From NCBI RefSeq assembly GCF_030388665.1, contig NZ_CP128846.1, forward strand, positions 3,946,001-4,010,000: a stretch of 64,000 nucleotides of DNA, in the 5' to 3' direction. How positions within the stretch are numbered: position 1 is the first letter of the stretch; each line of letters opens with the position of its first letter. The translations under genes and the position numbers were made by a program. Origin of the DNA: Streptomyces flavofungini (GTDB lineage: Bacteria > Actinomycetota > Actinomycetes > Streptomycetales > Streptomycetaceae). Under the pieces are notes generated by a model that made no database searches, was not told the DNA's origin, and worked only from the letters and a program-made list of their open reading frames with translations. Of this stretch, positions 1 to 64,000 are shown one piece after another.

Positions 1-1585
1 AGCCCGCGACCTCCTCCGCGTCGAGGGTGATCAGGGCGACGGGGTGGGGCCGCCGGTCGCCCACCATGACCGCGCGGGAGACGAACCGGGAGGCCTGGAT
101 GGCGAGTTCGGTCAGGGACGGGGTGAGGTTCTTGCCCGCCGAGGTGATGATGAGGTCCTTCTTGCGGCCGGTGATGCGCAGATAGCCGTCCTCGTCGAGG
201 GCGCCCAGGTCACCGGTGTGCAGCCAGCCCTCGTCGTCGAGGGCGGCGCGGGTGGCGGGCTCGTCGGCGTGGTAGCCGGGGAAGACGTTGGCGCCGCGGG
301 CGAGCACTTCGCCGTCGTCCGCGATGCGCACCTCGCAGCCCGCGACGGGCCGCCCCACGGATCCGTACCGCACGGCACCCGGGTGGTTGAGGCTGATGAC
401 GCCGCCGGACTCGGTCATCCCGTACCCCTCGAAGACCCGGATGCCGCAGGCCCGCAGGAAGTCCAGGACGTGCGGGGCGATCGGCGCGCCGCCGGTCAGC
501 GCCCACCGCACGCGCCCGCCGAATGCCTGCCGGACCGGCCCGTACAGGGTCTTGTCGGCGGCCTCGTACGCGTCGCGGAGCTCGTCGGGCAGGGCCCCGT
601 CGGCCGCGAGCACCCCGATCCGTACCGCCTCCTCGAACCGCTCGCGCCCGCCCTCCTGCGACTCGGCGAGCGAGAGCACCACCGAGTGGACCTTCTCGAA
701 CAGGCGCGGCACGGACGGCAGGTGCGTGGGCCGCACCTCGGCCAGCTCGGCGACGACGTCCTCGATCCGGCCGCCGAAGTACACGAGCGTGCCGCCCTCG
801 ATGAGGGTGGTGAACTCGATGAGCTGCGCGAGGAGATGGGCGAGCGGCAGGTAGAGGTACGTGGCGTCGCCCGGTCCGCCCTCGATCAGCGGCAGCGAGG
901 CGTCCTGGACGGCGCCGATGTTGCCGTGGGTGAGGACGCAGCCCTTGGGGGGTCCGGTGGTGCCGGAGGTGTAGATGATGGTGGCGGGGTCGCCGGGGGT
1001 GCGGGCGTGGGCGCGGGCGAGCAGGTCGTCGGCCGGGGCGTCGGTTCGGTCCGGCGGCGCATCGGCCTGGTCCGGCGGCGCATCGGCCTGGTCCGGCAGC
1101 ACGTCGGTGGCGCCGGGTGCGGCTCCCGCGTACGCCTCCGCCCCCGTCATCACCACCACCCGGCGCACCCCCGGCAGCTTTCCCCGCAGCCGCTCCACCT
1201 TCGCCGCCTGGGCCGCGTCCTCGCAGAGCACCACGGAGGCCCCGGAGTCGCCGAGCACCCAGGTCACCTCGTCGTCGCCCGCCGTCGGGTACACCGGCAC
1301 CACGACCGCGCCCGCGGCGAAGGCCCCGAAGTGGGCGTACGTCCACTCCACGCGGGTCTCGGCGAGGATGGCCACGCGGTCGCCGGGGACGACGCCAAGG
1401 CCGAGGAGGGCACGGCCCACGTCGCGCACGGCGGCGCGCAGCCCCTCGTACGACACCTCCCGCCAGCCGCCGCCCCGCTTGAACCGCAGCGCGGGCAGCC
1501 CGCCGTGGCGGTCGGCCGCCCACTCCGCGAGGACGGACAGGGTCCGGGGGCGTTCGGCCTGCGGCGGCGCGGGAGGGGGAGTCAT
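1..1585 (-). CDS. Long-chain fatty-acid--CoA ligase (AMP-forming), C-terminus cut by window edge
   Basis: Activates fatty acids to acyl-CoA through an acyl-adenylate, as in the ANL (FadD15-like) family. The frame runs from an ATG at 1585 off the left edge, giving about 528 residues. Visible family motifs are the P-loop YTSGTTGPPKG near residue 225, GYGMTESGG near 395 and the hinge-side HTGDLGALDEDGYL near 465. The catalytic lysine of the C-terminal domain lies outside the window. An in-frame 21-bp repeat (about 1038-1099) writes DQADAPP-like units in the linker before the P-loop, a low-complexity insertion unusual for this family. The start was chosen because homologous sequence (LSVLAEWAADRHG) begins soon after it. 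Function is well supported; chain-length preference cannot be read. Confidence 0.9.
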   Translation of the reverse strand, partial: MTPPPAPPQAERPRTLSVLAEWAADRHGGLPALRFKRGGGWREVSYEGLRAAVRDVGRALLGLGVVPGDRVAILAETRVEWTYAHFGAFAAGAVVVPVYPTAGDDEVTWVLGDSGASVVLCEDAAQAAKVERLRGKLPGVRRVVVMTGAEAYAGAAPGATDVLPDQADAPPDQADAPPDRTDAPADDLLARAHARTPGDPATIIYTSGTTGPPKGCVLTHGNIGAVQDASLPLIEGGPGDATYLYLPLAHLLAQLIEFTTLIEGGTLVYFGGRIEDVVAELAEVRPTHLPSVPRLFEKVHSVVLSLAESQEGGRERFEEAVRIGVLAADGALPDELRDAYEAADKTLYGPVRQAFGGRVRWALTGGAPIAPHVLDFLRACGIRVFEGYGMTESGGVISLNHPGAVRYGSVGRPVAGCEVRIADDGEVLARGANVFPGYHADEPATRAALDDEGWLHTGDLGALDEDGYLRITGRKKDLIITSAGKNLTPSLTELAIQASRFVSRAVMVGDRRPHPVALITLDAEEVAG

Positions 1586-1680
1586 GGTTCGACGCTAGGG
1601 AGGGGCGGGGGCCCGGTGGGATGACGGGAAACGTCAGCGGTGTTGGCCGGGGTGCTCAGGGGGTGTCGGGGCGGCCGGGC

Positions 1681-2262
1681 TCAGGCCCTTTCGCCCATGG
1701 CTGCGCGAAGCCAGTCGAGCGGCGTCTGGGCCAGCAGTTCATCAGCGAGCCGTTGCCCGGACTCCGTGACGATGCGGGCGCGGCTGTTGTCGATCCACCG
1801 CTGCGCGCTGGCGTATCCCTGGCCTCTGTACTCCAGGCCCTGGAGCATGCACTCCAGCTTGTCGGCGTCACGCGCGCAGATGGCCTCGGGCGACTCCTTC
1901 GCCTCGTACTCGGCGACCAGGGCGCGCACAGCGGTGCGCAGGACCTCGGGCATCCCGGCCGTCTGGTCGGCGGTCACCGCCTCGGCGTCTCCTGGGGCCG
2001 CGTACTTCTTGCCCAGGTGGTTCACATCGCCCGTGCGTGTCTCCTGGGAGTCGTGCCACACCGCCATGTGAGCCGCTCGGGCCGCGTCGGCGCCCTCCAG
2101 CGTCGCGATGACGGAGGCGATGACGGATGTTCGCCACGCGTGCTCGGCCACGCTCTCGGGGTCCCGAACGCCCGCCATCCACCAGCCCGTCCGGCGCGCG
2201 GACTTCAGCGTGCCCGCCTCCCACAGGAAGTGGGCGACCTCTTTCAGGTCCTGGTCAGCCAC
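1681..2262 (-). CDS. HD-domain phosphohydrolase, YfbR/HDDC2-like 5'-deoxynucleotidase
   Basis: Likely a metal-dependent (deoxy)nucleoside monophosphatase. The protein of about 193 residues has the HD-domain metal ligands in order: H near 41 (SVAEHAWR), HD near 70-71 (AVWHDSQE) and D near 128 (CARDADKLE), which is the YfbR/HDDC2 pattern. The start is ambiguous. A GTG at 2277 overlaps the stop of the upstream XRE gene as GTGA, but the GTG at 2262 follows AAAGGGG at good spacing, so I prefer 2262. It forms a tight two-gene operon with the XRE regulator. Metabolite clean-up or nucleotide-level control is an inference from the family. Confidence 0.8.
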   Translation of the reverse strand: MADQDLKEVAHFLWEAGTLKSARRTGWWMAGVRDPESVAEHAWRTSVIASVIATLEGADAARAAHMAVWHDSQETRTGDVNHLGKKYAAPGDAEAVTADQTAGMPEVLRTAVRALVAEYEAKESPEAICARDADKLECMLQGLEYRGQGYASAQRWIDNSRARIVTESGQRLADELLAQTPLDWLRAAMGERA

Positions 2263-2273
2263 GGTGTCCCCTT

Positions 2274-3392
2274 TCACGCCTCGGCGAGGCGGATTGCGTA
2301 CCGAATGCCCTCCAGCTCACGCCGAGCCTGCGGGGCGAGCTGCAAGTCATCCAACATCACGGGGAGTCGCTCGCGCAGGGCGGCGCTCGCGGCCGACGGC
2401 GTGCGCAGCAACTTCGGGCGCACGGCCACGAGTGTCCACAGCGTGTGGACGTTGAGGTCGAAGAACCCGTGTCGGGGAGTGAGCCCGCGGACCAGGTGGG
2501 CCAGAAGACGGTCGCCCTGCCAGGGACCAGGCGTCGGCGAGGCGATGAAGTCGTCCGACAACTGGATGTGAGTCGCCTCCCCGATCCAGTACGCCCAGTA
2601 GTTCAGGTTCGCCGCCTCGGCCGTGTCGTCGTCCCCGAGGGTGCGGGTGATGAAATGCGTCATCCGGCCTCGGTCGCCTTGGCGGGCCTCGAAGGCGGCG
2701 ACGGAACGGGAGTTGAGCCAGCGGCTCAGCCAGTCATCCGGCCGTTCGAGTCGCTGCTGGTGGGCCAGCCACTCGGAGGTGTCGGCGGCCCGGTCGAACC
2801 CGGCGAGGTACAAGGCCTGCCGCCGGAGCAGGAAGTCGCTGCCGCCCCGGGCCTGTTCGGCTGTCTGGCGCATGCGGGTGAAGAATCGGGCACGGTCATC
2901 CGGGGCCAGTTCCGGCGCCGTCGGTACGGGGCCGCGGCGGGGACGCGACGGCGTGGGGAGGTTCCGTACGGATGCGGGCGCGACGCCGTTGAGCGGCCAC
3001 GTCAGTACCTCGACGAGGTCTCGCTGCATGACCCAGGCGCCCAGGGGGCTGGCGTCGGTGGCCGCCTCGTCATCGAGGGCGTCGGCCAGCAGGACGTCGG
3101 CCTCCATGGCCCGGTCGAGGGCAGTCAGCAGCTTGGCTGCCGCGCCCATGCGCATCATCCGGTGCCGGTGGACAAACATCTGCCCGACCGGTACCGACGT
3201 GAGCGGGCGCCGCCCCGACTCCCAGCCGGCGATGGTGTCGGGCGAAACTCCGAAGGCTTCGGCGAAGCCGTCCTGCGTGTGCCCCAACTGCTCACGGATC
3301 ACGCGGAAGACGTACCCCGAGACGATGCCCGCGCGGGCGCGTTCGGGCATTCCCCGACCACCGGTCAGGGTTGGCCGCGCGCGGTGCTCCAT
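2274..3392 (-). CDS. XRE-family transcriptional regulator with long C-terminal domain
   Basis: Predicted DNA-binding regulator of 372 residues. An N-terminal helix-turn-helix (about residues 30-65, with [23 protein letters not shown]) is followed by about 290 residues of mostly helical sequence without a motif I can name, containing a [22 protein letters not shown] stretch. Streptomyces has many such XRE proteins whose large C-terminal part is thought to sense a partner or ligand. It has a good ribosome binding site (AGGGGG) before ATG 3392 and is transcribed with the HD-domain gene downstream. It is divergent from a three-gene set on the other strand, so autoregulation from the shared 125-bp promoter region is likely but inferred. 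Confidence 0.8.
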
Positions 3393-3517
3393 GATGCCCC
3401 CTTGCCCGCCTCGAACGGGCCCTTACCCGTACCTACGGTCACTTCTGGCGGCGATCACCACTGCCTACTGTCAAGGAGTAATGAACAGCAACTCAGCGTA
3501 GTGGGAGTGGTGTCGCC
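3393..3517. promoter_or_regulatory. Divergent promoter region with inverted repeat and a mini-ORF
   Basis: Shared upstream region of the XRE gene and the divergent small-gene operon. It holds an interrupted inverted repeat ACGGG-N6-CCCGT at 3415-3430, a candidate operator for the XRE protein. Near the rightward gene, AAGGAG precedes an ATG at 3481 that opens a six-codon frame (MNSNSA, stop at 3501), ending 16 bases before the next start. The mini-ORF could be a translated leader. Confidence 0.4.
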
Positions 3518-4006
3518 ATGAATGCCGTAGAACGCATCTCGTCCGATCGTGGAGAGGGTTCGATCGCCGCCTGGCTCGCAGGAGCCGACCCCCACCCGGA
3601 CACCGTCCACCTCGCATGGGCCCGCCAAGGCCTCGCCCTGCTCCCCCTCGGCCGCCGCTTCGACGCGATCCGCGTCCCCGCCGAGCGAGTCCACGCCGCC
3701 GTGGGCAGCGACGAGCCGGGGGCGGTCGCGGTGTTCCTGGCCGACTGGCTCGACGGCCCCGTCATCCGTGACGTCCGCAGCGCCTGCGGCCCGTACTACG
3801 TCCTCGTCGCCACGGACGCCGCGTGGCACGGAGCCGAGGAACGACTCAGCACGCACACTCTCCTCGGCGTGCCCCGCCTCGGCCACCCCCTCACGACGCT
3901 GACCCGGTGGGTGGTCCCGCCGTCGGCGCCCGGCGACCTGTGCGCCCCCGTCCACCTGGCCGCACTCCTGCTGACGGCCGACCCACTGCGGACGGTGGCC
4001 CCGTGA
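3518..4006 (+). CDS. Hypothetical protein (162 aa), first gene of the operon divergent from the XRE regulator
   Basis: No function recognised. The N-terminal half (AWARQGLALLPLGRRFDAIRVP) resembles the start of actinobacterial bifunctional primase/polymerase-type N-terminal proteins, but the catalytic acidic residues of a primase are not evident, so this is only a sequence impression. It is soluble, with no signal peptide or membrane segment. The stop overlaps the next start as GTGA, which indicates translational coupling. Gene order (XRE, this gene, CxxC protein, DUF6879-like) recurs in Streptomyces regulatory cassettes as far as I recall. Confidence 0.7.
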   Translation: MNAVERISSDRGEGSIAAWLAGADPHPDTVHLAWARQGLALLPLGRRFDAIRVPAERVHAAVGSDEPGAVAVFLADWLDGPVIRDVRSACGPYYVLVATDAAWHGAEERLSTHTLLGVPRLGHPLTTLTRWVVPPSAPGDLCAPVHLAALLLTADPLRTVAP

Positions 4007-4200
4007 ACGCCACGACGCCCGACCTCGACGAACAGGCGACGAAGCTCTACCGGAACTACCTTGGCCACCTGTGGGGTTGCCCCTCCTGCCGGACGGCGCA
4101 CTACTGCGCCGTCGGCAACCACATGCGCCGGGCGTGGAAGGCGGCTCAGAGTGCTTCCGTGCACGCCCATCGGGCGGCACGCGCCGGAGGGGCGCGGTGA
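4003..4200 (+). CDS. Small cysteine-motif protein (65 aa)
   Basis: Small hypothetical protein starting at GTG 4003, overlapping the previous stop by four bases. It contains CPSC near residue 26 followed by a second cysteine in RTAHYC, so a single-metal (zinc) site is possible: CPSCRTAHYCAVGNH. The C-terminus is Arg/Ala-rich. Its coupling to the preceding gene and its proximity to the XRE regulator suggest an accessory factor of the cassette. Function unknown. Confidence 0.7.
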   Translation: MNATTPDLDEQATKLYRNYLGHLWGCPSCRTAHYCAVGNHMRRAWKAAQSASVHAHRAARAGGAR

Positions 4201-4245
4201 GGCGTGAAAGGACCGAGCGATCATGACAGTTGGAGGAGCCCCGCG

Positions 4246-4779
4246 ATGCCCCGGAACACACTCAGCTTTGACGAACTCTTCGAGGCCGCGCAGCGCTCGG
4301 CGGTGCACCTGGAGATGCGGGACCAGTACGCCGTCGGTGACGAGGCCGAGGACTTCCATTCCTGGCTACGAACCGGCCGTCGGGACGTCGACCCCGGCTC
4401 GGCGTACTGGGCGCCCTGGGTCGACATGATCTCCGGGGCGGTCGCCCGCGGCGTGGTCGTGCGCCGCGCGCGGATCGTCTCCGAACCGGTCACCGACTAC
4501 ATCCGCTACGAGCACGCCGGGGCCGTCGTCAATGCCGCAGCCGGGGAACAGGTCAGGTGGCTGCCCCGGCCCCGTGCGGTCGACTTGATGCTGCCGGGCG
4601 CCGACCTGTGGATCTTCGACGGGACGCGCGTGCTGTTCAACCACTTCACCGGTGACGGGAACTGGGCCGACCCGGCCATGGAGCTGCGTTCCGAGCCGGT
4701 CATCGTCAAGCAATGCGCGGACGCGTTCGAAGCCGTCTGGGACCGCGCCATTCCGCACGAGCGGTACGAGATCCACTGA
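4246..4779 (+). CDS. DUF6879-like protein
   Basis: Soluble protein of 177 residues that matches the DUF6879 pattern as I remember it: an N-terminal FDELFEAAQRSAVHLEMRDQY segment, then EPVTDYIRYEH and RWLPRPRA, and a C-terminal part with LWIFDGTRVLFNHF. ATG 4246 is preferred over upstream in-frame ATGs because GGAGG lies eight bases before it. DUF6879 genes commonly sit next to XRE/Scr1-type regulators in Streptomyces, where such partners are thought to modulate the regulator (compare the WhiJ/DUF397 pairs). The biochemical role is unknown. Confidence 0.75.
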   Translation: MPRNTLSFDELFEAAQRSAVHLEMRDQYAVGDEAEDFHSWLRTGRRDVDPGSAYWAPWVDMISGAVARGVVVRRARIVSEPVTDYIRYEHAGAVVNAAAGEQVRWLPRPRAVDLMLPGADLWIFDGTRVLFNHFTGDGNWADPAMELRSEPVIVKQCADAFEAVWDRAIPHERYEIH

Positions 4780-4840
4780 GTCCGCCGCGCACCCCCGCCC
4801 CCCCTTCTTGTCCGCGCCCCCGCCAGCTACCGTCGACGCC

Positions 4841-5863
4841 ATGGCGAGGCGGACGATCACCGTGCACCATGTGCGGGCCGTGCTGCGCGGGGCCGAGCGC
4901 GCGGGCGTCGACACCGTGCCGCTGCTGCAGGCCGCGCAGATACCGCCGCTGCTGCTCGGGGACGACCGGGCGAGGGTGACGGCCCCTCAGTTCGCCCGCC
5001 TCTTCCGGGAGTTGTACCGAGCGACGGACGACGAGTTCCTGGGGCTCGGCTCGTCGCCGAGCAGGCCGGGGACGTTCGCGATGATGTGCTACGCCGCGCT
5101 CGGCTGCCGCGATCTGGGGGCGGCGATGGAGCGCGGGGTGACGTTCTACGGGCTGTTCCCCGGCGGCCCCGACCTCGCCCTGACCCGCACGGACGACGGC
5201 GTCGTCTTCACCGTGCGCAACGACCTCGACCAGGACTTCTTCCTCGCCGAGTGCCTGGTCATCATCTGGCACCGGCTGTGCAGCTGGCTGATCGGCCGCC
5301 GCATCGAGCTGCGCTGGGCCGACTTCGGGCATCCGCCGCCCCCGCACAAGGACGAGTACGAGGAGCTGTTCGGCTGCCCCGTCCGGTTCGGCGCGGAACG
5401 CACGGGTGCCGGGCTCGCCCCGCACTGGCTGGCCGCGCCGCTGGTGCGGGACGAGGACGCGCTGACGGCGATGTTGAGCCGGGCCCCGTTCGACCTGCTC
5501 TCGCGGCGGGAGTACGGGACGACGGTCGCCGAGCAGGTACGGCGGGCGCTCGCCGTGGCGCTGCGGGACTCGCCACGCCTTCCGTCCCTCGGCGAGATCG
5601 CGGCGCGGCTCGCGGTCAGCCCGGCGACGCTGCGCCGCAGGCTCGCGCAGGAGTCGACGTCGTACCAGCGGCTGAAGGACGCGGTGCGCAGGGACGCGGC
5701 GATCGCGGGGCTCGTGGAGGGGCGCGAGCCGATCGCGCGGCTCGCGGCGCGGCTCGGCTTCTCCGAGGACACGGCGTTCCACCGGGCGTTCCGCAGGTGG
5801 ACGGGGACCACGCCGGGGGCGTACCGGGCGCAGGCGCCGGGCGGGCAGGAGCGCGCGGGGTGA
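4841..5863 (+). CDS. AraC-family transcriptional regulator (arabinose-binding-like N-terminal domain)
   Basis: Protein of 340 residues with the PF12625-type N-terminal domain typical of OruR/ArgR-like AraC regulators (LLGDDRARVTAPQFARLFRELYRATDDEFLGLG near residue 45) and a C-terminal AraC helix-turn-helix (PSLGEIAARLAVSPATLRRRL near 245, then IARLAARLGFSEDTAFHRAFRRWTG near 300). It acts in the cytoplasm as a DNA-binding activator; the ligand is unknown. The start at ATG 4841 gives the standard domain length. Its stop codon lies inside the first unit of a 14-bp tandem repeat. Confidence 0.88.
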   Translation: MARRTITVHHVRAVLRGAERAGVDTVPLLQAAQIPPLLLGDDRARVTAPQFARLFRELYRATDDEFLGLGSSPSRPGTFAMMCYAALGCRDLGAAMERGVTFYGLFPGGPDLALTRTDDGVVFTVRNDLDQDFFLAECLVIIWHRLCSWLIGRRIELRWADFGHPPPPHKDEYEELFGCPVRFGAERTGAGLAPHWLAAPLVRDEDALTAMLSRAPFDLLSRREYGTTVAEQVRRALAVALRDSPRLPSLGEIAARLAVSPATLRRRLAQESTSYQRLKDAVRRDAAIAGLVEGREPIARLAARLGFSEDTAFHRAFRRWTGTTPGAYRAQAPGGQERAG

Positions 5864-5924
5864 ACAGGGCGGGGTGAACAGGGCGGGGTGAACAGGGCGG
5901 GGTGAACAGGGCGGGGTGAACAGG
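5861..5924. repeat. 14-bp tandem repeat at the AraC gene stop
   Basis: Four exact copies of TGAACAGGGCGGGG begin at 5861, 5875, 5889 and 5903, with a partial fifth (TGAACAGG) at 5917. The TGA of the first copy is the stop codon of the upstream AraC-type gene. Confidence 0.95.
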
Positions 5925-6079
5925 ACTGCGGGAGCCGAGGGGGCCGACGCGCCGGACGCCGCCGGGGCCGGTTCACCGCCGCGTGCGGCCGGGGCTGATA
6001 CACCAGGTCAACGAAGCTGAGCGTTCCCGTCAGGCCGGAACTTACTCAGGAGTCACTACGGTCGACGCCTGTACCCGAG

Positions 6080-6150
6080 CTCTTCTTCCTCGACCCGCTC
6101 TTCTCCCTCGACCCGCTCTTCTCCCTCGACCCGCTGTCTCCCTCGACCCG
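6080..6150. repeat. 18-bp tandem repeat upstream of the lipase gene
   Basis: Units of CTCTTCTCCCTCGACCCG start at 6080, 6098 and 6116, with a 17-bp variant at 6134. The array lies 40-110 bases before the lipase start, in the presumed 5' untranslated or promoter region. The 5925-6190 interval otherwise shows no gene. Confidence 0.9.
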
Positions 6151-6190
6151 CTCGACCTTTCTTTCCCCCACGAACAGTTGGGAGAGCCGC

Positions 6191-7375
6191 ATGCACCTAC
6201 CCACCAGCTTCAGAGCCGTTGCCCTCGTGGCCGCCGCGGGCCTGGCGGCCGCGACCCTCACGACCACCGCGCACGCGCAGGACACGAAGGGCGCCGCCGA
6301 GGACCGGGCCCCTGCCGCCGCCCCCGGCGACATCGTCAGCTCCGAGCCGAGCGCCTTCCACCCGCTGCCCGGCCAGCCCACGAACACCAAGGCCTGGAAG
6401 ATCCACTACCGCTCGACCACGGCGAAGGGCGCGCCGAACACCGTCTCCGGCACGGTCATCGTGCCGCAGGACGGCCGCACGGGCCCGCGCCCGCTCATCA
6501 CGTACGCCGTCGGCACGGTCGGCGTCGGCGACCACTGCGCGCCGAGCGCCGGGTTCCCCCGCGGCACCACGATGGAGGCGAACCTCATCCAGCAGCTGAC
6601 CCTGCGCGGCTGGGCGGTCGCCGTGACCGACTACGAGGGCCTCGGGACGCCCGGCGACCACACGTACACGGTGGGCAGGGCGGAGGGCCAGGCGGTCCTC
6701 GACGCCGCGCGCGCCGCGATCCGGCTGCCCGGGGCGGGCCTGTCGAAGGACTCGCCGGTCGGCATCATGGGCTACTCGCAGGGCGGTCAGGCCTCCTCGT
6801 GGGCGGCCGAGCTCCACGGCTCGTACGCCCCCGAACTCAAGGTCAAGGGCACGGCGACCGGCGGTGTGCCCGGGGACCTGGAGAAGGTCGCCGCGTTCAA
6901 CGACGGCTCGTACGGCTCGGGCCTGATCTTCATGGCGGCGATCGGCCAGAACGCGGCGTTCCCCGAGCTGAAGCTGGACTCGTACCTGAACCCGGCGGGC
7001 AAGGCGCTCATCGGCGCGCTGCGCAACAGCTGCGTGGCGGACGGGGCGGTCCTCGGCTCGTTCAAGCGGATCAAGGACCTGACGGTCAAGAACCCCCTCG
7101 ACCAGCCGGACTGGCAGCAGCGCCTGCGCGAGTCCCGGGTCGGCACCCGCGCCCCCGACGCACCGGTGTACCTCTACCACGCCCTCGCCGACGAGCTGAT
7201 CCCGTACGGCGTCGGCACCCAGGTCCGCAAGGACTGGTGCGCGCGGAAGGCGAACGTGGAGTGGCACACCGTCCCGCTCGGTGAGCACGTCACCGGCGTC
7301 ATCACGCAGTCGCCGCTGGCGGCGCAGTGGCTGGCGGAGCGGTTCGCGGGGAAGCCGGCGAAGGGCAACTGCTAG
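6191..7375 (+). CDS. Secreted lipase/esterase, LIP (secretory lipase) family
   Basis: Extracellular alpha/beta hydrolase of 394 residues that probably cleaves triacylglycerols or other esters. A Sec signal peptide (hydrophobic VALVAAAGLAAATLTTTAHA, cleavage after AHA near residue 29) leads the mature chain. The nucleophile is in GYSQGG near residue 197. The acid and histidine are probably in ALADELIPYG near 333 and LGEHVTG near 360. Family hallmarks include VTDYEGLGTPG near 150 and two cysteines in the lid region. GGGAGAG precedes the ATG. The stop overlaps the convergent MFS gene by four bases. Confidence 0.88.
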   Translation: MHLPTSFRAVALVAAAGLAAATLTTTAHAQDTKGAAEDRAPAAAPGDIVSSEPSAFHPLPGQPTNTKAWKIHYRSTTAKGAPNTVSGTVIVPQDGRTGPRPLITYAVGTVGVGDHCAPSAGFPRGTTMEANLIQQLTLRGWAVAVTDYEGLGTPGDHTYTVGRAEGQAVLDAARAAIRLPGAGLSKDSPVGIMGYSQGGQASSWAAELHGSYAPELKVKGTATGGVPGDLEKVAAFNDGSYGSGLIFMAAIGQNAAFPELKLDSYLNPAGKALIGALRNSCVADGAVLGSFKRIKDLTVKNPLDQPDWQQRLRESRVGTRAPDAPVYLYHALADELIPYGVGTQVRKDWCARKANVEWHTVPLGEHVTGVITQSPLAAQWLAERFAGKPAKGNC

Positions 7376-8922
7376 CGGGGACCGGTCCGGCCTCCGGGCG
7401 AAGCCGTCCGCCTGCGGGTGGGCGGCTTCGCCGTTTCCGTACGCGGCAGCAACCGCCCCGAGAGCCCCGCCGTCACCAGGAGCGTCACGCCGACCACCAC
7501 GAGCCCCTGCCGCATCCCCGCCACCGCGAAGCCGGACCCGCCGTCACCGCCACCGATGAGGGCGCCGAACAGGGCCACCGACAGGGCTCCGCCGGTCTGG
7601 CGCAGGGAGTTGAGGAGGCCGGACGCCGTGCCCGCGCGGTGGCCGGGGACCGTGTCGAGGAGCAGGGCCGTGAGCGCGGGGACGGCGAGCGCGCCGCCGA
7701 CGCCGGTCGGGGCGAGGAGCAGCAGGACCAGCCACAGGGGTGTGTCCGCGGCGAGCGGAAGAAGCGCGAACATGGCGGCCGCGAGGATGAGTTGGCCGGT
7801 CACGATGACCGGGCGGCGGCCGACGCGCTCGGCGAGGCGCGGCGAGACGAGGTTCGTCGAGGTGATGAGGACGGCGAGCGGCACGAACATCAGGCCCGTC
7901 GTGATGCCCGACATGCCGAGCAGCTCCTGGCAGTACAGGCCGAGCAGGAACACCACTCCGTAGAAGCCCGCGTTCACGGCGAAGCCGACCGCGAGGGAGA
8001 CGCCGACCTCGCGCCGCCGCAGCAGGGGCAGCGGCACCATGGGGGCGCGGTGGCGCTTCTCGGCGGCGTGGAAGGCGAGCCCGGCGGCGGCCGTGACCGC
8101 CAGCGCCACCAGGACGGCCGGGTCTGTCCAGCCCGCGTGGCCGCCCTCGATGACGGCGTACGCGAGTCCGGCGAGGGCCAGGACGGCGGTGAGCTGGCCC
8201 GGCACGTCCAGCGGTGCCGGGCGGCGCGGGGACGGCGCGACCCGGGCGAGCAGCGCCAGGATCAGCGCGCCCACCGGCAGGTTCAGGAGGAACACCGCGC
8301 GCCAGCCCACCGTCTCGGACAGCACCCCGCCGAGCACGGGCCCCGCGGCCATCGCGACCGAGCCGCCGACCGTCCACAGCGCGATGGCGCGGGCCCTGCG
8401 CCGCGGGTCGTCGTACGCCTGCCGGATCAGCGCGAGCGAGGCGGGCATGACGACCGCCGCCGCCGCGCCCTGCGCCACCCTCGCCGCGATCAGCCACCCG
8501 ATGCCGGGCGCGAGCGCGCAGGCCAGTGAGGCCAGGGCGAACAGGGCCGTCCCCCAGGCGTACGCGCGCCGCGCCCCCGTCCGGTCCGAGAGCGCACCCG
8601 CGGAGATCATCAGCGCCGCGAACATCAGCGTGTACGCGTCCACGACCCACTGCAGTCCCGTCATGCCGCCGCGCAGGTCGGCCCGGATGCCGGGCAGCGC
8701 GATGTTCACCGCGGACACGTCGACCGTGATGACGGTGAAGCCGAGCAGGGCGGCGACGAGGGCGAGGGCGGGGCGCTCGGGCCGGGCGGGCGCCGCGGGC
8801 CGCGCGAGGGGTGCGGGCCGCGCGAGGGGTGCGGGCGCGTTCGACGCGAGGGCCGGTGCTGTCGGGGGCCGGGCCTCCTCGGCCTTGCGGACGCGCTGGT
8901 CCGGGCGGAGGACGGAGGTCAT
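7372..8922 (-). CDS. MFS transporter, EmrB/QacA-type drug exporter (DHA2)
   Basis: Integral membrane proton antiporter of 516 residues with about 14 predicted helices. Visible motifs are the DHA2 motif D1-like start (ITVDVSAVNIALPGI near residue 55), LQWVVDAYTLMFAALMI, and motif A between helices 2 and 3 (GALSDRTGARRAY). ATG 8922 is preferred because GAAAGG lies just upstream and the longer frame is low-complexity. It is divergent from an MmyB-type regulator at 9140, a common exporter-plus-regulator pairing. A low-complexity PLARPAPLARPAAPARP stretch sits before the first helix. Substrates unknown. Confidence 0.9.
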   Translation of the reverse strand: MTSVLRPDQRVRKAEEARPPTAPALASNAPAPLARPAPLARPAAPARPERPALALVAALLGFTVITVDVSAVNIALPGIRADLRGGMTGLQWVVDAYTLMFAALMISAGALSDRTGARRAYAWGTALFALASLACALAPGIGWLIAARVAQGAAAAVVMPASLALIRQAYDDPRRRARAIALWTVGGSVAMAAGPVLGGVLSETVGWRAVFLLNLPVGALILALLARVAPSPRRPAPLDVPGQLTAVLALAGLAYAVIEGGHAGWTDPAVLVALAVTAAAGLAFHAAEKRHRAPMVPLPLLRRREVGVSLAVGFAVNAGFYGVVFLLGLYCQELLGMSGITTGLMFVPLAVLITSTNLVSPRLAERVGRRPVIVTGQLILAAAMFALLPLAADTPLWLVLLLLAPTGVGGALAVPALTALLLDTVPGHRAGTASGLLNSLRQTGGALSVALFGALIGGGDGGSGFAVAGMRQGLVVVGVTLLVTAGLSGRLLPRTETAKPPTRRRTASPGGRTGPR

Positions 8923-9019
8923 GGCGGGCCTTTCGGTACGAGGGGCACGGGGGGACGGTGAGGGCGTGAGGGCGTGGGGGCGCGGCGACGTAGCGACGTC
9001 GGGGCTCGGGGATGCGGAA

Positions 9020-9042
9020 TCCAGGACAGGAACTGACCTGGA
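9020..9042. promoter_or_regulatory. Candidate operator between exporter and regulator
   Basis: Interrupted palindrome TCCAGG-N11-CCTGGA in the 217-bp divergent region between the MFS gene and the MmyB-type regulator. Position and symmetry fit a repressor site; there is no other support. Confidence 0.3.
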
Positions 9043-9139
9043 CTCACGATCCCCCCGCTCGCACACGTCCGGCAGACCGCACCGTTCCTGGCCCTGACAC
9101 GGCCCCCCACATCGGCGCCGTCTCACGGACACTGGACCC

Positions 9140-10018
9140 ATGACCCATGGCACGCCCCCGGCGAGAAACGGCACCGAGCTCGGCCGCTACCTGCGCGCAC
9201 GCCGCGCCCAGGTCAGCCCCGCGGAAGCGGGCCTCCCCGCCGGTACGGGGCTGCGCCGCACCCCAGGCCTGCGCCGCGAGGAGCTGGCGACGCTCGCCGG
9301 GGTGAGCGTCGACTACTACACGCGCCTGGAGCGCGGCCGCGAGACCAACCCCTCACCTGCCGTGATCGACGCCCTGGCCAGGGCGCTGCGGCTGAGCGGC
9401 GACGCCCACGAGCGGATGCACGAGCTCGCCGAGCTCGCCTCGGGCCGCCTGACCGAGCCGCCGCCCACCACCGACTTCGCGGTGCGCGACTCCGTCGTCC
9501 GGATGCTGGAGGCCCTGCGCCCCCTGCCCGCGTACGTGGTCAGCCCGCACAACTACCTGCTCGCCGCGAACACCCCGGGCCGCCGTCTGATGCCGGGCGT
9601 GTGGGACTGGCCGGCCGCGCAGCGCAACGTGACCCGCTATCTCTTCCTGCACCCCGTGGGCCGGGAGCTCTACGTGCCCTGGGAGGAGACCGTCGCGCAG
9701 TCGGTGGCGCACCTGCGGGCGGTCGGCGGCCGCGACCCGGACTCGCCGCAACTGGCCGCCCTGGTGGGTGAGTTGTGCCTGAAGTCGCCGGAGTTCGCCC
9801 GCATGTGGGACCGGTACGAGGTGCGGGAGCGCGGCGGCGGCATCAAGCGCTTCGCCCACCCCAAGGCGGGACCCATGACGCTGACGTACGAGGTGATGAG
9901 GCTGGCCCGGACGGGCGGGCAGCGCCTGGTCACGTACCAGGCGGAGCCGGGCAGCGCGGACGAGGCGGCGATGCTGAGCCTGGACACGGCGGCCCGCACG
10001 GCACCGCCGCACCCGTAG
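9140..10018 (+). CDS. Helix-turn-helix regulator with MmyB-like ligand-binding domain
   Basis: Transcription factor of 292 residues. An N-terminal XRE-type helix-turn-helix (RRTPGLRREELATLAGVSVDYYTRLERG, residues 35-65) is followed by the MmyB-type PAS-like domain (about 110-275: YVVSPHNYLLAANTPGRRL, then RNVTRYLFLHP, then SPEFARMWDRYEV). MmyB-like domains are known to bind fatty-acyl or similar ligands. The divergent arrangement with the drug exporter suggests it controls that gene; this is inferred from position only. Confidence 0.9.
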   Translation: MTHGTPPARNGTELGRYLRARRAQVSPAEAGLPAGTGLRRTPGLRREELATLAGVSVDYYTRLERGRETNPSPAVIDALARALRLSGDAHERMHELAELASGRLTEPPPTTDFAVRDSVVRMLEALRPLPAYVVSPHNYLLAANTPGRRLMPGVWDWPAAQRNVTRYLFLHPVGRELYVPWEETVAQSVAHLRAVGGRDPDSPQLAALVGELCLKSPEFARMWDRYEVRERGGGIKRFAHPKAGPMTLTYEVMRLARTGGQRLVTYQAEPGSADEAAMLSLDTAARTAPPHP

Positions 10019-10027
10019 CCCTCCCCG

Positions 10028-11563
10028 TCACTCCGCCGCGCACGAACTCCCGTTCTTCGGCATCTGCTTGTACAGCAGGAACGCGTCCACCTTGTCCTTC
10101 ACGCACTTCGAGCCGAAGTAGCCGGTGTGCCCGTCGCCCCTGTTGTCGAGGACGACGGCGGAGGAGCCGAGCCGTTCGGCGGTCTCCACCGTCCAGCGGT
10201 AGGGGGTGGCGGGGTCGCCGCGGGTGCCGACGAGCAGGAACTTCGGGGTGTCGACGTCGCGTACGTCCTCGCGGATGTAGTCCGTGCCCGCGGGCCGCCC
10301 GAAGCAGAGCAGCACGGGCAGCAGCATCGACTTGCCGAAGACGGGCGACGCCTGCTCGAACTCCTCCTGGAGACGGCCGACTTCCCGCTCGACGCGCTTG
10401 GCGTCCGGCCGGTCGGGGTCGTCCGCGCAGTTCACGGCCATGAGCGCGGCGGACGAGTTGTCCGCGGGGACCTCCGTACGCCCGCCGGAGGCCCGCTGCT
10501 CCCCCATCGAGCCGCCCATCCGGATGAGCGCCCGCGGGTCGCCGTCGGCGAGCAGCGAGCCGAGCGCCTGGGACAGGGCGGGCCAGGCCTGCCTGCTGTA
10601 GAGCGCGCTGCCGAGCACGCTCACCACGTCCTGCCCGGTGAACTCCTGGCCGTCCATGGACCGCAGCGGATACGCGTCGAGGTCGTCGATGAGCTTGGTC
10701 ATGGCGTGCCGGGCGTTGCGCGAGTCCTCGCCGAACACGCAGCCCGCGTTCTTCGTGCACCACAGCAGGAAGTTGTCCAGGGCGGTCTGCCGCCCCTCCG
10801 CGCCGACCAGGGCCTGCTCGGCCACGTCCTCCGTCAGCGTGTCCACGCCGTCGAGGACCATCCGGCCGACCTTCTTCGGGAACTGCGCCGTGTACACCGC
10901 GCCGAGCCGGGTGCCGTACGAGAAGCCCAGGTAGTTGAGCTTCTTGTCGCCGAGGGCCGCGCGCATGACGTCGAGGTCGCGGGAGACGTTCACGGTGCCG
11001 ATGTACGGCAGGACGGGGCCGGACTCCTTCGCGCACTTCGCGGCCGTCGCGCGCAGCTCCTCAAGGACCGCGGCGGCGTCGCCGGGGTCCTCCACGTCCG
11101 CGCCGGGCTCCGGGTCCTTGCCGCAGGTCACGGGCTCGCTGAGGCCCACGCCCCGCGGGTCGAAGCCCACGACGTCATAGCCCTTGCCGACGTAGCCGAA
11201 GTCCTTCTTGGCACCCGCGAGGCCCGCGACGCCCGCCCCGCCGGGGCCGCCGAAGTTCACCAGGAGCGAGCCGCGCTTGTCGCCGCTGGACTTGATCTTC
11301 AGGAGGGCGAGCCGGACGGTGCCCCGGCCGGGGTCGGCGTAGTCCAGCGGGACCGTGACCTTGCCGCAGTTGACGTCCTTGTCCTTGGTCACGTCCTCCG
11401 ACAGGTTCTGCACGTCGGGCTTGCAGGCCGCCCACTTGATCTTCTGCGTGTAGAAGCGCTTGAGATCGGGCTTCGCGGGCCCGGACGGGTCGGCCGCCGC
11501 GGGCAGGCCGGCCACGGCCAGAGCGAGGGCTGCGACGGCGGTGAGCGCGGGTGTGCTGCGCAC
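10028..11563 (-). CDS. Secreted alpha/beta hydrolase, tripeptidyl aminopeptidase (TAP-like)
   Basis: Exported serine peptidase-like protein of 511 residues, related to the mycelium-associated SlpD/SlpE and Tap proteins. A signal peptide (ALTAVAALALAVAGLPAAA) precedes the hydrolase fold. The oxyanion segment is NFGGPGGAG near residue 105, the nucleophile GFSYGTRLGAVYTAQFP near 190, the C-terminal TAP-like Asp in GTRGDPATPY near 435 and the His in GDGHTGYF near 470. GTG 11563 is chosen over the ATG 12 bases upstream because GGAGG lies five bases before the GTG. It ends nine bases from the MmyB-type gene stop, so the two are convergent. Confidence 0.9.
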   Translation of the reverse strand: MRSTPALTAVAALALAVAGLPAAADPSGPAKPDLKRFYTQKIKWAACKPDVQNLSEDVTKDKDVNCGKVTVPLDYADPGRGTVRLALLKIKSSGDKRGSLLVNFGGPGGAGVAGLAGAKKDFGYVGKGYDVVGFDPRGVGLSEPVTCGKDPEPGADVEDPGDAAAVLEELRATAAKCAKESGPVLPYIGTVNVSRDLDVMRAALGDKKLNYLGFSYGTRLGAVYTAQFPKKVGRMVLDGVDTLTEDVAEQALVGAEGRQTALDNFLLWCTKNAGCVFGEDSRNARHAMTKLIDDLDAYPLRSMDGQEFTGQDVVSVLGSALYSRQAWPALSQALGSLLADGDPRALIRMGGSMGEQRASGGRTEVPADNSSAALMAVNCADDPDRPDAKRVEREVGRLQEEFEQASPVFGKSMLLPVLLCFGRPAGTDYIREDVRDVDTPKFLLVGTRGDPATPYRWTVETAERLGSSAVVLDNRGDGHTGYFGSKCVKDKVDAFLLYKQMPKNGSSCAAE

Positions 11564-11768
11564 AGCGACCTCCATGAGGTGCGGTTCCCCTCCGGTCACC
11601 CTAGGCGTCCACGGCCCGCCCCGCCCGTTCAGCCCAGTCACGCTCCGTGTTCACCAAGGACCCGTCCGGCCCCGGCGCCCGCCCCCGGAACGCGCCGGTA
11701 CGAGGCTCCTCACCACCTCGATCGTTCACCGGCCGCCCCCTCGACCAGCCCCTGACCCCCAAGTAACC

Positions 11769-11782
11769 TTACTGGGAAGTAA
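11769..11782. promoter_or_regulatory. Palindromic operator TTACT-N4-AGTAA ahead of fabG4-like gene
   Basis: TTACTGGGAAGTAA is a perfect 5-bp-arm palindrome 28 bases upstream of the ATG. It is preceded by another AAGTAA at 11760-11765, so half-sites occur in a cluster. The symmetry and AT-richness in a GC-rich region fit a TetR-family site. The TetR gene three genes away (14475-15194) is the natural candidate, by inference. Confidence 0.5.
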
Positions 11783-11810
11783 ATTCAGCACCGAGCCAGG
11801 AGCTTGCCCC

Positions 11811-13427
11811 ATGGCCGACCGCTACGCGACCTTCACCCACACCGCCCCCGGCCGCTTCCTGGCCCGCAGACTCGGCCTGCCCCAGCCGGTTCCGCTGCGC
11901 CGCTGGACGCCCCGGCACCCGGCGCTCGAAGGCCCGGTCCTGCTCCTGACGGCGGGCGACATCCCGCTCCCCGGCCTGCACGAGAGCCTCACGCGCACCG
12001 GCCTGCCCCCGCACAGCGGCCCGCTCGGCAACCGCCGCCCGGCCGCCGTCGTACTGGACGCGACCGGCGTCAGCACGGTTGCGGCGCTCATGGACGTGCA
12101 CGCCACGCTGCACCCCGTCGTCCGCTCCATAGCCCCCTGCGGGCGCGTACTGGTCCTGGGCGCGCCCCTGTCCCCCGCCGACCACCACCAGGCGGCGGCG
12201 CAGCAGGCCCTGGAGGGCTTCGTCCGCTCCCTCGGCAAGGAGCTGGGCGGAGGCAGGACGGCCCAGCTCGTCCGCACGCCGTCGGCACCCGCCGCCGAGG
12301 CGACGCTGCGCTTCCTGCTCTCGCCGAAGTCGGCGTACGTGAGCGGGCAGGTGGTGGAGGTCGAGGAGATGTCGGATTACGTGGACGAGGCGGTGGAGGC
12401 GGTGGAGGCGGCAGGGGGTGCCGGGGCTGCGGGCGCTGCCGGGGCTGCTGAGGCAAGTGGGTCCGCCGAGGTTTCCGGGGCTGCCGGGGCTGCCGACACC
12501 GCAGACGCCGCCGTAGACGCAGGTGCCGCCGTAGACGCAGGTGCCGCAGATGCCGCAGATGCCGCAGGTGCCGAGTCCGCCGGGGGCGCGAAGCGCACGA
12601 CGCCCGCCGAGGACGCGCGGGTCACCGCCGCTCCCTCCGACACCACTGCCCCCTCCGGCACCACCACCCCCTCCGGCACCGTCGTCCATCTCCCCCACCC
12701 CGCCCGCCCGTTGGCGGGCCGCACCGCCCTCGTGACCGGCGCCGCACGCGGCATAGGAGCGGCCGTCGCGGAGGTCCTGGCGCGCGACGGCGCCCACGTC
12801 GTCGTCCTCGACGTACCGGCCGCCGAACCGGACCTGTGCCGCGTGGCCGAGCGGGTCGGCGGTACGGCGCTCCCCCTCGACATCACCGCGGACGACGCCG
12901 GTGAGCGGATCGCCGCCGCGCTGCCGGACGGCCTCGGCGTCCTCGTGCACAACGCGGGCATCACGCGGGACCGCAGGCTCGCCAACATGGCCGTGGACCG
13001 CTGGAGTTCGGTCCTCGACGTGAACCTCGCGAGCGTGCTGCGCACGACGGACTTCCTGCTGAAGTCCGGCACGGTGCGGCGCGGCGGCCGGATCGTGGCC
13101 ACGGCGTCCATAGCGGGCCTCGCGGGCAACGCCGGGCAGACCAACTACGCGGCGAGCAAGGCGGGCATCGTCGGCTTCGTCCGCTCCCTCGCGCCCCGGG
13201 CCCTCGCGGAGTACGGCGTGACGGTGAACGCGGTCGCGCCCGGCTTCATCGAGTCCCGGATGACCGCGGCCGTCCCGCTGCTCATCCGCCAGGCGGGCCG
13301 CCGCATGAACTCCCTGGGCCAGGGCGGACTTCCCGTCGACGTCGCGGAGACGGTGGCGTGGCTGGCGACCGGCGCGGTGAACGGCCAGGTGATCCGGGTC
13401 TGCGGCCAGAGCCTGCTCGGCGCGTAG
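11811..13427 (+). CDS. 3-oxoacyl-ACP/CoA reductase, FabG4-like (HMW FabG) with expanded linker
   Basis: NAD(P)H-dependent reductase of 3-oxoacyl thioesters. This is the high-molecular-weight FabG architecture: an N-terminal flavodoxin-like half without catalytic residues (1-190) and a C-terminal SDR half with GAARGIG (near residue 310), HNAGIT (near 385), catalytic Ser in ATASIAG (near 430) and YAASK (near 445). Total length is 538 residues against about 450 for the mycobacterial FabG4. The difference is an Ala/Gly/Asp-rich linker of about 85 residues (roughly 190-280), encoded by degenerate short repeats at about 12380-12600. It lies upstream of a MaoC-like gene, as in the mycobacterial fabG4-htdX pair. 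Confidence 0.88.
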   Translation: MADRYATFTHTAPGRFLARRLGLPQPVPLRRWTPRHPALEGPVLLLTAGDIPLPGLHESLTRTGLPPHSGPLGNRRPAAVVLDATGVSTVAALMDVHATLHPVVRSIAPCGRVLVLGAPLSPADHHQAAAQQALEGFVRSLGKELGGGRTAQLVRTPSAPAAEATLRFLLSPKSAYVSGQVVEVEEMSDYVDEAVEAVEAAGGAGAAGAAGAAEASGSAEVSGAAGAADTADAAVDAGAAVDAGAADAADAAGAESAGGAKRTTPAEDARVTAAPSDTTAPSGTTTPSGTVVHLPHPARPLAGRTALVTGAARGIGAAVAEVLARDGAHVVVLDVPAAEPDLCRVAERVGGTALPLDITADDAGERIAAALPDGLGVLVHNAGITRDRRLANMAVDRWSSVLDVNLASVLRTTDFLLKSGTVRRGGRIVATASIAGLAGNAGQTNYAASKAGIVGFVRSLAPRALAEYGVTVNAVAPGFIESRMTAAVPLLIRQAGRRMNSLGQGGLPVDVAETVAWLATGAVNGQVIRVCGQSLLGA

Positions 13428-13470
13428 GCCTCGGGCCGGCCGGCCCCGCCCACCTCCCCGGCGGCTCCCC

Positions 13471-13535
13471 AGCGACTCCCAGCGACTCCCAGCGACTCCC
13501 AGCGACTCCCAGCGACTCCAGCGACTCCAGCGACC
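13471..13535. repeat. 10-bp tandem repeat between reductase and dehydratase genes
   Basis: AGCGACTCCC begins at 13471, 13481, 13491 and 13501, then continues as AGCGACTCC units with a shortened period to about 13535. It occupies most of the 122-bp intergenic space. It ends just before the dehydratase start. Confidence 0.9.
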
Positions 13536-13549
13536 AGAAGGGTCCCGTC

Positions 13550-14584
13550 ATGGCCTCGCTCGCGCTCACCCTGCTTCGGGGGGCGGCCCGCTCCCCCTTC
13601 AAGCGGCCACGCCCGGACGCCCCGCTGCCGGGCCCCACGACGGCCCGCGTCCGGACCGGCATCGACCACCTGGTGGCGTACGAACGGCTCTGCGGCTTCG
13701 CGGCCGGGCAGGGCGGGGGCAGGAGCGCGGACGGCGGCGGCCCGGCCGGTGGCGACCCCTTGCCGCCCACGTATCCGCACGTCCTGGCGTTCCCCCAGAC
13801 CATGCGTCTGATGGCGGCCCGCGACTTCCCGCTCCCGCTGCTCGGCCTCGTCCACACGTCCGTGGAGATCGTCCAGCACCGCGCCCCGCTGCCCGACGAC
13901 GAGCTCGAACTCACCACGTACGCACGGAGTCTGGCACCCCACCGGCGGGGCACCGAGGCGATGATCACCACCAGCGCGCGGGTGCACGGCGAGACGGTGT
14001 GGGAGTCCCACAGCACGTACCTGTCCCGCCACCGCACGACAGCCGACCACCAGGAAGCCGACCGCACGACAGCCGACCACCCGGAGACCGACCACCCGGC
14101 CCCCGCCCCCGCAAAAGCCCCCGGCGCGCCGCTCCCCGCCCGCGCCGACTGGCGCCTGCCCGCCGACCTGGGCCGCCGCTACGCCGCCGTCTCCGGCGAC
14201 CGCAACCCCATCCACCTGCACGCGGCGACGGCCCGGCTCTTCGGCTTCCCGCGCGCCATCGCGCACGGCATGTGGACGGTGGCGCGCTGTGTGGCGGAGC
14301 ACAGCGGCCTCGGGGCCGTCGACGAACCCCTTTACGTCTCCGCCGAGTTCAAGGCCCCGGTGCTGCTGCCGGGGGCGGTGACGTACGCGGCCGAGGGGGC
14401 GGCGTTCGAGCTGCGCGGGGCAACGGGGGCAACGGAGGCAACGGAGGCAACGGAGGCAACGGGCAGGGTCCACGTCACGGGTTCGGTGACCAGAACCGCC
14501 CCTCCATCAGATCGCCGAGACCCGCCCAGGCGAAGTTCATCAGGGTCGCCGCGGCCTGGTTCGCGGACACGGACGGCTCGGTGA
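13550..14584 (+). CDS. MaoC-family acyl dehydratase (HtdX-like)
   Basis: Predicted double-hotdog 3-hydroxyacyl thioester dehydratase of about 344 residues. The C-terminal hotdog carries the hydratase-2 motif: RYAAVSGDRNPIHLH (near residue 215, catalytic Asp and His) and AIAHGMWT (near 240). The N-terminal half (LAFPQTMRLMAARDFPLPLLGLVHTSVEI) is the substrate-binding hotdog. A Thr/Asp/His-rich repeat (TTADHQEADR-like) lies between halves. A 9-bp repeat near 14419-14462 writes GATGATEATEATEATG before the last strand. After VHVTGSV the frame runs on for about 28 residues antisense to the TetR gene, so the two genes overlap tail to tail by 110 bases. It follows the FabG4-like gene and probably shares its pathway. 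Confidence 0.85.
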   Translation: MASLALTLLRGAARSPFKRPRPDAPLPGPTTARVRTGIDHLVAYERLCGFAAGQGGGRSADGGGPAGGDPLPPTYPHVLAFPQTMRLMAARDFPLPLLGLVHTSVEIVQHRAPLPDDELELTTYARSLAPHRRGTEAMITTSARVHGETVWESHSTYLSRHRTTADHQEADRTTADHPETDHPAPAPAKAPGAPLPARADWRLPADLGRRYAAVSGDRNPIHLHAATARLFGFPRAIAHGMWTVARCVAEHSGLGAVDEPLYVSAEFKAPVLLPGAVTYAAEGAAFELRGATGATEATEATEATGRVHVTGSVTRTAPPSDRRDPPRRSSSGSPRPGSRTRTAR

Positions 14585-15194
14585 TGGCCCAGCCCGCGAG
14601 GGACTCGGCGGCGCCGACGAGGGCCTGGGCGAGGCCCGCGACCTCCCGGTCGGGCAGGGAGGGGTTCCGGTGGGCGGCGCGGGCGGCCTCCGCGATGAGC
14701 AGCGTCACGAAGGCGACGATCTCCTCGCGCATCACGTTGACCTCGGCGGCGAACGGCTCGCCGACCGTGCGGGCCTGGCTGTGCAGGACGGCCCAGGCGT
14801 CGGGGTGTTCGGCGGTGTGCGTGAAGAACGCGCGCAGCCCGTCCCAGAGTTGGCGGTCGGCGGGCTCGCCCGGGGTGACGCCGTGCCGGACGGCCTCGAT
14901 GAGGGCGCGGGCCTCCCGCCGGATGCAGGCGGTGAACAGCTCTTCCTTGGAGTTCAGGTACAGGTACACCAGCGGCTTGGAGACCCCGGCGAGTTCGGCG
15001 ATCTCGTCCATGGAGGCGGCGCGGTAGCCCCGCTGCCCGAACGTGTGCACGGCCGCGTCGAGCATCTGCCGCTCCCGCACGGCCCGCGGCATCCGCTTCT
15101 GCCGCACCGGCTTGCCCCCGTTCTTCGCAGCCTGCACGGCCTTCACAGCCCTCACGACCTTCACATCCGACACCCCGGCCCCCGCCTCCCGCAC
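14475..15194 (-). CDS. TetR/AcrR-family transcriptional regulator
   Basis: Repressor-type protein of up to 239 residues. The TetR helix-turn-helix is clear (RERQMLDAAVHTFGQRGYRAASMDEIAELAGVSKPLVYLYLNSKEELF, residues 40-90). The C-terminal helical domain is typical of fatty-acid or lipid regulators (LHSQARTVGEPFAAEV, then LAQALVGAAESLAGWAI). The start is uncertain: GTG 15194 or the GTG seven codons later, both preceded by G-rich sequence. The gene is convergent with the MaoC-like gene and overlaps its 3' end by 110 bases. The likely target is the palindrome upstream of the fabG4-like gene, by position. Confidence 0.88.
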   Translation of the reverse strand: MREAGAGVSDVKVVRAVKAVQAAKNGGKPVRQKRMPRAVRERQMLDAAVHTFGQRGYRAASMDEIAELAGVSKPLVYLYLNSKEELFTACIRREARALIEAVRHGVTPGEPADRQLWDGLRAFFTHTAEHPDAWAVLHSQARTVGEPFAAEVNVMREEIVAFVTLLIAEAARAAHRNPSLPDREVAGLAQALVGAAESLAGWAITEPSVSANQAAATLMNFAWAGLGDLMEGRFWSPNP

Positions 15195-15290
15195 CGTCCG
15201 TCCACGGATCAGCGTACGGCGGTCCTCCTGGACGCACGGAGGTCACCCGGGGGCCACCGCGGCGCACCGCCTCCAGCCCTACCCGCAACG

Positions 15291-15328
15291 ACCGTGCCCC
15301 GCACCGGATTTCCGGTGCGGGGCACGGT
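15291..15328 (-). terminator. Transcription terminator of the DAACS transporter gene
   Basis: Perfect 18-bp inverted repeat (arms 15291-15308 and 15311-15328, two-base loop) about 30 bases after the transporter stop. It is strongly GC-rich, as Streptomyces terminators usually are. Confidence 0.85.
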
Positions 15329-15357
15329 TTCGGCCTGTGGGTGCCGTGGGGTCGCGG

Positions 15358-16725
15358 TCAGGCGGCGGCGGGCAGCGCCTTGTCCCGCGCGTCAGCGTAG
15401 GCCTCGGAGCCCTCGGAGTCCTCGGAGTCCAGCGGGGAGGCCGACGCGTTGTCGTACGCCTCCTTGTCGAGGATGTTCTCGCGGGCGGCGACGACGACCG
15501 GGACGAGGGCCTGGCCGGCGACGTTCGTGGCCGTGCGCATCATGTCCAGGACCGGGTCGATGGCGAGGAGCAGACCGACGCCCTCCATGGGCAGGCCGAG
15601 GGTGGACAGGGTCAGGGTCAGCATGACCGTGGCGCCCGTCAGACCGGCCGTGGCGGCGGAGCCGACCACCGACACGAAGGCGATGAGCAGGTACTCCTTG
15701 ATGCCCATCTGGACGTCGAAGATCTGCGCGACGAAGATCGCGGCGATCGCCGGGTAGATCGCGGCGCAGCCGTCCATCTTGGTGGTGGCGCCGAAGGGCA
15801 CCGCGAAGGACGTGTACTCCTTCGGTACGCCGAGCCGCTCGGTGACCTTCTGGGTGACCGGCATGGTGCCGACCGAGGAGCGCGAGACGAAGGCCAGCTG
15901 GATGGCGGGCCAGGCGCCCTTGAAGAACTTCAGCGGGTTGACCTTGGCGACCGTGGAGAGCAGCAGCGGGTAGACGCCGAACATCACCAGGGCGCAGCCG
16001 ATGTAGATGTCGGCGGTGAACGTCGCGTACTTGCTGATCAGGTTCCAGCCGTAGTCGGCGATGGCGAAGCCGATGAGGCCGATGGTGCCGATCGGGGACA
16101 GCTTGATGACCCACCACAGGGCCTTCTGCAGCAGTTCGAGCACGGACTCGCTGAGGTCGAGGATCGGCTTGGCCTTCGCGTCACCGATCTTCAGGATGGC
16201 GATGCCGGCGACGGCGGCCATGAAGACGATCTGCAGGACGTTCAGCTCGGTGAACGGCGTGATGACGTCGGTCGGGATGATCCCGGTGAGGAAGTCGATC
16301 CAGGAGCCCGTGTGCTCCGGCTTGGCGCCGTCCTTCGGCGTCAGGCCCGTACCGGCGCCCGGGTTGGTGACCAGGCCGATGACGAGGCCGATGGCGACCG
16401 CGATCAGCGACGTGATCATGAACCAGAGGAGCGTACGGCTGGCGAGCCGGGCGGCGTTGTTGACCTTGCGCAGGTTGGTGATCGAGATCAGGATGGCGAA
16501 GAACACCAGCGGGGCGACGGCCAGCTTCAGCAGGCCGATGAAGGTGTCGCCGACCTTCGAGAGGGTGGTGACCAGCCAGTCGATGTCCTGGCTGCGGGCC
16601 AGCCAGCCGAGCAGGACACCGAGGACCAGACCGCCGAGGATCTGCGCCCAGAAGGGCAGCTTCAGGAACTTCGGTATCCGGAAGCCGGGCTTCGGCTCGG
16701 CGGGGGACGCGGGGTTCGCGGACAC
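15358..16725 (-). CDS. Dicarboxylate/amino acid:cation symporter (DAACS family; possible cystine transporter)
   Basis: Membrane symporter of 455 residues with the glutamate-transporter fold. The first hairpin signature is SRSSVGTMPVTQKV (near residue 285). The conserved helix with PFGATTKMDGCAAIYPAI follows near 320, and AIDPVLDMMRTATNVAGQ near 395. GTG 16725 is preferred: GGAG lies seven bases upstream, while the longer frame begins in non-conserved sequence. A separate 34-codon cysteine-rich leader ORF lies about 90 bases upstream. DAACS members carry glutamate, C4-dicarboxylates, serine/threonine or cystine (TcyP). The leader argues for cystine or cysteine here, but that is inference. The acidic Ser/Glu/Asp-rich tail is unremarkable. 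Confidence 0.88.
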   Translation of the reverse strand: MSANPASPAEPKPGFRIPKFLKLPFWAQILGGLVLGVLLGWLARSQDIDWLVTTLSKVGDTFIGLLKLAVAPLVFFAILISITNLRKVNNAARLASRTLLWFMITSLIAVAIGLVIGLVTNPGAGTGLTPKDGAKPEHTGSWIDFLTGIIPTDVITPFTELNVLQIVFMAAVAGIAILKIGDAKAKPILDLSESVLELLQKALWWVIKLSPIGTIGLIGFAIADYGWNLISKYATFTADIYIGCALVMFGVYPLLLSTVAKVNPLKFFKGAWPAIQLAFVSRSSVGTMPVTQKVTERLGVPKEYTSFAVPFGATTKMDGCAAIYPAIAAIFVAQIFDVQMGIKEYLLIAFVSVVGSAATAGLTGATVMLTLTLSTLGLPMEGVGLLLAIDPVLDMMRTATNVAGQALVPVVVAARENILDKEAYDNASASPLDSEDSEGSEAYADARDKALPAAA

Positions 16726-16814
16726 GGACACACTCCGGGTAATGACGGGGGACGTGAGGGAGCGGCGACCGCGAAGGGTCACGGGCGCCGCTGCGGTGCA
16801 GGTGTCGAAGTCGT

Positions 16815-16919
16815 TCAGATGACGCGACAGGCCGCGGATACGCAGCGGCAGAGATCGACGTGCAGCCGCGCCACGAGCGGGACGCTCGCGGTGATGCGGG
16901 TGGCGGCTGCTGTCTTCAT
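16815..16919 (-). CDS. Putative cysteine-rich leader peptide upstream of the DAACS transporter
   Basis: A 34-codon ORF from ATG 16919 to TGA 16815. It ends with RLHVDLCRCVSAACRV, close to the actinobacterial leader-peptide signature (RxHVDLxRxxSAxCR) found upstream of sulfur and cysteine genes. It has three cysteine codons within eight residues near the end. The transporter starts 89 bases downstream. The intervening RNA can form a hairpin from AGCGGCG and CGCCGCT arms with an inner GACC/GGTC pairing. The layout fits translation-dependent attenuation by cysteine availability, which is inferred. It is too short for routine gene calling, yet the motif is specific. Confidence 0.8.
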   Translation of the reverse strand: MKTAAATRITASVPLVARLHVDLCRCVSAACRVI

Positions 16920-16937
16920 GTCGAACACGTTAACACT

Positions 16938-16958
16938 TGAACTTTGAGTTCATCAAAG
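16938..16958 (-). promoter_or_regulatory. Promoter with overlapping palindromes before the leader peptide
   Basis: AT-rich island in GC-rich DNA. It contains TGAACT-TTG-AGTTCA (16938-16952) and the overlapping CTTTGA-N5-TCAAAG (16942-16958). On the minus strand a TTGATG / TAACGT pair with about 17-bp spacing could be the -35 and -10. A regulator could bind directly over the promoter. Confidence 0.5.
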
Positions 16959-17002
16959 GACTTGTTTGAGGTAAGGGTGACCCCAAGGGTCCCAGAAACA
17001 GC

Positions 17003-17045
17003 GGAACCCCGGTACCGGAGCGGCATGCTCCGGTACCGGGGTTCC
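17003..17045 (-). terminator. Terminator downstream of the DUF4229 gene
   Basis: Perfect 19-bp inverted repeat (17003-17021 and 17027-17045) with a five-base loop, 30 bases after the DUF4229 stop. It separates the menaquinone block from the transporter locus. Confidence 0.85.
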
Positions 17046-17074
17046 CCGTTCGTACGTGACGTGTGTGACGAACC

Positions 17075-17368
17075 TTACGACTGCGCGGTGCGCGCCGCGT
17101 CGTCCGCGGTGTCCTCCTGCGTGCGGTTCCGCTCCAGTCCCGCCTTGACGTTCTCGACCTTGGCCACGACCTTCTCCGAGGCGCGGTCGCGCTCCTTGCG
17201 CAGCAGGACGAAGCTGATCGGCGCGGAGACCACCAGGGCGAGCAGGGCCACCCAGAGGAGGTTGGAGCCACCGAGGCCGCGCGGCACGACGCCGGTGTAG
17301 ACGAGGCCCCAGACGACCAAGAAGCAGCCCGCGAAGACCCCGAGGCGCATCAGCGTGTAGCGGAGCAT
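17075..17368 (-). CDS. DUF4229 small membrane protein
   Basis: Protein of 97 residues with two transmembrane helices (MRLGVFAGCFLVVWGLVYTG and LLWVALLALVVSAPISFVLL) and a charged cytoplasmic tail (LRKERDRASEKVVAKVENVK). This matches the actinobacterial DUF4229 pattern. It lies downstream of mqnE on the same strand with a 169-bp gap, the usual neighbourhood of this family in Streptomyces. GGAAGAG precedes the ATG. Role unknown; membrane context near menaquinone genes is suggestive only. Confidence 0.8.
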   Translation of the reverse strand: MLRYTLMRLGVFAGCFLVVWGLVYTGVVPRGLGGSNLLWVALLALVVSAPISFVLLRKERDRASEKVVAKVENVKAGLERNRTQEDTADDAARTAQS

Positions 17369-17537
17369 GTCAATCCACTCTTCCGTTCCGAAATAGCCCG
17401 AGAGTGCTCGAGCGGGACGAGCCCTTCCAGTGAAGCACGGAGCCCTGCCCGGGCCGGAGGGGGGTGCGCCCACCGTCCCACCGCTGCCGCGGCTGTCCCA
17501 CCGCCACCGCGGCCGGACGGTCGCGACCCCGGCCCGG

Positions 17538-18701
17538 TCAGAGGCGCATCGGCTGGGGGGACTCGCGCAGCGCCGGGTCGGGACCGGCGTACTCGCGGAT
17601 CGTCTCGTAGCGGGTGTTGCGCTCGACCGGCCGGAACCCCGCCTCGCGGATGAGGTCGAGCAGGTCGTCGCGGGTCAGCTTGTTCGGCGTGCCGAAGTTG
17701 TCCGCGTCGTGCGTGATCTTGTACTCGACGACGGACCCGTCCATGTCGTCCGCGCCGTGCTGGAGGGCGAGCTGGGCGGTCGCGACGCCGTGCATGACCC
17801 AGAAGACCTTGACGTGCGGCACGTTGTCGAAGAGCAGCCGGGAGACGGCGAAGGTCTTGAGGGCCTCGGCCCCGGAGGCCATCTTCGTCCGGGCCTGCAG
17901 CTTGTTGCGGACCTTGCCGTCCTTCATGTCGACGAAGTCGTGCTGGTAGCGCAGCGGGATGAAGACCTGGAAGCCGCCGGTCTCGTCCTGCAGCTCGCGC
18001 AGCCGAAGGACGTGGTCGACGCGGTGGCGGGGCTCCTCGATGTGCCCGTACAGCATGGTGGAGGGGGTCTTGAGCCCCTTCTCGTGGGCGAGCCGGTGGA
18101 TCCGGGACCAGTCCTCCCAGTGGGTGCGGTGGTCCACGATGTGCTGCCGGACCTCCCAGTCGAAGATCTCGGCGCCACCGCCGGTCAGCGACTCCAGGCC
18201 GGCGTCGATGAGCTCGTCGAGGATCTCCGAGGCGCTGAGCCCGGAGATGGTCTCGAAGTGGTGGATCTCGGTGGCCGTGAAGGCCTTGAGGGAGACGTCC
18301 GGCAGCGCGGCCTTCAGCTCGCGCAGGGAGCGCGGGTAGTAGCGCCACGGCAGGTTCGGGTGCAGCCCGTTGACGATGTGCAGCTCGGTGAGGTTCTCGC
18401 CCTCCATCGCCTTGGCGAGCCGGACGGCCTCCTCGATGCGCATCGTGTACGCGTCCTTCTCGCCCGGCTTGCGCTGGAAGGAGCAGTAGGCGCAGGAGGC
18501 GGTGCACACGTTCGTCATGTTGAGGTGACGGTTGACGTTGAAGTGCACGACGTCGCCGTTCTTGCGGGTGCGCACCTCGTGGGCGAGACCGCCGAGCCAG
18601 GCCAGGTCGTCGGACTCGTACAGGGCGATCCCGTCCTCACGGGACAGCCGCTCGCCGGAGCGGACCTTGTCCTCAAGATCGCGCTTGAGCCCTGCGTCCA
18701 T
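17538..18701 (-). CDS. mqnE: Aminofutalosine synthase MqnE (radical SAM)
   Basis: Radical-SAM enzyme of the futalosine menaquinone pathway that joins a SAM-derived adenosyl radical to the MqnA product (3-[(1-carboxyvinyl)oxy]benzoate) to give 6-amino-6-deoxyfutalosine. The CxxxCxxC cluster motif is CTASCAYC near residue 68. Family blocks include LHIVNGLHPNLPWRYY (near 118), ETLTGGGAEIF-type sequence (SLTGGGAEIFDWEV near 168) and VFWVMHG (near 305). Length 387 matches the family. GAGG precedes the ATG. The neighbouring UbiD/UbiA/UbiX-type genes complete a menaquinone cluster. Confidence 0.96.
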   Translation of the reverse strand: MDAGLKRDLEDKVRSGERLSREDGIALYESDDLAWLGGLAHEVRTRKNGDVVHFNVNRHLNMTNVCTASCAYCSFQRKPGEKDAYTMRIEEAVRLAKAMEGENLTELHIVNGLHPNLPWRYYPRSLRELKAALPDVSLKAFTATEIHHFETISGLSASEILDELIDAGLESLTGGGAEIFDWEVRQHIVDHRTHWEDWSRIHRLAHEKGLKTPSTMLYGHIEEPRHRVDHVLRLRELQDETGGFQVFIPLRYQHDFVDMKDGKVRNKLQARTKMASGAEALKTFAVSRLLFDNVPHVKVFWVMHGVATAQLALQHGADDMDGSVVEYKITHDADNFGTPNKLTRDDLLDLIREAGFRPVERNTRYETIREYAGPDPALRESPQPMRL

Positions 18702-18806
18702 TGCCGTACCTCTTGTTTTCTCCGACGACCTGCGACAGACCCGACCAACCGTACTCGCCCCGCCCGGCGGGCCTCAGCTGCCCCCACCGCGGCGCGCGGT
18801 CACCCC

Positions 18807-19262
18807 CTAGACCTCCTCGGGCAGCTCCCCGACCCGGTTCTCCCACTTCGTGGAGAGCACGATCGTGGTCCGCGTCCGCGAGACGCCCTTGGTGCCGCTG
18901 AGGCGGCGGATGGTCTTCTCCAGGCCGTCCACGTCGGAGGCCCGCACCTTGAGCATGTACGAGTCGTCGCCCGCGATGAACCAGCAGTCCTCGATCTCGT
19001 GCAGGTCCCGCAGGCGCCGCGCCACGTCCTCGTGGTCGGCGGCGTCGGACAGCGAGATGCCGATCAGCGCGGTGACGCCGAGGCCGAGGGACGCGGAGTC
19101 GACCGTCGCGCGGTAGCCGGTGATGACGCCGGCCGCCTCCAGGCGGTTGATGCGGTCGGTGACGCTGGGGCCGGAGAGGCCGACGAGGCGCCCGAGCTCG
19201 GCGTAGGAGGCGCGGCCGTTCTCGCGCAGAGCCTGGATGAGCTGCCTGTCCACGGCGTCCAT
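18807..19262 (-). CDS. Lrp/AsnC-family transcriptional regulator
   Basis: Regulator of 151 residues. An N-terminal winged helix-turn-helix (DAVDRQLIQALRENGRASYAELGRLVGLSGPSVTDRINRLEAAGVI) is followed by the RAM/AsnC ligand-binding domain (residues 65-150), with the conserved AGDDSYMLKVRA. The family senses amino acids or related metabolites as octamers. It sits upstream of mqnE on the same strand (105-bp gap) and divergent from the small 19403 gene. Whether it controls the menaquinone genes is open. Confidence 0.9.
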   Translation of the reverse strand: MDAVDRQLIQALRENGRASYAELGRLVGLSGPSVTDRINRLEAAGVITGYRATVDSASLGLGVTALIGISLSDAADHEDVARRLRDLHEIEDCWFIAGDDSYMLKVRASDVDGLEKTIRRLSGTKGVSRTRTTIVLSTKWENRVGELPEEV

Positions 19263-19402
19263 AGGTCGAAGCCTTTCATTATTTAGCGTTTTTCCGAGTC
19301 TACGTGTAGAATCTAAGGCGTAACAGGGTCCAGCCCCTGTGAATCTTTCGGAAACTCAGCCGATCAACGATGATCCTTCGAACTTCAGGAGAGTGTTTCC
19401 CC

Positions 19403-19534
19403 GTGTACACGATCGAGATGGCCTACGCCCGTATGCGCGAGCTGCAGGACCTGGCCAACCGCTCGCGTGCCCACCAGGCCCCGACCGCCGCGCGCAAGGC
19501 GAGCAAGAAGCCGCGCGCCGCGAAGAAGCGCTAA
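19403..19534 (+). CDS. Small basic protein (43 aa) between Lrp regulator and ubiX
   Basis: Short ORF from GTG 19403 with AGGAGAG eight to nine bases upstream. It encodes an amphipathic start (YTIEMAYARMRELQDLANRS) and a lysine/arginine-rich tail (ARKASKKPRAAKKR). Third-position G/C bias is normal for the genome, supporting real coding. It overlaps the ubiX stop tail to tail by four bases (19531-19534). The basic tail suggests nucleic-acid or ribosome association; no family is recognised. Confidence 0.7.
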   Translation: MYTIEMAYARMRELQDLANRSRAHQAPTAARKASKKPRAAKKR

Positions 19535-20259
19535 GCGCCACCGGAGCCGCCCTCGGCCGGCCGGGAGCCACCCGCTCCCGACGCCCCGCCGAGTTCGCCC
19601 TCCCACCGGCGGTACAGCCCGTGCGGCACCCCCGCCGCGTCGAGCACCCGCCCGGCGACGAAGTCCACCAGATCCTGGATGTGCGTCGCCCCCGCGTAGA
19701 ACGCCGGAGAGGCGGGCAGCACGATCGCGCCCGCCTCGTCCAGGCCCACCAGGTGCTTCAACGTCTGCCCGTTCAGCGGGGTCTCCCGCACGCAGACGAC
19801 CAGCCGCCGCCGCTCCTTGAGCGTCACGCTCGCCGAGCGCTGCAGCAGGTCCTTCGAGAGCCCGAGCGCCACCCCGGCCACGCACGCCGTGGACGCCGGG
19901 ACGATCAGCATCCCCTTCGTCGCGTACGACCCCGACGAGGGACCCGCCGCGAGATCACCCGCGGCCCAGTACCGCACGTCGTCCGTGTTCACCCGGAACG
20001 TCCCGGGCTTGCCGTCGGCGCCGCGCGCCAGCCACTCGCCGAGGTCGCCTTGCCAGTGCGCGTCCCGGAACGAGATGCCCGTCTCGTCGAGCAGCGTAAG
20101 CCGCGAGGCCCGCGACACCACGAGGTCCACGCTCTCCCCCGCGGCGAGCAGCCCCCGCAGGACCGAAGCGGCGTACGGCGTACCGGACGCGCCGGACACC
20201 CCCACGATCCAAGGCCTACGCTGCGTATCTCCTGCATTCACACTGTGAAGCCTATCCAT
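19531..20259 (-). CDS. ubiX: UbiX-family flavin prenyltransferase (MqnM)
   Basis: Makes prenylated FMN, the cofactor of the UbiD-family decarboxylase encoded two genes upstream. The protein of 242 residues carries the UbiX signatures: VGVSGASGTPYAASVLRGL (near residue 20), the flavin/phosphate part VPASTACVAGVALGLSKDLLQRSASVTLKERRRLVVCVRETPLN (near 120-160, read as consecutive family motifs) and IVLPASPAFY (near 180). The Gly/Ser-rich tail is not conserved. The assigned ATG 20259 lies just upstream of a 13-bp palindrome within the first codons. Gap to mqnP is 26 bases, so it is the third gene of an mqnL-mqnP-ubiX operon. Confidence 0.92.
   Translation of the reverse strand: MDRLHSVNAGDTQRRPWIVGVSGASGTPYAASVLRGLLAAGESVDLVVSRASRLTLLDETGISFRDAHWQGDLGEWLARGADGKPGTFRVNTDDVRYWAAGDLAAGPSSGSYATKGMLIVPASTACVAGVALGLSKDLLQRSASVTLKERRRLVVCVRETPLNGQTLKHLVGLDEAGAIVLPASPAFYAGATHIQDLVDFVAGRVLDAAGVPHGLYRRWEGELGGASGAGGSRPAEGGSGGA
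20237..20249. promoter_or_regulatory. 13-bp palindrome near the ubiX start
   Basis: TTCACA-C-TGTGAA is a perfect palindrome with a one-base centre. It overlaps the annotated fourth to eighth codons of ubiX. It could be an operator if translation really starts at the later GTG within it. Confidence 0.35.
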
Positions 20260-20285
20260 GGGCGCCCGCGCCCGCCCACGGCCCG

Positions 20286-21188
20286 TCAGACAGTCAGGCC
20301 GCGGACGAGCAGGTCGAGCAGGGCGCAGGCGAAGAGTGCGATCCCGATGAAGCCGTTGACCTGGAAGAAGGCGCGGTTGAGGCGGGAGAGGTCGTGCGGC
20401 CGCACGATGCTGTGTTCGTAGAGGAAGGCACCCGCGACGACGACGAGGCCGAGCCAGAAGAACGCGCCCGCGCCGGTCTCCACGCCGTACCAGACGAACA
20501 GCGCCGTGGTGACGAAGTGGCAGCCGCGCGCGCCCCGGATGGCGGCGGGGATGCCGAAGCGCGCGGGCACGGACATGACGCCGACCTCGCGGTCGGTGTC
20601 CACGTCCTGGCAGGCGTAGATCAGGTCGAAGCCGCCGATCCACACCCCCACCGCGAGCCCCAGGATGACGGCCGTCCACGACCACTCGCCGGTGATCGCG
20701 AGCCAGGCGCCGATCGGGCCCATGGCCTGCGCGATGCCGAGGATGGCCTGCGGGAAGTTCGTGAACCGCTTGCCGTACGGGTAGACGACCATCGGGATCA
20801 CGGCGATCGGCGCGAGCGCCAGGCACAGCGGGTTCAGGAGCGCGGCGGAGCCCAGGAACACCACGACCGCGATCAGCGCGCCGGTCCAGGCCGACTTCAC
20901 GGTGACGGCGCCGGTGACCAGTTCGCGGTGCGCGGTGCGCGGATTGCGGGCGTCGATCTCCCGGTCGATGATCCGGTTCGCGGCCATGGCGAACGTCCGC
21001 AGGCCGACCATGCAGATCGTCACGAGCAGCAGCCGGCCCCAGTGGATGTTCTTGTCCCACTGGAACATCGCGGTCAGGGCGGCGATGTAGGCGAAGGGCA
21101 GCGCGAAGACCGAGTGTTCGATCATGACGAGGCGCAGGAACGCCCTCGTACGGCCCGGCTGCGGCAGCGCGGCGGAAGCGGAACTCAC
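20286..21188 (-). CDS. mqnP: UbiA-like polyprenyltransferase MqnP (menaquinone biosynthesis)
   Basis: Integral membrane prenyltransferase of 300 residues that attaches the isoprenoid chain to the naphthoquinone precursor in the futalosine pathway. The two Asp-rich UbiA motifs are visible: NRIIDREIDARNPRTAHR (first motif, near residue 72) and DVDTDREVGVMSVPARFG (second motif, near 195). About eight hydrophobic helices surround them. The GTG start at 21188 overlaps the UbiD-like gene stop as GTGA, indicating coupling. Confidence 0.93.
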   Translation of the reverse strand: MSSASAALPQPGRTRAFLRLVMIEHSVFALPFAYIAALTAMFQWDKNIHWGRLLLVTICMVGLRTFAMAANRIIDREIDARNPRTAHRELVTGAVTVKSAWTGALIAVVVFLGSAALLNPLCLALAPIAVIPMVVYPYGKRFTNFPQAILGIAQAMGPIGAWLAITGEWSWTAVILGLAVGVWIGGFDLIYACQDVDTDREVGVMSVPARFGIPAAIRGARGCHFVTTALFVWYGVETGAGAFFWLGLVVVAGAFLYEHSIVRPHDLSRLNRAFFQVNGFIGIALFACALLDLLVRGLTV

Positions 21189-22636
21189 AGGCCGTACTCC
21201 CTCCAGCGGCGGTCGACTTTCGCCGCCGTCTCGGGATCGGACTCGACCATGTCGGGCCAGCCTCCGTCCCGCGTGTAGCCCTCCTCGGGCCACTTCTTCG
21301 TCGCGTCGATGCCCGCCTTGCCGCCCCAGAACTGCTGGTACGAGGCGTGGTCGAGGTGGTCGACGGGGCCTTCGACGACGCTCAGGTCACGGGCGTAGTC
21401 CGTGTTGCCCAGCGCCCGCCACGCCACCTCGTGCAGATCGTGCACGTCGCAGTCGGAGTCCACGACCACGATCAGCTTGGTCAAGGACATCATGTGCGCG
21501 CCCCAGATCGCGTGCATGACCTTCTGGGCGTGCTTCGGGTACTTCTTGTCGATCGCGACGATCGCGCAGTTGTGGAAACCGCCCGCCTCGGGCAGGTGGT
21601 AGTCCACGATGTCCGGCACGATGATCTTGAGGAGGGGGAGGAAGAACCGCTCCGTCGCCCGGCCGAGGGGGCCGTCCTCCGTCGGCGGACGGCCGACGAC
21701 GATCGACTGGAGCAGCGGCCGCTTGCGCATCGTCACGCAGTCGATGGTCAGCGCCGGGAACGGCTCCTGCGGCGTGTAGAAGCCGGTGTGGTCGCCGAAA
21801 GGACCCTCCGGCAGCATCTCGCCCGGCTCCAGCCAGCCCTCGATGACGACCTCCGCCTGCGCGGGCACCTGCAACGGCACCGTCTTGCAGTCGACCATCT
21901 CGACGCGCTTGCCCTGGAGGAAGCCCGCGAACAGGTACTCGTCGATGTCGCCGGGCAGCGGGGCGGTGGACGCGTACGTCACGGCGGGCGGGCACCCGAA
22001 GGCGATCGCGACCGGCAGCCGCTCCCCCCGCCGGGCCGCCACCTGGTAGTGGTTCCGGCTGTCCTTGTGGATCTGCCAGTGCATGCCGATGGTGCGCTTG
22101 TCGTGGCGCTGGAGGCGGTAGAGCCCGAGGTTGCGGACGCCGCTCTCGGGGTCCTTGGTGTGGGTGAGGCCCAGGTTGAAGAAGGACCCGCCGTCCTTCG
22201 GCCAGGTGAAGAGGGCCGGGAGCCGGTCCAGGTCCACGTCGTCGCCGGTGAGGACGACCTCGTGCACCGGCGCGTCCTTCACCTTCTTCGGCGGTACGTG
22301 CGCCATCGCGCCGAGCTTGCCGAAGGCCTCGCGGACGCCCACGAAGCCGTGCGGCAGCTCCGGCTTGAGCAGACCGCCGATCTTCTCGCTGATCTCGCCG
22401 TACGACTTCAGGCCGAGGGCCTTGAGCAGTCGGCGGTCCGTGCCGAACACGTTCATCGCAAGGGGCATCGCACTGCCCTTGACGTTCTCGAACAGCAGCG
22501 CCGGGCCGCCCGCCTTCTGCACCCGGTCGACGATCTCGCCGACCTCCAGATACGGGTCGACCTCGGCCTTGATGCGCTTGAGATCGCCCTCGCGCTCCAG
22601 GGCCCGGAGCAGAGAGCGGAGATCGTCATAAGCCAT
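21185..22636 (-). CDS. mqnL: Menaquinone biosynthesis decarboxylase MqnL (UbiD family)
   Basis: prenyl-FMN-dependent decarboxylase acting on 1,4-dihydroxy-6-naphthoate-type intermediates in the futalosine route. Length is 483 residues. UbiD blocks seen: MAYDDLRSLLRALEREGDL at the N-terminus, QRHDKRTIGMHWQIHKDSRNHY (near 155-175), and the metal/prFMN-binding Glu region EGPFGDHTGFYTPQEPFPAL (near 275). The C-terminus is EYGL. It is the first gene of the mqnL-mqnP-ubiX operon and is divergent from the PLDc_N gene at 22725. Confidence 0.93.
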   Translation of the reverse strand: MAYDDLRSLLRALEREGDLKRIKAEVDPYLEVGEIVDRVQKAGGPALLFENVKGSAMPLAMNVFGTDRRLLKALGLKSYGEISEKIGGLLKPELPHGFVGVREAFGKLGAMAHVPPKKVKDAPVHEVVLTGDDVDLDRLPALFTWPKDGGSFFNLGLTHTKDPESGVRNLGLYRLQRHDKRTIGMHWQIHKDSRNHYQVAARRGERLPVAIAFGCPPAVTYASTAPLPGDIDEYLFAGFLQGKRVEMVDCKTVPLQVPAQAEVVIEGWLEPGEMLPEGPFGDHTGFYTPQEPFPALTIDCVTMRKRPLLQSIVVGRPPTEDGPLGRATERFFLPLLKIIVPDIVDYHLPEAGGFHNCAIVAIDKKYPKHAQKVMHAIWGAHMMSLTKLIVVVDSDCDVHDLHEVAWRALGNTDYARDLSVVEGPVDHLDHASYQQFWGGKAGIDATKKWPEEGYTRDGGWPDMVESDPETAAKVDRRWREYGL

Positions 22637-22724
22637 GCGGTCAAGTATCGGTCACCGGCTACCCTGGCCAGGTCACCGGGTGCGCCCGGCGCCCGCACTC
22701 CACTTCCCGGGGGATCTTCGACAC

Positions 22725-23027
22725 ATGCTCAGGTATCTGCCGTTCCTGCTGGTCCTGGCCGTGTGGATCTACGCCTTCATCGACGTCCTGAACACACCCG
22801 AGAAGGAAGTCCGACACCTCCCGAAGGTGGTGTGGGTCATCATCGTGCTCCTCTTCGGGGAGGTGCTGCTCGGGCCGATCGCGTGGTTCGTCACCGGCAA
22901 GAAGCGGGCTGCGGCCGGGCGGGGGGACGTTCGGGGTGGGCGGCGCGGGGGCTGGGTCGCCCCCGACGACAACCCCGACTTCCTCAAGGGCCTGGAGAAG
23001 GACCGCGACCCCCGCGACGAAGCCTGA
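22725..23027 (+). CDS. PLDc_N (phospholipase D-nuclease N-terminal) domain membrane protein
   Basis: Protein of 100 residues with two transmembrane segments (LPFLLVLAVWIYAFIDVL and VVWVIIVLLFGEVLLGPIAWFV) forming the PLDc_N unit found at the N-terminus of cardiolipin synthases. The soluble tail contains PDDNPDFLKGLEKDRDPRDE, a conserved end in Streptomyces versions. No catalytic HKD domain follows, so it is a stand-alone membrane anchor of unknown function. Confidence 0.85.
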   Translation: MLRYLPFLLVLAVWIYAFIDVLNTPEKEVRHLPKVVWVIIVLLFGEVLLGPIAWFVTGKKRAAAGRGDVRGGRRGGWVAPDDNPDFLKGLEKDRDPRDEA

Positions 23028-23039
23028 CCGGCGTTCCCC

Positions 23040-23330
23040 ATGGGGGCTCCGCCCCCGCTCCCCCCCTTTCGCCGCTCCGCGCCTCGTCCTCAATCGCCGG
23101 ACGGGCTCTCCCCCACCCGCCCGCCCGAACTTGCACCAACAGACCAAAGCCCGGCCCCGCAGCACCTCTCCGGCCCGCCCCAGCGCCTTCAGGCCGACCT
23201 CAGCTGCATCTCAGCCCGTCCGGCGTTTGAGGACGAGCGCGCAGCGCGATCGGCGGCGGACCGTCCCACCCCGCACGGGACACCCACCCCCTGGGGTCCA
23301 GGGGCAGAGCCCCGGTTTCGGAGAAGGGGC
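23040..23330. repeat. Interspersed Streptomyces-type intergenic repeats (inverted pair)
   Basis: This 290-bp gene-free stretch holds a degenerate inverted pair. CCTCGTCCTCAATCGCCGGA (from about 23083) and TCCGGCGTTTGAGGACGAGC (from about 23219) face each other. Further on lies CCCCTGGGGTCCAGGGGCAG, near 23290. All are variants of short repeats that recur across Streptomyces genomes. They can form a large RNA hairpin; I see no ORF of coding character here. Confidence 0.7.
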
Positions 23331-23365
23331 GGGACTGGGGCGTCCCACGCGGGCAGCATGAGGGC

Positions 23366-24298
23366 ATGACGATCCCCACGATCGACCTGCGGCCCTGGCT
23401 CTCCGACGACCCGGACACGCGTGCGCGGATGGCCGCCGAGGTCAGGGAGACGATCGACGAAGCGCTCCGCACGGCGGGCTTCCTGCTGGTGAAGGGCCAC
23501 GGCGTGGACCCGGGCCTACGGTCCGCCATCCGCCAGGAGGCCCGCGCCTTCTTCCACCTCCCACCCCCCACCAAAGAGCGCTACGCCGTGAAGGTGGGCA
23601 GCCGCGGCTGGCTCGGCCCCGGCGCGGAGGCCAACAGCTACGCGGAGGGCGCCGCCTCCCCGCCCGACCTGAAGGAGTCCCTCTCCTTCGCCGCGGACAC
23701 CCCCACCGGCGACCCGAAGGTCGACGCGGAGTGGTTCGCCCCCAACACCTGGCCCCGGGAGACCCCCGGCCTGCGCGCCGACGTGGAGACGTACCTCGCC
23801 CGCATGCGGGCCCTCTCCGACGCGATCCTGGAACTCCTCGCCGTCGTCCTCGGCGAACCGGAGGACTTCTTCACCCGGCACACGAACAACCCCACCTGGG
23901 GCTTCAACATCAACTGGTACCCCGGCAGGGACGTACTCGGCGATCCGGAGCCGGGCCAGTTCCGCATCGGCCCGCACACGGACTTCGGCACGGTCACGGT
24001 CCTCGACCGGCAGGCGGGCCGCGGCGGCCTGCAGGTGTTCACGGACGCCGAGGGCTGGCAGGACGCGCCGCACGACCCGGAGGCGTTCACCATCAACGTC
24101 GGTGACCTGATGGCGCGTTGGACGTCGGGCCGCTGGCGCTCGGGCCGCCACCGCGTGCTCCCACCTCCGGCGGACGCCCCGGCGGAGGAGCTGATGTCGC
24201 TGGTGTACTTCTACGAGTGCGACCCGGGCACGGACGTGCGCGGCACGGACTCGCACGTGTATCTGCGGGCGCAGTTGGACGCGATCACGGTGGACTAG
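23366..24298 (+). CDS. 2-oxoglutarate/Fe(II)-dependent dioxygenase, isopenicillin N synthase-like
   Basis: Cytosolic oxygenase of 310 residues with the two-domain IPNS/flavanone layout: an N-terminal DIOX_N part (IPTIDLRPWL at the start, AGFLLVKGHGVD near residue 40) and a C-terminal double-stranded beta-helix. Iron ligands are H and D in GPHTDFGTVTV (near 205) and H in RSGRHRVLPP (near 265). The usual 2OG-binding RxS is replaced by RHRV followed by LPPP, so the co-substrate site looks altered. It has its own promoter region after the repeat block. Substrate unknown. Confidence 0.88.
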   Translation: MTIPTIDLRPWLSDDPDTRARMAAEVRETIDEALRTAGFLLVKGHGVDPGLRSAIRQEARAFFHLPPPTKERYAVKVGSRGWLGPGAEANSYAEGAASPPDLKESLSFAADTPTGDPKVDAEWFAPNTWPRETPGLRADVETYLARMRALSDAILELLAVVLGEPEDFFTRHTNNPTWGFNINWYPGRDVLGDPEPGQFRIGPHTDFGTVTVLDRQAGRGGLQVFTDAEGWQDAPHDPEAFTINVGDLMARWTSGRWRSGRHRVLPPPADAPAEELMSLVYFYECDPGTDVRGTDSHVYLRAQLDAITVD

Positions 24299-24344
24299 CG
24301 GGGACGGGCCGAGCGTCCCCCTCGGCCCGGCAGTCCACCACCGG

Positions 24345-24448
24345 TCAGTCCCCGCGCAGCACCAGTTCGAGCAACCCCGGAAAACGCGCGTCGAACTCCT
24401 CCCGCCCCAGCCGGTTGACCCGCCGCGCCCCCTCGTCCCGCTGCTCGA
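24345..24448 (-). pseudogene. Remnant of an ArsR-family regulator (C-terminus only)
   Basis: Only about 35 C-terminal residues remain: LEQRDEGARRVNRLGREEF then DARFPGLLELVLRGD and stop. The stretch closely resembles the end of the intact ArsR regulator at 58822-59169 in this window (RDEGTRRLNRLRRTDL, NRFPGLLDLV). The helix-turn-helix half is missing. The break point is about 24440-24450, where sequence becomes an N-terminally truncated oxidoreductase on the other strand. Confidence 0.75.
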
Positions 24449-25103
24449 GGTCGGCCGGGTACGCGCGGGCGAGACGGTCCTGGTGCAGGGCGCGGCCGGC
24501 GGGGTCGGCACCGTGGCCGGGCAGTTGGGGAAGGCGGCGGGGGCCAGGGTGTTCGGGGTGGTGTCGAGTGCGGCGAAGGCCGCGTACGCGCGCGAGTACG
24601 GCTACGACGAGGTGTTCGTCGGCGACGGCTTCGCCGAGGCGGCCCGCGCGGCCACCGGCGGCCGGGGCGTGGACCTCGTCCTCGACCCGGTCGGCGGCGA
24701 CACGTTCCGCGCGGGCCTGGCGGCGCTCGCGGTCTTCGGCCGCCTCGTCTCCTTCGGCAACGCGAGCTCCGCCGAGCCGTAGCGGCTGGGGCAGACCGAG
24801 CTGTACCCGGGGGCGCGGTCGGTGTCCGGGTTCTCGATCCTGACGCTGGCCCAGACGGCGCCCGAGGTGCTGCGGGAGCTCGCCGGGCGCGCCTTCCGCA
24901 CGGTCGCCGACGGCACCGTGAAGCTGCCGGTCACCGCCGAGTTCCCGCTGGCTGAGGCCGCGCGGGCGCACGAGCTGATGGGCGGCCGCACGACGACGGG
25001 CAAGCTGCTGCTGCGCGTCGACGAGGCGGTCGGGGCCGACCGGGTCCACGGCGGTCAGGTCCACGGCGACCAGCAGCAGCCGACGACGACCGGCGGCAAC
25101 TAG
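24440..25103 (+). pseudogene. Truncated zinc-type quinone oxidoreductase with internal stop
   Basis: Remnant of an MDR-family NADPH:quinone reductase. The preserved part starts just before the nucleotide-binding motif (GETVLVQGAAGGVGTVAGQLGKAAG) and continues through GRGVDLVLDPVGGDTFRAGL. A TAG at 24780-24782 then interrupts the frame after NASSAEP. The same frame resumes with GARSVSGFSILTLAQTAPEVL to KLLLRVDEAVG, so it is one gene with a nonsense mutation. The catalytic N-terminal domain is absent. The 3' end touches the convergent SRPBCC gene. Decayed and non-functional. Confidence 0.85.
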
Positions 25104-25627
25104 TCGTAGCTGCGCCGCAGTTCCCGGAACCGCTCCGGACTCCACGTCGACCAGTCCACCGGCCGCCCGGCCAGCGCCCGCGCCAAGTACTCGAAGTGCT
25201 GGTGCCACCCGGCCAGGCTGTCCCGCCGCAGCGAGTCGTCGCCGACCACCTCGTTGGTGAACCGCAGCGTCGTCCGCCCGGTGCCCGCGGGCTCCAGGTG
25301 GAAGCGGCACCGCCCGTGCAGGTCGACCGTGTACTCGGCGACGACGTCCGGGTCCCACGCGGTGATGTGCCCCGCGTGCGTGACCGACGCCGGGTCGGCG
25401 GCGTTCAGCCAGCGCAGGGTCACCGCCCCGCCGAGCCTCGGCTCGAACACGTCGGCGGCGGCGAGCCACCCCGGCAGTCCCTCCGGGGTGGCCACCGCCG
25501 CCCACACCTCCTCGGCCGGGTGGGGCAGGGTCAGCGTCCAGTGCAGCGTGTGCGTGTCCCCCCGTGTCCGGCTCGTCCCGTGTGCGATGGCTTCGCCGCT
25601 TCCGGCAGCTTCGTTGCTTTCGGTCAT
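25100..25627 (-). CDS. SRPBCC-family protein (AHSA1-like)
   Basis: Protein of about 175 residues with the START/Bet v1-like fold signature: HWTLTLPHPAEEVWAAVATPEGLPGWLA near the start, then GGAVTLRWLNAADPASVTHAGHITAWDPDVVAEYT, and the C-terminal helix AGWHQHFEYLARALAGRPVDW. Such proteins bind small hydrophobic ligands; AHSA1-like ones often pair with ArsR regulators, and an ArsR remnant lies 650 bases away. The start MTESNEAAG (ATG 25627) is preferred over an earlier in-frame start. Its stop overlaps the oxidoreductase pseudogene by four bases. Confidence 0.85.
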   Translation of the reverse strand: MTESNEAAGSGEAIAHGTSRTRGDTHTLHWTLTLPHPAEEVWAAVATPEGLPGWLAAADVFEPRLGGAVTLRWLNAADPASVTHAGHITAWDPDVVAEYTVDLHGRCRFHLEPAGTGRTTLRFTNEVVGDDSLRRDSLAGWHQHFEYLARALAGRPVDWSTWSPERFRELRRSYD

Positions 25628-25679
25628 GGGCCCAGACTCACGCACACGCCCGCCGGGGTCACGTACCCGGCGGCTCCCG

Positions 25680-26639
25680 CTACGGGCGTTCGCCCGCCTT
25701 GTCGACGATCTTGCGCTCCAGGACGGCGGTGTCGGCCAACAGGTCGCCCTTCTTGCCGAACGGCTTGTCCTCCGTCAGGACGCTGCGCTCGCCCAGGTAC
25801 GCCTTGGTCTTCTTGTCGAAGATCAGCTCCGTGCGCTCCCCGTCGTCCTCGTGGGCGATGGCGACCCCGTGCCGCCCCGCCGCGTCCACCGCGTCGTCGA
25901 CCAGCTCCACGCCGGGGATCTTCGCCGCAGCAAGGTAGAGGGCGGCGGCCTGCTCCGGCGGCATCAGGGCCTCGCGGGTGATGTCGCCGACAGTCACGAA
26001 GGGCTTGCCGTTGTTCTCCTCGTCGGCCACCTTGTTCAGCCAGTCGAGCATGTTGACCGGGTCGGTCGGCAGCTTCTCCAGGTTGCGGTAGTTGCTGTCG
26101 GACGAGGCCAGGGGCAGCTCCGGCTCAAGGCGCACGTTCTTGTGGCCGTTCACGGGCTCGTGCAGAAGCCCCGTGTGCTTGCCGTCGACGGACATCCAGT
26201 GCTCGCGCTGGTGCAGGGGGGCGAGCCCCTCGTCGGAGCTGTAGGCGACCTTGCTCTTGATGTAGACGAACTGGTCGTCCCGGACGTTCTTCGGGGCGGG
26301 CGAGCGCCGCGCGGCGTCCGCGATGTCCTCCAGCATCTTCACGGTCTCCTTCGACGGCGGCCCGGCCTGGGCCGGACCGCCGCCGAACGGCGAGGCGACG
26401 AGGACGCCCGCCGCGACGGCGGCGGCCACCGCGCCCGCGACGAGCGCGGGCCGCAGCCACGCCCTGCGCCGCCGGGGGGCGGGCTCGGGGGCCCCGGAGG
26501 TCTCGGTCTCGGTCTCGGTCTCGGTCTGCCGGATCTCGGTCATCAGATGCTCCTTGAGCAGAAGGTGACGGCCCGGCGGGAGATCCCGCTCGCTCGGAGA
26601 CGGGAAGGTCGGGAAGTCGGGTTCGGCTTCGGACTTCAT
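25680..26639 (-). CDS. CU044_5270-family membrane protein (putative sigma-factor partner)
   Basis: Single-pass membrane protein of 319 residues. A short cytoplasmic N-terminus with an ETETETET repeat and RRRRAWLRP is followed by one transmembrane helix (ALVAGAVAAAVAAGVLVAS, near residue 70) and an extracytoplasmic domain of about 230 residues. This matches the CU044_5270 family encoded with ECF sigma factors. Its start overlaps the sigma factor stop (26636-26639, ATGA), so the pair is coupled. Anti-sigma or signal-sensing function is inferred from this arrangement. Confidence 0.85.
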   Translation of the reverse strand: MKSEAEPDFPTFPSPSERDLPPGRHLLLKEHLMTEIRQTETETETETSGAPEPAPRRRRAWLRPALVAGAVAAAVAAGVLVASPFGGGPAQAGPPSKETVKMLEDIADAARRSPAPKNVRDDQFVYIKSKVAYSSDEGLAPLHQREHWMSVDGKHTGLLHEPVNGHKNVRLEPELPLASSDSNYRNLEKLPTDPVNMLDWLNKVADEENNGKPFVTVGDITREALMPPEQAAALYLAAAKIPGVELVDDAVDAAGRHGVAIAHEDDGERTELIFDKKTKAYLGERSVLTEDKPFGKKGDLLADTAVLERKIVDKAGERP

Positions 26640-27271
26640 CGGTTTCCCTCCTGGATGGGCCTGACCGCGTTCGCGCGGTCACCTCTCACCTGTCCGCGCC
26701 CCTCGGGCGGTTCCACCGCTTTCGCGAGTTTTGTACGAGCCCGCGAGAGCCGCGAACGCACCGTCCCCACCGGGATGCCGAGCGCCGCGGCCGCGGCCTC
26801 GTACCCGAGCCCCGACCACACGCACAGCGCGAGGACCTCGCGCTCGGCCCGGCGCAGCTTCGCGAGGGCCGTGCGTACGAGGGCGAGTTGCTCCTCGTCG
26901 TCGATGCGCCCCGCGACCTCGTCGGCGAAGTCGGCGACGGACCCGTCGCGCGGGAGCCGGGCCATCGCGGCCGTGTGGCGGCGGGCGGCGCGGCGCTGGT
27001 TGCGGGTCACGTTCGTGGCGATGCCGAGCAGCCACGGACGCAGTGAGCCGCCGTCGACGTCCACTTTCTCCCGCAGCCGCCACGCCTCCAGGAACGTCAG
27101 CGACACGATGTCCTCGGCCGCCGACCAGTCACCCGTCAGGCGATAGGCATGGTTGTAGACGGAGCGGGCGTAGGTGTCGAAGAGCTCACCGAAGGCGTCG
27201 GGGTCCGAGCCCCGGATCCGTACGCGCGCCTGACGCCGTTGTGCCGCGAGTTCCCCCTGATTCGTCTCCAC
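26636..27271 (-). CDS. ECF-type RNA polymerase sigma factor (sigma-70 family)
   Basis: Group 4 sigma factor of about 211 residues. Region 2 is AFGELFDTYARSVYNHAYRLTGDWSAAEDIVSLTFLEAW (residues 25-65) and region 4 is LAKLRRAEREVLALCVWSGLGYEAAAAALGIPVGTVRSRLSRARTKL (140-185). GTG 27271 gives the usual length, though AGGGG sits only one base before it, so the exact start is uncertain. It is coupled to the CU044_5270 membrane gene. The target promoter cannot be read from this window. Confidence 0.9.
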   Translation of the reverse strand: METNQGELAAQRRQARVRIRGSDPDAFGELFDTYARSVYNHAYRLTGDWSAAEDIVSLTFLEAWRLREKVDVDGGSLRPWLLGIATNVTRNQRRAARRHTAAMARLPRDGSVADFADEVAGRIDDEEQLALVRTALAKLRRAEREVLALCVWSGLGYEAAAAALGIPVGTVRSRLSRARTKLAKAVEPPEGRGQVRGDRANAVRPIQEGNR

Positions 27272-27292
27272 GCCCCTTGCCTGTCCATACGG

Positions 27293-27336
27293 CAGGGGCC
27301 GGTTCCCGTGGCCCACGCCACAGAAACCGGCCCCTG
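27293..27336 (-). terminator. Terminator of the cytochrome c maturation operon
   Basis: Inverted repeat CAGGGGCCGGTT / AACCGGCCCCTG (27293-27304, 27325-27336), with an inner GTGG/CCAC pairing, lies 13 bases after the ccsB stop. It separates the operon from the sigma factor gene. Confidence 0.85.
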
Positions 27337-27348
27337 TCGGCCGCCGGA

Positions 27349-28485
27349 TCAGACCCCGGCGTACGAGTGCTTGCCGCTCACGAAGATGTTGACGCCGTAG
27401 TAGTTGAACAGCCAGCAGCCGAAGGCGATCAGGGCCAGGTAGGCGGCCTTGCGGCCCTTCCAGCCCGCCGTGGCGCGGGCGTGCAGGTAGCAGGCGTACG
27501 CGACCCACGTGATGAACGACCAGACCTCCTTGGGGTCCCAGCCCCAGTAGCGGCCCCAGGCGTCGCCCGCCCAGATGGCGCCCGCGATGATCGTGAACGT
27601 CCACAGCGGGAAGATCGCCGCGTTCATGCGGTACGTGAACTTGTCGAGCGAGGCCGCCGCGGGCAGCCGCTCCATCACGGAGGTGGCGAAGCGGCCGGGC
27701 TTCCCGCCGGCCTGCAGCTTGGCCTCGTAGCTGTCCTTGAAAAGGTACGCGCCGGTGGAGACCGCGCCGACGTAGAACGCGGCGCCGCAGAAGATCGCCG
27801 TGGACACGTGGATCCACAGCCAGTACGAGTGCAGCGCCGGGACCAGCTGGTCGGACTCGGTGTACAGGACGGTGACCGCGAGGCCGAGGTCGAGGAGGAC
27901 CGAGGTGATCAGCGGCAGGCCGATCCAGCGGACGTTCTTCTTCAGCGCGAGCAGCGTCAGGAAGACACCGACGGCCACCGAGGAGAAGGTGATGTTGAAC
28001 TCGTACATGTTGCCCCACGGGGCACGCTGCACCGACAGGGCGCGGGTGAGGACACCGCCCACCTCGATGAGGAAGCCGAGGGCGATGAACGAGACCGCGA
28101 TCCGGCCGTAGAGGTCGCCCTGCGCGTCACCGGCGGCGGCACCGGGGCCGTCCGGCACGTCGCGGCTGCCCGCGGCGGCACGGGTGACGACCTTCGGGGC
28201 CTCCTTGGCGGCGGCCTTCGGGCGCTCCAGGGTGGCGGTGCCGCCCTTGGCCCGGACGGTCACAGCAGGAGCCGACGCCTTGGCGGCGGACGCGTCGGCC
28301 TGTTCCGACTGCGCGGTGAGCGCGGCGGCCGTACGGGCGACCTTGCTGCGGCTGCCGAACAGCCACTCCGCCATGAGCGCGAAGAAGGCCAGCAGATAGA
28401 CGGCCATCGCGGAGTAGATCAGCACGTTGCTGATGTGCGCGAGGTTCTCGTTCGGCTCGGCGGCGAGGGTGGTGGCGAGAGTCAC
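27349..28485 (-). CDS. ccsB: Cytochrome c biogenesis protein CcsB (ResC)
   Basis: Heme-handling membrane subunit of the System II cytochrome c synthase. The protein of 378 residues has the WWD-type motif WGRYWGWDPKEVWSFITW near residue 315 and about eight hydrophobic helices. Conserved histidines include those of YWLWIHVSTAIFCG near 240. A non-conserved Ala/Lys-rich insertion (about 75-130) separates helix 1 from the core. Its start overlaps the resB stop (28482-28485). Last gene of resA-ccdA-resB-ccsB. Confidence 0.94.
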   Translation of the reverse strand: MTLATTLAAEPNENLAHISNVLIYSAMAVYLLAFFALMAEWLFGSRSKVARTAAALTAQSEQADASAAKASAPAVTVRAKGGTATLERPKAAAKEAPKVVTRAAAGSRDVPDGPGAAAGDAQGDLYGRIAVSFIALGFLIEVGGVLTRALSVQRAPWGNMYEFNITFSSVAVGVFLTLLALKKNVRWIGLPLITSVLLDLGLAVTVLYTESDQLVPALHSYWLWIHVSTAIFCGAAFYVGAVSTGAYLFKDSYEAKLQAGGKPGRFATSVMERLPAAASLDKFTYRMNAAIFPLWTFTIIAGAIWAGDAWGRYWGWDPKEVWSFITWVAYACYLHARATAGWKGRKAAYLALIAFGCWLFNYYGVNIFVSGKHSYAGV

Positions 28486-30413
28486 TTCTCAGCCCCTTCG
28501 GCAGGAACAACATCGGGGGTGGGGTCGGGGTCGGACGGAGTGTCGGCCTCGGGGTCGGTCTTGGCTTCGGCCTGGGCTTCGGCGGGCTCGATGGCCGCGT
28601 CGGCGTCGGTGTCGGCTTCAGTGGCGGACTCGGCGGACTCGGGGGCCGCGTCGGCGTCAGCGGTGGTCTCGGCGGGCGCGTCCGCGTCAGCGGTCGGCTC
28701 GGGGTCCGCGTCGGGCGCGCTCGGCGCCTGTTCGTGCAGCTGCGCGGCCAGCGCGCCCAGCTCCTCGGGCACCTTGGCGGACTCGCTGCGGCCGAGGCCC
28801 GCCATCTCCACGACGGTGACGCCGTCGGCGCCCGTCGTGGCCCGCACCCACACGCGGCGGCGCTGGATGAACAGGGATCCGGCGAGGCCCGCGATCGCGG
28901 CGATCGCGCCGCCGAGCGCCCAGCCGCTGCCCGGCTCCTGGGAGATCTGGAAGGTCGCCCACTGCTTGAGCTCCTTCTCGAAGGTGATCGACCCGGCGCC
29001 GTCCGGCAGCTTCAAGGTCTCGCCGATCTTGAGCCGCTTCTTCAGCAGCTGGCCCTTCGCGTCCTTGAACTTCGTCATCTTCCGCGTGTCCAGCTGGTAC
29101 ACGTTCTGCGGAACACCGGAGTCCACACCGAGGCTGCCGTGGTACGCCGACAGCGCGAGCCGGGGATCGAAGGGCGCGGGGAACTGGGAGAACATCTGGC
29201 CCTTGCCCTCACCGGCGAAGGTCGGCACGAAGAAGGCGTTGAAGCCGAGCTGTTCCTTCTTGCCGTCCTTGTTGCGGTAGCCGTCGAGGATCTTGATGGC
29301 GCCGGTGGCCGTGCCCATCGAGTCGATGGGGAGCAGCGGCACGGAGATCCGCTGGACGACCTTGCCCTTGCCGTCGCGGACGGTGACGGTGGGCGCGTAG
29401 CCGTGGCCGATGAGGTAGACCTTCGAGCCGTCGACCTCAAGGGGCTTGTTGACCTCGATGGCCTTCTTCTTCTCCGGCCCGTGGGCGCCCTCGCTGTAGG
29501 TGACGTGCGCCTTGTAGGTGCGGGCCGTGCCGAGCTCGGGGCCCGACGTCTCGTACGAGCCCTCGAAGCGGTCCAGCTTGAAGCTGAACGGCGCGAGGTC
29601 GTCGGTGTCGAAGAGGCTGCCCGACTTGAAGTCGTCGTACTGCGTGAGGGTGTTGGAGAAGCCGTCGCCCTCCATGATCAGCTTGCCGCCCTCGGACTTG
29701 AAGAGCTGACCGGCGGCGAAAGCGAGCAGGAGCACGATGAGCGCGATGTGGAAGGACAGGTTCCCGGCCTCGCGGAGGTAGCCCTTCTCGGCGGCGACGG
29801 AGCCGCCGACCTGGTGCGAGCGGAAGCGCCGCTGCTTCAGGATCCGCTGCGCCGCCTCGTGCACCTCGTCGGGCGTGGCCTCGGTGCGCCACGTCGTGTA
29901 CGCGGGCAGCCGGGTGAGCCGCTTGGGCGCGGCCGGCGGGCGGCCGCGGAGCTGGCCGACGAACTGCCAGGTGCGCGGCACGATGCAGCCGATCAGCGAG
30001 ACGAACAGCAGGATGTAGATCGCGGAGAACCACACCGAGCTGTAGACGTGGAACAGGCCGAGCTTCTCGTAGAGCGGCCCGAGCGTGGTGTGGGTGTCCT
30101 TGAAGTCCTGGACCTTCAGCTCGTCCGTGCCCTGCTGCGGGATCAGCGAGCCGGGGATCGCGCCGAGGGACAGCAGCAGGAGCAGAAGCAGCGCGACCCG
30201 CATCGAGGTCAGCTGCCGCCAGAACCAGCGGATCCAGCCGATGACGCCGAGCGCGGGCATGCCGGGACCGGGGGCGGAGCCCGCGGTGTCGTCGAGAGGG
30301 GCGGTGGAGAGCTGGGCGCTCGCGGCGCCGAGTTCGTCCGGGGCGCCGGTGGTGTCACGGTCGCCCTGGGCGCCGGTGGTCTCGCGGTCGGCGCTGGTCG
30401 TCGTCTTGCTCAT
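28482..30413 (-). CDS. resB: Cytochrome c biogenesis protein ResB
   Basis: Membrane partner of CcsB in System II cytochrome c assembly, 643 residues. The N-terminal transmembrane pair (LTSMRVALLLLLLLSLGAIPGSLIPQQ near residue 70; FSAIYILLFVSLIGCIVPR near 135) is followed by a third helix (HIALIVLLLAFAAGQLF), a large extracytoplasmic domain and a last helix (WALGGAIAAIAGLAGSLFI). The acidic C-terminal tail is a long Asp/Glu/Ala/Pro low-complexity stretch built from short repeats (28500-28700). The stop overlaps ccsB. Usual family length is shorter by roughly this tail. Confidence 0.93.
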   Translation of the reverse strand: MSKTTTSADRETTGAQGDRDTTGAPDELGAASAQLSTAPLDDTAGSAPGPGMPALGVIGWIRWFWRQLTSMRVALLLLLLLSLGAIPGSLIPQQGTDELKVQDFKDTHTTLGPLYEKLGLFHVYSSVWFSAIYILLFVSLIGCIVPRTWQFVGQLRGRPPAAPKRLTRLPAYTTWRTEATPDEVHEAAQRILKQRRFRSHQVGGSVAAEKGYLREAGNLSFHIALIVLLLAFAAGQLFKSEGGKLIMEGDGFSNTLTQYDDFKSGSLFDTDDLAPFSFKLDRFEGSYETSGPELGTARTYKAHVTYSEGAHGPEKKKAIEVNKPLEVDGSKVYLIGHGYAPTVTVRDGKGKVVQRISVPLLPIDSMGTATGAIKILDGYRNKDGKKEQLGFNAFFVPTFAGEGKGQMFSQFPAPFDPRLALSAYHGSLGVDSGVPQNVYQLDTRKMTKFKDAKGQLLKKRLKIGETLKLPDGAGSITFEKELKQWATFQISQEPGSGWALGGAIAAIAGLAGSLFIQRRRVWVRATTGADGVTVVEMAGLGRSESAKVPEELGALAAQLHEQAPSAPDADPEPTADADAPAETTADADAAPESAESATEADTDADAAIEPAEAQAEAKTDPEADTPSDPDPTPDVVPAEGAEK

Positions 30414-30416
30414 GGA

Positions 30417-31211
30417 TCAGATCCCCACCGAGTAACCGTTGCTCCAGACCTGCATCTGCTGAAGCACGCTGTCCCAGACGCCGGTCAGCATCAGCAGCCC
30501 GGTCACGATCATCATGCCGCCGCCGACGCGCATCACCCATACGTAGTGCCGCTTGACCCAGCCGAAGGCGCCGAGCGCCTTGCGGAAGGCGACCGCCGCG
30601 ATGATGAACGGCAGCCCGAGTCCCAGACAGTACGCCACGTTCAGCAGGGCCCCGCGTCCGGCGCTCGCCTGGTCCATCGCGAGGATGTTCACCGACGCGA
30701 GCGTCGGCCCGACGCACGGCGCCCAGCCGACGGCGAAGAGCGCGCCGAGCAGCGGCGCGCCCGCGAGCCCGACGGCGGGCTTCTTGTGGAAGCGGAACTC
30801 GCGCTGCGAGAGCCAGGGCATGAGCCCCATGAAGAAGAACCCGAGCACGAGCATCAGGACGCCGAGGACTCGCGTTATGACGCTCTGGTAGTCCTGGAGG
30901 TTCTGGCCGAAGTACCCGAAGAGCGCGCCGCCGGAGACGAACACGGCGGTGAAGCCGAGCACGAAGAGCCCGGCGCCCGCGGCCATCCGCCCGCGCCTGG
31001 CGTCGGCGAGGTCGGTGCCGCTGACGCCGGTGACGTACGACAGATATCCGGGCACGAGCGGCAGGACGCACGGCGAGAAGAACGACACAAGCCCGCCGAG
31101 GACGGCGATCGGCAGGGCGAGCAGCAGCGCCCCGCTCATGACGGTGTCGTTCTGGCCGGTCACGGCGAGCGTGGTGGTGGCGAGGGGGACGGAGGCGGAC
31201 AAGGCGCTCAC
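30417..31211 (-). CDS. ccdA: Cytochrome c biogenesis protein CcdA
   Basis: Membrane thiol-disulfide transporter that moves electrons from cytoplasmic thioredoxin to ResA. 264 residues with six helices. The two redox cysteines are in SFFSPCVLPLVPGY (near residue 48) and FAVGWAPCVGPTL (near 165), the standard CcdA pattern. The stop is three bases before the resB start and the gene overlaps resA by four bases, so translation is coupled. Confidence 0.94.
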   Translation of the reverse strand: MSALSASVPLATTTLAVTGQNDTVMSGALLLALPIAVLGGLVSFFSPCVLPLVPGYLSYVTGVSGTDLADARRGRMAAGAGLFVLGFTAVFVSGGALFGYFGQNLQDYQSVITRVLGVLMLVLGFFFMGLMPWLSQREFRFHKKPAVGLAGAPLLGALFAVGWAPCVGPTLASVNILAMDQASAGRGALLNVAYCLGLGLPFIIAAVAFRKALGAFGWVKRHYVWVMRVGGGMMIVTGLLMLTGVWDSVLQQMQVWSNGYSVGI

Positions 31212-31840
31212 TTCTCCGCGAGCAGCGGGTCGATCATCTTGCGAAGTTTCGCTTCGCTAAGTGCCTGCTGCGACCGTGCCGCGAGCTTGCCGTTCTTGTC
31301 CAGGACAACCGTGGCCGGGATGAGCACCGGGTTCAGCGTGCCCTTGGGGAAGCGCAGCATCAGCTTGCCCATCGGGTCGTGCAGGCTCGGGTAAGGGACG
31401 TTGTAGTCCTTCTCAAAGGCAATCGCTGGCCCCTTCTGGGGATCCCGGGCGTTGATGCCGATGAACTGGATGTCCTTCCCCTTGGTGTCATTTGCCACCT
31501 TCACGAAGTTCGGCGTCTCCACGCGGCATGGAGCGCACCAAGAACCCCAGACGTTCAAGACGACGACCTTGCCCTTGTAGTCGTCGACATCGAGCTTCTC
31601 GCCTTCGAGGGTGTTGCCATCGATCTTCGGCGCATCATGCCGGTCACCCCGTTTAACTGTGGAGATGCCCTCCTTGCCGGTGACGAAGTTCGTCTGACCG
31701 GAACCACCGGAGGTGCCCCCCGAGCCGCACGCGGACAGGGCCAACGCGGCCACGGCGGCGCCCGCCGCCAAGAGTGGCGCGCGGCGACGGCTGCGGAGGC
31801 TGCGGTTCGGGCTGCGGGGGGCGCAGAAGGCGGCACTCAT
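31208..31840 (-). CDS. resA: TlpA/ResA-like thiol-disulfide oxidoreductase lipoprotein
   Basis: Membrane-anchored extracytoplasmic thioredoxin-fold protein of 210 residues that reduces the apocytochrome c heme-binding cysteines. The lipobox LSAC is near residue 37 after a hydrophobic segment, and the redox motif WCAPC is near 100 (NVWGSWCAPCRVETP). The cis-proline loop (VLIPATVVLD) is near 175. First gene of the resA-ccdA-resB-ccsB operon. In Streptomyces it normally follows the deacetylase/phosphatase/hemL set closely; here a 2.2 kb insertion ends 49 bases before its start. Confidence 0.93.
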   Translation of the reverse strand: MSAAFCAPRSPNRSLRSRRRAPLLAAGAAVAALALSACGSGGTSGGSGQTNFVTGKEGISTVKRGDRHDAPKIDGNTLEGEKLDVDDYKGKVVVLNVWGSWCAPCRVETPNFVKVANDTKGKDIQFIGINARDPQKGPAIAFEKDYNVPYPSLHDPMGKLMLRFPKGTLNPVLIPATVVLDKNGKLAARSQQALSEAKLRKMIDPLLAEK

Positions 31841-31928
31841 GTGAAAAGTTTCGCATGCCCGTTCCGGGGATCTTCGACGCCCCCCGCATTGACTTGCTCT
31901 CCACTCTGATGAGTGGGATTCAGGCCGT

Positions 31929-31973
31929 CCCTGCCGGTTGCTATGCCGCTACGCGGCACGAGCACCGGCAGGG
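31929..31973 (-). ncRNA. Right-end hairpin of the tnpB element, possible omega-RNA remnant
   Basis: CCCTGCCGGT (31929-31938) pairs with ACCGGCAGGG (31964-31973), and the interior folds further (GCT/AGC and GCCGC/GCGGC). In intact IS605 elements the right end and the 3' part of tnpB encode the guide (omega) RNA. The hairpin is perfectly kept although the protein gene has decayed. Expression is not shown. Confidence 0.4.
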
Positions 31974-32046
31974 ATTCCCCGACTTCCTGCTTCTTCGCGC
32001 TGCGCCGGAACGAGTTCTGGTCCTGCCGACACACCACAGACCGTTA

Positions 32047-32789
32047 CTACCAGTCCGGGGGGTCGTCATGAACGTTACGAGCGACAGTCACGTCCCGGTC
32101 GCGGCCAGTGCCGCAGGCAGACACGTCCCCTCCCGCACGAGAAGCTTGAGCACACCATGGTGGCCACAGGCCGAGCAAACCTGACTGTCGGCTCGAACCG
32201 GTCGGCCGTGTCATGCGGGCCATGGCCCGGTTCTTGGTTCCTTCTCCCTGCGGGGCAGCTCTCGCTGAGCCTTCTTGAGCGCCTTCTCGACGCGTCGGAG
32301 GAACCTGTGGCGATCGATCTTCATGCCGCCGGACAGGACCGCGAAGCGCGTCAGGCCTATGTCGGTACCGGGCTGTGTACCCGGCGGCGCGCATGCGGTG
32401 CGCGTCAACGACGGCGACGGTTCAATGCCGAAGGATGCGAAAATCCGAACCGCGCCATCCCTGACAACCGTGGCCTCGGACGGCACTGAGGCAAACCTGC
32501 GAGACCAGGCGAAGAAATTGCGGTACGCAGACTCGGCGCCACGCAAGGATTTCCGGAGCAGGACGGAGGAGTCTTCCGCGATCCAGACGCGTTCCAGCTG
32601 TCCTTTCGCCTCGGCAGTCAAAGCAGGGAAGAGCAGATCGAGCGAAGCATAGGGAAAATTCTCCGTGTGGGCGTCGCAGCAGGCATGCGCTGCGTCGTCA
32701 AAAACAAAACGGGCACGCCCGAACGCCCGCACTAGCGCACGGGACCGGACAGACTCCGAGTGCAGATGAAACGCATGCCGGAGCTGCAT
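32047..32789 (-). pseudogene. tnpB: Decayed TnpB (IS605 OrfB) gene
   Basis: The N-terminal OrfB domain is recognisable (MQLRHAFHLHSESVRSRALV, then RAFGRARFVFDDA), followed after a deletion by VPSEATVVRDGAVRIFASF. The RuvC-I region GTDIGLTRFAVLSGGMKID retains its Asp. A frameshift and a deletion then remove the RuvC-II glutamate region. The zinc knuckle CSACGHHG and the RuvC-III segment ACGTGRDRDVTVARN appear in other frames. At least three frameshifts are needed. Intact TnpB is about 380-400 residues; this is non-functional. Confidence 0.8.
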
Positions 32790-33114
32790 GTGGCTGATCT
32801 TATGAGTGAGACACGCGCTCGAGCGCGGGGAACCCGCACCCCCTCTTATTCTGACTTAAGGAAATCTCGAGCATTGCATTTCTTGCGCGTTCCAGCTCCA
32901 TCGGGAGTACGATTCGGGCGCTACGCCCCCTAATTCCGCTCCGCTTCGCGTCACGGCTACGATACTCACCTTCCCCTGCGACCTAAAGGCCGGAGCCGAG
33001 AATAAATCCCGGCAGAAAGCAGAAATGGCTAACCAAGGCTATGAGCATGCTGCGTCCTGAATGCAACCATCCTGACGATCACACAAGTGACAGACGGCTA
33101 GTGTTACGACCGCG

Positions 33115-33290
33115 CTGGTTCGCGGTGACGTCAACGTGTTCGGCGCGCTACCGGCAGGCGATGATGATGGCCTCGGCCAGCGGGAACGACGAGGACACGG
33201 TCCGGACGTGATCCACCGGTTCAACGAGATCAGCCTGGTCCGCCTGACCCCTCGGAGGACTTCGTCATCCAGACGAGCGCAGTCAGCCTG
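33115..33290 (+). pseudogene. Fragment of an IS630-family transposase
   Basis: Three short pieces in different frames match the N-terminal region of Streptomyces IS630 transposases: RYRQAMMMASASGN, then DEDTVR followed by DVIHRFNEISLVRL, then EDFVIQTSA. The order and spacing agree with an ancestral gene that lost internal segments. The DDE catalytic domain is absent. The rest of 32870-33420 shows no gene of coding character and is lower in G+C than the flanks. Confidence 0.7.
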
Positions 33291-33421
33291 CACCGTGAAC
33301 AACGCAGTCACCTACAGCGCCCACCCCGGACCACAGGAGCAGCATCAAGCGCTCCGATTCAAATACCCACGACCAACAGGTCCAGCCACCACTAAGCTGC
33401 CATCGATCTTTACACAGAGAA

Positions 33422-33452
33422 ACGGCCCACCCGTGATAATGGTGTGGACCGT
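33422..33452 (-). terminator. Terminator of the small secreted protein gene
   Basis: Imperfect inverted repeat (ACGGCCCACC / GGTGTGGACCGT) about 17 bases after the stop at 33469, followed on the minus strand by a T-rich run. Confidence 0.55.
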
Positions 33453-33468
33453 CTCGCTGATCCTTCTA

Positions 33469-33882
33469 TTACGACTTGACCTTCTTCACGTCAGAGCACT
33501 GATAGAAAGACGTCCCCTTACCTACGCATATCCAGAATGTGTAGGTCTTATTCTCAGGAAGGTTTCCGCCGACCCTCTTGATGTATGGCGCTTTATGGCC
33601 ACTGGTGCTCGCTTTCCGGACCGGGCTAGTGCCAAGAAAGGCATCGATCCGGTATCCATCCGAACGAACATCCGTCGCTTTCAGGGTATCTCCGTTAGCT
33701 ACCCAATTCCCTTGACCAGCCACGCGTCCGTCGATGTATGCCGATATCGCGTTCGACCCATACCAAAATTTGACGTCGGGCGCGGCGGCGGCACTATTTG
33801 CCCCCACAGTCATCGCACTCCCAGCCAAGATGGCAGTCGCCGCGAGTACAGATCCGGCACGCTTGCACAGAGAAGTCTTCAC
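33469..33882 (-). CDS. Small secreted protein of atypical base composition (137 aa)
   Basis: No family recognised. A clear Sec signal peptide (AGSVLAATAILAGSAMTVG, cleavage near ANSAAAA) precedes a mature domain of about 100 residues. The mature part is rich in aromatic and small polar residues (KFWYGSNAISAYIDG, YIKRVGG, TYTFWICVGKGTSFYQC) and has two cysteines near the C-terminus that could form a disulfide. Codon usage is much less G/C-biased than neighbours (roughly 50% G+C by eye), which suggests recent acquisition. It lies inside the insertion between resA and the deacetylase, beside IS relics. Confidence 0.75.
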   Translation of the reverse strand: MKTSLCKRAGSVLAATAILAGSAMTVGANSAAAAPDVKFWYGSNAISAYIDGRVAGQGNWVANGDTLKATDVRSDGYRIDAFLGTSPVRKASTSGHKAPYIKRVGGNLPENKTYTFWICVGKGTSFYQCSDVKKVKS

Positions 33883-34002
33883 GTTCCCCCCTCTACACGA
33901 GAATCAATGGTCGCCAAGATCATACGTGAAGTCGACCCGAAAAGCGAGCACAACACCAGAAATGGGGGAAGTGCCAGATTCAAGCGACTACGCCTTGCGA
34001 CA

Positions 34003-34032
34003 CTGCCCAGCCGGGAATCGAACCCATACGGC
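34003..34032 (-). other. tRNA T-arm-like sequence
   Basis: On the minus strand GGGTTCGATTCCC appears within GCCGTATGGG-TTCGATT-CCCGGCTGGGCA, like a T-arm followed by acceptor bases. No matching 5' acceptor or anticodon arm is found upstream, so this is not a complete tRNA. It could be an attachment-site scar or chance. The surrounding 33883-34089 shows no gene. Confidence 0.3.
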
Positions 34033-34089
34033 AAATGCGACATTACTGACAAACAGCATTATTTCGGTATCTTCAGAATGCCCATCCTG

Positions 34090-35376
34090 TTAAGCCGCGT
34101 TGCCGGTGTCCTTCTCGGCGTCGCCCTGGCTGGCCGACGAGCCACCCGACAGGTAGCTCTTCCAGCCACCGGCCGGCTTCTGGCCGACCTCGAGGCCGCG
34201 CAGCTTGGCGAGGACCTCGGGCTTCTGCACGTCCAGCCAGTCCACGAACTGCTTGAAGGACACCAGGCGTACGTCCTTCTTCCCGGCCATGCCCTTGAGG
34301 GCCTCCTCGACGGCGTCCATGTAGATGCCGCCGTTCCACTCCTCGAAGTGGTTGCCGATGAAGAAGGGCGCCCGGTTGGACTCGTAGGCGCGCTCGAAGC
34401 CCTTGAGGTAGGCCTGGGTGGCCTGCTTGCGCCAGCCCGGGTAGTTGGACGGCGGGGCCTTCGTGGAGTTCTTCGACTGGTTGGCGAGGATGTTGTAGTC
34501 CATCGAGAGGACCTCGAAGGTGTGGCCGGGGAACGGCACGGCCTGCAGCGGCAGGTCCCAGATGCCCATCTTCTTGTCCGGCCACTTCTGGCGGCCGCCC
34601 GGCGAGGAGGCGTCGTAGCGCCAGCCGAGCTTCTTGGCGGTCGGCAGCAGGTTGTCCTGGCCGAGCAGGCAGGGGGTGCGGCCGCCGACGAGTTCCTTCT
34701 CGTAGTCGAAGGGCAGCGGCTCCAGGTCCTTCCAGCCGGTGTTGGTGCGCCACTTCGTCACGAACGACTTCGCCTGGTCGATCTCGGACTGCCACTGGGC
34801 GGGCGTCCAGTTGGCCACGGAGCCGGTGCCCGCGCAGAAGTGGCCGTTGAAGTGCGTGCCTATCTCATGGCCCTCCAGCCAGGCCTGGCGCACGTACTTC
34901 AGCGTGTCCTTGATGTGGCCGTCGGTGAGGTAGCCGATGTCGGAGGCGCCGACGGCGTTGTTCGGCGGCCGGTAGAGCCGCTTCTTGGACTCGGGGAGCA
35001 GATACAGACCGGAGAGGAAGAACGTCATCCCCGCGTCGTGTTCCTTCGCCAGCTTCAAAAAGCGCGGGAACAGACCGTTGCCGACCTCACCGGCGCCGTC
35101 CCAGGAGAAGACGACGAACTGCGGCGGGGTCTCGCCGGGCTCCAGCGGGCGCGGCTTCTCGGGCTGGTTCGGCTGCTTGCCGGTGAAGGCCGTGGAACCG
35201 TCGCCGATCGGCTTGGCCGGGCGGCTCGGCGTACCCGGCTTGCCGGCGTCCTTGCCGTTGTCCGCCGCCGGTCCCGAGTCGCCGGAACCGGAACCGCAGG
35301 CCGAAAGGCCGATGGCCGCCGCCGCGCCGGCACCCAGGCCGAGCGCGCCCCGGCGACTCAGGGAGGTCCGGCGCAT
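34090..35376 (-). CDS. Polysaccharide deacetylase-like lipoprotein
   Basis: Exported protein of about 428 residues. The N-terminus combines a twin-arginine-like SRRGALGLG with a lipobox LSAC near residue 26, then a Gly/Ser/Pro/Lys-rich linker. The NodB-type domain starts at QFVVFSWDGAGEVGNGLFPRFL (near 90), where the usual D-D pair appears as SWDGAG. A HEIGTHFNGHFCAGTG segment (near 175) provides the HxxxH metal motif. C-terminal conserved parts include GRTPCLLGQDNLLPTA. ATG 35376 has GGAG eight bases upstream; an ATG at 35421 is an alternative. Enzyme activity on cell-wall or chitin-like glycans is likely but not certain. Confidence 0.82.
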   Translation of the reverse strand: MRRTSLSRRGALGLGAGAAAAIGLSACGSGSGDSGPAADNGKDAGKPGTPSRPAKPIGDGSTAFTGKQPNQPEKPRPLEPGETPPQFVVFSWDGAGEVGNGLFPRFLKLAKEHDAGMTFFLSGLYLLPESKKRLYRPPNNAVGASDIGYLTDGHIKDTLKYVRQAWLEGHEIGTHFNGHFCAGTGSVANWTPAQWQSEIDQAKSFVTKWRTNTGWKDLEPLPFDYEKELVGGRTPCLLGQDNLLPTAKKLGWRYDASSPGGRQKWPDKKMGIWDLPLQAVPFPGHTFEVLSMDYNILANQSKNSTKAPPSNYPGWRKQATQAYLKGFERAYESNRAPFFIGNHFEEWNGGIYMDAVEEALKGMAGKKDVRLVSFKQFVDWLDVQKPEVLAKLRGLEVGQKPAGGWKSYLSGGSSASQGDAEKDTGNAA

Positions 35377-35627
35377 CGCCGGTACTCCACGTCCCCGGTC
35401 CGTGCGGCTGTCGTCGCGCATTCCAACCCCAATCCTCGCGCTTTTGGTCCTCCTGGCTGAAGGACAACCCCTTAGAGGGTGCGACGAAGACACGGGTTCC
35501 GAACAGGAGCAGCAATATGGGGTCTATTACAGAGAAGAGACATTCGGCGCCATAGGGTGTCCGCGCAATTACCCGGCGCACACAGCGAACGCACAGGCAA
35601 CGGATAGCGAACACCCGGCGTGACGGG

Positions 35628-35702
35628 GACACCCCGAAAGGAGCGCGGGCAGGGGGCGCGCCCCGAAAGGGGCGCGGGGAACTGCGCGACCAGCCACAAC
35701 GA
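35628..35702. repeat. Streptomyces interspersed repeat with hairpin (also terminator)
   Basis: CGCGCCCC-GAAA-GGGGCGCG at 35657-35676 is a perfect 8-bp stem with a GAAA loop. It is followed by GGGAACTGCGCGACCAGCCA, the consensus of a short repeat spread through Streptomyces genomes. Its place after the histidine phosphatase stop suits a terminator. The rest of 35377-35764 shows no convincing gene. Confidence 0.75.
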
Positions 35703-35764
35703 TCCCGCAGATCCCCACGAATACAAGCCCCCTCGAACCCCGCCCTACCGGCACAGCGCAAGCG

Positions 35765-36463
35765 TCACGCGCCGAATGCCTTGCTCTTCCCCTTCACCGG
35801 CTTGGCGCCCGCGAGAAGGTGCTTGGGGACAAGATCTCGGGCAGGTTCCGAGTAACCAACGGAAACGATCTTGTCGCCGCGATAGGTGAACGTCGTCAAA
35901 GAGGCGAGCGTGCACTGCCGCTTGCGCGGGTCGTGCCAAAGGCGCCGCTTCTCCACGAAGCTGCGCACGATCCAGATCGGCAGCTGGTGGCTCACGCACA
36001 CGGCCTCGTGCCCGCGCGCGGCGTCCTTGGCCGCGTCGAGGGCGCCCATCATCCGCACGACCTGCTCGACGTACGGCTCGCCCCAGGACGGCTTGAACGG
36101 GTTGACCAGGTGCTTCCAGTTCTCCGGGTTCTTCAGGGCGCCGTCGCCGACCCCGAAGGTCTTGCCCTCGAAGACGTTCTCGGCCTCGATGAGCCGCGCG
36201 TCGGTCGCCAGGTCGAGGCCGTGTGCCTTGGCGATGGGGGTCGCGGTCTCCTGCGCCCGGTCCAGGGGGGAGGCCACGACGTGCGTGACGTCCCTGGTGG
36301 ACAGGTGCTCGGCGACGCGGTCGGCCATCTGCCGGCCGAGTTCGGAGAGGTGGTAGCCGGGAAGGCGGCCGTAGAGGATGCCGTCGGGGTTGTGCACCTC
36401 GCCGTGGCGCATCAGGTGGACGACGGTGATCTCATTGCCCGCACTGGTGCTGCCCGCGGTCAT
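35765..36463 (-). CDS. Histidine phosphatase family protein (phosphoglycerate mutase-like)
   Basis: Cytosolic phosphatase of 232 residues. The RHG catalytic motif is [12 protein letters not shown] near residue 18; the second histidine is in VSHQLPIW near 160 and the conserved Glu/Arg region is [14 protein letters not shown] near 65. It is coupled to hemL by a four-base overlap (36460-36463). In Streptomyces it usually sits between hemL and the cytochrome c maturation genes. Physiological substrate unknown. Confidence 0.9.
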
Positions 36464-37794
36464 GCGGTGGCCTCCGGGGAGTTCGTGGCTTCGGCCGCCG
36501 CGCGCGCGGCGGCCGGCAGGGCGGCGGCGACGCGCTCGACGGCACGCTCGTCGTGGGTGGTGGAAAGGAACCAGGACTCGAAGGCCGACGGCGGCAGATA
36601 GACGCCCTGCGACAGCATCGAGTGGAAGAACGCGGTGAAGCGGAACGACTCCTGGGACTTGGCGTCCTCGTAATTCCGCACCTCACGGTCGGTGAAGAAC
36701 ACGGAGAACATATTCGAGGCGTTCTGTACGCGGTGCGCGACGCCTTCCTTGTTCAGCGCCTCGCTCACCAGGCCGCGCAGTTCCGCGGAGACGGCGTCCA
36801 CCTTCTCGTACGCCGCGTCGTCAAGGAGGCGCAACTGCGCGAGACCGGCGGCCGTGGCGACGGGATTCCCGGACAGCGTGCCCGCCTGATAAACGGGGCC
36901 GACCGGCGCGAGATGACCCATGACATCGGCGCGCCCACCGAAAGCGGCCGCCGGGAATCCACCACCCATGACCTTTCCGAACGTCATGAGATCGGGCGCC
37001 ACCCCGTCAACTCCGAACCATCCGGCTTTACTTGTCCGGAATCCGGTCATGACCTCGTCGGAGATGTACAGCGCGCCGTTCTTCGCGCACGCGGACTTGA
37101 GGCCCTCGTTGAAGCCGGGGCGCGGCGGCACGACGCCCATGTTCCCGGGCGAGGCCTCCGTGATCACGCAGGCGATCTCGCCCGGGTGGTTGTGGAAGGC
37201 CTCGTGCACGGCCTCCAGGTCGTTGTACGGAAGGACGATGGTGTCGCCCGCCTGGGCGCCCGTGACGCCCGGCGTGTCCGGCAGGCCGAGGGTCGCGACG
37301 CCCGACCCGGCCGAGGCCAGGAGCGCGTCCACGTGCCCGTGGTAGCACCCGGCGAACTTGATCACCTTGGCGCGCCCGGTGAAGCCGCGGGCCAGCCGGA
37401 TGGCGGACATGGTCGCCTCGGTGCCGCTGGAGACGAGGCGGACCTGCTCGACCGGGGCGACCCGGTCGACGATCTCCTCGGCGAGGGCGACCTCGCCCTC
37501 GCCCGGCGTGCCGAAGGAGGTGCCGCGCGCGACGGCCTCCTGGACGGCGGCGGTGACCTCGGGATGGGAGTGCCCGAGGATCATGGGTCCCCATGAACAC
37601 ACGAGGTCCACGTACTCGCGGCCATCGGCATCCGTCAGGTACGGACCGGTACCGGACACCATGAAACGGGGCGTACCGCCCACGGCGCGGAAGGCGCGTA
37701 CGGGCGAGTTCACACCGCCGGGCGTCACGGCCGCCGCACGGTCGAAAAGAGTCTGCGAAACTGGGGCGCTATACGGGAAGCTCACATGAACCAT
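36460..37794 (-). CDS. hemL: Glutamate-1-semialdehyde 2,1-aminomutase
   Basis: PLP enzyme converting glutamate-1-semialdehyde to 5-aminolevulinate for tetrapyrrole synthesis. About 444 residues. Conserved parts: [19 protein letters not shown] near the start, [20 protein letters not shown] (near 125), DEVMTGFR (near 245) and the PLP lysine in [16 protein letters not shown] (near 275). The best start is ATG 37794 or the GTG nine bases later; neither has a strong Shine-Dalgarno. Neighbouring cytochrome c genes use the heme this pathway makes. Confidence 0.95.
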
Positions 37795-38002
37795 GGTGTC
37801 AGAGGGTCCGGACGTCGTGGCCGGGCCTCCTGTGCGGCGGTTTTCCACGCTGTCGGCCTCGCCGTGGGGCTGTTGTGCGGAAATCCTGTGGACTGGTGTT
37901 TCACCCCACGTTTCGGCGGGTGACCGTGGGGGAGGTCACTGACACGATGATCGGGTTGCGCGGCGGGGTCCGCGCGCTCTAGAAAAGCAGTCGGGTGGAG
38001 AT

Positions 38003-38599
38003 ATGCAGCGCGGTGGCGGACTGGGCGAGGGGACCGACGGCCTGGGTCCCCGGCGTGCCCGGCGGGGCAAGCACCGGCGAGAGGCAGAGGCGGCCTTGGC
38101 CCCCGAGCAGCGGACGCCGGACAGGGTGCAGCGTGAGCAGGCGGGAAACAGGAGCGGCGGGGTGGGGGTGACCTACAAATACTTCGGCGCCCCTGACGGT
38201 GCCACGGCGGCCAGGGTCCCCATCTCGATGCGCCCCGAGGAGCTCGGCGGCGACGAGCTGGGCATGGGCGGCATGTTCACCAAGATCAAGCCGGAGACGA
38301 TGGCCGCGATGGTCCTGACCGGCATCGAGGGCATACCCCTGCACAAGGTCCCCCCGCTGGAGCTGGTCGTCCTCCACCCCGACTACGCCGTCGTCAAGCT
38401 CCCCATGACGGTCGTCGACCCGCTGCGCGGCATCGGCGAGGAGTCCGTCGGCGCGGCGGCCTTCATCTGGTCCACGGTCCCCGACCGCGGCGGCCCCCGG
38501 GACGCCTTCAACGTCTACCAACTCCTGCACGAGTGGCAGGACTTCAGCCACCGCCTGCACGACGCGGGGCATCAGGCGTACTGCCTGGTGTGGCCCTGA
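38003..38599 (+). CDS. Hypothetical protein (198 aa), divergent from hemL
   Basis: No function recognised. The first 50 residues are charged and low-complexity; the conserved-looking core begins at VTYKYFGAPDGATAARVPISMRPEELGG and ends at YCLVWP. No signal peptide or membrane helix is seen. Third-position G/C bias is normal and GTGGAG lies just before the ATG, though a later start (GTG at VTYKYFG) is possible. Predicted to be a compact alpha/beta cytosolic protein. Confidence 0.75.
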   Translation: MQRGGGLGEGTDGLGPRRARRGKHRREAEAALAPEQRTPDRVQREQAGNRSGGVGVTYKYFGAPDGATAARVPISMRPEELGGDELGMGGMFTKIKPETMAAMVLTGIEGIPLHKVPPLELVVLHPDYAVVKLPMTVVDPLRGIGEESVGAAAFIWSTVPDRGGPRDAFNVYQLLHEWQDFSHRLHDAGHQAYCLVWP

Positions 38600-38651
38600 G
38601 CTGATCGCTCGGCATGGCCCTGGCCTGATCGCTCGGCATGGCTCTGGCCTG
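38600..38651. repeat. Direct repeat after the 38003 gene
   Basis: CTGATCGCTCGGCATGGC followed by (C/T)CTGGC occurs twice, starting near 38601 and 38625. It fills the short gap before the convergent LuxR-type gene. Confidence 0.85.
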
Positions 38652-38663
38652 CCCCTCTGCGGG

Positions 38664-39827
38664 CTACCGTCGGGGCTCTCCCCCGGCGCGGTAGTGCTCG
38701 GCGAACAGCCGCGCGACGAGTTCGCCCCGGCTGGAGACCTCCGCCTTGCCGAAGACGGCCTTGAGGTGGTCGCGCACGGTGTGCGGGGAGATGAACAGCG
38801 TCGCCGCGATCTCGGCGGTGGGCAGCCCCCGCGTGACGAGCTGAGTGATCTGCAGCTCACGCGGCGTCAGACCGTACGCCTCGGCGACGAGGACCGCCCG
38901 GTCGGCGGCCGCCGCCGGTTCGATGACGACCGCCACCGGACCGGACTGCCCGGCCGGGCCACTGAGGCAGGACGCGTGGCAGGTCAGCCAGCACCCGTCG
39001 ACGGTCCGGATGCGTGTCCGCGCGCCGCCCGTCCGCTCCCGGCCCCGGGCGATCGCGCGGGCCTGCAGCGCGGTGGCGACCAGCCAGATCGGCACCCTCA
39101 GCCCCAACTGCGAGGGGACGGAGGGGCCTTCGGGGAGCCGTGAGAGGTGCTGCCGAGCCTCCTCGTTGATCGAGGCCGGTTCACCGGAGGGGTCGAAGAG
39201 CACCAGCCCGGGCGCGGGCGCGTCGGTGGGGCCGTCGGACGCGGACGGGCGGGCGAACCGGCGCAGCCGCGAGGCCAGCGGAGCGGACAGGCCGGCGAGC
39301 AGAGTGATCTCGTCCTCGCGGAACGGGGCGCCATCGCCCATGCGGAACAGGCTGATCACGGCCCATGGCCGGTCGCCGACCCGCAGGACGGCCCGCAGTT
39401 CGTCGCCCACGCCCTGGCTGCCGAGCAGTCGGCGAAAGCGCGCGCTCCGTGCGGGCAGGTCCCCGGTGGCCGCGCGCAGGCCGGCCGTCGGCACGGCGGC
39501 ACGGGCGAGGTCCCGGAACGGCAGGACGTCCTCCTCCAGGAGTTCGCTCTCCCAGTACGCGGCGCAGCCCTCACCGGAGCCGAGGTTCTCCACCAGCATC
39601 GGCGCGGTGATGAGGCCGGTCTCCGGGTCGGTGGCCGCCCACACCGCCGAGTCGAACGGCACGAGCCGTCGCAACTCGGCTGACGTCCGGCTGAAGAGGT
39701 CGTGCGTGCCGGTGGCCCGGTCCGCGCCTGAAAGCACCTTGGTGTGCGCGGACAGCACCTTGGTGCGAGCGGACAGCACCTTGGTGCGAGCGGTCAGCAC
39801 CTCGTCGTGGCGACGCGCAGCGGACAT
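38664..39827 (-). CDS. LuxR-family transcriptional regulator with GAF-like sensory region
   Basis: Regulator of 387 residues. The C-terminal LuxR helix-turn-helix is clear: LTPRELQITQLVTRGLPTAEIAATLFISPHTVRDHLKAVFGKAEV (residues 325-370). The middle (about 45-200) looks like a GAF/PAS-type sensor (VPFDSAVWAATDPETGLITAPMLVEN). A 21-bp in-frame repeat at about 39733-39803 writes TKVLSAR-type units at the N-terminus three times. ATG 39827 has GGGGG upstream. It is divergent from the FAD-binding protein gene at 40019, so it may control that gene. Confidence 0.87.
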   Translation of the reverse strand: MSAARRHDEVLTARTKVLSARTKVLSAHTKVLSGADRATGTHDLFSRTSAELRRLVPFDSAVWAATDPETGLITAPMLVENLGSGEGCAAYWESELLEEDVLPFRDLARAAVPTAGLRAATGDLPARSARFRRLLGSQGVGDELRAVLRVGDRPWAVISLFRMGDGAPFREDEITLLAGLSAPLASRLRRFARPSASDGPTDAPAPGLVLFDPSGEPASINEEARQHLSRLPEGPSVPSQLGLRVPIWLVATALQARAIARGRERTGGARTRIRTVDGCWLTCHASCLSGPAGQSGPVAVVIEPAAAADRAVLVAEAYGLTPRELQITQLVTRGLPTAEIAATLFISPHTVRDHLKAVFGKAEVSSRGELVARLFAEHYRAGGEPRR

Positions 39828-40018
39828 GGAGACACCCCCGTGTTCTGGACGCGGACCAGCGTGCCCGTCCTCCCGTCCCGCACCAACCCCCTGTTCGAGG
39901 GGGTCGTTCCCGGGCCGGTCACCGCTCGCGGGGGATGGGGCCCCGCACCGGGAGCGGCAAGGCTCGAAGAGGCCGCGGCTTCCATTCGACCGCGGCTCAC
40001 GACGTGAAGGGGAAGAGC

Positions 40019-41440
40019 GTGGACATCGCCGTCGTCGGAGCGGGTGCCGCCGCGGTCGGCCTGCTGGACACACTGGCGGCCACCGCCGACAGACCGGGGA
40101 CCATCACGGTGTTCGAGCCGTCCCCGCAGCTCTGGCGGGGCCGCCCGTACGGGCCGGACCTGGACACGGTGCTGGTCAACTCGCCACCGGCCCTCATGTC
40201 GATCCGTCACTCGGACTTCGGGCACTACGCGGCCTGGCTGGGCCCGCGCGGCACCGCCCACCTCGATGAACGGCTCGGCCAACCACTGGTCCCGCGCGCG
40301 CTCTACGGCTCGTACCTCGCCCACACCGCGGAGACGGCGTCGGCGGCCCTGAGCGCGAACGGCTGGCAGGTCCGCGTCGTCGTCGGCCGCGTCACCGGCG
40401 CCACCCGGCGCGGAGCCCGCTGGTCGCTGCGCACCCAGGACGGACGCGCGCACGAGGCCGACCACGTGGCCCTGTGCGTGGGCGGGGGAACGCCGCGGGA
40501 CCACTACGGCCTCGACGGCGCCCCGGGGTACGTGAACGATCCGTATCCGCTGGCCCGCGCACTCGAACGGGTTCCGCTCAGCAGCAGCGTCACGGTCATC
40601 GGGACCGGCCTCACCGCGGTCGACGTCGTCGTGTCGCTCGCCGCACGCGGACACACCGGGCCGATCACGCTGCTGTCCCGCAGTGGCGTGCTGCCCCACG
40701 TGTGGCAGCGCCCGCTCGGCCACCGGCCGCGACAGCTGACCGTCGAGCGGGTGGCGGCGCTGCACCGGGACCGCGGTGCCGTCACCCTCGATGACCTCGT
40801 CGGGCTGCTGAGCTCGGAACTGGCCGAGGCAGGAGAGGACTTCGGCGAACTCGTGGCCGATCTCCTCGCGACCGGGACCGAAGATCCGGTACGGCGCCTG
40901 CGGAAGCACCTGGCCGCCGTCGAGGATCCTGGGCGCGGCCGCCGACTCCTCCAGGAAACGGCGCACAGCGTGGGCCCGTACGCGTGGCGACTGCTCTCCG
41001 AGCCCGACCGCGCCCGGCTGCTGCGTCACTTCCGCACGGCGACGAGCGTGGCCTCGCCGATGGTGCCGGTGAACGCCGCCACCCTGATGCGGCTGGCGGA
41101 CGCCGGGCAGCTCACCGTCGTCGCGGGCGTCCGCGGGATCGAGGCGTCGGACGGCGGGTTCCGGGTGCACGGCAACCACGGGGACAGCGCATCTGACGTC
41201 GTCGTCAACGCCGTGAACCCGCCCCCGCACGCGATCCCGCGGGCAGCCGGACCGCTGGTCACCGCCCTGCTGGCCGACGGCTCCGCGGAACCGCACCCGG
41301 CCGGCGGTCTGGTTCCGGCCGACCCGCGCCTGCACGTGGTGGGAGACCTCGCCGGGGGCGGTTCGTTCCTCACGTCCAGCATCCCGGGCACGGCGGCCCG
41401 GGCCGCGCACGCGATCGTCGCCCCGGGACCCGGTCAGTAG
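40019..41440 (+). CDS. FAD/NAD(P)-binding protein (NAD_binding_9 type)
   Basis: Flavoprotein-like protein of 473 residues. The N-terminal dinucleotide fold is IAVVGAGAAAVGLLDTLA; the second nucleotide motif is VTVIGTGLTAVDVVVSLAARGHTGPI near residue 195. VFEPSPQLWRGRPYG and NSPPALMSIR are typical of the group related to HpyO and lysine/ornithine monooxygenase-like proteins. The GTG at 40019 has AAGGGGAAGAG just upstream; earlier in-frame ATG sequence is not conserved. Catalytic role uncertain. Confidence 0.85.
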   Translation: MDIAVVGAGAAAVGLLDTLAATADRPGTITVFEPSPQLWRGRPYGPDLDTVLVNSPPALMSIRHSDFGHYAAWLGPRGTAHLDERLGQPLVPRALYGSYLAHTAETASAALSANGWQVRVVVGRVTGATRRGARWSLRTQDGRAHEADHVALCVGGGTPRDHYGLDGAPGYVNDPYPLARALERVPLSSSVTVIGTGLTAVDVVVSLAARGHTGPITLLSRSGVLPHVWQRPLGHRPRQLTVERVAALHRDRGAVTLDDLVGLLSSELAEAGEDFGELVADLLATGTEDPVRRLRKHLAAVEDPGRGRRLLQETAHSVGPYAWRLLSEPDRARLLRHFRTATSVASPMVPVNAATLMRLADAGQLTVVAGVRGIEASDGGFRVHGNHGDSASDVVVNAVNPPPHAIPRAAGPLVTALLADGSAEPHPAGGLVPADPRLHVVGDLAGGGSFLTSSIPGTAARAAHAIVAPGPGQ

Positions 41441-41521
41441 TCGCCCCGGGACCCGGTCAGTAACGGTCCTGGTCCCGGTCAGGACGACTTCAGGGCGCCA
41501 GGACTTCAGGGCTTCAGGGCT

Positions 41522-42997
41522 TCAGGACTTCTTCAGGACCGCCTTCATCACCGCCTTGGCGATCGGCGCGCCCAGCTTGCCGCCCGCGATCTCGGAGCGG
41601 GTGATGTCCATGTCCTCGGGGTCGACGAGCACCGCGACCGCCACCGGTGACGTGCCGTCGGACTGCTTGGCGTAGGACACGAACCACGCGTACGGCCGCT
41701 GGTCGCGCACGTTCGAGCCGTGCTGCGCGGTGCCGGGCTTGCCGCCGACGGTGACGCCGTCGATGGCCACCTTGTCGCCGGTGCCGTCGGTGACCGTGTA
41801 CTCCATCATCTCCTGCACCTTGCGCGCCGTCTCCGGCGAGACGGCCTGCTCCATCTCCTCCGGCTCCGTCTTCTCGACCGTCGAGAGGTCGGCGCCGCGC
41901 AACTCCTCGACCAGGTACGGCTTCATGAGCTTGCCGTCGTTGGCGAGGCCCGCGGTGACCATGGCCATCTGGAACGGCGTGGTGGTGACGCTGCCCTGGC
42001 CCATGCCGGTGAGCGCCGTCCCCGGCTTGTCCGGCTTCTCCGGGTAGCCGCTCGCGGCCGTCCGTACGGGCATGAACTGCTCTTCGTTGAAGCCGAACCG
42101 CTCCGCCGTCTCCCGCATCTTGTCCTTGCCGGTCCTGAGCGCCGCGTCCAGGAAGACGTTGTTGCACGACCACTGCATCGCGGTCTTCATCGACACCTTG
42201 TCGCACATGTCGTTCGGCACGACGTTGCCGATCTCCGTCGAACTCTGCGGCAGCCGGTAGGGGGCCCGCGCACGGGACCGCGTGTCGATGTCGTCGACCG
42301 TGCCGTGCTCCAGGGCTGCCGCCGCGGTGAGGATCTTGAAGGTCGAGCCCGGCGGGTACGCCTCACGGAACGCCCGGCTGTTGAGCGGCTTGGCCTTGTC
42401 CTTGCTGAGCTTCTCGAACGCCCGGCCGTCCTTGCCGGAGATCCCCGAGAACACCGACGGGTCGTACGAGGGCGTGCTCGCGAGCGCCAGGATCTTCCCG
42501 GTGCGCGGGTCGATGGCGACCACCGCGCCCTTGGCGTCCAGGTCGGTCAGGCCCTTGTAGGCGGCCTTCTGCGCCTTCGGGTCGATGGTCGTGACCACGT
42601 CGCCGCCCTTGGGCCGCTCACCGGTCAGGGTGTCGAGGGGCGAGCCCAGCAGCCTGCTGTCCCTGCCCGTGAGCAGGTCGTTGTGCACGCCCTCCAGGAA
42701 CGTCTGGCCCTGGGACTGCGAGAAGAAGCCGGTGACCGGCGCGTACATCGGGCCGTCCTTGTAGACCCGCTTGTACTTGAAGTCCGATCCCGGCGTGGTC
42801 ACGGAACCCGTGACGGCCTCGCCGCCCACGATGATGTCACCGCGCGGCTGGCCGAAGTCGGCTATCTTCACGCGCCGGTTCTGCTCGTGCTCGGCGAGGG
42901 TCTGGGCGCTGACGAACTGCACCCAGGTCGCGCGCACGAGGAGGGCGAGGACGAGCAGCCCGCAGAAGACGGCTGCGCGGCGGACGGTCTTGTTCAT
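41522..42997 (-). CDS. Penicillin-binding protein, transpeptidase (class B)
   Basis: Cell-wall transpeptidase of 491 residues with one N-terminal membrane anchor (AAVFCGLLVLALLVRATWVQF), a dimerisation region (about 40-160) and a transpeptidase domain. Catalytic motifs: STFK (near residue 220), SCN (near 280) and KPGTAQ (near 420). It resembles PbpA-type class B proteins of Streptomyces. ATG 42997 overlaps the stop of a mini-ORF (ATGA), the last link of a chain reaching back to the lipoprotein esterase gene. Between 41441 and 41521 lie short direct repeats. Confidence 0.93.
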   Translation of the reverse strand: MNKTVRRAAVFCGLLVLALLVRATWVQFVSAQTLAEHEQNRRVKIADFGQPRGDIIVGGEAVTGSVTTPGSDFKYKRVYKDGPMYAPVTGFFSQSQGQTFLEGVHNDLLTGRDSRLLGSPLDTLTGERPKGGDVVTTIDPKAQKAAYKGLTDLDAKGAVVAIDPRTGKILALASTPSYDPSVFSGISGKDGRAFEKLSKDKAKPLNSRAFREAYPPGSTFKILTAAAALEHGTVDDIDTRSRARAPYRLPQSSTEIGNVVPNDMCDKVSMKTAMQWSCNNVFLDAALRTGKDKMRETAERFGFNEEQFMPVRTAASGYPEKPDKPGTALTGMGQGSVTTTPFQMAMVTAGLANDGKLMKPYLVEELRGADLSTVEKTEPEEMEQAVSPETARKVQEMMEYTVTDGTGDKVAIDGVTVGGKPGTAQHGSNVRDQRPYAWFVSYAKQSDGTSPVAVAVLVDPEDMDITRSEIAGGKLGAPIAKAVMKAVLKKS

Positions 42998-43084
42998 CGG
43001 TCGCTCTCGTTTTCGCTCTCGTTCATCGGTCGCTCTCGTAGTCGCTCTCGTTCATCGGTCGCCCTCGTAGTCGCTCTCGTTCAT
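42994..43084 (-). repeat. 29-bp tandem repeat forming three overlapping mini-ORFs
   Basis: Three units of about 29 bp each hold ATGAACGAGAGC and end in GACCGATGA. Each opens an 11-codon frame (10 residues plus stop): 43052-43084 (MNESDYEGDR), 43023-43055 (MNESDYESDR) and 42994-43026 (MNESENESDR). Every stop overlaps the next ATG as ATGA. The first ATG overlaps the esterase stop (43081-43083); the last stop overlaps the penicillin-binding protein ATG. Whether the mini-ORFs are translated is unknown. Confidence 0.9.
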
Positions 43085-44157
43085 CGTCTGCTGCGCTCCT
43101 GGTTCTTGGCCGCCCCGTGCGGGGGCCGCGGGCTCTGGTCGGTGAGGAAGCCGAGGACGGTGCCGGTGGTGTCCAGCGCCTTGCTGGCCGGGCCGAAGCC
43201 CTTGGGCGGGGTGACGCGCGTTCCGGGCCAGGTGTGACCGGCGTCGCGCACGACGAGGAGTTCGACGGGGACCGTGCCGGGGCCGGGACGCCACACGGTG
43301 CGGTCGTAGCCCTTGCGGGACTGCTCGGCCGGGGGCTTCGTACGACCGGCCGTGGCAAAGGCCTTGACGCTCGAGCGGGCCGACTTGGTTGCCATGATGG
43401 GCTCCTGGCCCTTGGGGGCGGGCCCGGGCCGGGCCAGGCCCGTGACCGGACGCACCGGGTCCTTGGCGCCGTAGACCACCATCACCGGCACCGGCCCCTT
43501 CGGCCGCACCTCGTCCCGCCCGGTGGGCAGCTGCCCCGCGACCGACACCGCCCCCGCCACCAGCTTCGGCCGGTCCGCCGCCACCCGCAGCGCCATCGAG
43601 CCGCCGTTGGAGAACCCCACGACGTACACCCGCCGGGGGTCGGCCCGCTCCGTGCGGACCAGCTTGTCGACCAGGGCCTGCGTGAAGCGCACGTCGGCGT
43701 CGGGGTCCGGGCGCAGCCGGGACGGCGCGGTGCCCGCGCCCCACGTCTTGCGCAGGGCCTCCGGGTAGGCGACCAGCATCCCGCGCGCCTTGGCGGCCTC
43801 GTTCAGGCCGGTCAGCTCGCGCATCTCGGCGGGGTCGGCGCCGCGGCCGTGGAAGGCGACGACGAGCGGGCGCGGGCCCGAGCCGGGCGCGGTGGGCTTG
43901 TGCAGCAGGTAGTCGCGGGTGGTGCCGTCCACGCGCAGCCGCTCGCGGGTGTCGGCGGCGGCCGACGGCTTCGCGGAGTGCGAGGACTGCGGGGACTTCG
44001 AGGACTTCGAGGACGTGGCGGAGTCGGACCCGGAGTCGGATGCGTCGGCGCAGCCCGCCGTGAGGGCGAGGCCCACGACGAGGACACCGGACCAGCGGCG
44101 CACGGCACTCCGACGACGTACACGAGCGGAGGCGGGCCGTACCGAAGAGAGCGTCAT
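43081..44157 (-). CDS. Alpha/beta hydrolase lipoprotein, LpqC/PHB depolymerase-like esterase
   Basis: Secreted, membrane-anchored esterase of 358 residues. Lipobox LTAGC near residue 35 after VLVVGLALTAG. A Ser/Lys-rich linker with SSKSSKSPQSS follows. The hydrolase fold shows LVVAFHGRGADPAEMRELTGLNEAAKARGMLVAYPEAL split over several strands, nucleophile GFSNGGSMAL (near 175) and His in DAGHTWPG (near 315). It ends with an ATGA overlap into the mini-ORF repeat, so expression of the penicillin-binding protein may depend on it. Confidence 0.87.
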   Translation of the reverse strand: MTLSSVRPASARVRRRSAVRRWSGVLVVGLALTAGCADASDSGSDSATSSKSSKSPQSSHSAKPSAAADTRERLRVDGTTRDYLLHKPTAPGSGPRPLVVAFHGRGADPAEMRELTGLNEAAKARGMLVAYPEALRKTWGAGTAPSRLRPDPDADVRFTQALVDKLVRTERADPRRVYVVGFSNGGSMALRVAADRPKLVAGAVSVAGQLPTGRDEVRPKGPVPVMVVYGAKDPVRPVTGLARPGPAPKGQEPIMATKSARSSVKAFATAGRTKPPAEQSRKGYDRTVWRPGPGTVPVELLVVRDAGHTWPGTRVTPPKGFGPASKALDTTGTVLGFLTDQSPRPPHGAAKNQERSRR

Positions 44158-44198
44158 ACCGGGAGCAGATCAGCGCCGGGCCCCCTATGTCCAAGTTC

Positions 44199-44233
44199 GA
44201 TATCACTCACGTATTCATTAATCTGCGATATCG
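44199..44233. promoter_or_regulatory. Inverted repeat in the esterase/LysR divergent region
   Basis: CGATATC (44199-44205) and GATATCG (44227-44233) flank an AT-rich centre. This lies just before the LysR gene start and could be its binding site. Confidence 0.5.
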
Positions 44234-44242
44234 TCGCTGCTC

Positions 44243-45211
44243 GTGGACCTGATGCGGCACCTGGAGTGCTTTGTGGCTGTTGCGGAAGAGTCACATTTCG
44301 GTCGGGCCGCCGAACGCCTCGGCATGGCCCAGCCGCCCCTGTCGCAACGCGTCCAGCGTCTGGAGCGCCACCTCGGCGTGCGTCTCTTCGAGCGCACCAG
44401 CAGGCAGGTCACCATCACCAAGGCCGGGACACTCCTCCTCGACGAGGCCCGCGAACTGCTCGCCCGTTCCGAGGCGCTGCTCGCCACCGCCCGCCGCATC
44501 CGCGACGGCGAGAGCGGCCTGCTGCGCGCCGCGCTCCCGCCGGACATCGCGGGCGAGACCGTCGCCGCCCTCCTCGCCGACTTCCGCCGCCACCACGCGG
44601 GCGTCGAGCTGGAGCTGCGCGAGCTGACCACCACCCAGCAGCTCGCCCAGCTCACCGCGCACGACCTGGACGTCGGCCTCATCCACCACCCGTGCGACGT
44701 CACCGGCCTCGAACTCGGCCCGGTGCTGCGCCGCGAGGTCGGCGTGCTGCTGCCGCGCGGCGCCCCCGCCGCCGCGCTCGCCGAGGTCCCGCTGACCGCC
44801 CTCAGCGGCTACGACCTGGTCCTCTTCCACCGCAGCGCCGCCCCCGCCCTGCACGACGACCTGCTCACCACCTGTGCCCGCGACGGCTACACCCCCACCG
44901 CCGTCCGGCACGGCCAGGGCGCCAGCTTCGTGCGCGGCCTGATCCTGTCCTCGCACGCCGTCGCCTTCAGCCCCAAGGACGCCCACCCCGCCCCGCCCCC
45001 GGGCACCGAGCCCGACATCGTGTGGCGGCCGCTCGCCGGCGCCCCGCTGGCCTGGCGGCACTCGGTGGCCTGGCCGAAGGGGCGCGGCGACACCGCGGTG
45101 GTGGCGTTCGCCGAAGCGGTCACGCGCGCCCTGCACGACACCGCCGCCCTGACCGCCGACGCGCCCCCGCGTCCGCTCCATCTGCGTCCGACCGCGGAGT
45201 ACTGGCTGTGA
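44243..45211 (+). CDS. LysR-family transcriptional regulator
   Basis: Regulator of 322 residues. The LysR helix-turn-helix is MRHLECFVAVAEESHFGRAAERLGMAQPPLSQRVQRLERHLGVRLFER, and the C-terminal part is a two-lobed substrate-binding domain (FRRHHAGVELELRELTTTQQLAQL and onward). The start is GTG 44243, or ATG 44252 three codons later. It is translationally coupled to the downstream beta-lactamase-like gene by GTGA. LysR control of beta-lactamases is well known (AmpR, BlaA), but usually with divergent genes; here both are on one strand. Confidence 0.9.
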   Translation: MDLMRHLECFVAVAEESHFGRAAERLGMAQPPLSQRVQRLERHLGVRLFERTSRQVTITKAGTLLLDEARELLARSEALLATARRIRDGESGLLRAALPPDIAGETVAALLADFRRHHAGVELELRELTTTQQLAQLTAHDLDVGLIHHPCDVTGLELGPVLRREVGVLLPRGAPAAALAEVPLTALSGYDLVLFHRSAAPALHDDLLTTCARDGYTPTAVRHGQGASFVRGLILSSHAVAFSPKDAHPAPPPGTEPDIVWRPLAGAPLAWRHSVAWPKGRGDTAVVAFAEAVTRALHDTAALTADAPPRPLHLRPTAEYWL

Positions 45212-46083
45212 CCACGACCCCCATCCGTCTCCAGGACGCGTTCGCCGAAGCCGGCGTCACGGGCCGGCTGCACGCCGTCGACATCGACTCCGGCGCGGAG
45301 GTCGGCGTCGGCGCCGACCAGCCCGTCGTCACCGCGAGCGTCCACAAGCTGTGCGTCCTCGTCACGCTGCACGAGCAGGCCGCGGCGGGCCGCCTCGACC
45401 TCACCGAGCAGATCGAGTGCCCGCCCGCCGACCGCACGTCCGGCCCGACCGGGCTCGCCGCGATGCTCGACCCCGTACGGATGTCCCTGCGCGACGCCGC
45501 GTACCTGATGATGGCCGTCAGCGACAACACCGCCGCCGAACTCCTCCTCGGCCGCGTCGGCCTGGACGCCGTCAACGCCACCACGGCCCGCCTCGGACTC
45601 GCCCGCACCCGCGCCGTGCACAGCTTCCGCGAGATGTTCGCGTCCATGCGCGAGGACGCGGGCCCCGGCGGCGCCCAGGCCCTGACCGACCCCTACGTCA
45701 TCGCACGGCTGCGCGCCCTCGACCCCGCCCGCACCAACCACAGCACCCCGCGCGACATGACGCGCCTGCTCGGCGCGGTCTGGCGGGACGAGGCCTGCAC
45801 CCCCGAACACGGCGCCGCCATGCGTCGCGTCCTCGGCCTCCAGGTCTGGCCGCACCGCCTCGCCGCGGGATTCCCCTTCGACGACGTCCACGTCGCGGGC
45901 AAGACCGGCAGCCTGCCGACCGTCCGCAACGAGGTCGGCGTCGTCGAGTACCCCGACGGCGGCCGCTACGCCGTCGCCGTCTTCACCCGCGCCGCCCGCA
46001 CCGCGGCCACGCTGCCGTCGGCGGACGCGGTCATCGGGACGGCGGCGCGGATCGCGGTGGAGGCGCTGCGGGCGCCGTCGTGA
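45208..46083 (+). CDS. Class A beta-lactamase-like serine hydrolase
   Basis: Protein of 291 residues with class A motifs: SVHK (Ser70-x-x-Lys, near residue 43), SDN (near 112) and KTGS (near 225). I do not see a standard signal peptide, so the form encoded may be cytoplasmic. The omega-loop ExxLN motif of true beta-lactamases is not recognisable, so hydrolysis of penicillins is uncertain and a related esterase or peptidase role is possible. The GTG start overlaps the LysR stop. The stop codon is the first TGA of a 24-bp repeat. Confidence 0.82.
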   Translation: MTTTPIRLQDAFAEAGVTGRLHAVDIDSGAEVGVGADQPVVTASVHKLCVLVTLHEQAAAGRLDLTEQIECPPADRTSGPTGLAAMLDPVRMSLRDAAYLMMAVSDNTAAELLLGRVGLDAVNATTARLGLARTRAVHSFREMFASMREDAGPGGAQALTDPYVIARLRALDPARTNHSTPRDMTRLLGAVWRDEACTPEHGAAMRRVLGLQVWPHRLAAGFPFDDVHVAGKTGSLPTVRNEVGVVEYPDGGRYAVAVFTRAARTAATLPSADAVIGTAARIAVEALRAPS

Positions 46084-46192
46084 GGGCGGGCTCGGCCCGG
46101 TTCATGAGGACGGGCTCGGCCCGGTTCATGAGGACGGGCTCGGCCCGGTTCATGAGGGCGGGCTCGGCCCGGTTCATGAGGGCGGGCTCAGG
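46081..46192. repeat. 24-bp tandem repeat after the beta-lactamase-like gene
   Basis: Units begin at 46081, 46105, 46129, 46153 and 46177 (TGAGG(A/G)CGGGCTCGGCCCGG plus TTCA). The fifth is partial and further degenerate copies follow to about 46250. The first TGA is the stop codon of the gene. Confidence 0.92.
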
Positions 46193-46246
46193 TCCAGGCG
46201 GACGCCGTTCATGAGGGCGGGCGCGGCCCGGTCGTGGGGGGCGGGC

Positions 46247-46906
46247 TCAGGTCCAGTGGGGGTCCCGCCCCGTCGCCGCGAGCAGCCGGTCGAAGTCCGA
46301 CGCGTCCTCACGCACCGGCACCGGCTCCCCGAGGACACCCATCGCACGGGCCGTGGGGGCCAGCTCGTCGACGGCCGCGCGCAGGGCGGCCACGACATCC
46401 GGTACGCCGACATCCGGTACACCGACATCGGGTACGCCGACATCCCGTGCTCCGGCATCCGGTGCGCCGCTCGCGGGCGCCTCGTCCGTCCCGTACGCCT
46501 GGCCGGTCGCGCGGGCCAGGTCCCAGGCGTGCACCGTCAGATCGAGCAGGACCATCGAACCGACCGTCCGCGCGGGCATGTTCATCGCGCCGGTCGTACC
46601 CTCGTCGGCCCCGGGCTCGGACCAGGCGGCCACCACTTTCTCCGTCTCCGCCGCGAACCGCTCGCGCCAGTCGTCGCCCTCGGCCACGTAGTCGGGTGTG
46701 TCCCCGCCGAAGTCGGCGTTCCGTTTGGCGGCAAGCTCCTGGAACTGCACCACCACGTGGAAGAGGTGGTTCACCAGGGCGCGTACGTCGTACTCGGCGC
46801 AGGGCGTGCGGGCGCCGAGGCGGTCGTCGGGGAGGTTCCGCACCACGGGCAGGGCGTGGGCGGCGGCGACGGCCAGGAGGTCTCCGGTCCTGTGGGTGGT
46901 GTTCAT
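46247..46906 (-). CDS. TIGR03086-family metal-binding protein (mycothiol maleylpyruvate isomerase-like)
   Basis: DinB-like protein of 219 residues with the mycothiol-dependent maleylpyruvate isomerase N-terminal fold (TIGR03086 type). Metal ligands fit H in RALVNHLFHVV (near 47), and H in LDLTVHAWDLARATG near 125. A 15-bp repeat writes GVPDVGVPDVGVPDV near residue 160, between the core and the last helix. It lies convergent to the beta-lactamase-like gene and divergent from the AraC regulator. Substrate unknown. Confidence 0.85.
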   Translation of the reverse strand: MNTTHRTGDLLAVAAAHALPVVRNLPDDRLGARTPCAEYDVRALVNHLFHVVVQFQELAAKRNADFGGDTPDYVAEGDDWRERFAAETEKVVAAWSEPGADEGTTGAMNMPARTVGSMVLLDLTVHAWDLARATGQAYGTDEAPASGAPDAGARDVGVPDVGVPDVGVPDVVAALRAAVDELAPTARAMGVLGEPVPVREDASDFDRLLAATGRDPHWT

Positions 46907-47011
46907 GGGACGACGGTAGGCAGCCGGGGCCGGGCCCGTCTTGAACAAACGCGACAGCCCCGAGGGGGCGCGTCCCGGCCCACTGTCAGCGCCCCGCCCT
47001 ACGATCACGCC

Positions 47012-47890
47012 ATGCCCGGCCCCTCCGCCTCCCCCTCCCCCGCTCCGTCCCCCGGCACCCCCCGCCGCGACACCCGGGGCATCGTCGACCCCTCCGGCCT
47101 GCTGACCCGCGTACGTTTCCGACGCCACGCCCCCGCCGAACCGCTCCGCCCCTACCTGGAGCACTACTGGCTGATCGACTGGGACCTCACCGAGCCCTAC
47201 GTGACGCACGTGGTGCCGCACCCGTCGGTGAACGTCGTCTTCCAAGACCTGCCGGGGCGCGAGCCCTTCGGGGAGATCGCGGGCGTCGGCCTCGGTCTGT
47301 TCACCAAGGAGCTGGCCGGGCACGGGCGGGTGTGCGGGGTGCAGTTCCGTCCTGGCGGCTTCCGGCCGTTCGCACCGGGGCGGGCGGTGGCGGAGCTGAC
47401 GGGGCGGGAGGTGCCCCTGGCCGAGGTGTTCGGGGGCGAGGGGACGAAGAGCGGTGGGACGGGCGCGGCGGACGGCTCGGCCACGGTCGACGCGGTCCTC
47501 GGCCCCGACGACGAGCACGCGCGCGTGGCCGCCCTCGACGCCTTCCTGCTGCGCCACGGCCCCGCCCCCGACCCGCAGGCCGACCTCGCCATGGCCCTGG
47601 CCGACCGCGTCCGCGCCGACCGCACGATCCGGCGTGTGGGCGACCTGGCGCGCGAGGCGGGCCTTTCGGTGCGGGCGCTGCAACGGCTCTTCTCGGCGTA
47701 CGTCGGCGTCGGCCCGAAGTGGGTGGTCCTGCGCTACCGCATCCACGAGGCCCTGGAGCGCGCGGAGTCCGCGGCGGCGGTGGACTGGGCGGACCTCGCG
47801 GCGGGGCTCGGGTACGCGGACCAGGCGCATCTCGTACGGGACTTCAAGGCGACCGTGGGGGTGCCGCCGACGGCGTACGCGCCGGGCTGA
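47012..47890 (+). CDS. AraC-family regulator with DUF6597-type N-terminal domain
   Basis: Regulator of 292 residues. The N-terminal domain (about 35-140: PLRPYLEHYWLIDWDL, then HPSVNVVFQD, then VCGVQFRPGGFRPF) is of the DUF6597 type that precedes AraC helix-turn-helix domains. The C-terminal DNA-binding part contains DRTIRRVGDLAREAGLSVRALQRLFSAYVGVGPKWVVLRYRIH and GYADQAHLVRDFKATVGVPPTAY. Likely controls a neighbour such as the divergent metal-binding protein; not proven. Confidence 0.88.
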   Translation: MPGPSASPSPAPSPGTPRRDTRGIVDPSGLLTRVRFRRHAPAEPLRPYLEHYWLIDWDLTEPYVTHVVPHPSVNVVFQDLPGREPFGEIAGVGLGLFTKELAGHGRVCGVQFRPGGFRPFAPGRAVAELTGREVPLAEVFGGEGTKSGGTGAADGSATVDAVLGPDDEHARVAALDAFLLRHGPAPDPQADLAMALADRVRADRTIRRVGDLAREAGLSVRALQRLFSAYVGVGPKWVVLRYRIHEALERAESAAAVDWADLAAGLGYADQAHLVRDFKATVGVPPTAYAPG

Positions 47891-47973
47891 GGCGGGGCGC
47901 ACCCGGTCGGGCGGCGGGGGCGGCGGCCGTCGGCGCGCCGGGCATTGTCAGACCCCCCGCCTACCGTGAGGTC

Positions 47974-48519
47974 ATGGAGAGAACACAGCCTCAGAATGTC
48001 CGGCTCACGCCCTGGTCGGAGGGCGACTTCGAGCTGCTCGTCCGGCACAACTCACCCGAGATGACGGCGCACTTGGGCGGCCCCGAGACGCACGAGAAGC
48101 TCCTCGACCGGCACCGCAGGTATCTGGGCCTCGACGACGGCCGCGGGGGCCGGATGTTCCGGATCGCGGCGGGCCCCGAAGGGGCGTCGGCGGGCATCGT
48201 CGGCTTCTGGGAGACCCACCACAAGGGCGAGGACGTGTGGGAGGCCGGCTGGGGCGTGGTCCCCGAGTTCCAGGGCCACGGCATCGCGGGCACGGCGGTC
48301 CGCCTGGCGGTGGCCGAGGCCCGCCGCGAGGCCCGCCACCGCCACCTGCACGCGTTCCCCTCCGTGACCAACCCGGCGTCCAACGGCGTGTGCCGCAAGG
48401 CGGGCTTCACACTGCTCGGCGAGGAGGACATGGAGTACCCGAAGGGGCACTGGATGCGGTGCAACGACTGGCGCCTCGACCTGACGGACACGACGGGGCC
48501 GGGACAGGGTCAGGCGTAG
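47974..48519 (+). CDS. GNAT-family N-acetyltransferase
   Basis: Acetyl-CoA-dependent transferase of 181 residues with the acyl-CoA motif WGVVPEFQGHGIAGTAVRLAVAEARRE (near residue 95) and the C-terminal VTNPASNGVCRKAGFTLLGE segment, in the RimJ/RimL-like subgroup. The start is ATG 47974. Substrate unknown. The gene shares an orientation with the AraC regulator 83 bases upstream. Confidence 0.87.
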   Translation: MERTQPQNVRLTPWSEGDFELLVRHNSPEMTAHLGGPETHEKLLDRHRRYLGLDDGRGGRMFRIAAGPEGASAGIVGFWETHHKGEDVWEAGWGVVPEFQGHGIAGTAVRLAVAEARREARHRHLHAFPSVTNPASNGVCRKAGFTLLGEEDMEYPKGHWMRCNDWRLDLTDTTGPGQGQA

Positions 48520-48545
48520 CGCGAGTCAGAAGCAGTCGGAAGGGG

Positions 48546-49013
48546 TCAGAAGTAGTACGAGTCCCCCGTGTCGAGGACGAGCACCGCGTGCTCGTTGTTG
48601 TGCGGATTGTGGTCGACGGCGCCGCCGTTCCAGACGGTGCCCACCGTCACCGTCACCTCGCGGGGCGCCCCGCGGAGCCGGACCGCGAGGTGCAGCCGCT
48701 CGCCGCGCGCGCCCGCGGGCAGGGCACCCGTGCGGCACAGCACCCCGCGCTCACCGGCCCGCACACAGGTGTCCGGCAGCCGCATGCCGTCCTCCAGGGG
48801 CACCGACCAGACGAGGCGGACCGTGGCGCCCGGGACGTCGTCCGGGCCGTGGTTCTCCGGCGTCAGGGAGACCGCCGCGAGCCCCCGCGTCATGGCCACC
48901 TGCCCGTGGTACGCGACATCCGCCTCCGGCACCGCGTCCACATCGGCCACGGCGCCCCCGCTCCCCCACAGCACCGCCCCCGCGACCACGGCCCCCACAC
49001 AGAGCACCCGCAC
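48546..49013 (-). CDS. Secreted beta-sandwich-like protein (155 aa)
   Basis: Predicted exported protein. GTG 49013 has GGAGG five bases upstream and gives an N-terminal signal peptide (VLCVGAVVAGAVLWGSGGAVA). The mature part alternates short strands (VAYHGQVAMTRGLAAVSLTPENHGPDDVPGATVRLVWSVPL, GERLHLAVRLRGAPREVTVTVG) and ends HNPHNNEHAVLVLD, as in DUF11/CARDB-type extracellular domains with the calcium-like DxNPxNN turn. Two cysteines could pair. Function unknown. Confidence 0.72.
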   Translation of the reverse strand: MRVLCVGAVVAGAVLWGSGGAVADVDAVPEADVAYHGQVAMTRGLAAVSLTPENHGPDDVPGATVRLVWSVPLEDGMRLPDTCVRAGERGVLCRTGALPAGARGERLHLAVRLRGAPREVTVTVGTVWNGGAVDHNPHNNEHAVLVLDTGDSYYF

Positions 49014-49349
49014 GACTACCTCCACGACACCGCGACCGACACCGGCCCCGACGTCCATCCCGATTCCACGGCGCCACCGACGTCCACGCCACCGGCGCCC
49101 ACACCAGGGCCATACATGCCACCCACCGCGGCTCCGGACCCGCCGACCCCCCACATGCCACCCTGTTGACCACGCTCACCGCCCGCTCCGTCGCCCCTGC
49201 GAGGTCGGCGCCGCCCGTCCGGGCCGGGCGGGGCGCGCCTATGCTGACCGAGGCAGTACGGAACGCACGTACGAAACGAACCCGGCCCACCCCGGGCCGC
49301 TCGGCACCACCCGAACCGGCCCGCCCGGCCCGACCCCCAGGGAGCCCGC
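49014..49349. promoter_or_regulatory. Divergent intergenic region (336 bp)
   Basis: Lies between the secreted protein gene (minus) and the SDR gene (plus). A TTGACC at 49167 and a TATGCT near 49239 are weak promoter-like elements but not at standard spacing to each other. No other structure is obvious. Confidence 0.3.
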
Positions 49350-50129
49350 ATGTCCGCCGCCGCAACGCCCCGCAAGCCCGGCATCGCCATCGTCACGGGT
49401 GCCAGCGGCGGCATCGGCGCGGCCACGGCCCGCGGCCTCGCGGCGGCCGGGTACCGGGTCGTCCTGACGGCCCGCCGCAAGGACCGCATCGAGGCGCTCG
49501 CGGCGGAGCTGACGGAGGCCGGGCACAGCGCCACGGCGTACGAGCTCGACGTCACCGACCGCGCGGCCGTCGACACCTTCGCGACGGCGTTCCGCGAGAT
49601 CGCGGTCCTGGTGAACAACGCGGGCGGCGCGCTCGGCGCCGACCCCGTCTCGACCGGCGACCCGGCGGACTGGCGCCAGATGTACGAGACGAACGTCATC
49701 GGCACCCTGAACGTCACCCAGGCCCTGCTCCCCGCCCTCACCGCGAGCGGCGACGGCACCGTGGTCGTCGTCTCGTCCACGGCGGGCCACGGCACGTACG
49801 AGGGCGGCGGGGGCTACGTCGCCGCCAAGCACGCCGAGCACGTCCTCGCCGAGACCCTCCGCCTGGAGATCGTCGGCACCCCGGTCCGCGTGATCGAGGT
49901 CGCCCCCGGCATGGTCAAGACCGAGGGCTTCGCGCTGACCCGCTTCGGCGGCGACGAGGAGAAGGCCGCGAAGGTCTACGCGGGCGTGGCCGAGCCCCTC
50001 ACCGCGGACGACGTGGCGGACACGATCACCTGGGCGGTGACCCGCCCGCCGCACGTCAACATCGACCTCCTCGTGGTCCGCCCCCGCGCCCAGGCGTCCA
50101 ACACGAAGGTCCACCGGGAGCAGCGATGA
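49350..50129 (+). CDS. SDR-family NAD(P)-dependent oxidoreductase
   Basis: Short-chain dehydrogenase of 259 residues: cofactor motif TGASGGIG (near residue 16), NNAGG (near 88), catalytic Ser in VVSSTAG (near 142) and YVAAK (Tyr-x-x-x-Lys, near 155). It resembles YdfG-type serine/3-hydroxy acid dehydrogenases. The first residues include a basic pair after TGAS..., so NADP preference (TARRKDR) is likely. Its stop overlaps the next ATG by four bases. Confidence 0.92.
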   Translation: MSAAATPRKPGIAIVTGASGGIGAATARGLAAAGYRVVLTARRKDRIEALAAELTEAGHSATAYELDVTDRAAVDTFATAFREIAVLVNNAGGALGADPVSTGDPADWRQMYETNVIGTLNVTQALLPALTASGDGTVVVVSSTAGHGTYEGGGGYVAAKHAEHVLAETLRLEIVGTPVRVIEVAPGMVKTEGFALTRFGGDEEKAAKVYAGVAEPLTADDVADTITWAVTRPPHVNIDLLVVRPRAQASNTKVHREQR

Positions 50130-50335
50130 CCTACGCCGCCGACGACCCCGGCACCCCCGGCGGCTCGCCCGACTCCCCGGACCCCCTGGACCGCCTCGTC
50201 CACGAGCAGGAGTCCCGCCGCCTCGCCCAGGAGAAGAAGAACGAACGCCTGGTGTGGTGGTACCTCGCGTACTTCCTGTTCGGCATCCACATCGTGGCGT
50301 TCGTCATGATCTACGCGGTCATGCACGCGGAGTAG
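50126..50335 (+). CDS. Small single-pass membrane protein (69 aa)
   Basis: An acidic, Pro/Ser/Asp-rich N-terminus and a basic turn (QEKKNERLVWW) precede one transmembrane helix (YLAYFLFGIHIVAFVMIYAV). It resembles the DUF6126-type small membrane proteins of Streptomyces, though that assignment is from memory. Coupled to the SDR gene by ATGA overlap. Confidence 0.75.
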   Translation: MTYAADDPGTPGGSPDSPDPLDRLVHEQESRRLAQEKKNERLVWWYLAYFLFGIHIVAFVMIYAVMHAE

Positions 50336-50409
50336 GCGTCCCGCCTTCAGCGGCACCCCGCCCCGGCCCGGACGCGAGCCACCCCCACCGGTGAACGCGT
50401 CCTGTCGCC

Positions 50410-50598
50410 ATGCGAGTTGATGTCCGGCCTGCCCAGGCTCAGGCCGACCAACGACCCCGCTGGACACCCGAAAGGGACGGGAGGCTGCTGGCCGCGCCAA
50501 CGATCAAGCACGCCGCATCAGAGTCGGGTTATTCCCTGAGCGCGTGCCAAGTGCGCCGCTGGAAGCTTCGCAGCGGACTGGTTCAGCAACCCGACTGA
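50410..50598 (+). CDS. Possible small protein with Myb/HTH-like segment (62 aa)
   Basis: Weakly supported ORF. The part RWTPERDGRLLAAPTIKHAA plus CQVRRWKLRSGLVQQPD reads like a short helix-turn-helix unit and has normal codon bias. It lacks a good ribosome binding site and may be a fragment of a larger lost gene. It lies just before the rtcB terminator. Confidence 0.4.
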   Translation: MRVDVRPAQAQADQRPRWTPERDGRLLAAPTIKHAASESGYSLSACQVRRWKLRSGLVQQPD

Positions 50599-50604
50599 CA
50601 TGGG

Positions 50605-50639
50605 TGGGTGAGGGCACCGGTTTCGGCTGCCCTCACCCA
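50605..50639 (-). terminator. Terminator of rtcB
   Basis: Perfect 12-bp inverted repeat TGGGTGAGGGCA / TGCCCTCACCCA with an 11-base loop, six bases after the rtcB stop. Confidence 0.88.
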
Positions 50640-50644
50640 GGCGG

Positions 50645-51838
50645 TCAGCCCTTGACGCAGATGACCTGCTTCAGCTTGGCCACGGCCTCGACGAGGTCGC
50701 GCTGGCTCTCCATCACCCGCTCGATCGACTTGTACGCAGCCGGAATCTCATCCAGGACGCCCGAGTCCTTGCGGCACTCCACGCCTTGGGTCTGCTGTTC
50801 CAGATCCTGCACCGTGAAGCGGCGCTTCGCGGCATTGCGGCTCATCCGCCGCCCCGCACCATGCGACGCGGAGTTGAAGGCCGCCTCATTGCCGAGCCCC
50901 TTCACGATGTACGAGCTGGTGCCCATCGAGCCGGGGATGATGCCGTATTCACCGGAGCCCGCGCGGATCGCCCCCTTACGGGTGACCAGCAGGTCCATGC
51001 CGTCGTACCGCTCCTCCGCCACGTAGTTGTGGTGGCAGGAGATCTCTTGCTCGAAGCTCGGCGCGGCCTTCTTGAACTCCTTGCGCACCACGTCCTTGAA
51101 GAGCGCCATCATGAGCGTGCGGTTGTGCTTCGCGTACTCCTGCGCCCAGTACAAGTCGCTCCGGTAGGCCGCCATCTGCGGGGTGTCCGCGACGAACACC
51201 GCCAGGTCACGGTCCACCAGGCCCTGGTTGTGCGGCAGGTCGCGGGCCACACCGATGTGATGCTCCGCCAGCTCCTTACCGATGTTCCGCGATCCGGAGT
51301 GCAGCATCAGCCAGACCGAACCAGACTCATCGAGACAGAACTCGATCATATGATTCCCGGACCCAAGCGTCCCCATCTGCTTAACGGCTCGCTCCTGACG
51401 GAATTTGACCGCATCCGCGACCCCGTCGAACCGCCCCCAGAAGTCGTCCCAGCCTGCCGTCGGCACCCCGTGAAACCGCCCAGGGTCGACGGGGTCCTCA
51501 TGCATCCCCCGCCCCACCGGAATAGCCTGCTCGATCTTCGACCGCAGTCGCGACAGGTCGTCCGGCAGGTCGGCGGCCGTCAGCGACGTCTTGACCGCCG
51601 ACATCCCGCAGCCGATGTCGACGCCGACCGCCGCCGGGCACACCGCGCCCTGCAGGGCGATGACGGAGCCGACCGTCGCACCCTTGCCGTAGTGGACGTC
51701 CGGCATGACGGCAAGGCCCTTGATCCACGGCAGCGTGGCGACGTTCCGCAGCTGCTGCATCGCGGCGCCCTCGACCGTCTTGGGGTCCGCCCACATCCGG
51801 ATGGGGACGTTCGCCCCGGGCATCTCTACGTACGACAT
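50645..51838 (-). CDS. rtcB: RtcB-family RNA ligase
   Basis: GTP/Mn-dependent ligase that joins 3'-phosphate (or 2',3'-cyclic phosphate) RNA ends to 5'-OH ends. 397 residues. Metal ligands: Cys in GVDIGCGM (near 84), His in GSGNHMIEF (near 170), His in MLHSGSRNIG (near 190). The guanylylated His is in SASHGAGRRMSR (near 335). The fold runs through LWLMLHSG-type and PGSMGTSSYIVKG motifs. AGAGGA precedes ATG 51838. No archease or RtcA gene is adjacent. Likely role: RNA repair or tRNA recovery after cleavage. Confidence 0.93.
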   Translation of the reverse strand: MSYVEMPGANVPIRMWADPKTVEGAAMQQLRNVATLPWIKGLAVMPDVHYGKGATVGSVIALQGAVCPAAVGVDIGCGMSAVKTSLTAADLPDDLSRLRSKIEQAIPVGRGMHEDPVDPGRFHGVPTAGWDDFWGRFDGVADAVKFRQERAVKQMGTLGSGNHMIEFCLDESGSVWLMLHSGSRNIGKELAEHHIGVARDLPHNQGLVDRDLAVFVADTPQMAAYRSDLYWAQEYAKHNRTLMMALFKDVVRKEFKKAAPSFEQEISCHHNYVAEERYDGMDLLVTRKGAIRAGSGEYGIIPGSMGTSSYIVKGLGNEAAFNSASHGAGRRMSRNAAKRRFTVQDLEQQTQGVECRKDSGVLDEIPAAYKSIERVMESQRDLVEAVAKLKQVICVKG

Positions 51839-52061
51839 AGCTTCCTCTTCCCCCCGTACAACTACAAAAGACTTGAAGCGCAAATACCGGTGCCAAGGTC
51901 GACGTATGGGATAACGGACCGGCATCCACAGCGGCGCGTGCGATACACATTGTGTCCACCGGCCGTCCGTCGGCGGCAACCGAATAACCAGGCCGGACAG
52001 GCTCGGTGGCCCGGCCCGCACGGGCCGGCCGGACCCGTCCACGTCGAGAGGAGCCAGCACG

Positions 52062-53027
52062 GTGCAGCGGAGGGTCTACGTACCGGGCGCAGCCGCGCTT
52101 CTCGTGGCGCTGCTCGCCGGCTGCACCGGCAGCTCGGGGTCCGGTGCGGGCGACGACGGCAAGTCCGGCGACTCCGGCAGCTCCACGGCGGCCGCCGAGC
52201 CCGGCAAGTACCGCACGCTGCCCGAGCCCTGCGGCGCGGTCGACGGCTCGACGCTCGACTCGATGCTGCCGGGCATCAAGGACATCGAGGACGCCAAGCA
52301 GCGCGAGAAGGCGTACGCGGGCTCCGCCACGGTGACGTACGACACGGACCGGCGCGTGGGCTGCCGCTGGAAGGTCGAGTCTGCGGACGCCACCCACCAC
52401 CTGCTCGTGAACTTCGAGCGCGTGGTGTCGTACGACGGGACGGTCAGCGACGACACCCGGGCGCAGGAGCTGTACCGGTCGAAGCTGCGGGAGGCGGGCA
52501 TCCAGGAGCCGCCGCCCTCGGGGTCGGACGAGGACGACGACACGGAGGAGCCCGAGGGCTCGGGAGGCTCCGGGGTCTCCGACGCCCCCAAGGGTTCCGG
52601 CAAGCCGGGCAGCTCGGACAAATCAGACGACTCCGGTGAATCCAGCGACTCCGGTGACTCAGAGGGCTCGCCGCGCGCGCAGGGCGCCCCCGCCGCCGCC
52701 CATGCCTCCGCCAAGAAGGGCGACGGCGCCGCGACCGACGCTGAGCCCGACGGCGGCGCCGCAGCGGACGAGAGCACCCCCGCCGGATACGAGCCGCGCA
52801 CCCTGGACGACCTCGGCGACGAGGCGTTCCTGGACGATGTGCTGACCACCGCCGCGTCGGCGACCCGGCAGCGGACCGTGACTGTGGTGTTCCGCACGTC
52901 GAACGTGATCGTCACGGTGGCGTACGACGAGCAGCCGGCCCGCAGGACCGAGGTGCCCGACTCCAAGGAAATGCAGGACAACGCGCGCGAGCTGGCGGAA
53001 AACCTGGTCGACAGGTTCGACGGCTGA
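52062..53027 (+). CDS. DUF3558-family lipoprotein
   Basis: Exported lipoprotein of 321 residues. Lipobox LAGC near residue 21 after a hydrophobic core; then a Gly/Ser/Asp-rich linker. The DUF3558 core has LPEPCGAVDGSTLDSMLPG (near 50) and GCRWKV (near 100). A long acidic Ser/Gly/Asp insertion (about 165-240) with SDKSDDSGESSDSGDSEGS divides the domain from its C-terminal strands. Function unknown; a paralogue follows at 53152. Confidence 0.85.
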   Translation: MQRRVYVPGAAALLVALLAGCTGSSGSGAGDDGKSGDSGSSTAAAEPGKYRTLPEPCGAVDGSTLDSMLPGIKDIEDAKQREKAYAGSATVTYDTDRRVGCRWKVESADATHHLLVNFERVVSYDGTVSDDTRAQELYRSKLREAGIQEPPPSGSDEDDDTEEPEGSGGSGVSDAPKGSGKPGSSDKSDDSGESSDSGDSEGSPRAQGAPAAAHASAKKGDGAATDAEPDGGAAADESTPAGYEPRTLDDLGDEAFLDDVLTTAASATRQRTVTVVFRTSNVIVTVAYDEQPARRTEVPDSKEMQDNARELAENLVDRFDG

Positions 53028-53151
53028 GGGCCGTTCCGAGCGCGTACGGGCTCCCCGGAAGCCGCGTCACCCGCGTCGCACACCGCGTACCGTGGCCCAA
53101 CGACCCCATCGAACGGCACGGCCGCCCAGAGCGAACACGAGTGAAGGAACC

Positions 53152-54045
53152 ATGCACCGACCCGCACAGCGACAGCGTCAGCGACTCACCCGCGTCCTGG
53201 TGGGCGCGGCAGCCGTACCGGTGATCCTCTTCGCCTCCGCCTGCAGCAGCGACTCCGGGTCGGACGGGGACAAGAAGGACAGCGGCGACCAGTCCTCCGC
53301 GTCCGCCTCCGGCGGGTCCGAGGGCTCCGGCGGCTCCGGCGACAAGGCGGCGACCGTGGAGAAGGCCGCGTTCGCCAAGCTGCCCGAGCCCTGCGACACG
53401 CTCTCGAAGAAGACCCTCGGCGATCTCGTCCCGGCGACGAAGAACAAGTCGGGCAAGACGGGCACGTCGGACGATGTGTCCACGCGCGGCAACTGCACCT
53501 GGGACAGCCTCGACAACAACGGCGTCGACGGCTCCCAGTTCCGCTGGCTGCGCGTCTCGCTGAACCGCTTCGAGTCCGACCAGTCCCTCGGCAGCGGCGC
53601 CAAGCGCGCCCAGGGCAACTTCACCAAGCAGGTCACGGACGCCCAGGCGGCCAAGGACGCCAAGGGCGTCAAGACCACTCCGGTGCCGGGCGTGGGCGAC
53701 CAGGCGACGCTGGTCAGCTACGACGTCAAGAAGGAGAAGGACACCTTCAAGCAGCAGACGCTCGTGGCCCGCGTGGAGAACGCGGTCGTGACGGTCGACT
53801 ACAACGGCGCGGGTCTCGCGGGCGACAAGTCCCCCGACGGGGCGGCCCTCGCCAAGGACACCCAGAAGGCCGCAAAGGAGGCCGTCGCGGCGGTCACGGC
53901 GGCGAACAAGGCGGGCGGCGCCCCGGACAAGTCCTCCGACGCCCCCAAGGACGACAAGGACGACAAGGACGACAAGGCCTCCGACGGCTCCGGCGCGAAG
54001 CCGGAGAACGACGCGAAGGACGACGCGAAGCCCAAGGGCGAGTAG
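53152..54045 (+). CDS. DUF3558-family lipoprotein
   Basis: Paralogue of the preceding gene, 297 residues. Lipobox ASAC near residue 30, Ser/Gly-rich linker, then the DUF3558 core (LPEPCDTLSKKTLGDLVP, NCTWDSLDN, VNAVVTVDYNGA-type strand). The Lys/Asp-rich C-terminal tail (KDDKDDKDDK) resembles a cell-wall linker. The two genes are 124 bases apart and co-oriented. The short sequence TAGCCGAAGGGCGAG is duplicated around the stop (54043-54062). Confidence 0.85.
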   Translation: MHRPAQRQRQRLTRVLVGAAAVPVILFASACSSDSGSDGDKKDSGDQSSASASGGSEGSGGSGDKAATVEKAAFAKLPEPCDTLSKKTLGDLVPATKNKSGKTGTSDDVSTRGNCTWDSLDNNGVDGSQFRWLRVSLNRFESDQSLGSGAKRAQGNFTKQVTDAQAAKDAKGVKTTPVPGVGDQATLVSYDVKKEKDTFKQQTLVARVENAVVTVDYNGAGLAGDKSPDGAALAKDTQKAAKEAVAAVTAANKAGGAPDKSSDAPKDDKDDKDDKASDGSGAKPENDAKDDAKPKGE

Positions 54046-54123
54046 CCGAAGGGCGAGTAGCCGAACCTTCCTCGCGTACGCGCGCGAGACCGCCACAACT
54101 CGCCCCGCGCACCCAGGAGTCAC

Positions 54124-54155
54124 AGGAGCCCGACCGCTCACGCGGCCGGGCTCCT
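54124..54155 (+). terminator. Terminator of the DUF3558 pair
   Basis: AGGAGCCCGACCGC / GCGGCCGGGCTCCT (one mismatch), four-base loop. Confidence 0.8.
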
Positions 54156-54158
54156 GCC

Positions 54159-54743
54159 GTGTCCGCGTCCGCGCTGCCTGCCTGCCACACATGCCGCGAC
54201 TCCTGCTTGCCCTTCGTGGCCTGTTCCAGGACAAGGGCTGACCGCGTTTCTGGCCGGGAGGCCTGCGCGCTTACGTCGGCTCGGGCCCCCGGTTTCCGCA
54301 CAGAGGGAAGTCACCGTACGAAGTTCGCCCCCCGTCGCAGTGACGGGAAGCCGGCCGTCGTCGTGGCCGTCGTCGACATCGTGATCGTGCTCTTCGCGGG
54401 CTACGGCTTCGTCCTGGCCGGGCTGTCCTTCGGGGCTCCGAGCCCGCGGGAGGTGCGGGACGCGGAGGCCGGGCGCGAGGGCGTTCTGTGGTTCCTGGCC
54501 TGGTCGGCGGGCGGTGGATTCGGTCTCGCCGCGGTGTTCCGGTGCCGACGGACGGCCGTGACTCACCTGGTCGTCGTCGGGCTGCCGTTGCTTGTGGGCC
54601 TGGGGTTCGTCGGGGCGAACGCGCGCCAGGCGAGGGGCGTCGGGCGGGGCTTCCTGCCCGGGGACGGCCTACCGGGACACACGTTCCCGTACGCGTGTGC
54701 CAGGCTATCGGTCGCAACACACCGAACAGGGAGGGGTTCGCGG
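54159..54743 (+). CDS. Possible small membrane protein (no stop before next gene)
   Basis: Reading frame with three hydrophobic stretches: VVDIVIVLFAGYGFVLAGL, VLWFLAWSAGGGFGLAAVF and LVVVGLPLLVGLGFVGA, like a three-pass membrane protein. The start is unclear: nothing before GTG 54363 has a convincing ribosome site, and the frame begins right after a terminator. The frame has no stop of its own and runs straight into the DUF2637 gene, so the real end is unknown. Annotated with low confidence. Confidence 0.4.
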
Positions 54744-56391
54744 GTGGCCGCGATGCAGCTGACACGTACGCACCGGATACTCATCGGGGTCGTCGTCTTC
54801 GGTGCGGTGGTCATCGCCGGGATCGGTTTCGCGGGGTCGTACGCGGCCGTGCGGGAGCTGGCCGAGAAGAAGGGCTTCGGCACCTTCTCGATGGTCTTCC
54901 CCATCGGCATCGACGCGGGCATCTGCGTCCTGCTGGCGCTCGACCTCCTGCTGACCTGGATCAGGATCCCCTTCCCGCTCCTTCGCCAGACGGCGTGGCT
55001 GCTCACGGCGGCCACCATCGCCTTCAACGGGGCCCGACCCGCTGGGCGTCGGCATGCACGCCGTCATCCCGGTGCTCTTCGTGGTCGCGGTCGAGGCGGC
55101 CCGGCACGCGATCGGGCGGATCGCCGACATCACGGCCGACAAGCACATGGAGGGCGTGCGCATGACGCGCTGGCTGCTCTCCCCCGTGCCGACGTTCCTG
55201 CTGTGGCGCCGCATGAAGCTGTGGGAGCTGCGCTCCTACGACCAGGTCATCAAGCTGGAGCAGGAGCGCCTGGTCTACCAGGCCCGCCTGCGCTCCCGCT
55301 TCGGCCGCGGCTGGCGCCGTAAGGCCCCGGTGGAGTCCCTGATGCCGCTGCGCCTGGCCCGCTACGGCGTCCCCCTCGCGGAGACGGCCCCCGCGGGCCT
55401 CGCCGCCGCCGGCATCGAACCGCCCGTCCTTCCGCCCGTCCAGGCCACGGCCCAGCAGCCCGAGCTGACGAAGGCCGAGCCGGTCACGCCCGGGCTGCCC
55501 CAGGCGGACTCAGCGCAGCGGGAGTTGCCCCAGGCCCAGCCCGCGAACCAGCCCGCGCCCACGGCCGACGCCACCCCCGTCGCCCTCGTCAAGGACCCGG
55601 CACCCGAGCCCACCCCCCAAGCCGCCGCCCCGGAAACCGTCGCAGCCGTCGAAGCCACCCCCGAGCCCGCCCCGCAGCCCCCGGCCAACCACGCGAGCCC
55701 CTGGTTCGCCGCCCAGCACCCACCGCAGCCCCACACCAGCGAGGGCCCGGTGTCGTACGACCCGGAGGCCCCGTACGACGAGTGGTACGAGGAACAGGCC
55801 CAGCAGCAGGGCTACGACCAGCAGGGCTACGACGAGCAACTGGCGTACGAGCAGCAGCAGTACGCCGACCAGCAGGCGTACGAGCAGCAGCGTTACGCGC
55901 AGGCCCAGCAGTTCGCGCGGGCCCAGCAGTACGACCAAGGCGGGCCGTACCCCGAGCAGGCCCACGAGGCTCCCGAAGTCGCCGACGACGGCTCCGGCTT
56001 CCGTGTCCCGGCCGGCCCGGGCCGCACCCGCCCCCTCGCGAACGGCCACCTCATCCCGGGCCCGCGCGAGGAACAGGCCCCCGCCCCCGTCGGCGAAGAG
56101 GCCCGGGAGCCGGAATCGGAGCCGCTGCCCGAGCCCGCGGCCGCCGACGGCTCCGGACTGCCGGGCGACATGACCCGCGACGAGGCGTACTTCAACGCCT
56201 TCCGCAAATACGTGAGCGAGCGGGGCGACTACCCCAACGCCCGCCAGTTCAGCCTCTACTTGATGGACCTCTACGGCGTGACCGGCCAGTCCGGCGGCCC
56301 GCTCACGGAAAGCACCCTGCGCCCCTACCTCCGCGACTTCCGCGACCGCTACCAGCGCGCGATGGACGAGGACGCCGAGCACATCGCATAG
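54744..56391 (+). pseudogene. DUF2637-family protein gene with frameshift near 55032
   Basis: The N-terminal part (GTG 54744, GGGAGGGG upstream) encodes a membrane region: IGVVVFGAVVIAGIGFAGSY, then GIDAGICVLLALDLLLTW, then TAWLLTAATIAFN. At about 55032 the frame must shift (+1) to continue with PDPLGVGMHAVIPVLFVVAVEAARH and a long tail. From family memory, about 11 bases coding AAAW before PDPLG are missing. The tail has Pro/Ala/Glu-rich and Gln/Tyr-rich repeats (QQGYDQQGYDEQ) and a C-terminal domain (RDEAYFNAFRKYVSERGDYPN). A sequencing error is possible. Confidence 0.75.
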
Positions 56392-56412
56392 CGGCTGACG
56401 CGCTCGGCAGGA

Positions 56413-56654
56413 AAGGCTGCAACACCGACGGCGTCGAAGAACTCACCCTCATCCTGACCCGGGGTGACGAAGAACAGGCCTACGGAATCGGATGCGGAGA
56501 CCCCGAAGCCGACCAATTCAACATCCCACCGGGCGAGCCGTTCAAAATGAGCGCTGAACCGATGAAGAACGGCACCGGCCTGTTCCTTTGGCGTCTGAAC
56601 ACCATCGCCCCCGGCGATGTCGAAGGATGCGAAGACGACATCAAGGCCTGCTAG
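56413..56654 (+). pseudogene. C-terminal fragment of an unknown protein
   Basis: Coding-like frame without a start: GVEELTLILTRGDEEQAYGIG, then FNIPPGEPFKMSAEPMKNG and GLFLWRLNTIAPGDVEGCED. Codon bias is weaker than flanking genes. It joins the end of the DUF2637 gene and overlaps an IS481 remnant by four bases, so it looks like the tail of a gene cut by insertion or deletion. Confidence 0.5.
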
Positions 56655-56965
56655 CAGGCTTCGGACAGTGCGGGGAAAGTCACTCCCCAACGGCATCCGC
56701 GGGTGACACTCCATGACCATCGGCCCCGTCCACCGCCGGAAGCCGCCGGGATGCCGCCGCCTTGACGCTCCCGCACCCGCCGCGTGGACGTGGAGGTTCG
56801 GTCGACCAGCCCGAGGTCAGCGTAGCGCCGGTACCGGTTGATCCACTTTGATGCGGTCGCGCGGGAGATCCCCATCTCTGCCGCGCCATGGGCGATCGGC
56901 CGGGTCCGGCAACGAGCGATAAGTCGGCGTCGGCCCTCCGGCGTCAGTGGCGCGTTCTTATGCAT
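56651..56965 (-). mobile_element. N-terminal remnant of an IS481-family transposase
   Basis: The first about 60 residues are typical of Streptomyces IS481 transposases: MHKNAPLTPEGRRRLIARCR, then IAHGAAEMGISRATASKWINRYRRYADLGLVDRTSTST, which is the helix-turn-helix part. The homology ends near 56783 and the DDE domain is absent. The remaining frame to 56651 is unrelated. A dead element. Confidence 0.78.
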
Positions 56966-57452
56966 CGGGCGTCCTGTCTTCCGCTGATGCGTATGTCTTG
57001 ATTCGGGATGTGTGGCCGGGGATGTGGGTGGTGGCGCGGAGTGCGATCAGGTCCCGCCATGGCATGCGCTGTTCGGGAAGGGGTTCGCCGGCGCGGTCGA
57101 AGAGACGCAGGAGCACGGGGCTATCAGCCGCTTGGTCGGGGACCGCGCTGAGTGCCTCGCGAAGCACGTGGGCATGGTCGCGGACTATCGCAACGCGCTG
57201 CCGATGAGTGGTGGAGGCGATGAGCTCGGCGATCACGACCTGGTCCATCGCGTCCTGATTGTCGACGACGGCATGGCGTCCGTGGTGGATGTCGCGGGCC
57301 GCTTCGGTGAGGAGTGGGTCGCTGAGCGCGATGTGGCTCAACGTCCAGTCGATGTCGTCTCGTGCTGGTGCTGCGTAACTTGCTGTGTCCGGAATTGACG
57401 AGGCAAGCCTCAGGAGGTCGCGGTAGGCGGCCTCGAATTCAGTGGTGTCCAT
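56958..57452 (-). CDS. Hypothetical protein (164 aa)
   Basis: Soluble protein, GGAAGG four bases before ATG 57452. Helical N-terminus (FEAAYRDLLRLASSIPDTASYAAPARDDIDWTLSHIALSD). No family recognised; the C-terminus has TTHIPGHTSRIKTYAS. Codon bias slightly lower than the core genome. It lies between the IS481 remnant and the MFS gene, so it may be part of an acquired block. Confidence 0.65.
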   Translation of the reverse strand: MDTTEFEAAYRDLLRLASSIPDTASYAAPARDDIDWTLSHIALSDPLLTEAARDIHHGRHAVVDNQDAMDQVVIAELIASTTHRQRVAIVRDHAHVLREALSAVPDQAADSPVLLRLFDRAGEPLPEQRMPWRDLIALRATTHIPGHTSRIKTYASAEDRTPDA

Positions 57453-57482
57453 AGGGCCTTCCAAGGCGCGGGGCGGTCCGGG

Positions 57483-58763
57483 CTATTTGCTGAGCACTGC
57501 GGCGGTATCGCGGTTGGTACGGGAGAGTGCGGCGAGCACGAGCAGGCACAAGACGGCGACGGTTCCGGCGAACCAGGTCATGGCCGTGGTGAGGTCGAAG
57601 ATGGTGGCAAGGACGCCGACACCGAGCACGGGCAGCCCGACGCCGGTGTAGACGATGACGTAGAAGCTGGAGAGCACCTCGGCGTGCCTGGCGGATGGGG
57701 TGTTGTTGTTCACCGTGGTGAGGCCGCCGAGGAACACCAGCCCGTGGCCGACCCCGGCGAGGACGGTGGCGGCCAGAAGCAGTTCGAGTGAGGGCGTGTT
57801 CCCGACCAGCACGAGGAGCCCCAGCCCCGCCGCCAGGATTGGCAGTCCGGCGAGCTGAAGGTGGCGCGGTCGTCGTCCGTAGGTAATGAGTTGGACGGCG
57901 ACGGAGCTGGCCAGCATGAGCGCTGCTGTACCTCCGCCAAGGAGCAGGTTCGTGCTGCCCGTCAGCGTCGCCACGTAGGTCGGAATGAGAGAGAGGAAGA
58001 GCCCGATGACCGCGAAGGCGAGGAAGTTGGCGCTCCCGCTGGTCATGAACACTGTTCGCATTGCGGCCGGAATCTGAGGTCGGCGAAGACGCCACTGTGT
58101 CACCTGGCGGGTCGAGGGCATCCGCGTGACCGTGACGGCTGCAGGGACGAGGAGCACGATCTCAACGACGAACGGCGTCACATCGGGAGCCGGCGCGTGC
58201 TCGGCGATCAGTCCGGCCAGGACCGGCCCCAGGCCCAGGCCGCCGACCGAGGCCACCGTTGTGACCAACGCGCCCTTGCGGCGGCTACCGGTGGGTTCGA
58301 GTTCGCTGAGCGCAGCCGTCAGAGCTCCGGATGCCGCCCCAACCGAGAGGCCCTGCAAGATCCGGGCGGCGAACAGCCACCCAGTGCTGCTGGCCAGCGC
58401 GAACACGAGTGATCCCACGGCCGCCAGCACGAAGGCTGGGAGCAGGACCCGGCGTCGCCCGATCGCATCGGAGAGCGGGCCGGCGACGAGCAGGGATGGG
58501 ATGAGGGTCGCGACGTAGACGGCGAAGATGAGTGTGACGACGAACGGGGAGAAGCCGAACGCCGTTTCGTAGCTGCGATACAGCGGTGTGGGCAGGTTGG
58601 TTCCGGCGAGCAAGATCAGCAGCGCATAAGCCGTCGCCCAGAACCTCCACCGGCTTGCCCCGCCGACCAGCGGTGTACGGGCGCCCGATGCTGCTGAACT
58701 GGGAGGCTGAGCCAAGTCCTGAGCGCCGCCGTCGTCCGTCCTGCCACCCCGCCTCATGTTCAT
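57483..58763 (-). CDS. MFS transporter (drug/sugar efflux type), ArsR-controlled
   Basis: Twelve-helix exporter of about 426 residues. Motif A between helices 2 and 3 appears as GPLSDAIGRRRVLLPAFVLA, and helix 5 has GLGLGPVLAGLIAEHAPAPD. The start is ATG 58763 or 58757. Both lie beside the palindromic operators of the divergent ArsR gene, so repression is likely. Metal or organic substrate unknown. Base composition is somewhat lower in G+C than core genes. Confidence 0.88.
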   Translation of the reverse strand: MNMRRGGRTDDGGAQDLAQPPSSAASGARTPLVGGASRWRFWATAYALLILLAGTNLPTPLYRSYETAFGFSPFVVTLIFAVYVATLIPSLLVAGPLSDAIGRRRVLLPAFVLAAVGSLVFALASSTGWLFAARILQGLSVGAASGALTAALSELEPTGSRRKGALVTTVASVGGLGLGPVLAGLIAEHAPAPDVTPFVVEIVLLVPAAVTVTRMPSTRQVTQWRLRRPQIPAAMRTVFMTSGSANFLAFAVIGLFLSLIPTYVATLTGSTNLLLGGGTAALMLASSVAVQLITYGRRPRHLQLAGLPILAAGLGLLVLVGNTPSLELLLAATVLAGVGHGLVFLGGLTTVNNNTPSARHAEVLSSFYVIVYTGVGLPVLGVGVLATIFDLTTAMTWFAGTVAVLCLLVLAALSRTNRDTAAVLSK

Positions 58764-58769
58764 GGGCGC

Positions 58770-58808
58770 CGAACATAGCAGATGTTCGTGCACGCCGAAC
58801 ATGTTCGG
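58770..58808. promoter_or_regulatory. Palindromic ArsR-type operators
   Basis: Two related palindromes: CGAACAT-AGCAG-ATGTTCG (58770-58788) and the perfect CCGAACATGTTCGG (58795-58808), sharing the GAACAT/ATGTTC half-site. They fill the gap between the MFS start and the ArsR start. Binding by the ArsR product is very plausible. Confidence 0.75.
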
Positions 58809-58821
58809 TACAGTGGGAGCC

Positions 58822-59169
58822 ATGGCCAGTAGGACTGCAACCAAGCTCGTGCACCCCGCCCCCGGCGAGCTGGAGTTCACGACCGTGCTGGCAGCGCTCA
58901 GCGACCCGGTCCGATTGGCCATCGTTGCGCGGCTAGCCCAGGTCGAACCCGAAGGTGAACTGGCCTGTACGACATTCGCCTTGCCCGTCAGCAAGTCAAC
59001 CCAAAGCGGCCACTTCAAGACCCTCCGCGAAGCGGGGGTGATCTACCAGCGAGACGAAGGGACCAGGCGGCTGAATCGGCTCCGGCGTACCGACCTCGAC
59101 AATCGCTTCCCCGGGCTCCTCGACCTCGTCATCCCGCAAGGGCGCAACATCATCACCGGCTGGACATAA
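58822..59169 (+). CDS. ArsR/SmtB-family transcriptional regulator
   Basis: Repressor of 115 residues with the ArsR winged helix: VLAALSDPVRLAIVARLAQV (near residue 25), VSKSTQSGHFKTLREAGVIYQRDEG (near 60). No cysteine pair of the classical metal site is seen in the recognition helix (SKSTQSGHFK), so the ligand may not be a metal. GGGAGC precedes ATG 58822. Divergent from the MFS gene and almost certainly its regulator. Its C-terminus matches the ArsR remnant at 24345-24448. Confidence 0.9.
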   Translation: MASRTATKLVHPAPGELEFTTVLAALSDPVRLAIVARLAQVEPEGELACTTFALPVSKSTQSGHFKTLREAGVIYQRDEGTRRLNRLRRTDLDNRFPGLLDLVIPQGRNIITGWT

Positions 59170-59208
59170 CCACTACTCAGGCGTCAGCAACCTCATGTCC
59201 AGCAACAA

Positions 59209-59772
59209 CTAGGCGCGGCGCCCCCCGCGTCGTACGGCGAGGAAGGCGCCCGCGACGACGACCGTGGCGCCCGCCCCCGTGGCGAGGCCCAGCGCCACCC
59301 TGTTCACGCCGCCGTCGTCTCCGTCGTCTCCGTCGGCGCCGCGCTCGCCCCCGCCCCTCGCCGCGCACCCGGAGTTCTTGGCCGGGCCTCCGGTCTCGAC
59401 CCGTACCTTCGCGCCGTATGCGTCGTCGGGCGGGATCGACTCGGTGAAGCGGACTTCGTACGTGCCGGGTTCGGCGTCGCAGCGGACCTTCGCGCGGCCC
59501 TTCCATCTGACTTTGCCGGGATTGGTGAGTCTCACCGACCGCGTGAACACCTCGGATTCCACGACCGCGTTGTCCTCGTCGAGTTCGGTGTTCACGGCAG
59601 AAAGCCCGACCCACTGGCCGGGGCGTACCGCGTCCGGCGACACCACCAGTTCGCCATTGTCTCCCGGGCCCGCCGGTGCGCCCGGAATGGCCGCCTGCGC
59701 ACTCGGAATGGCCGTCAGCGCCGCGGCGCAGGTCATCACTCCGGCCGCGGCGGCGGCGCGAATGCGTGTCAT
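59209..59772 (-). CDS. Secreted protein with C-terminal membrane anchor (187 aa)
   Basis: Signal peptide (AAAAAGVMTCAAALTAIPSAQA), an extracytoplasmic domain of about 110 residues (GELVVSPDAVRPGQWVGLSAVNTELDEDNAVVESEVFTRSV, then YEVRFTESIPPDDAYGAKV), a Gly/Asp-rich spacer and a final hydrophobic helix with RRGGRRA. Ig-like by pattern, with two cysteines. It is divergent from the protease gene at 59884 (111-bp gap). Function unknown. Confidence 0.8.
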   Translation of the reverse strand: MTRIRAAAAAGVMTCAAALTAIPSAQAAIPGAPAGPGDNGELVVSPDAVRPGQWVGLSAVNTELDEDNAVVESEVFTRSVRLTNPGKVRWKGRAKVRCDAEPGTYEVRFTESIPPDDAYGAKVRVETGGPAKNSGCAARGGGERGADGDDGDDGGVNRVALGLATGAGATVVVAGAFLAVRRGGRRA

Positions 59773-59883
59773 AAGGTGCAGTCCTGGGGTTCGGACAGCC
59801 GGGGTCGATTCCGGCGGTGGGGATGTTTTCCCCGCGATCGTACCCAGGGGGTTTGGTCGACCGTTTGCTTCAGAAGGGCAGTT

Positions 59884-61848
59884 GTGCGCAGTTCTCGTGG
59901 GGCCAGGGCAGTGGCGGTGGGGGTGAGCGGCATATTTCTCGCCGTCTCGGTGAATTCCGTCTCGGCGTACGCTGTCCCCGAAGTCGCGGTGGAACGCGTG
60001 AGCACGGTCATTCCCGCTGCGGACAAGGGGAATTGGACGGTTGCGGACGCGGAGAAGTTCTGGACCGCGCGGCGCATGGAGTCGGCGGCCCCGCCCCCGG
60101 CCGCGAAAACCACGGATGCCCCGAATACCAGGGGTGCTGTGCGTGCCACGGATGGCGTGCGTGCAGGGGATGGCTCGGACGGCGCCGAAGTCGCGACCGC
60201 TTATCCCGGCGCGCGGGCCGTTCCCGCGGAACAGCGCGCCACGGCCACAGTCCCGGTGAAGGCCCAATCCAAGGCCGGAGCCAAGCCCAAAGCCAAGGCC
60301 GGAGCTAAGCCCAAGCCCAAAGCCAAGGTCTACAAGGGCACCATGACCGTCGGCGTCCTGTACTTCGTCGACAAGGGCATGGCCTCCCACAACTGCACGG
60401 CCAGCGTGGTGCACAGCCCGAAGGGCAATCTGCTCCTCACGGCAGGACACTGCGCCAACGGCAGCAAGTACGCCTTCGTGCCGCAGTACCGGACGGGCAG
60501 GAGCGCCGCGCGCCAGCCGCACGGGATCTGGGCGGTCGACCGCGTCTTCAAGGACCCGCGGCGCACCACGTACGGCCCGGGCTCCGACCTGGACTTCGCC
60601 TTCACGACCGTCAAGCCGGACCGGCGCGGACGCCAGATCGAGCAGGTCACCGGCGCCAACAAGCTGACCCGGACGCCCGGTTACCGCGGCCAGGTCACCG
60701 TCATCGGCTACCCCTCGGCCAGGAACGCGCCCGTGGACAAGGCGATCAAGTGCCGGGCGAACACGACCCGGCTGCCGGGGTACGGACAGCTGCGCATGGA
60801 GTGCGGCGGTTTCCACGGCGGCACGTCCGGCAGCCCGTGGCTGCGGAACTTCGACGAGCGCACCGGGACCGGCCAGGTCGTCGGGAACCTCGGCGGCGCG
60901 GGTGGCGGCGGGGCCAGCGACGACGTCTCGTACGCGCCGTACTACGACGACGAGGTGTTCAAGCTCTACCGGGACGCGATCGACGGCGTCGCCACCGTGC
61001 GGCGCCCGCCGCTGCCGTACTCCCCCGGCTCCGGCGAGACCTGGCGGCACGCCAGGCACCTGGCGTCCGGCGAGTACACCGGCGACGGCACGGCCGACCT
61101 CCTCGTGGTGTGGACCGACGGCGAGGTCACCCTGCACCCGGGCAACGGCAAGGGCGGGTTCAGCGGGGAGCGGCGCCTGAAGTCCGCCAACGGCACCTGG
61201 AAGCACGCGACGACGGTCACCGGCGGCGACTTCACCCGGGGCAGGGGCACCGACGACCTCATGGTGCGCTGGAGCGACGGCGAGGTCACGCTGTACCCGG
61301 ACGTGAGCGCCGCCGGCCTCCGCGCGGAGGTCGAGCTGGCACCCGCCCGTTCCACCTGGAAGCACGCCACGCTGCTCACCGCGGGCCGTTTCACCGGCAA
61401 CGGCCGGACGGACGACCTCGTCGTGCGCTGGAGCGACGGTGAAGTCACCCTCTACAGCGAGGTGAACGGCCGTGCCTTCAAGAACGGCCGCGGCTACGAG
61501 AAGGAGACCCGGCTCCAGAAGCCCAACGGCACCTGGAAGCACGCCACGCTCCTGACCGGCGGCGACTTCACGGGCAGAGGCAACTGGGACCTCGTCGTCC
61601 GCTGGTCCGACGGCGAACGCACCCTGTACCAGGACCTGAGCGCGTCCGGCCTCGGCAAGGAGACCCGGATGCAGGGGCCCAACGCCCGCTGGAAGCAGGC
61701 CGAGGCGATGACGGCGGGCGCCTACAGCGCGAACGGGCGCCCGGACGACCTGATCGTCCGCTGGAGCGACGGCGAGGTCACGCTGTACGCCGACACCGGC
61801 AAAAAGCTCGGCGCGGCGAGGACTCTCGTCCCACCGGCGACCCGCTAG
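59884..61848 (+). CDS. Secreted trypsin-like serine protease with five C-terminal repeat blades
   Basis: Exported protease of 654 residues. The signal region (VAVGVSGIFLAVSVNSVSAYA) is followed by an Ala/Lys-rich propeptide (repeat SKAGAKPKAKAGAKPKPKAK). The chymotrypsin domain has His in LLTAGHC (near residue 196), Asp in GSDLDFAF (near 240) and Ser in GGTSGSPW (near 315). The C-terminal part (about 385-645) holds five repeats of the form ...TWKHAT(L/T)LT.GDFTG..DDLVVRWSDGEVTLY, FG-GAP/beta-propeller-like, probably for binding. GTG 59884 has GAAGGG five bases upstream. Confidence 0.9.
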   Translation: MRSSRGARAVAVGVSGIFLAVSVNSVSAYAVPEVAVERVSTVIPAADKGNWTVADAEKFWTARRMESAAPPPAAKTTDAPNTRGAVRATDGVRAGDGSDGAEVATAYPGARAVPAEQRATATVPVKAQSKAGAKPKAKAGAKPKPKAKVYKGTMTVGVLYFVDKGMASHNCTASVVHSPKGNLLLTAGHCANGSKYAFVPQYRTGRSAARQPHGIWAVDRVFKDPRRTTYGPGSDLDFAFTTVKPDRRGRQIEQVTGANKLTRTPGYRGQVTVIGYPSARNAPVDKAIKCRANTTRLPGYGQLRMECGGFHGGTSGSPWLRNFDERTGTGQVVGNLGGAGGGGASDDVSYAPYYDDEVFKLYRDAIDGVATVRRPPLPYSPGSGETWRHARHLASGEYTGDGTADLLVVWTDGEVTLHPGNGKGGFSGERRLKSANGTWKHATTVTGGDFTRGRGTDDLMVRWSDGEVTLYPDVSAAGLRAEVELAPARSTWKHATLLTAGRFTGNGRTDDLVVRWSDGEVTLYSEVNGRAFKNGRGYEKETRLQKPNGTWKHATLLTGGDFTGRGNWDLVVRWSDGERTLYQDLSASGLGKETRMQGPNARWKQAEAMTAGAYSANGRPDDLIVRWSDGEVTLYADTGKKLGAARTLVPPATR

Positions 61849-61901
61849 CCCGCGGCCGCAGTCCGCACAGCCCGCAGTCCGCAGTCCGCGCAGCCCGCGC
61901 C

Positions 61902-62105
61902 TCAGCGCCGGGCCCGCGCCCTGCCCTGCTCCCCGTAGAACGCGAGGACGGCGCCGACAGCGACCAGCACGACGTATCCGGCGCCGGGCACGTCCCACCA
62001 CTTGTGGATCAGGCCCCAGGGGCCGTCCCCGAAGAGATTCCCTGCGACACCGAGCGCGCCCTGCACTCCGACGACCCAGCCGACGATGGCGATGATTTCT
62101 TTCAT
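61902..62105 (-). CDS. Small membrane protein (67 aa)
   Basis: Two hydrophobic stretches (IIAIVGWVVGVQGALGVAGNL and YVVLVAVGAVLAFYGE) and a basic end (QGRARARR). Weak ribosome binding site, ATG 62105. No family recognised. It lies downstream of the lysS terminator on the same strand and convergent to the protease gene. Confidence 0.65.
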   Translation of the reverse strand: MKEIIAIVGWVVGVQGALGVAGNLFGDGPWGLIHKWWDVPGAGYVVLVAVGAVLAFYGEQGRARARR

Positions 62106-62198
62106 GGGTCCAGGATCAGGCCGGTGACCGGCCGGAACGTCCTGCCCGGGGCCGAAACCCGGGTAGTCCGAAGGATGCACCCGGCGGCGGCGCGCAAA

Positions 62199-62229
62199 GG
62201 GGGGCGGGCCCGGAATGGACCCGCCCCCC
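62199..62229 (-). terminator. Terminator of lysS
   Basis: GGGGGGCGGG / CCCGCCCCCC (62199-62208, 62220-62229) with a short T-run on the minus strand, 35 bases after the lysS stop. Confidence 0.8.
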
Positions 62230-62263
62230 TCACGCCGTGCCTGAGCCCTCCCAGGCGTGCCGA

Positions 62264-64000
62264 CTAGGCGCCGAGCAGCTTCCGCACCCGCTCCGCCCCC
62301 ACCGCGAGCAGCAGCGTGGGCAGGCGCGGCCCGGTGTCCCGGCTCACCAGCAGGTGGTACAGGAGCGCGAAGAACGTCCGCTGGGCCGTCTTGATCTCCG
62401 GCGGCAGCTCCTTGGGCCCGGCGTCGGCGGCGAAGCCCGCGCGGACCTTCGGGACGCCGTAGACCAGGTGGGTCAGGCCGTCCAGGGACCAGTGCGAGTC
62501 CAGGCCGTCCAGGAGCAGCCGCAGGGACTCGCGACCCTCCTCGTCGAGGGAGCCGAGCAGTTCCATGTCGGGCTCGTCCCGCACGACGGTGCGCTGGTCG
62601 GCCGGGACGTGCGTGTTGATCCACGCCTCGGCCTTGTCGAGCCGGGGCCGCGCCTCGTCGAGGGAGGCCAGCGGGTCGGCCGGGTCGAGCTCGGACAGGA
62701 TGCGCAGGGTCTGGTCCTCGGCGCCGGCGGTGATGTCGGCGACGGAGGCCAGCGTGCGGTACGGCAGCGGGTGCGGCGTCGTCGGGAGCGGTCCGGCGGC
62801 GGTGCCCACGGCGCGCGTGTACGCGGCGGCGTCGGCGGGCAGCGCGGAGCCGTCGGCGACCTTCGCGGCGAGCTTGTCCCACTCGTCGTAGAGCCGCTGG
62901 ATCTCCTGGTCGAAGGCGATCTTGAAGGACTGGTTGGGCCTGCGGCGGGCGTACAGCCAGCGCAGCAGCGGCGCCTCCATGATCTTCAGGGCGTCGGCCG
63001 GGGTGGGCACGCCGCCCCGGGACGAGGACATCTTGGCCATGCCGCTGATGCCCACGAAGGCGTACATCGGGCCGATGGGCTGCACGCCGTCGAAGATCTG
63101 CCGGACGATCTGGCCGCCGACGACGAAGGACGAGCCGGGCGAGGAGTGGTCCACGCCGCTGGGCTCGAAGATCACGCCCTCGTAGGCCCAGCGCATCGGC
63201 CAGTCGACCTTCCAGACCAGCTTGCCGCGGTTGAACTCGCTCAGCCGCACGGTCTCCTCGAAGCCGCAGGCCGTGCAGACGTAGGCCAGCTCCGTGGAGT
63301 CGTCGTCGTAGGAGGTGACGGTGGTCAGGTCCTTGCCGCACTGGCCGCAGTAGGGCTTGTACGGGAAGTACCCGCCGGTGCCGCCGCTGCCGTCGTCCTC
63401 GGCGGCCGCGCCGGAGCCCTCGGCGGCCTCCAGCTCGGCCTCGTCGGCGGGCTTCTGCTGCTTCTTGCCCTTGGCCGGGTCCTTCTTGGTGCGGTACTGG
63501 TCGAGGATCGCGTCGATGTCGGCGCGGTGCCGCATCGCGTGCAGGATCTGCTCGCGGTACGCCCCCGAGGTGTACTGCTCGGTCTGGCTGATCCCGTCGA
63601 ACTCGACGCCGAGGTCGGCGAGCGACGCGGCCATGGCGGCCTTGAAGTGCTCGGCCCAGTTCGGGTACGCCGAACCGGCGGGCGCGGGCACCGACGTCAG
63701 GGGCTTGCCGATGTGCTCGGCCCAGGACTCGTCGACGCCGGGGACCCCGGCCGGGACCTTGCGGTACCGGTCGTAGTCGTCCCAGGAGATCAGGTGCCGG
63801 ACCTGGTGGCCGCGGCGGCGGATCTCGTCGGCGACCAGGTGCGGGGTCATGACCTCGCGCAGGTTGCCCAGGTGGATGGGGCCGGAGGGGGAGAGGCCCG
63901 AGGCGACCGTGACGGGTTTGCCCGGGGCACGACGCTCCGACTCGGCGATGACCTCGTCCGCGTAGCGGGAGACCCAGTCGGTGGTATCGGTGCTCTGAGC
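62264..64000 (-). CDS. lysS: Lysyl-tRNA synthetase, class I (5' end just beyond window)
   Basis: Attaches lysine to tRNA-Lys. This is the class I type, as found in many Streptomyces. Visible over 579 codons: the HIGH-like motif PIHLGN near the N-terminus (VASGLSPSGPIHLGNLREV), zinc-ribbon cysteines CGQCGK and CTACG (near residue 210), and the KMSKS-like KMSSS (near 290). The C-terminal helical anticodon-binding part ends VRKLLGA. Only a few N-terminal residues are missing (reading AQSTDTTDWVSRYADEV at the edge). A Lys/Glu/Ala-rich insertion (KKQQKPADEAELEAAEGSG) precedes the zinc ribbon. Confidence 0.94.
   Translation of the reverse strand, partial: AQSTDTTDWVSRYADEVIAESERRAPGKPVTVASGLSPSGPIHLGNLREVMTPHLVADEIRRRGHQVRHLISWDDYDRYRKVPAGVPGVDESWAEHIGKPLTSVPAPAGSAYPNWAEHFKAAMAASLADLGVEFDGISQTEQYTSGAYREQILHAMRHRADIDAILDQYRTKKDPAKGKKQQKPADEAELEAAEGSGAAAEDDGSGGTGGYFPYKPYCGQCGKDLTTVTSYDDDSTELAYVCTACGFEETVRLSEFNRGKLVWKVDWPMRWAYEGVIFEPSGVDHSSPGSSFVVGGQIVRQIFDGVQPIGPMYAFVGISGMAKMSSSRGGVPTPADALKIMEAPLLRWLYARRRPNQSFKIAFDQEIQRLYDEWDKLAAKVADGSALPADAAAYTRAVGTAAGPLPTTPHPLPYRTLASVADITAGAEDQTLRILSELDPADPLASLDEARPRLDKAEAWINTHVPADQRTVVRDEPDMELLGSLDEEGRESLRLLLDGLDSHWSLDGLTHLVYGVPKVRAGFAADAGPKELPPEIKTAQRTFFALLYHLLVSRDTGPRLPTLLLAVGAERVRKLLGA

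Follow-up and report, generated by a model that had tools for sequence, protein, structure and literature searches.

The closest described counterparts of the arrangement analyzed here are the mycobacterial MIRUs, short mobile repeats that are inserted at start codons and whose reading frame thereby becomes −4-coupled (PMC12548453, Brown and Wade 2025, with reference to Supply et al. 1997). At senX3-regX3 they stand in tandem, three 77-bp MIRUs in H37Rv, and two of 77 bp plus one of 53 bp in CDC1551 (Rifat et al. 2014, PMC4213456), both lengths being 2 mod 3 when computed from these figures. A control of the senX3-regX3 operon by MIRU copy number has been suggested (PMC3599157). Further, the consulted part of PMC12548453 covers uORF and bicistronic designs, in which a short coupled ORF lies directly before a gene and its peptide need not matter.

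In the window, that is, the whole 64,000-nt stretch of DNA analyzed, a mini-ORF chain on the minus strand links the stop of an esterase-like alpha/beta hydrolase gene (43081..44157, 358 aa; Pfam DLH, Abhydrolase_2 and others) to the start of a PbpA-type class B penicillin-binding protein (PBP) gene (41522..42997, 491 aa; Pfam Transpeptidase and PBP_dimer_2) through four ATGA overlaps and three 29-bp units. Among solved structures, 3lo7 and 3un7, both chains of penicillin-binding protein A, were the best relatives of the PBP. The esterase 3′-end reads ...CGC AGC AGA CGA TGA, and its ATGA supplies the ATG of mini-ORF 1 (43084–43082), which overlaps the esterase TGA (43083–43081). Mini-ORF 1 (43052..43084), mini-ORF 2 (43023..43055), and mini-ORF 3 (42994..43026), each 33 nt including the stop, encode MNESDYEGDR, MNESDYESDR, and MNESENESDR, respectively, and the stop of the last overlaps the PBP ATG (42997–42995). 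TRF reported the array at 42988..43086 (minus strand) with a period of 29, 3.4 copies and 94% matches, and detected a 12-bp near-repeat inside the unit. The sequence and TRF confirmed the preliminary description of three 33-nt ATGA-linked mini-ORFs derived from a 29-bp repeat, and its frame arithmetic (29 + 4 = 33) was correct, as 29 is 2 mod 3 and units can therefore be added while the chain is kept. Its account of the esterase as secreted was revised, because the N-terminal ...GLALTAGC resembles a lipoprotein signal; the enzyme is probably a membrane-anchored, putative lipoprotein rather than freely secreted.

Similar to the MIRUs, the window array consists of tandem units between two operon genes with a unit ORF coupled at −4 nt, the unit lengths are 2 mod 3 in both (77 and 53 vs. 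17, 23, and 29 bp, the latter including related species), and the copy number varies, between strains for MIRUs and between species here. The design had been put forward as undescribed, and this could not be upheld, as the cited portions of PMC12548453 and PMC4213456 already present a repeat-borne ORF coupled at −4 nt and its tandem occurrence in senX3-regX3. No Streptomyces case of a tandem-duplicated coupled overlap was found in the open-access texts searched. All four junctions carry the NTGA stop/start overlap of −4 termination-reinitiation coupling, each as ATGA; the window differs from ordinary −4 coupling in that three extra stop-restart steps follow one another between esterase and PBP. 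As in uORF and bicistronic designs, a short coupled ORF immediately precedes a gene, but the window has a tandem array within an operon, behind a full gene.

A genome-contig scan returned 59 loci, 58 from Streptomyces and one from a Lachnospiraceae MAG, and tblastn with the esterase placed it before the PBP in five of the 58 Streptomyces loci. The window included, the junction is therefore common to six species, with 0, 0, 1, 1, 3, and 4 units. S. lasiicapitis (L005) and S. aureoverticillatus (L006) have zero units and a plain ATGA overlap, S. alboflavus (L003) has one 17-bp unit (MNVSDR), S. aurantiacus (L007) one 23-bp unit (MNPERTDR), the window three 29-bp units, and S. flavofungini (L004) four 17-bp units (MNESDR three times and MSVSDR). 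The predicted variation in unit number among related Streptomyces was thus borne out. Strongly overlapping draws of 392, 296, 383, 392, and 393 genomes were also searched, with a cut-off of 1e-50 or 1e-45 in all draws but the first, at which remote members could escape; no further species of the clade was found in them, and the only additions were G329 and G552, which did not differ from L006 (2000 nt compared) and L004 (1800 nt compared), respectively, so that n = 6 species stays.

In S. aurantiacus, the unit exactly repeats CCGGAGCGTACCGACCGATGAAC, which comprises the esterase tail plus the PBP start, indicating that units can arise locally. From the letters, the 17-bp unit resembles 20 bp copied from an S. 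flavofungini-type tail with one codon lost, and a 12-bp internal repeat added to the 17-bp unit would account for the 29-bp one. These findings bear on whether a mobile, MIRU-like interspersed element was inserted at the start codons. The −4 architecture and 2-mod-3 length of the 77- and 53-bp MIRUs would fit such an origin, but the only three genome matches to the window unit (pattern search, ≤3 mismatches) all lie inside the array, and the S. aurantiacus unit copies its local junction, making an inserted element very improbable. The window units are shorter than MIRUs, occupy a single locus rather than being interspersed, and show no mobile insertion, the S. aurantiacus unit coming from its own junction and the 17- and 29-bp units presumably being local as well; judged by their distribution in the genome and their local origin, they are not MIRU-like elements. 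A 201-bp junction query gave one further weak match, 79% over about 60 nt, among the 40 of 82 candidates scored; it is a repeat similar to the window unit, sitting at about 1500–1560 of L002 on a TGA resembling a gene stop.

The substitutions among units change amino acids, so the mini-ORF peptides look unconserved. That the 6- to 10-residue peptides themselves act could be read from the acidic-polar composition common to the 17- and 29-bp units; however, two species have none of these peptides, the 23-bp unit encodes the unrelated MNPERTDR, and the unit differences are amino-acid-changing, which together render a peptide function highly unlikely.

The unit lengths of 17, 23, and 29 bp all belong to the 2-mod-3 class that preserves the −4 chain. 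In simulated duplications across the ATGA of the two zero-unit species, 2-mod-3 lengths kept the chain in 542/549 cases in both L005 and L006, while 0-mod-3 lengths placed the first ATG in the PBP frame (556/567 and 558/567, respectively). Duplications of 1-mod-3 length broke the chain in all 527 cases in L006, and in L005 left, in 525 of 527, an open frame of >600 nt that was not that of the PBP. A complete −4 chain would therefore survive only duplications of 2-mod-3 length, and its perfect look would be the product of this frame filter rather than of peptide function. The chance that three unit lengths are all 2 mod 3 is p = 0.037 at 1/3 each and 0.098 at the pooled control rate, so the rule drawn from three lengths is suggestive only.

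To put the chain in genomic context, mini-ORF chains between ORFs of ≥300 nt were counted. The window contained seven, namely six single ones and the esterase-PBP triple, and a 400 kb sample of the same genome contained 42, of which 38 were single, three double, and one quadruple. The quadruple chain (L100) is composed of unequal GTGA mini-ORFs, and no chain of ≥3 equal units between ORFs of ≥300 nt occurred in the 400 kb, indicating that the esterase-PBP triple is more than chance. Among same-strand pairs of the sampled genome, the −4 overlap itself was the most frequent spacing (86/578 pairs).

Repeats at gene ends were assayed in a control set of 1.264 Mb (the window plus 60 stretches) with 949 ORFs from a simple codon-model ORF caller. 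Tandem repeats spanned 21/949 stops, vs. 3/920 starts (Fisher p = 0.00026) and 4/949 mid-gene points. At points 150 nt before stops the count was 5/949, while points 150 nt after stops, with 18/935, nearly matched the stops, so that 3′-ends are repeat-rich and the stop is not special. The periods at the 21 spanned stops, the esterase-PBP locus included, were 2, 0, and 1 mod 3 in 12, 7, and 2 cases, respectively; without this locus, 11/20 were 2 mod 3 (p = 0.038). Across 86 loci of other Streptomyces, 9/389 stops were repeat-spanned, three of them being the esterase-PBP junction and the other six distributing as 1, 1, and 4 over 2, 0, and 1 mod 3. When pooled without the esterase-PBP junction (n = 26), the counts were 12, 8, and 6 in the same order, and the bias was not significant (p = 0.34). 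As stop-spanning repeats of the sampled genome that have no coupled gene also lean to 2 mod 3, the 2-mod-3 rule need not reflect coupling.

A related pattern lies elsewhere in the window at 5855–5924 (plus strand), where a 14-bp repeat spans the stop of an AraC-family gene (Pfam) and forms a regular chain of four GTGA-joined VNRAG mini-ORFs. This chain runs into a 34-aa frame and not into a gene, so the mini-ORF pattern does not need a downstream gene in order to form. The window stops spanned by repeats were those at 5863 (period 14), 38599 (24), 41440 (23), 41522 (8), 43081 (29), and 54045 (15). Two GTGA mini-ORFs are formed in L102 (874–933) by a 20-bp repeat that follows an NlpC/P60-family gene.

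On its other side the esterase-PBP pair faces a divergent LysR-family regulator gene (44243..45211, plus strand; Pfam HTH_1 and LysR_substrate) across an intergenic region at 44158..44242. The regulator gene shares 4 nt with a beta-lactamase-family gene (45208..46083, plus strand; Pfam Beta-lactamase2), at whose stop a 24-bp repeat of 4.5 copies begins (46079–46210, plus strand); this repeat reads through as a 44-aa frame, is joined by GTGA and ends in ATGA.

The KTG box is the usual motif of class B PBPs. At its position the window PBP (41522–42997, minus strand) carries KPG, which was present in 17 of the 59 PBPs compared (the window and 58 loci), the remaining 42 having KTG. The 16 KPG loci besides the window were L003–L014, L016, L038, L039, and L055, and a LysR orthologue was present at all 16 and at none of the 42 KTG loci. 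In the KPG locus of S. morookaense (L013, 2990–3010), the PBP start seems to be ATGA-overlapped with the stop of another upstream gene. One S. clavuligerus PBP has FTG in place of KTG, and KPG does not appear in the part of that text consulted (PMC9146315).

A codon tree of the PBPs joined the window with L003 (ultrafast bootstrap 89) and these with L004 (100), L006 with L007 (100) and these with L005 (99), and all six species together (94). The sisters of this clade were S. typhae (L008) and S. aureocirculatus (L039), both without the esterase. The 100 nt upstream of their PBP ATG matched the 100 nt upstream of the esterase ATG at 75–82 positions, in alignments of 100–105 columns that reached the start codon; the region between the esterase and LysR genes is accordingly homologous, up to the start codon, to the pre-PBP region of the two sister species. 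On the PBP tree alone, a single gain of the esterase precisely at the PBP start codon would be the simplest account. Against it, a remoter esterase (57–65%) stands beside an orthologous LysR gene (83–86% over the part compared) in L075, L081, L085, and L089. In L075, L081, and L089 a PBP gene lies 17–20 nt past this esterase and belongs to another family (29% identity to the window PBP), while the L085 sequence is too short to show the following gene. LysR-esterase-PBP may thus be an older order, with later loss or exchange, and such sets may recur with different PBPs, as in these three loci.

Since, in the window, the esterase separates the PBP from the LysR-facing control region and no space is left before the PBP ATG, the PBP probably depends on restarting ribosomes. 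Alternatively, the PBP could have a transcript or a start (e.g., a leaderless one) of its own, with the mini-ORFs as untranslated noise. Each array start has some SD-like purines, so a translation start within the array is compatible with the sequence; these are weak, with an anti-SD duplex of −3.9 to −7.1 kcal/mol across the six species, and the array starts are comparable in this respect to the zero-unit junctions (−5.8 and −7.1 kcal/mol). A consensus scan of 42900–44400 found no sigma-70-like promoter, a weak result for GC-rich promoters with 0.1 expected by chance, and no terminator. As the zero-unit species have no intergenic spacer, and the control region homologous to that upstream of the sister species' PBP precedes the esterase, independent expression of the PBP is considered quite unlikely. 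The 181-nt junction showed no sign of RNA structure, folding worse than shuffles (z = +1.53, with 187/200 shuffles at least as good).

These results favor, with a probability of about 0.68, a frame-neutral VNTR lying on a −4 overlap, with the PBP reached by termination-reinitiation. A minisatellite would have expanded locally by tandem duplication across the pre-existing ATGA overlap of esterase and PBP, the latter probably relying on ribosomes that finish the esterase and then restart. Series termination-reinitiation through the mini-ORFs is the likeliest course, and ribosomes probably traverse them in this way at a cost low enough to be tolerated. Changes in unit number probably have a near-neutral or modest effect.

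One point against neutrality is that two neighboring species carry 3 and 4 units, which could also result from selection on the number. Mini-ORF number might set the PBP:esterase ratio, a fixed share of ribosomes being lost or gained at each step and whole-unit changes adjusting it. Close relatives do differ, with 1, 3, and 4 units in one subclade, every unit length keeps the chain, dosage could matter in an operon opposite a LysR regulator and a beta-lactamase-family gene, and copy-number control has been suggested for the MIRUs of senX3-regX3 (in the part of PMC3599157 cited above). However, neither the predicted anti-SD pairing nor the predicted local folding at the PBP start showed a trend with unit number in the six species. 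Further, as two species lack units, stop-spanning repeats recur where nothing is coupled, and the chain at 5855–5924 is uncoupled, no sign of copy-number tuning was seen, and we regard such tuning as unlikely. Its more elaborate form, a slippage-driven translational rheostat, is doubtful; here the PBP:esterase ratio would be a power of a single reinitiation efficiency, shifted by heritable whole-unit changes, with 2-mod-3 lengths held by frame selection in an operon facing the LysR and beta-lactamase-family genes.

The six species offer a natural dose series, in which the same gene is preceded by 0, 1, 3, or 4 additional stop-restart steps. With this series, one could measure how efficient a single termination-reinitiation step is in an actinomycete, and test whether the 2-mod-3 frame filter decides the survival of tandem repeats where genes overlap. 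The array also points to plain tandem duplication, without a mobile element, as a possible source of a MIRU-type design.
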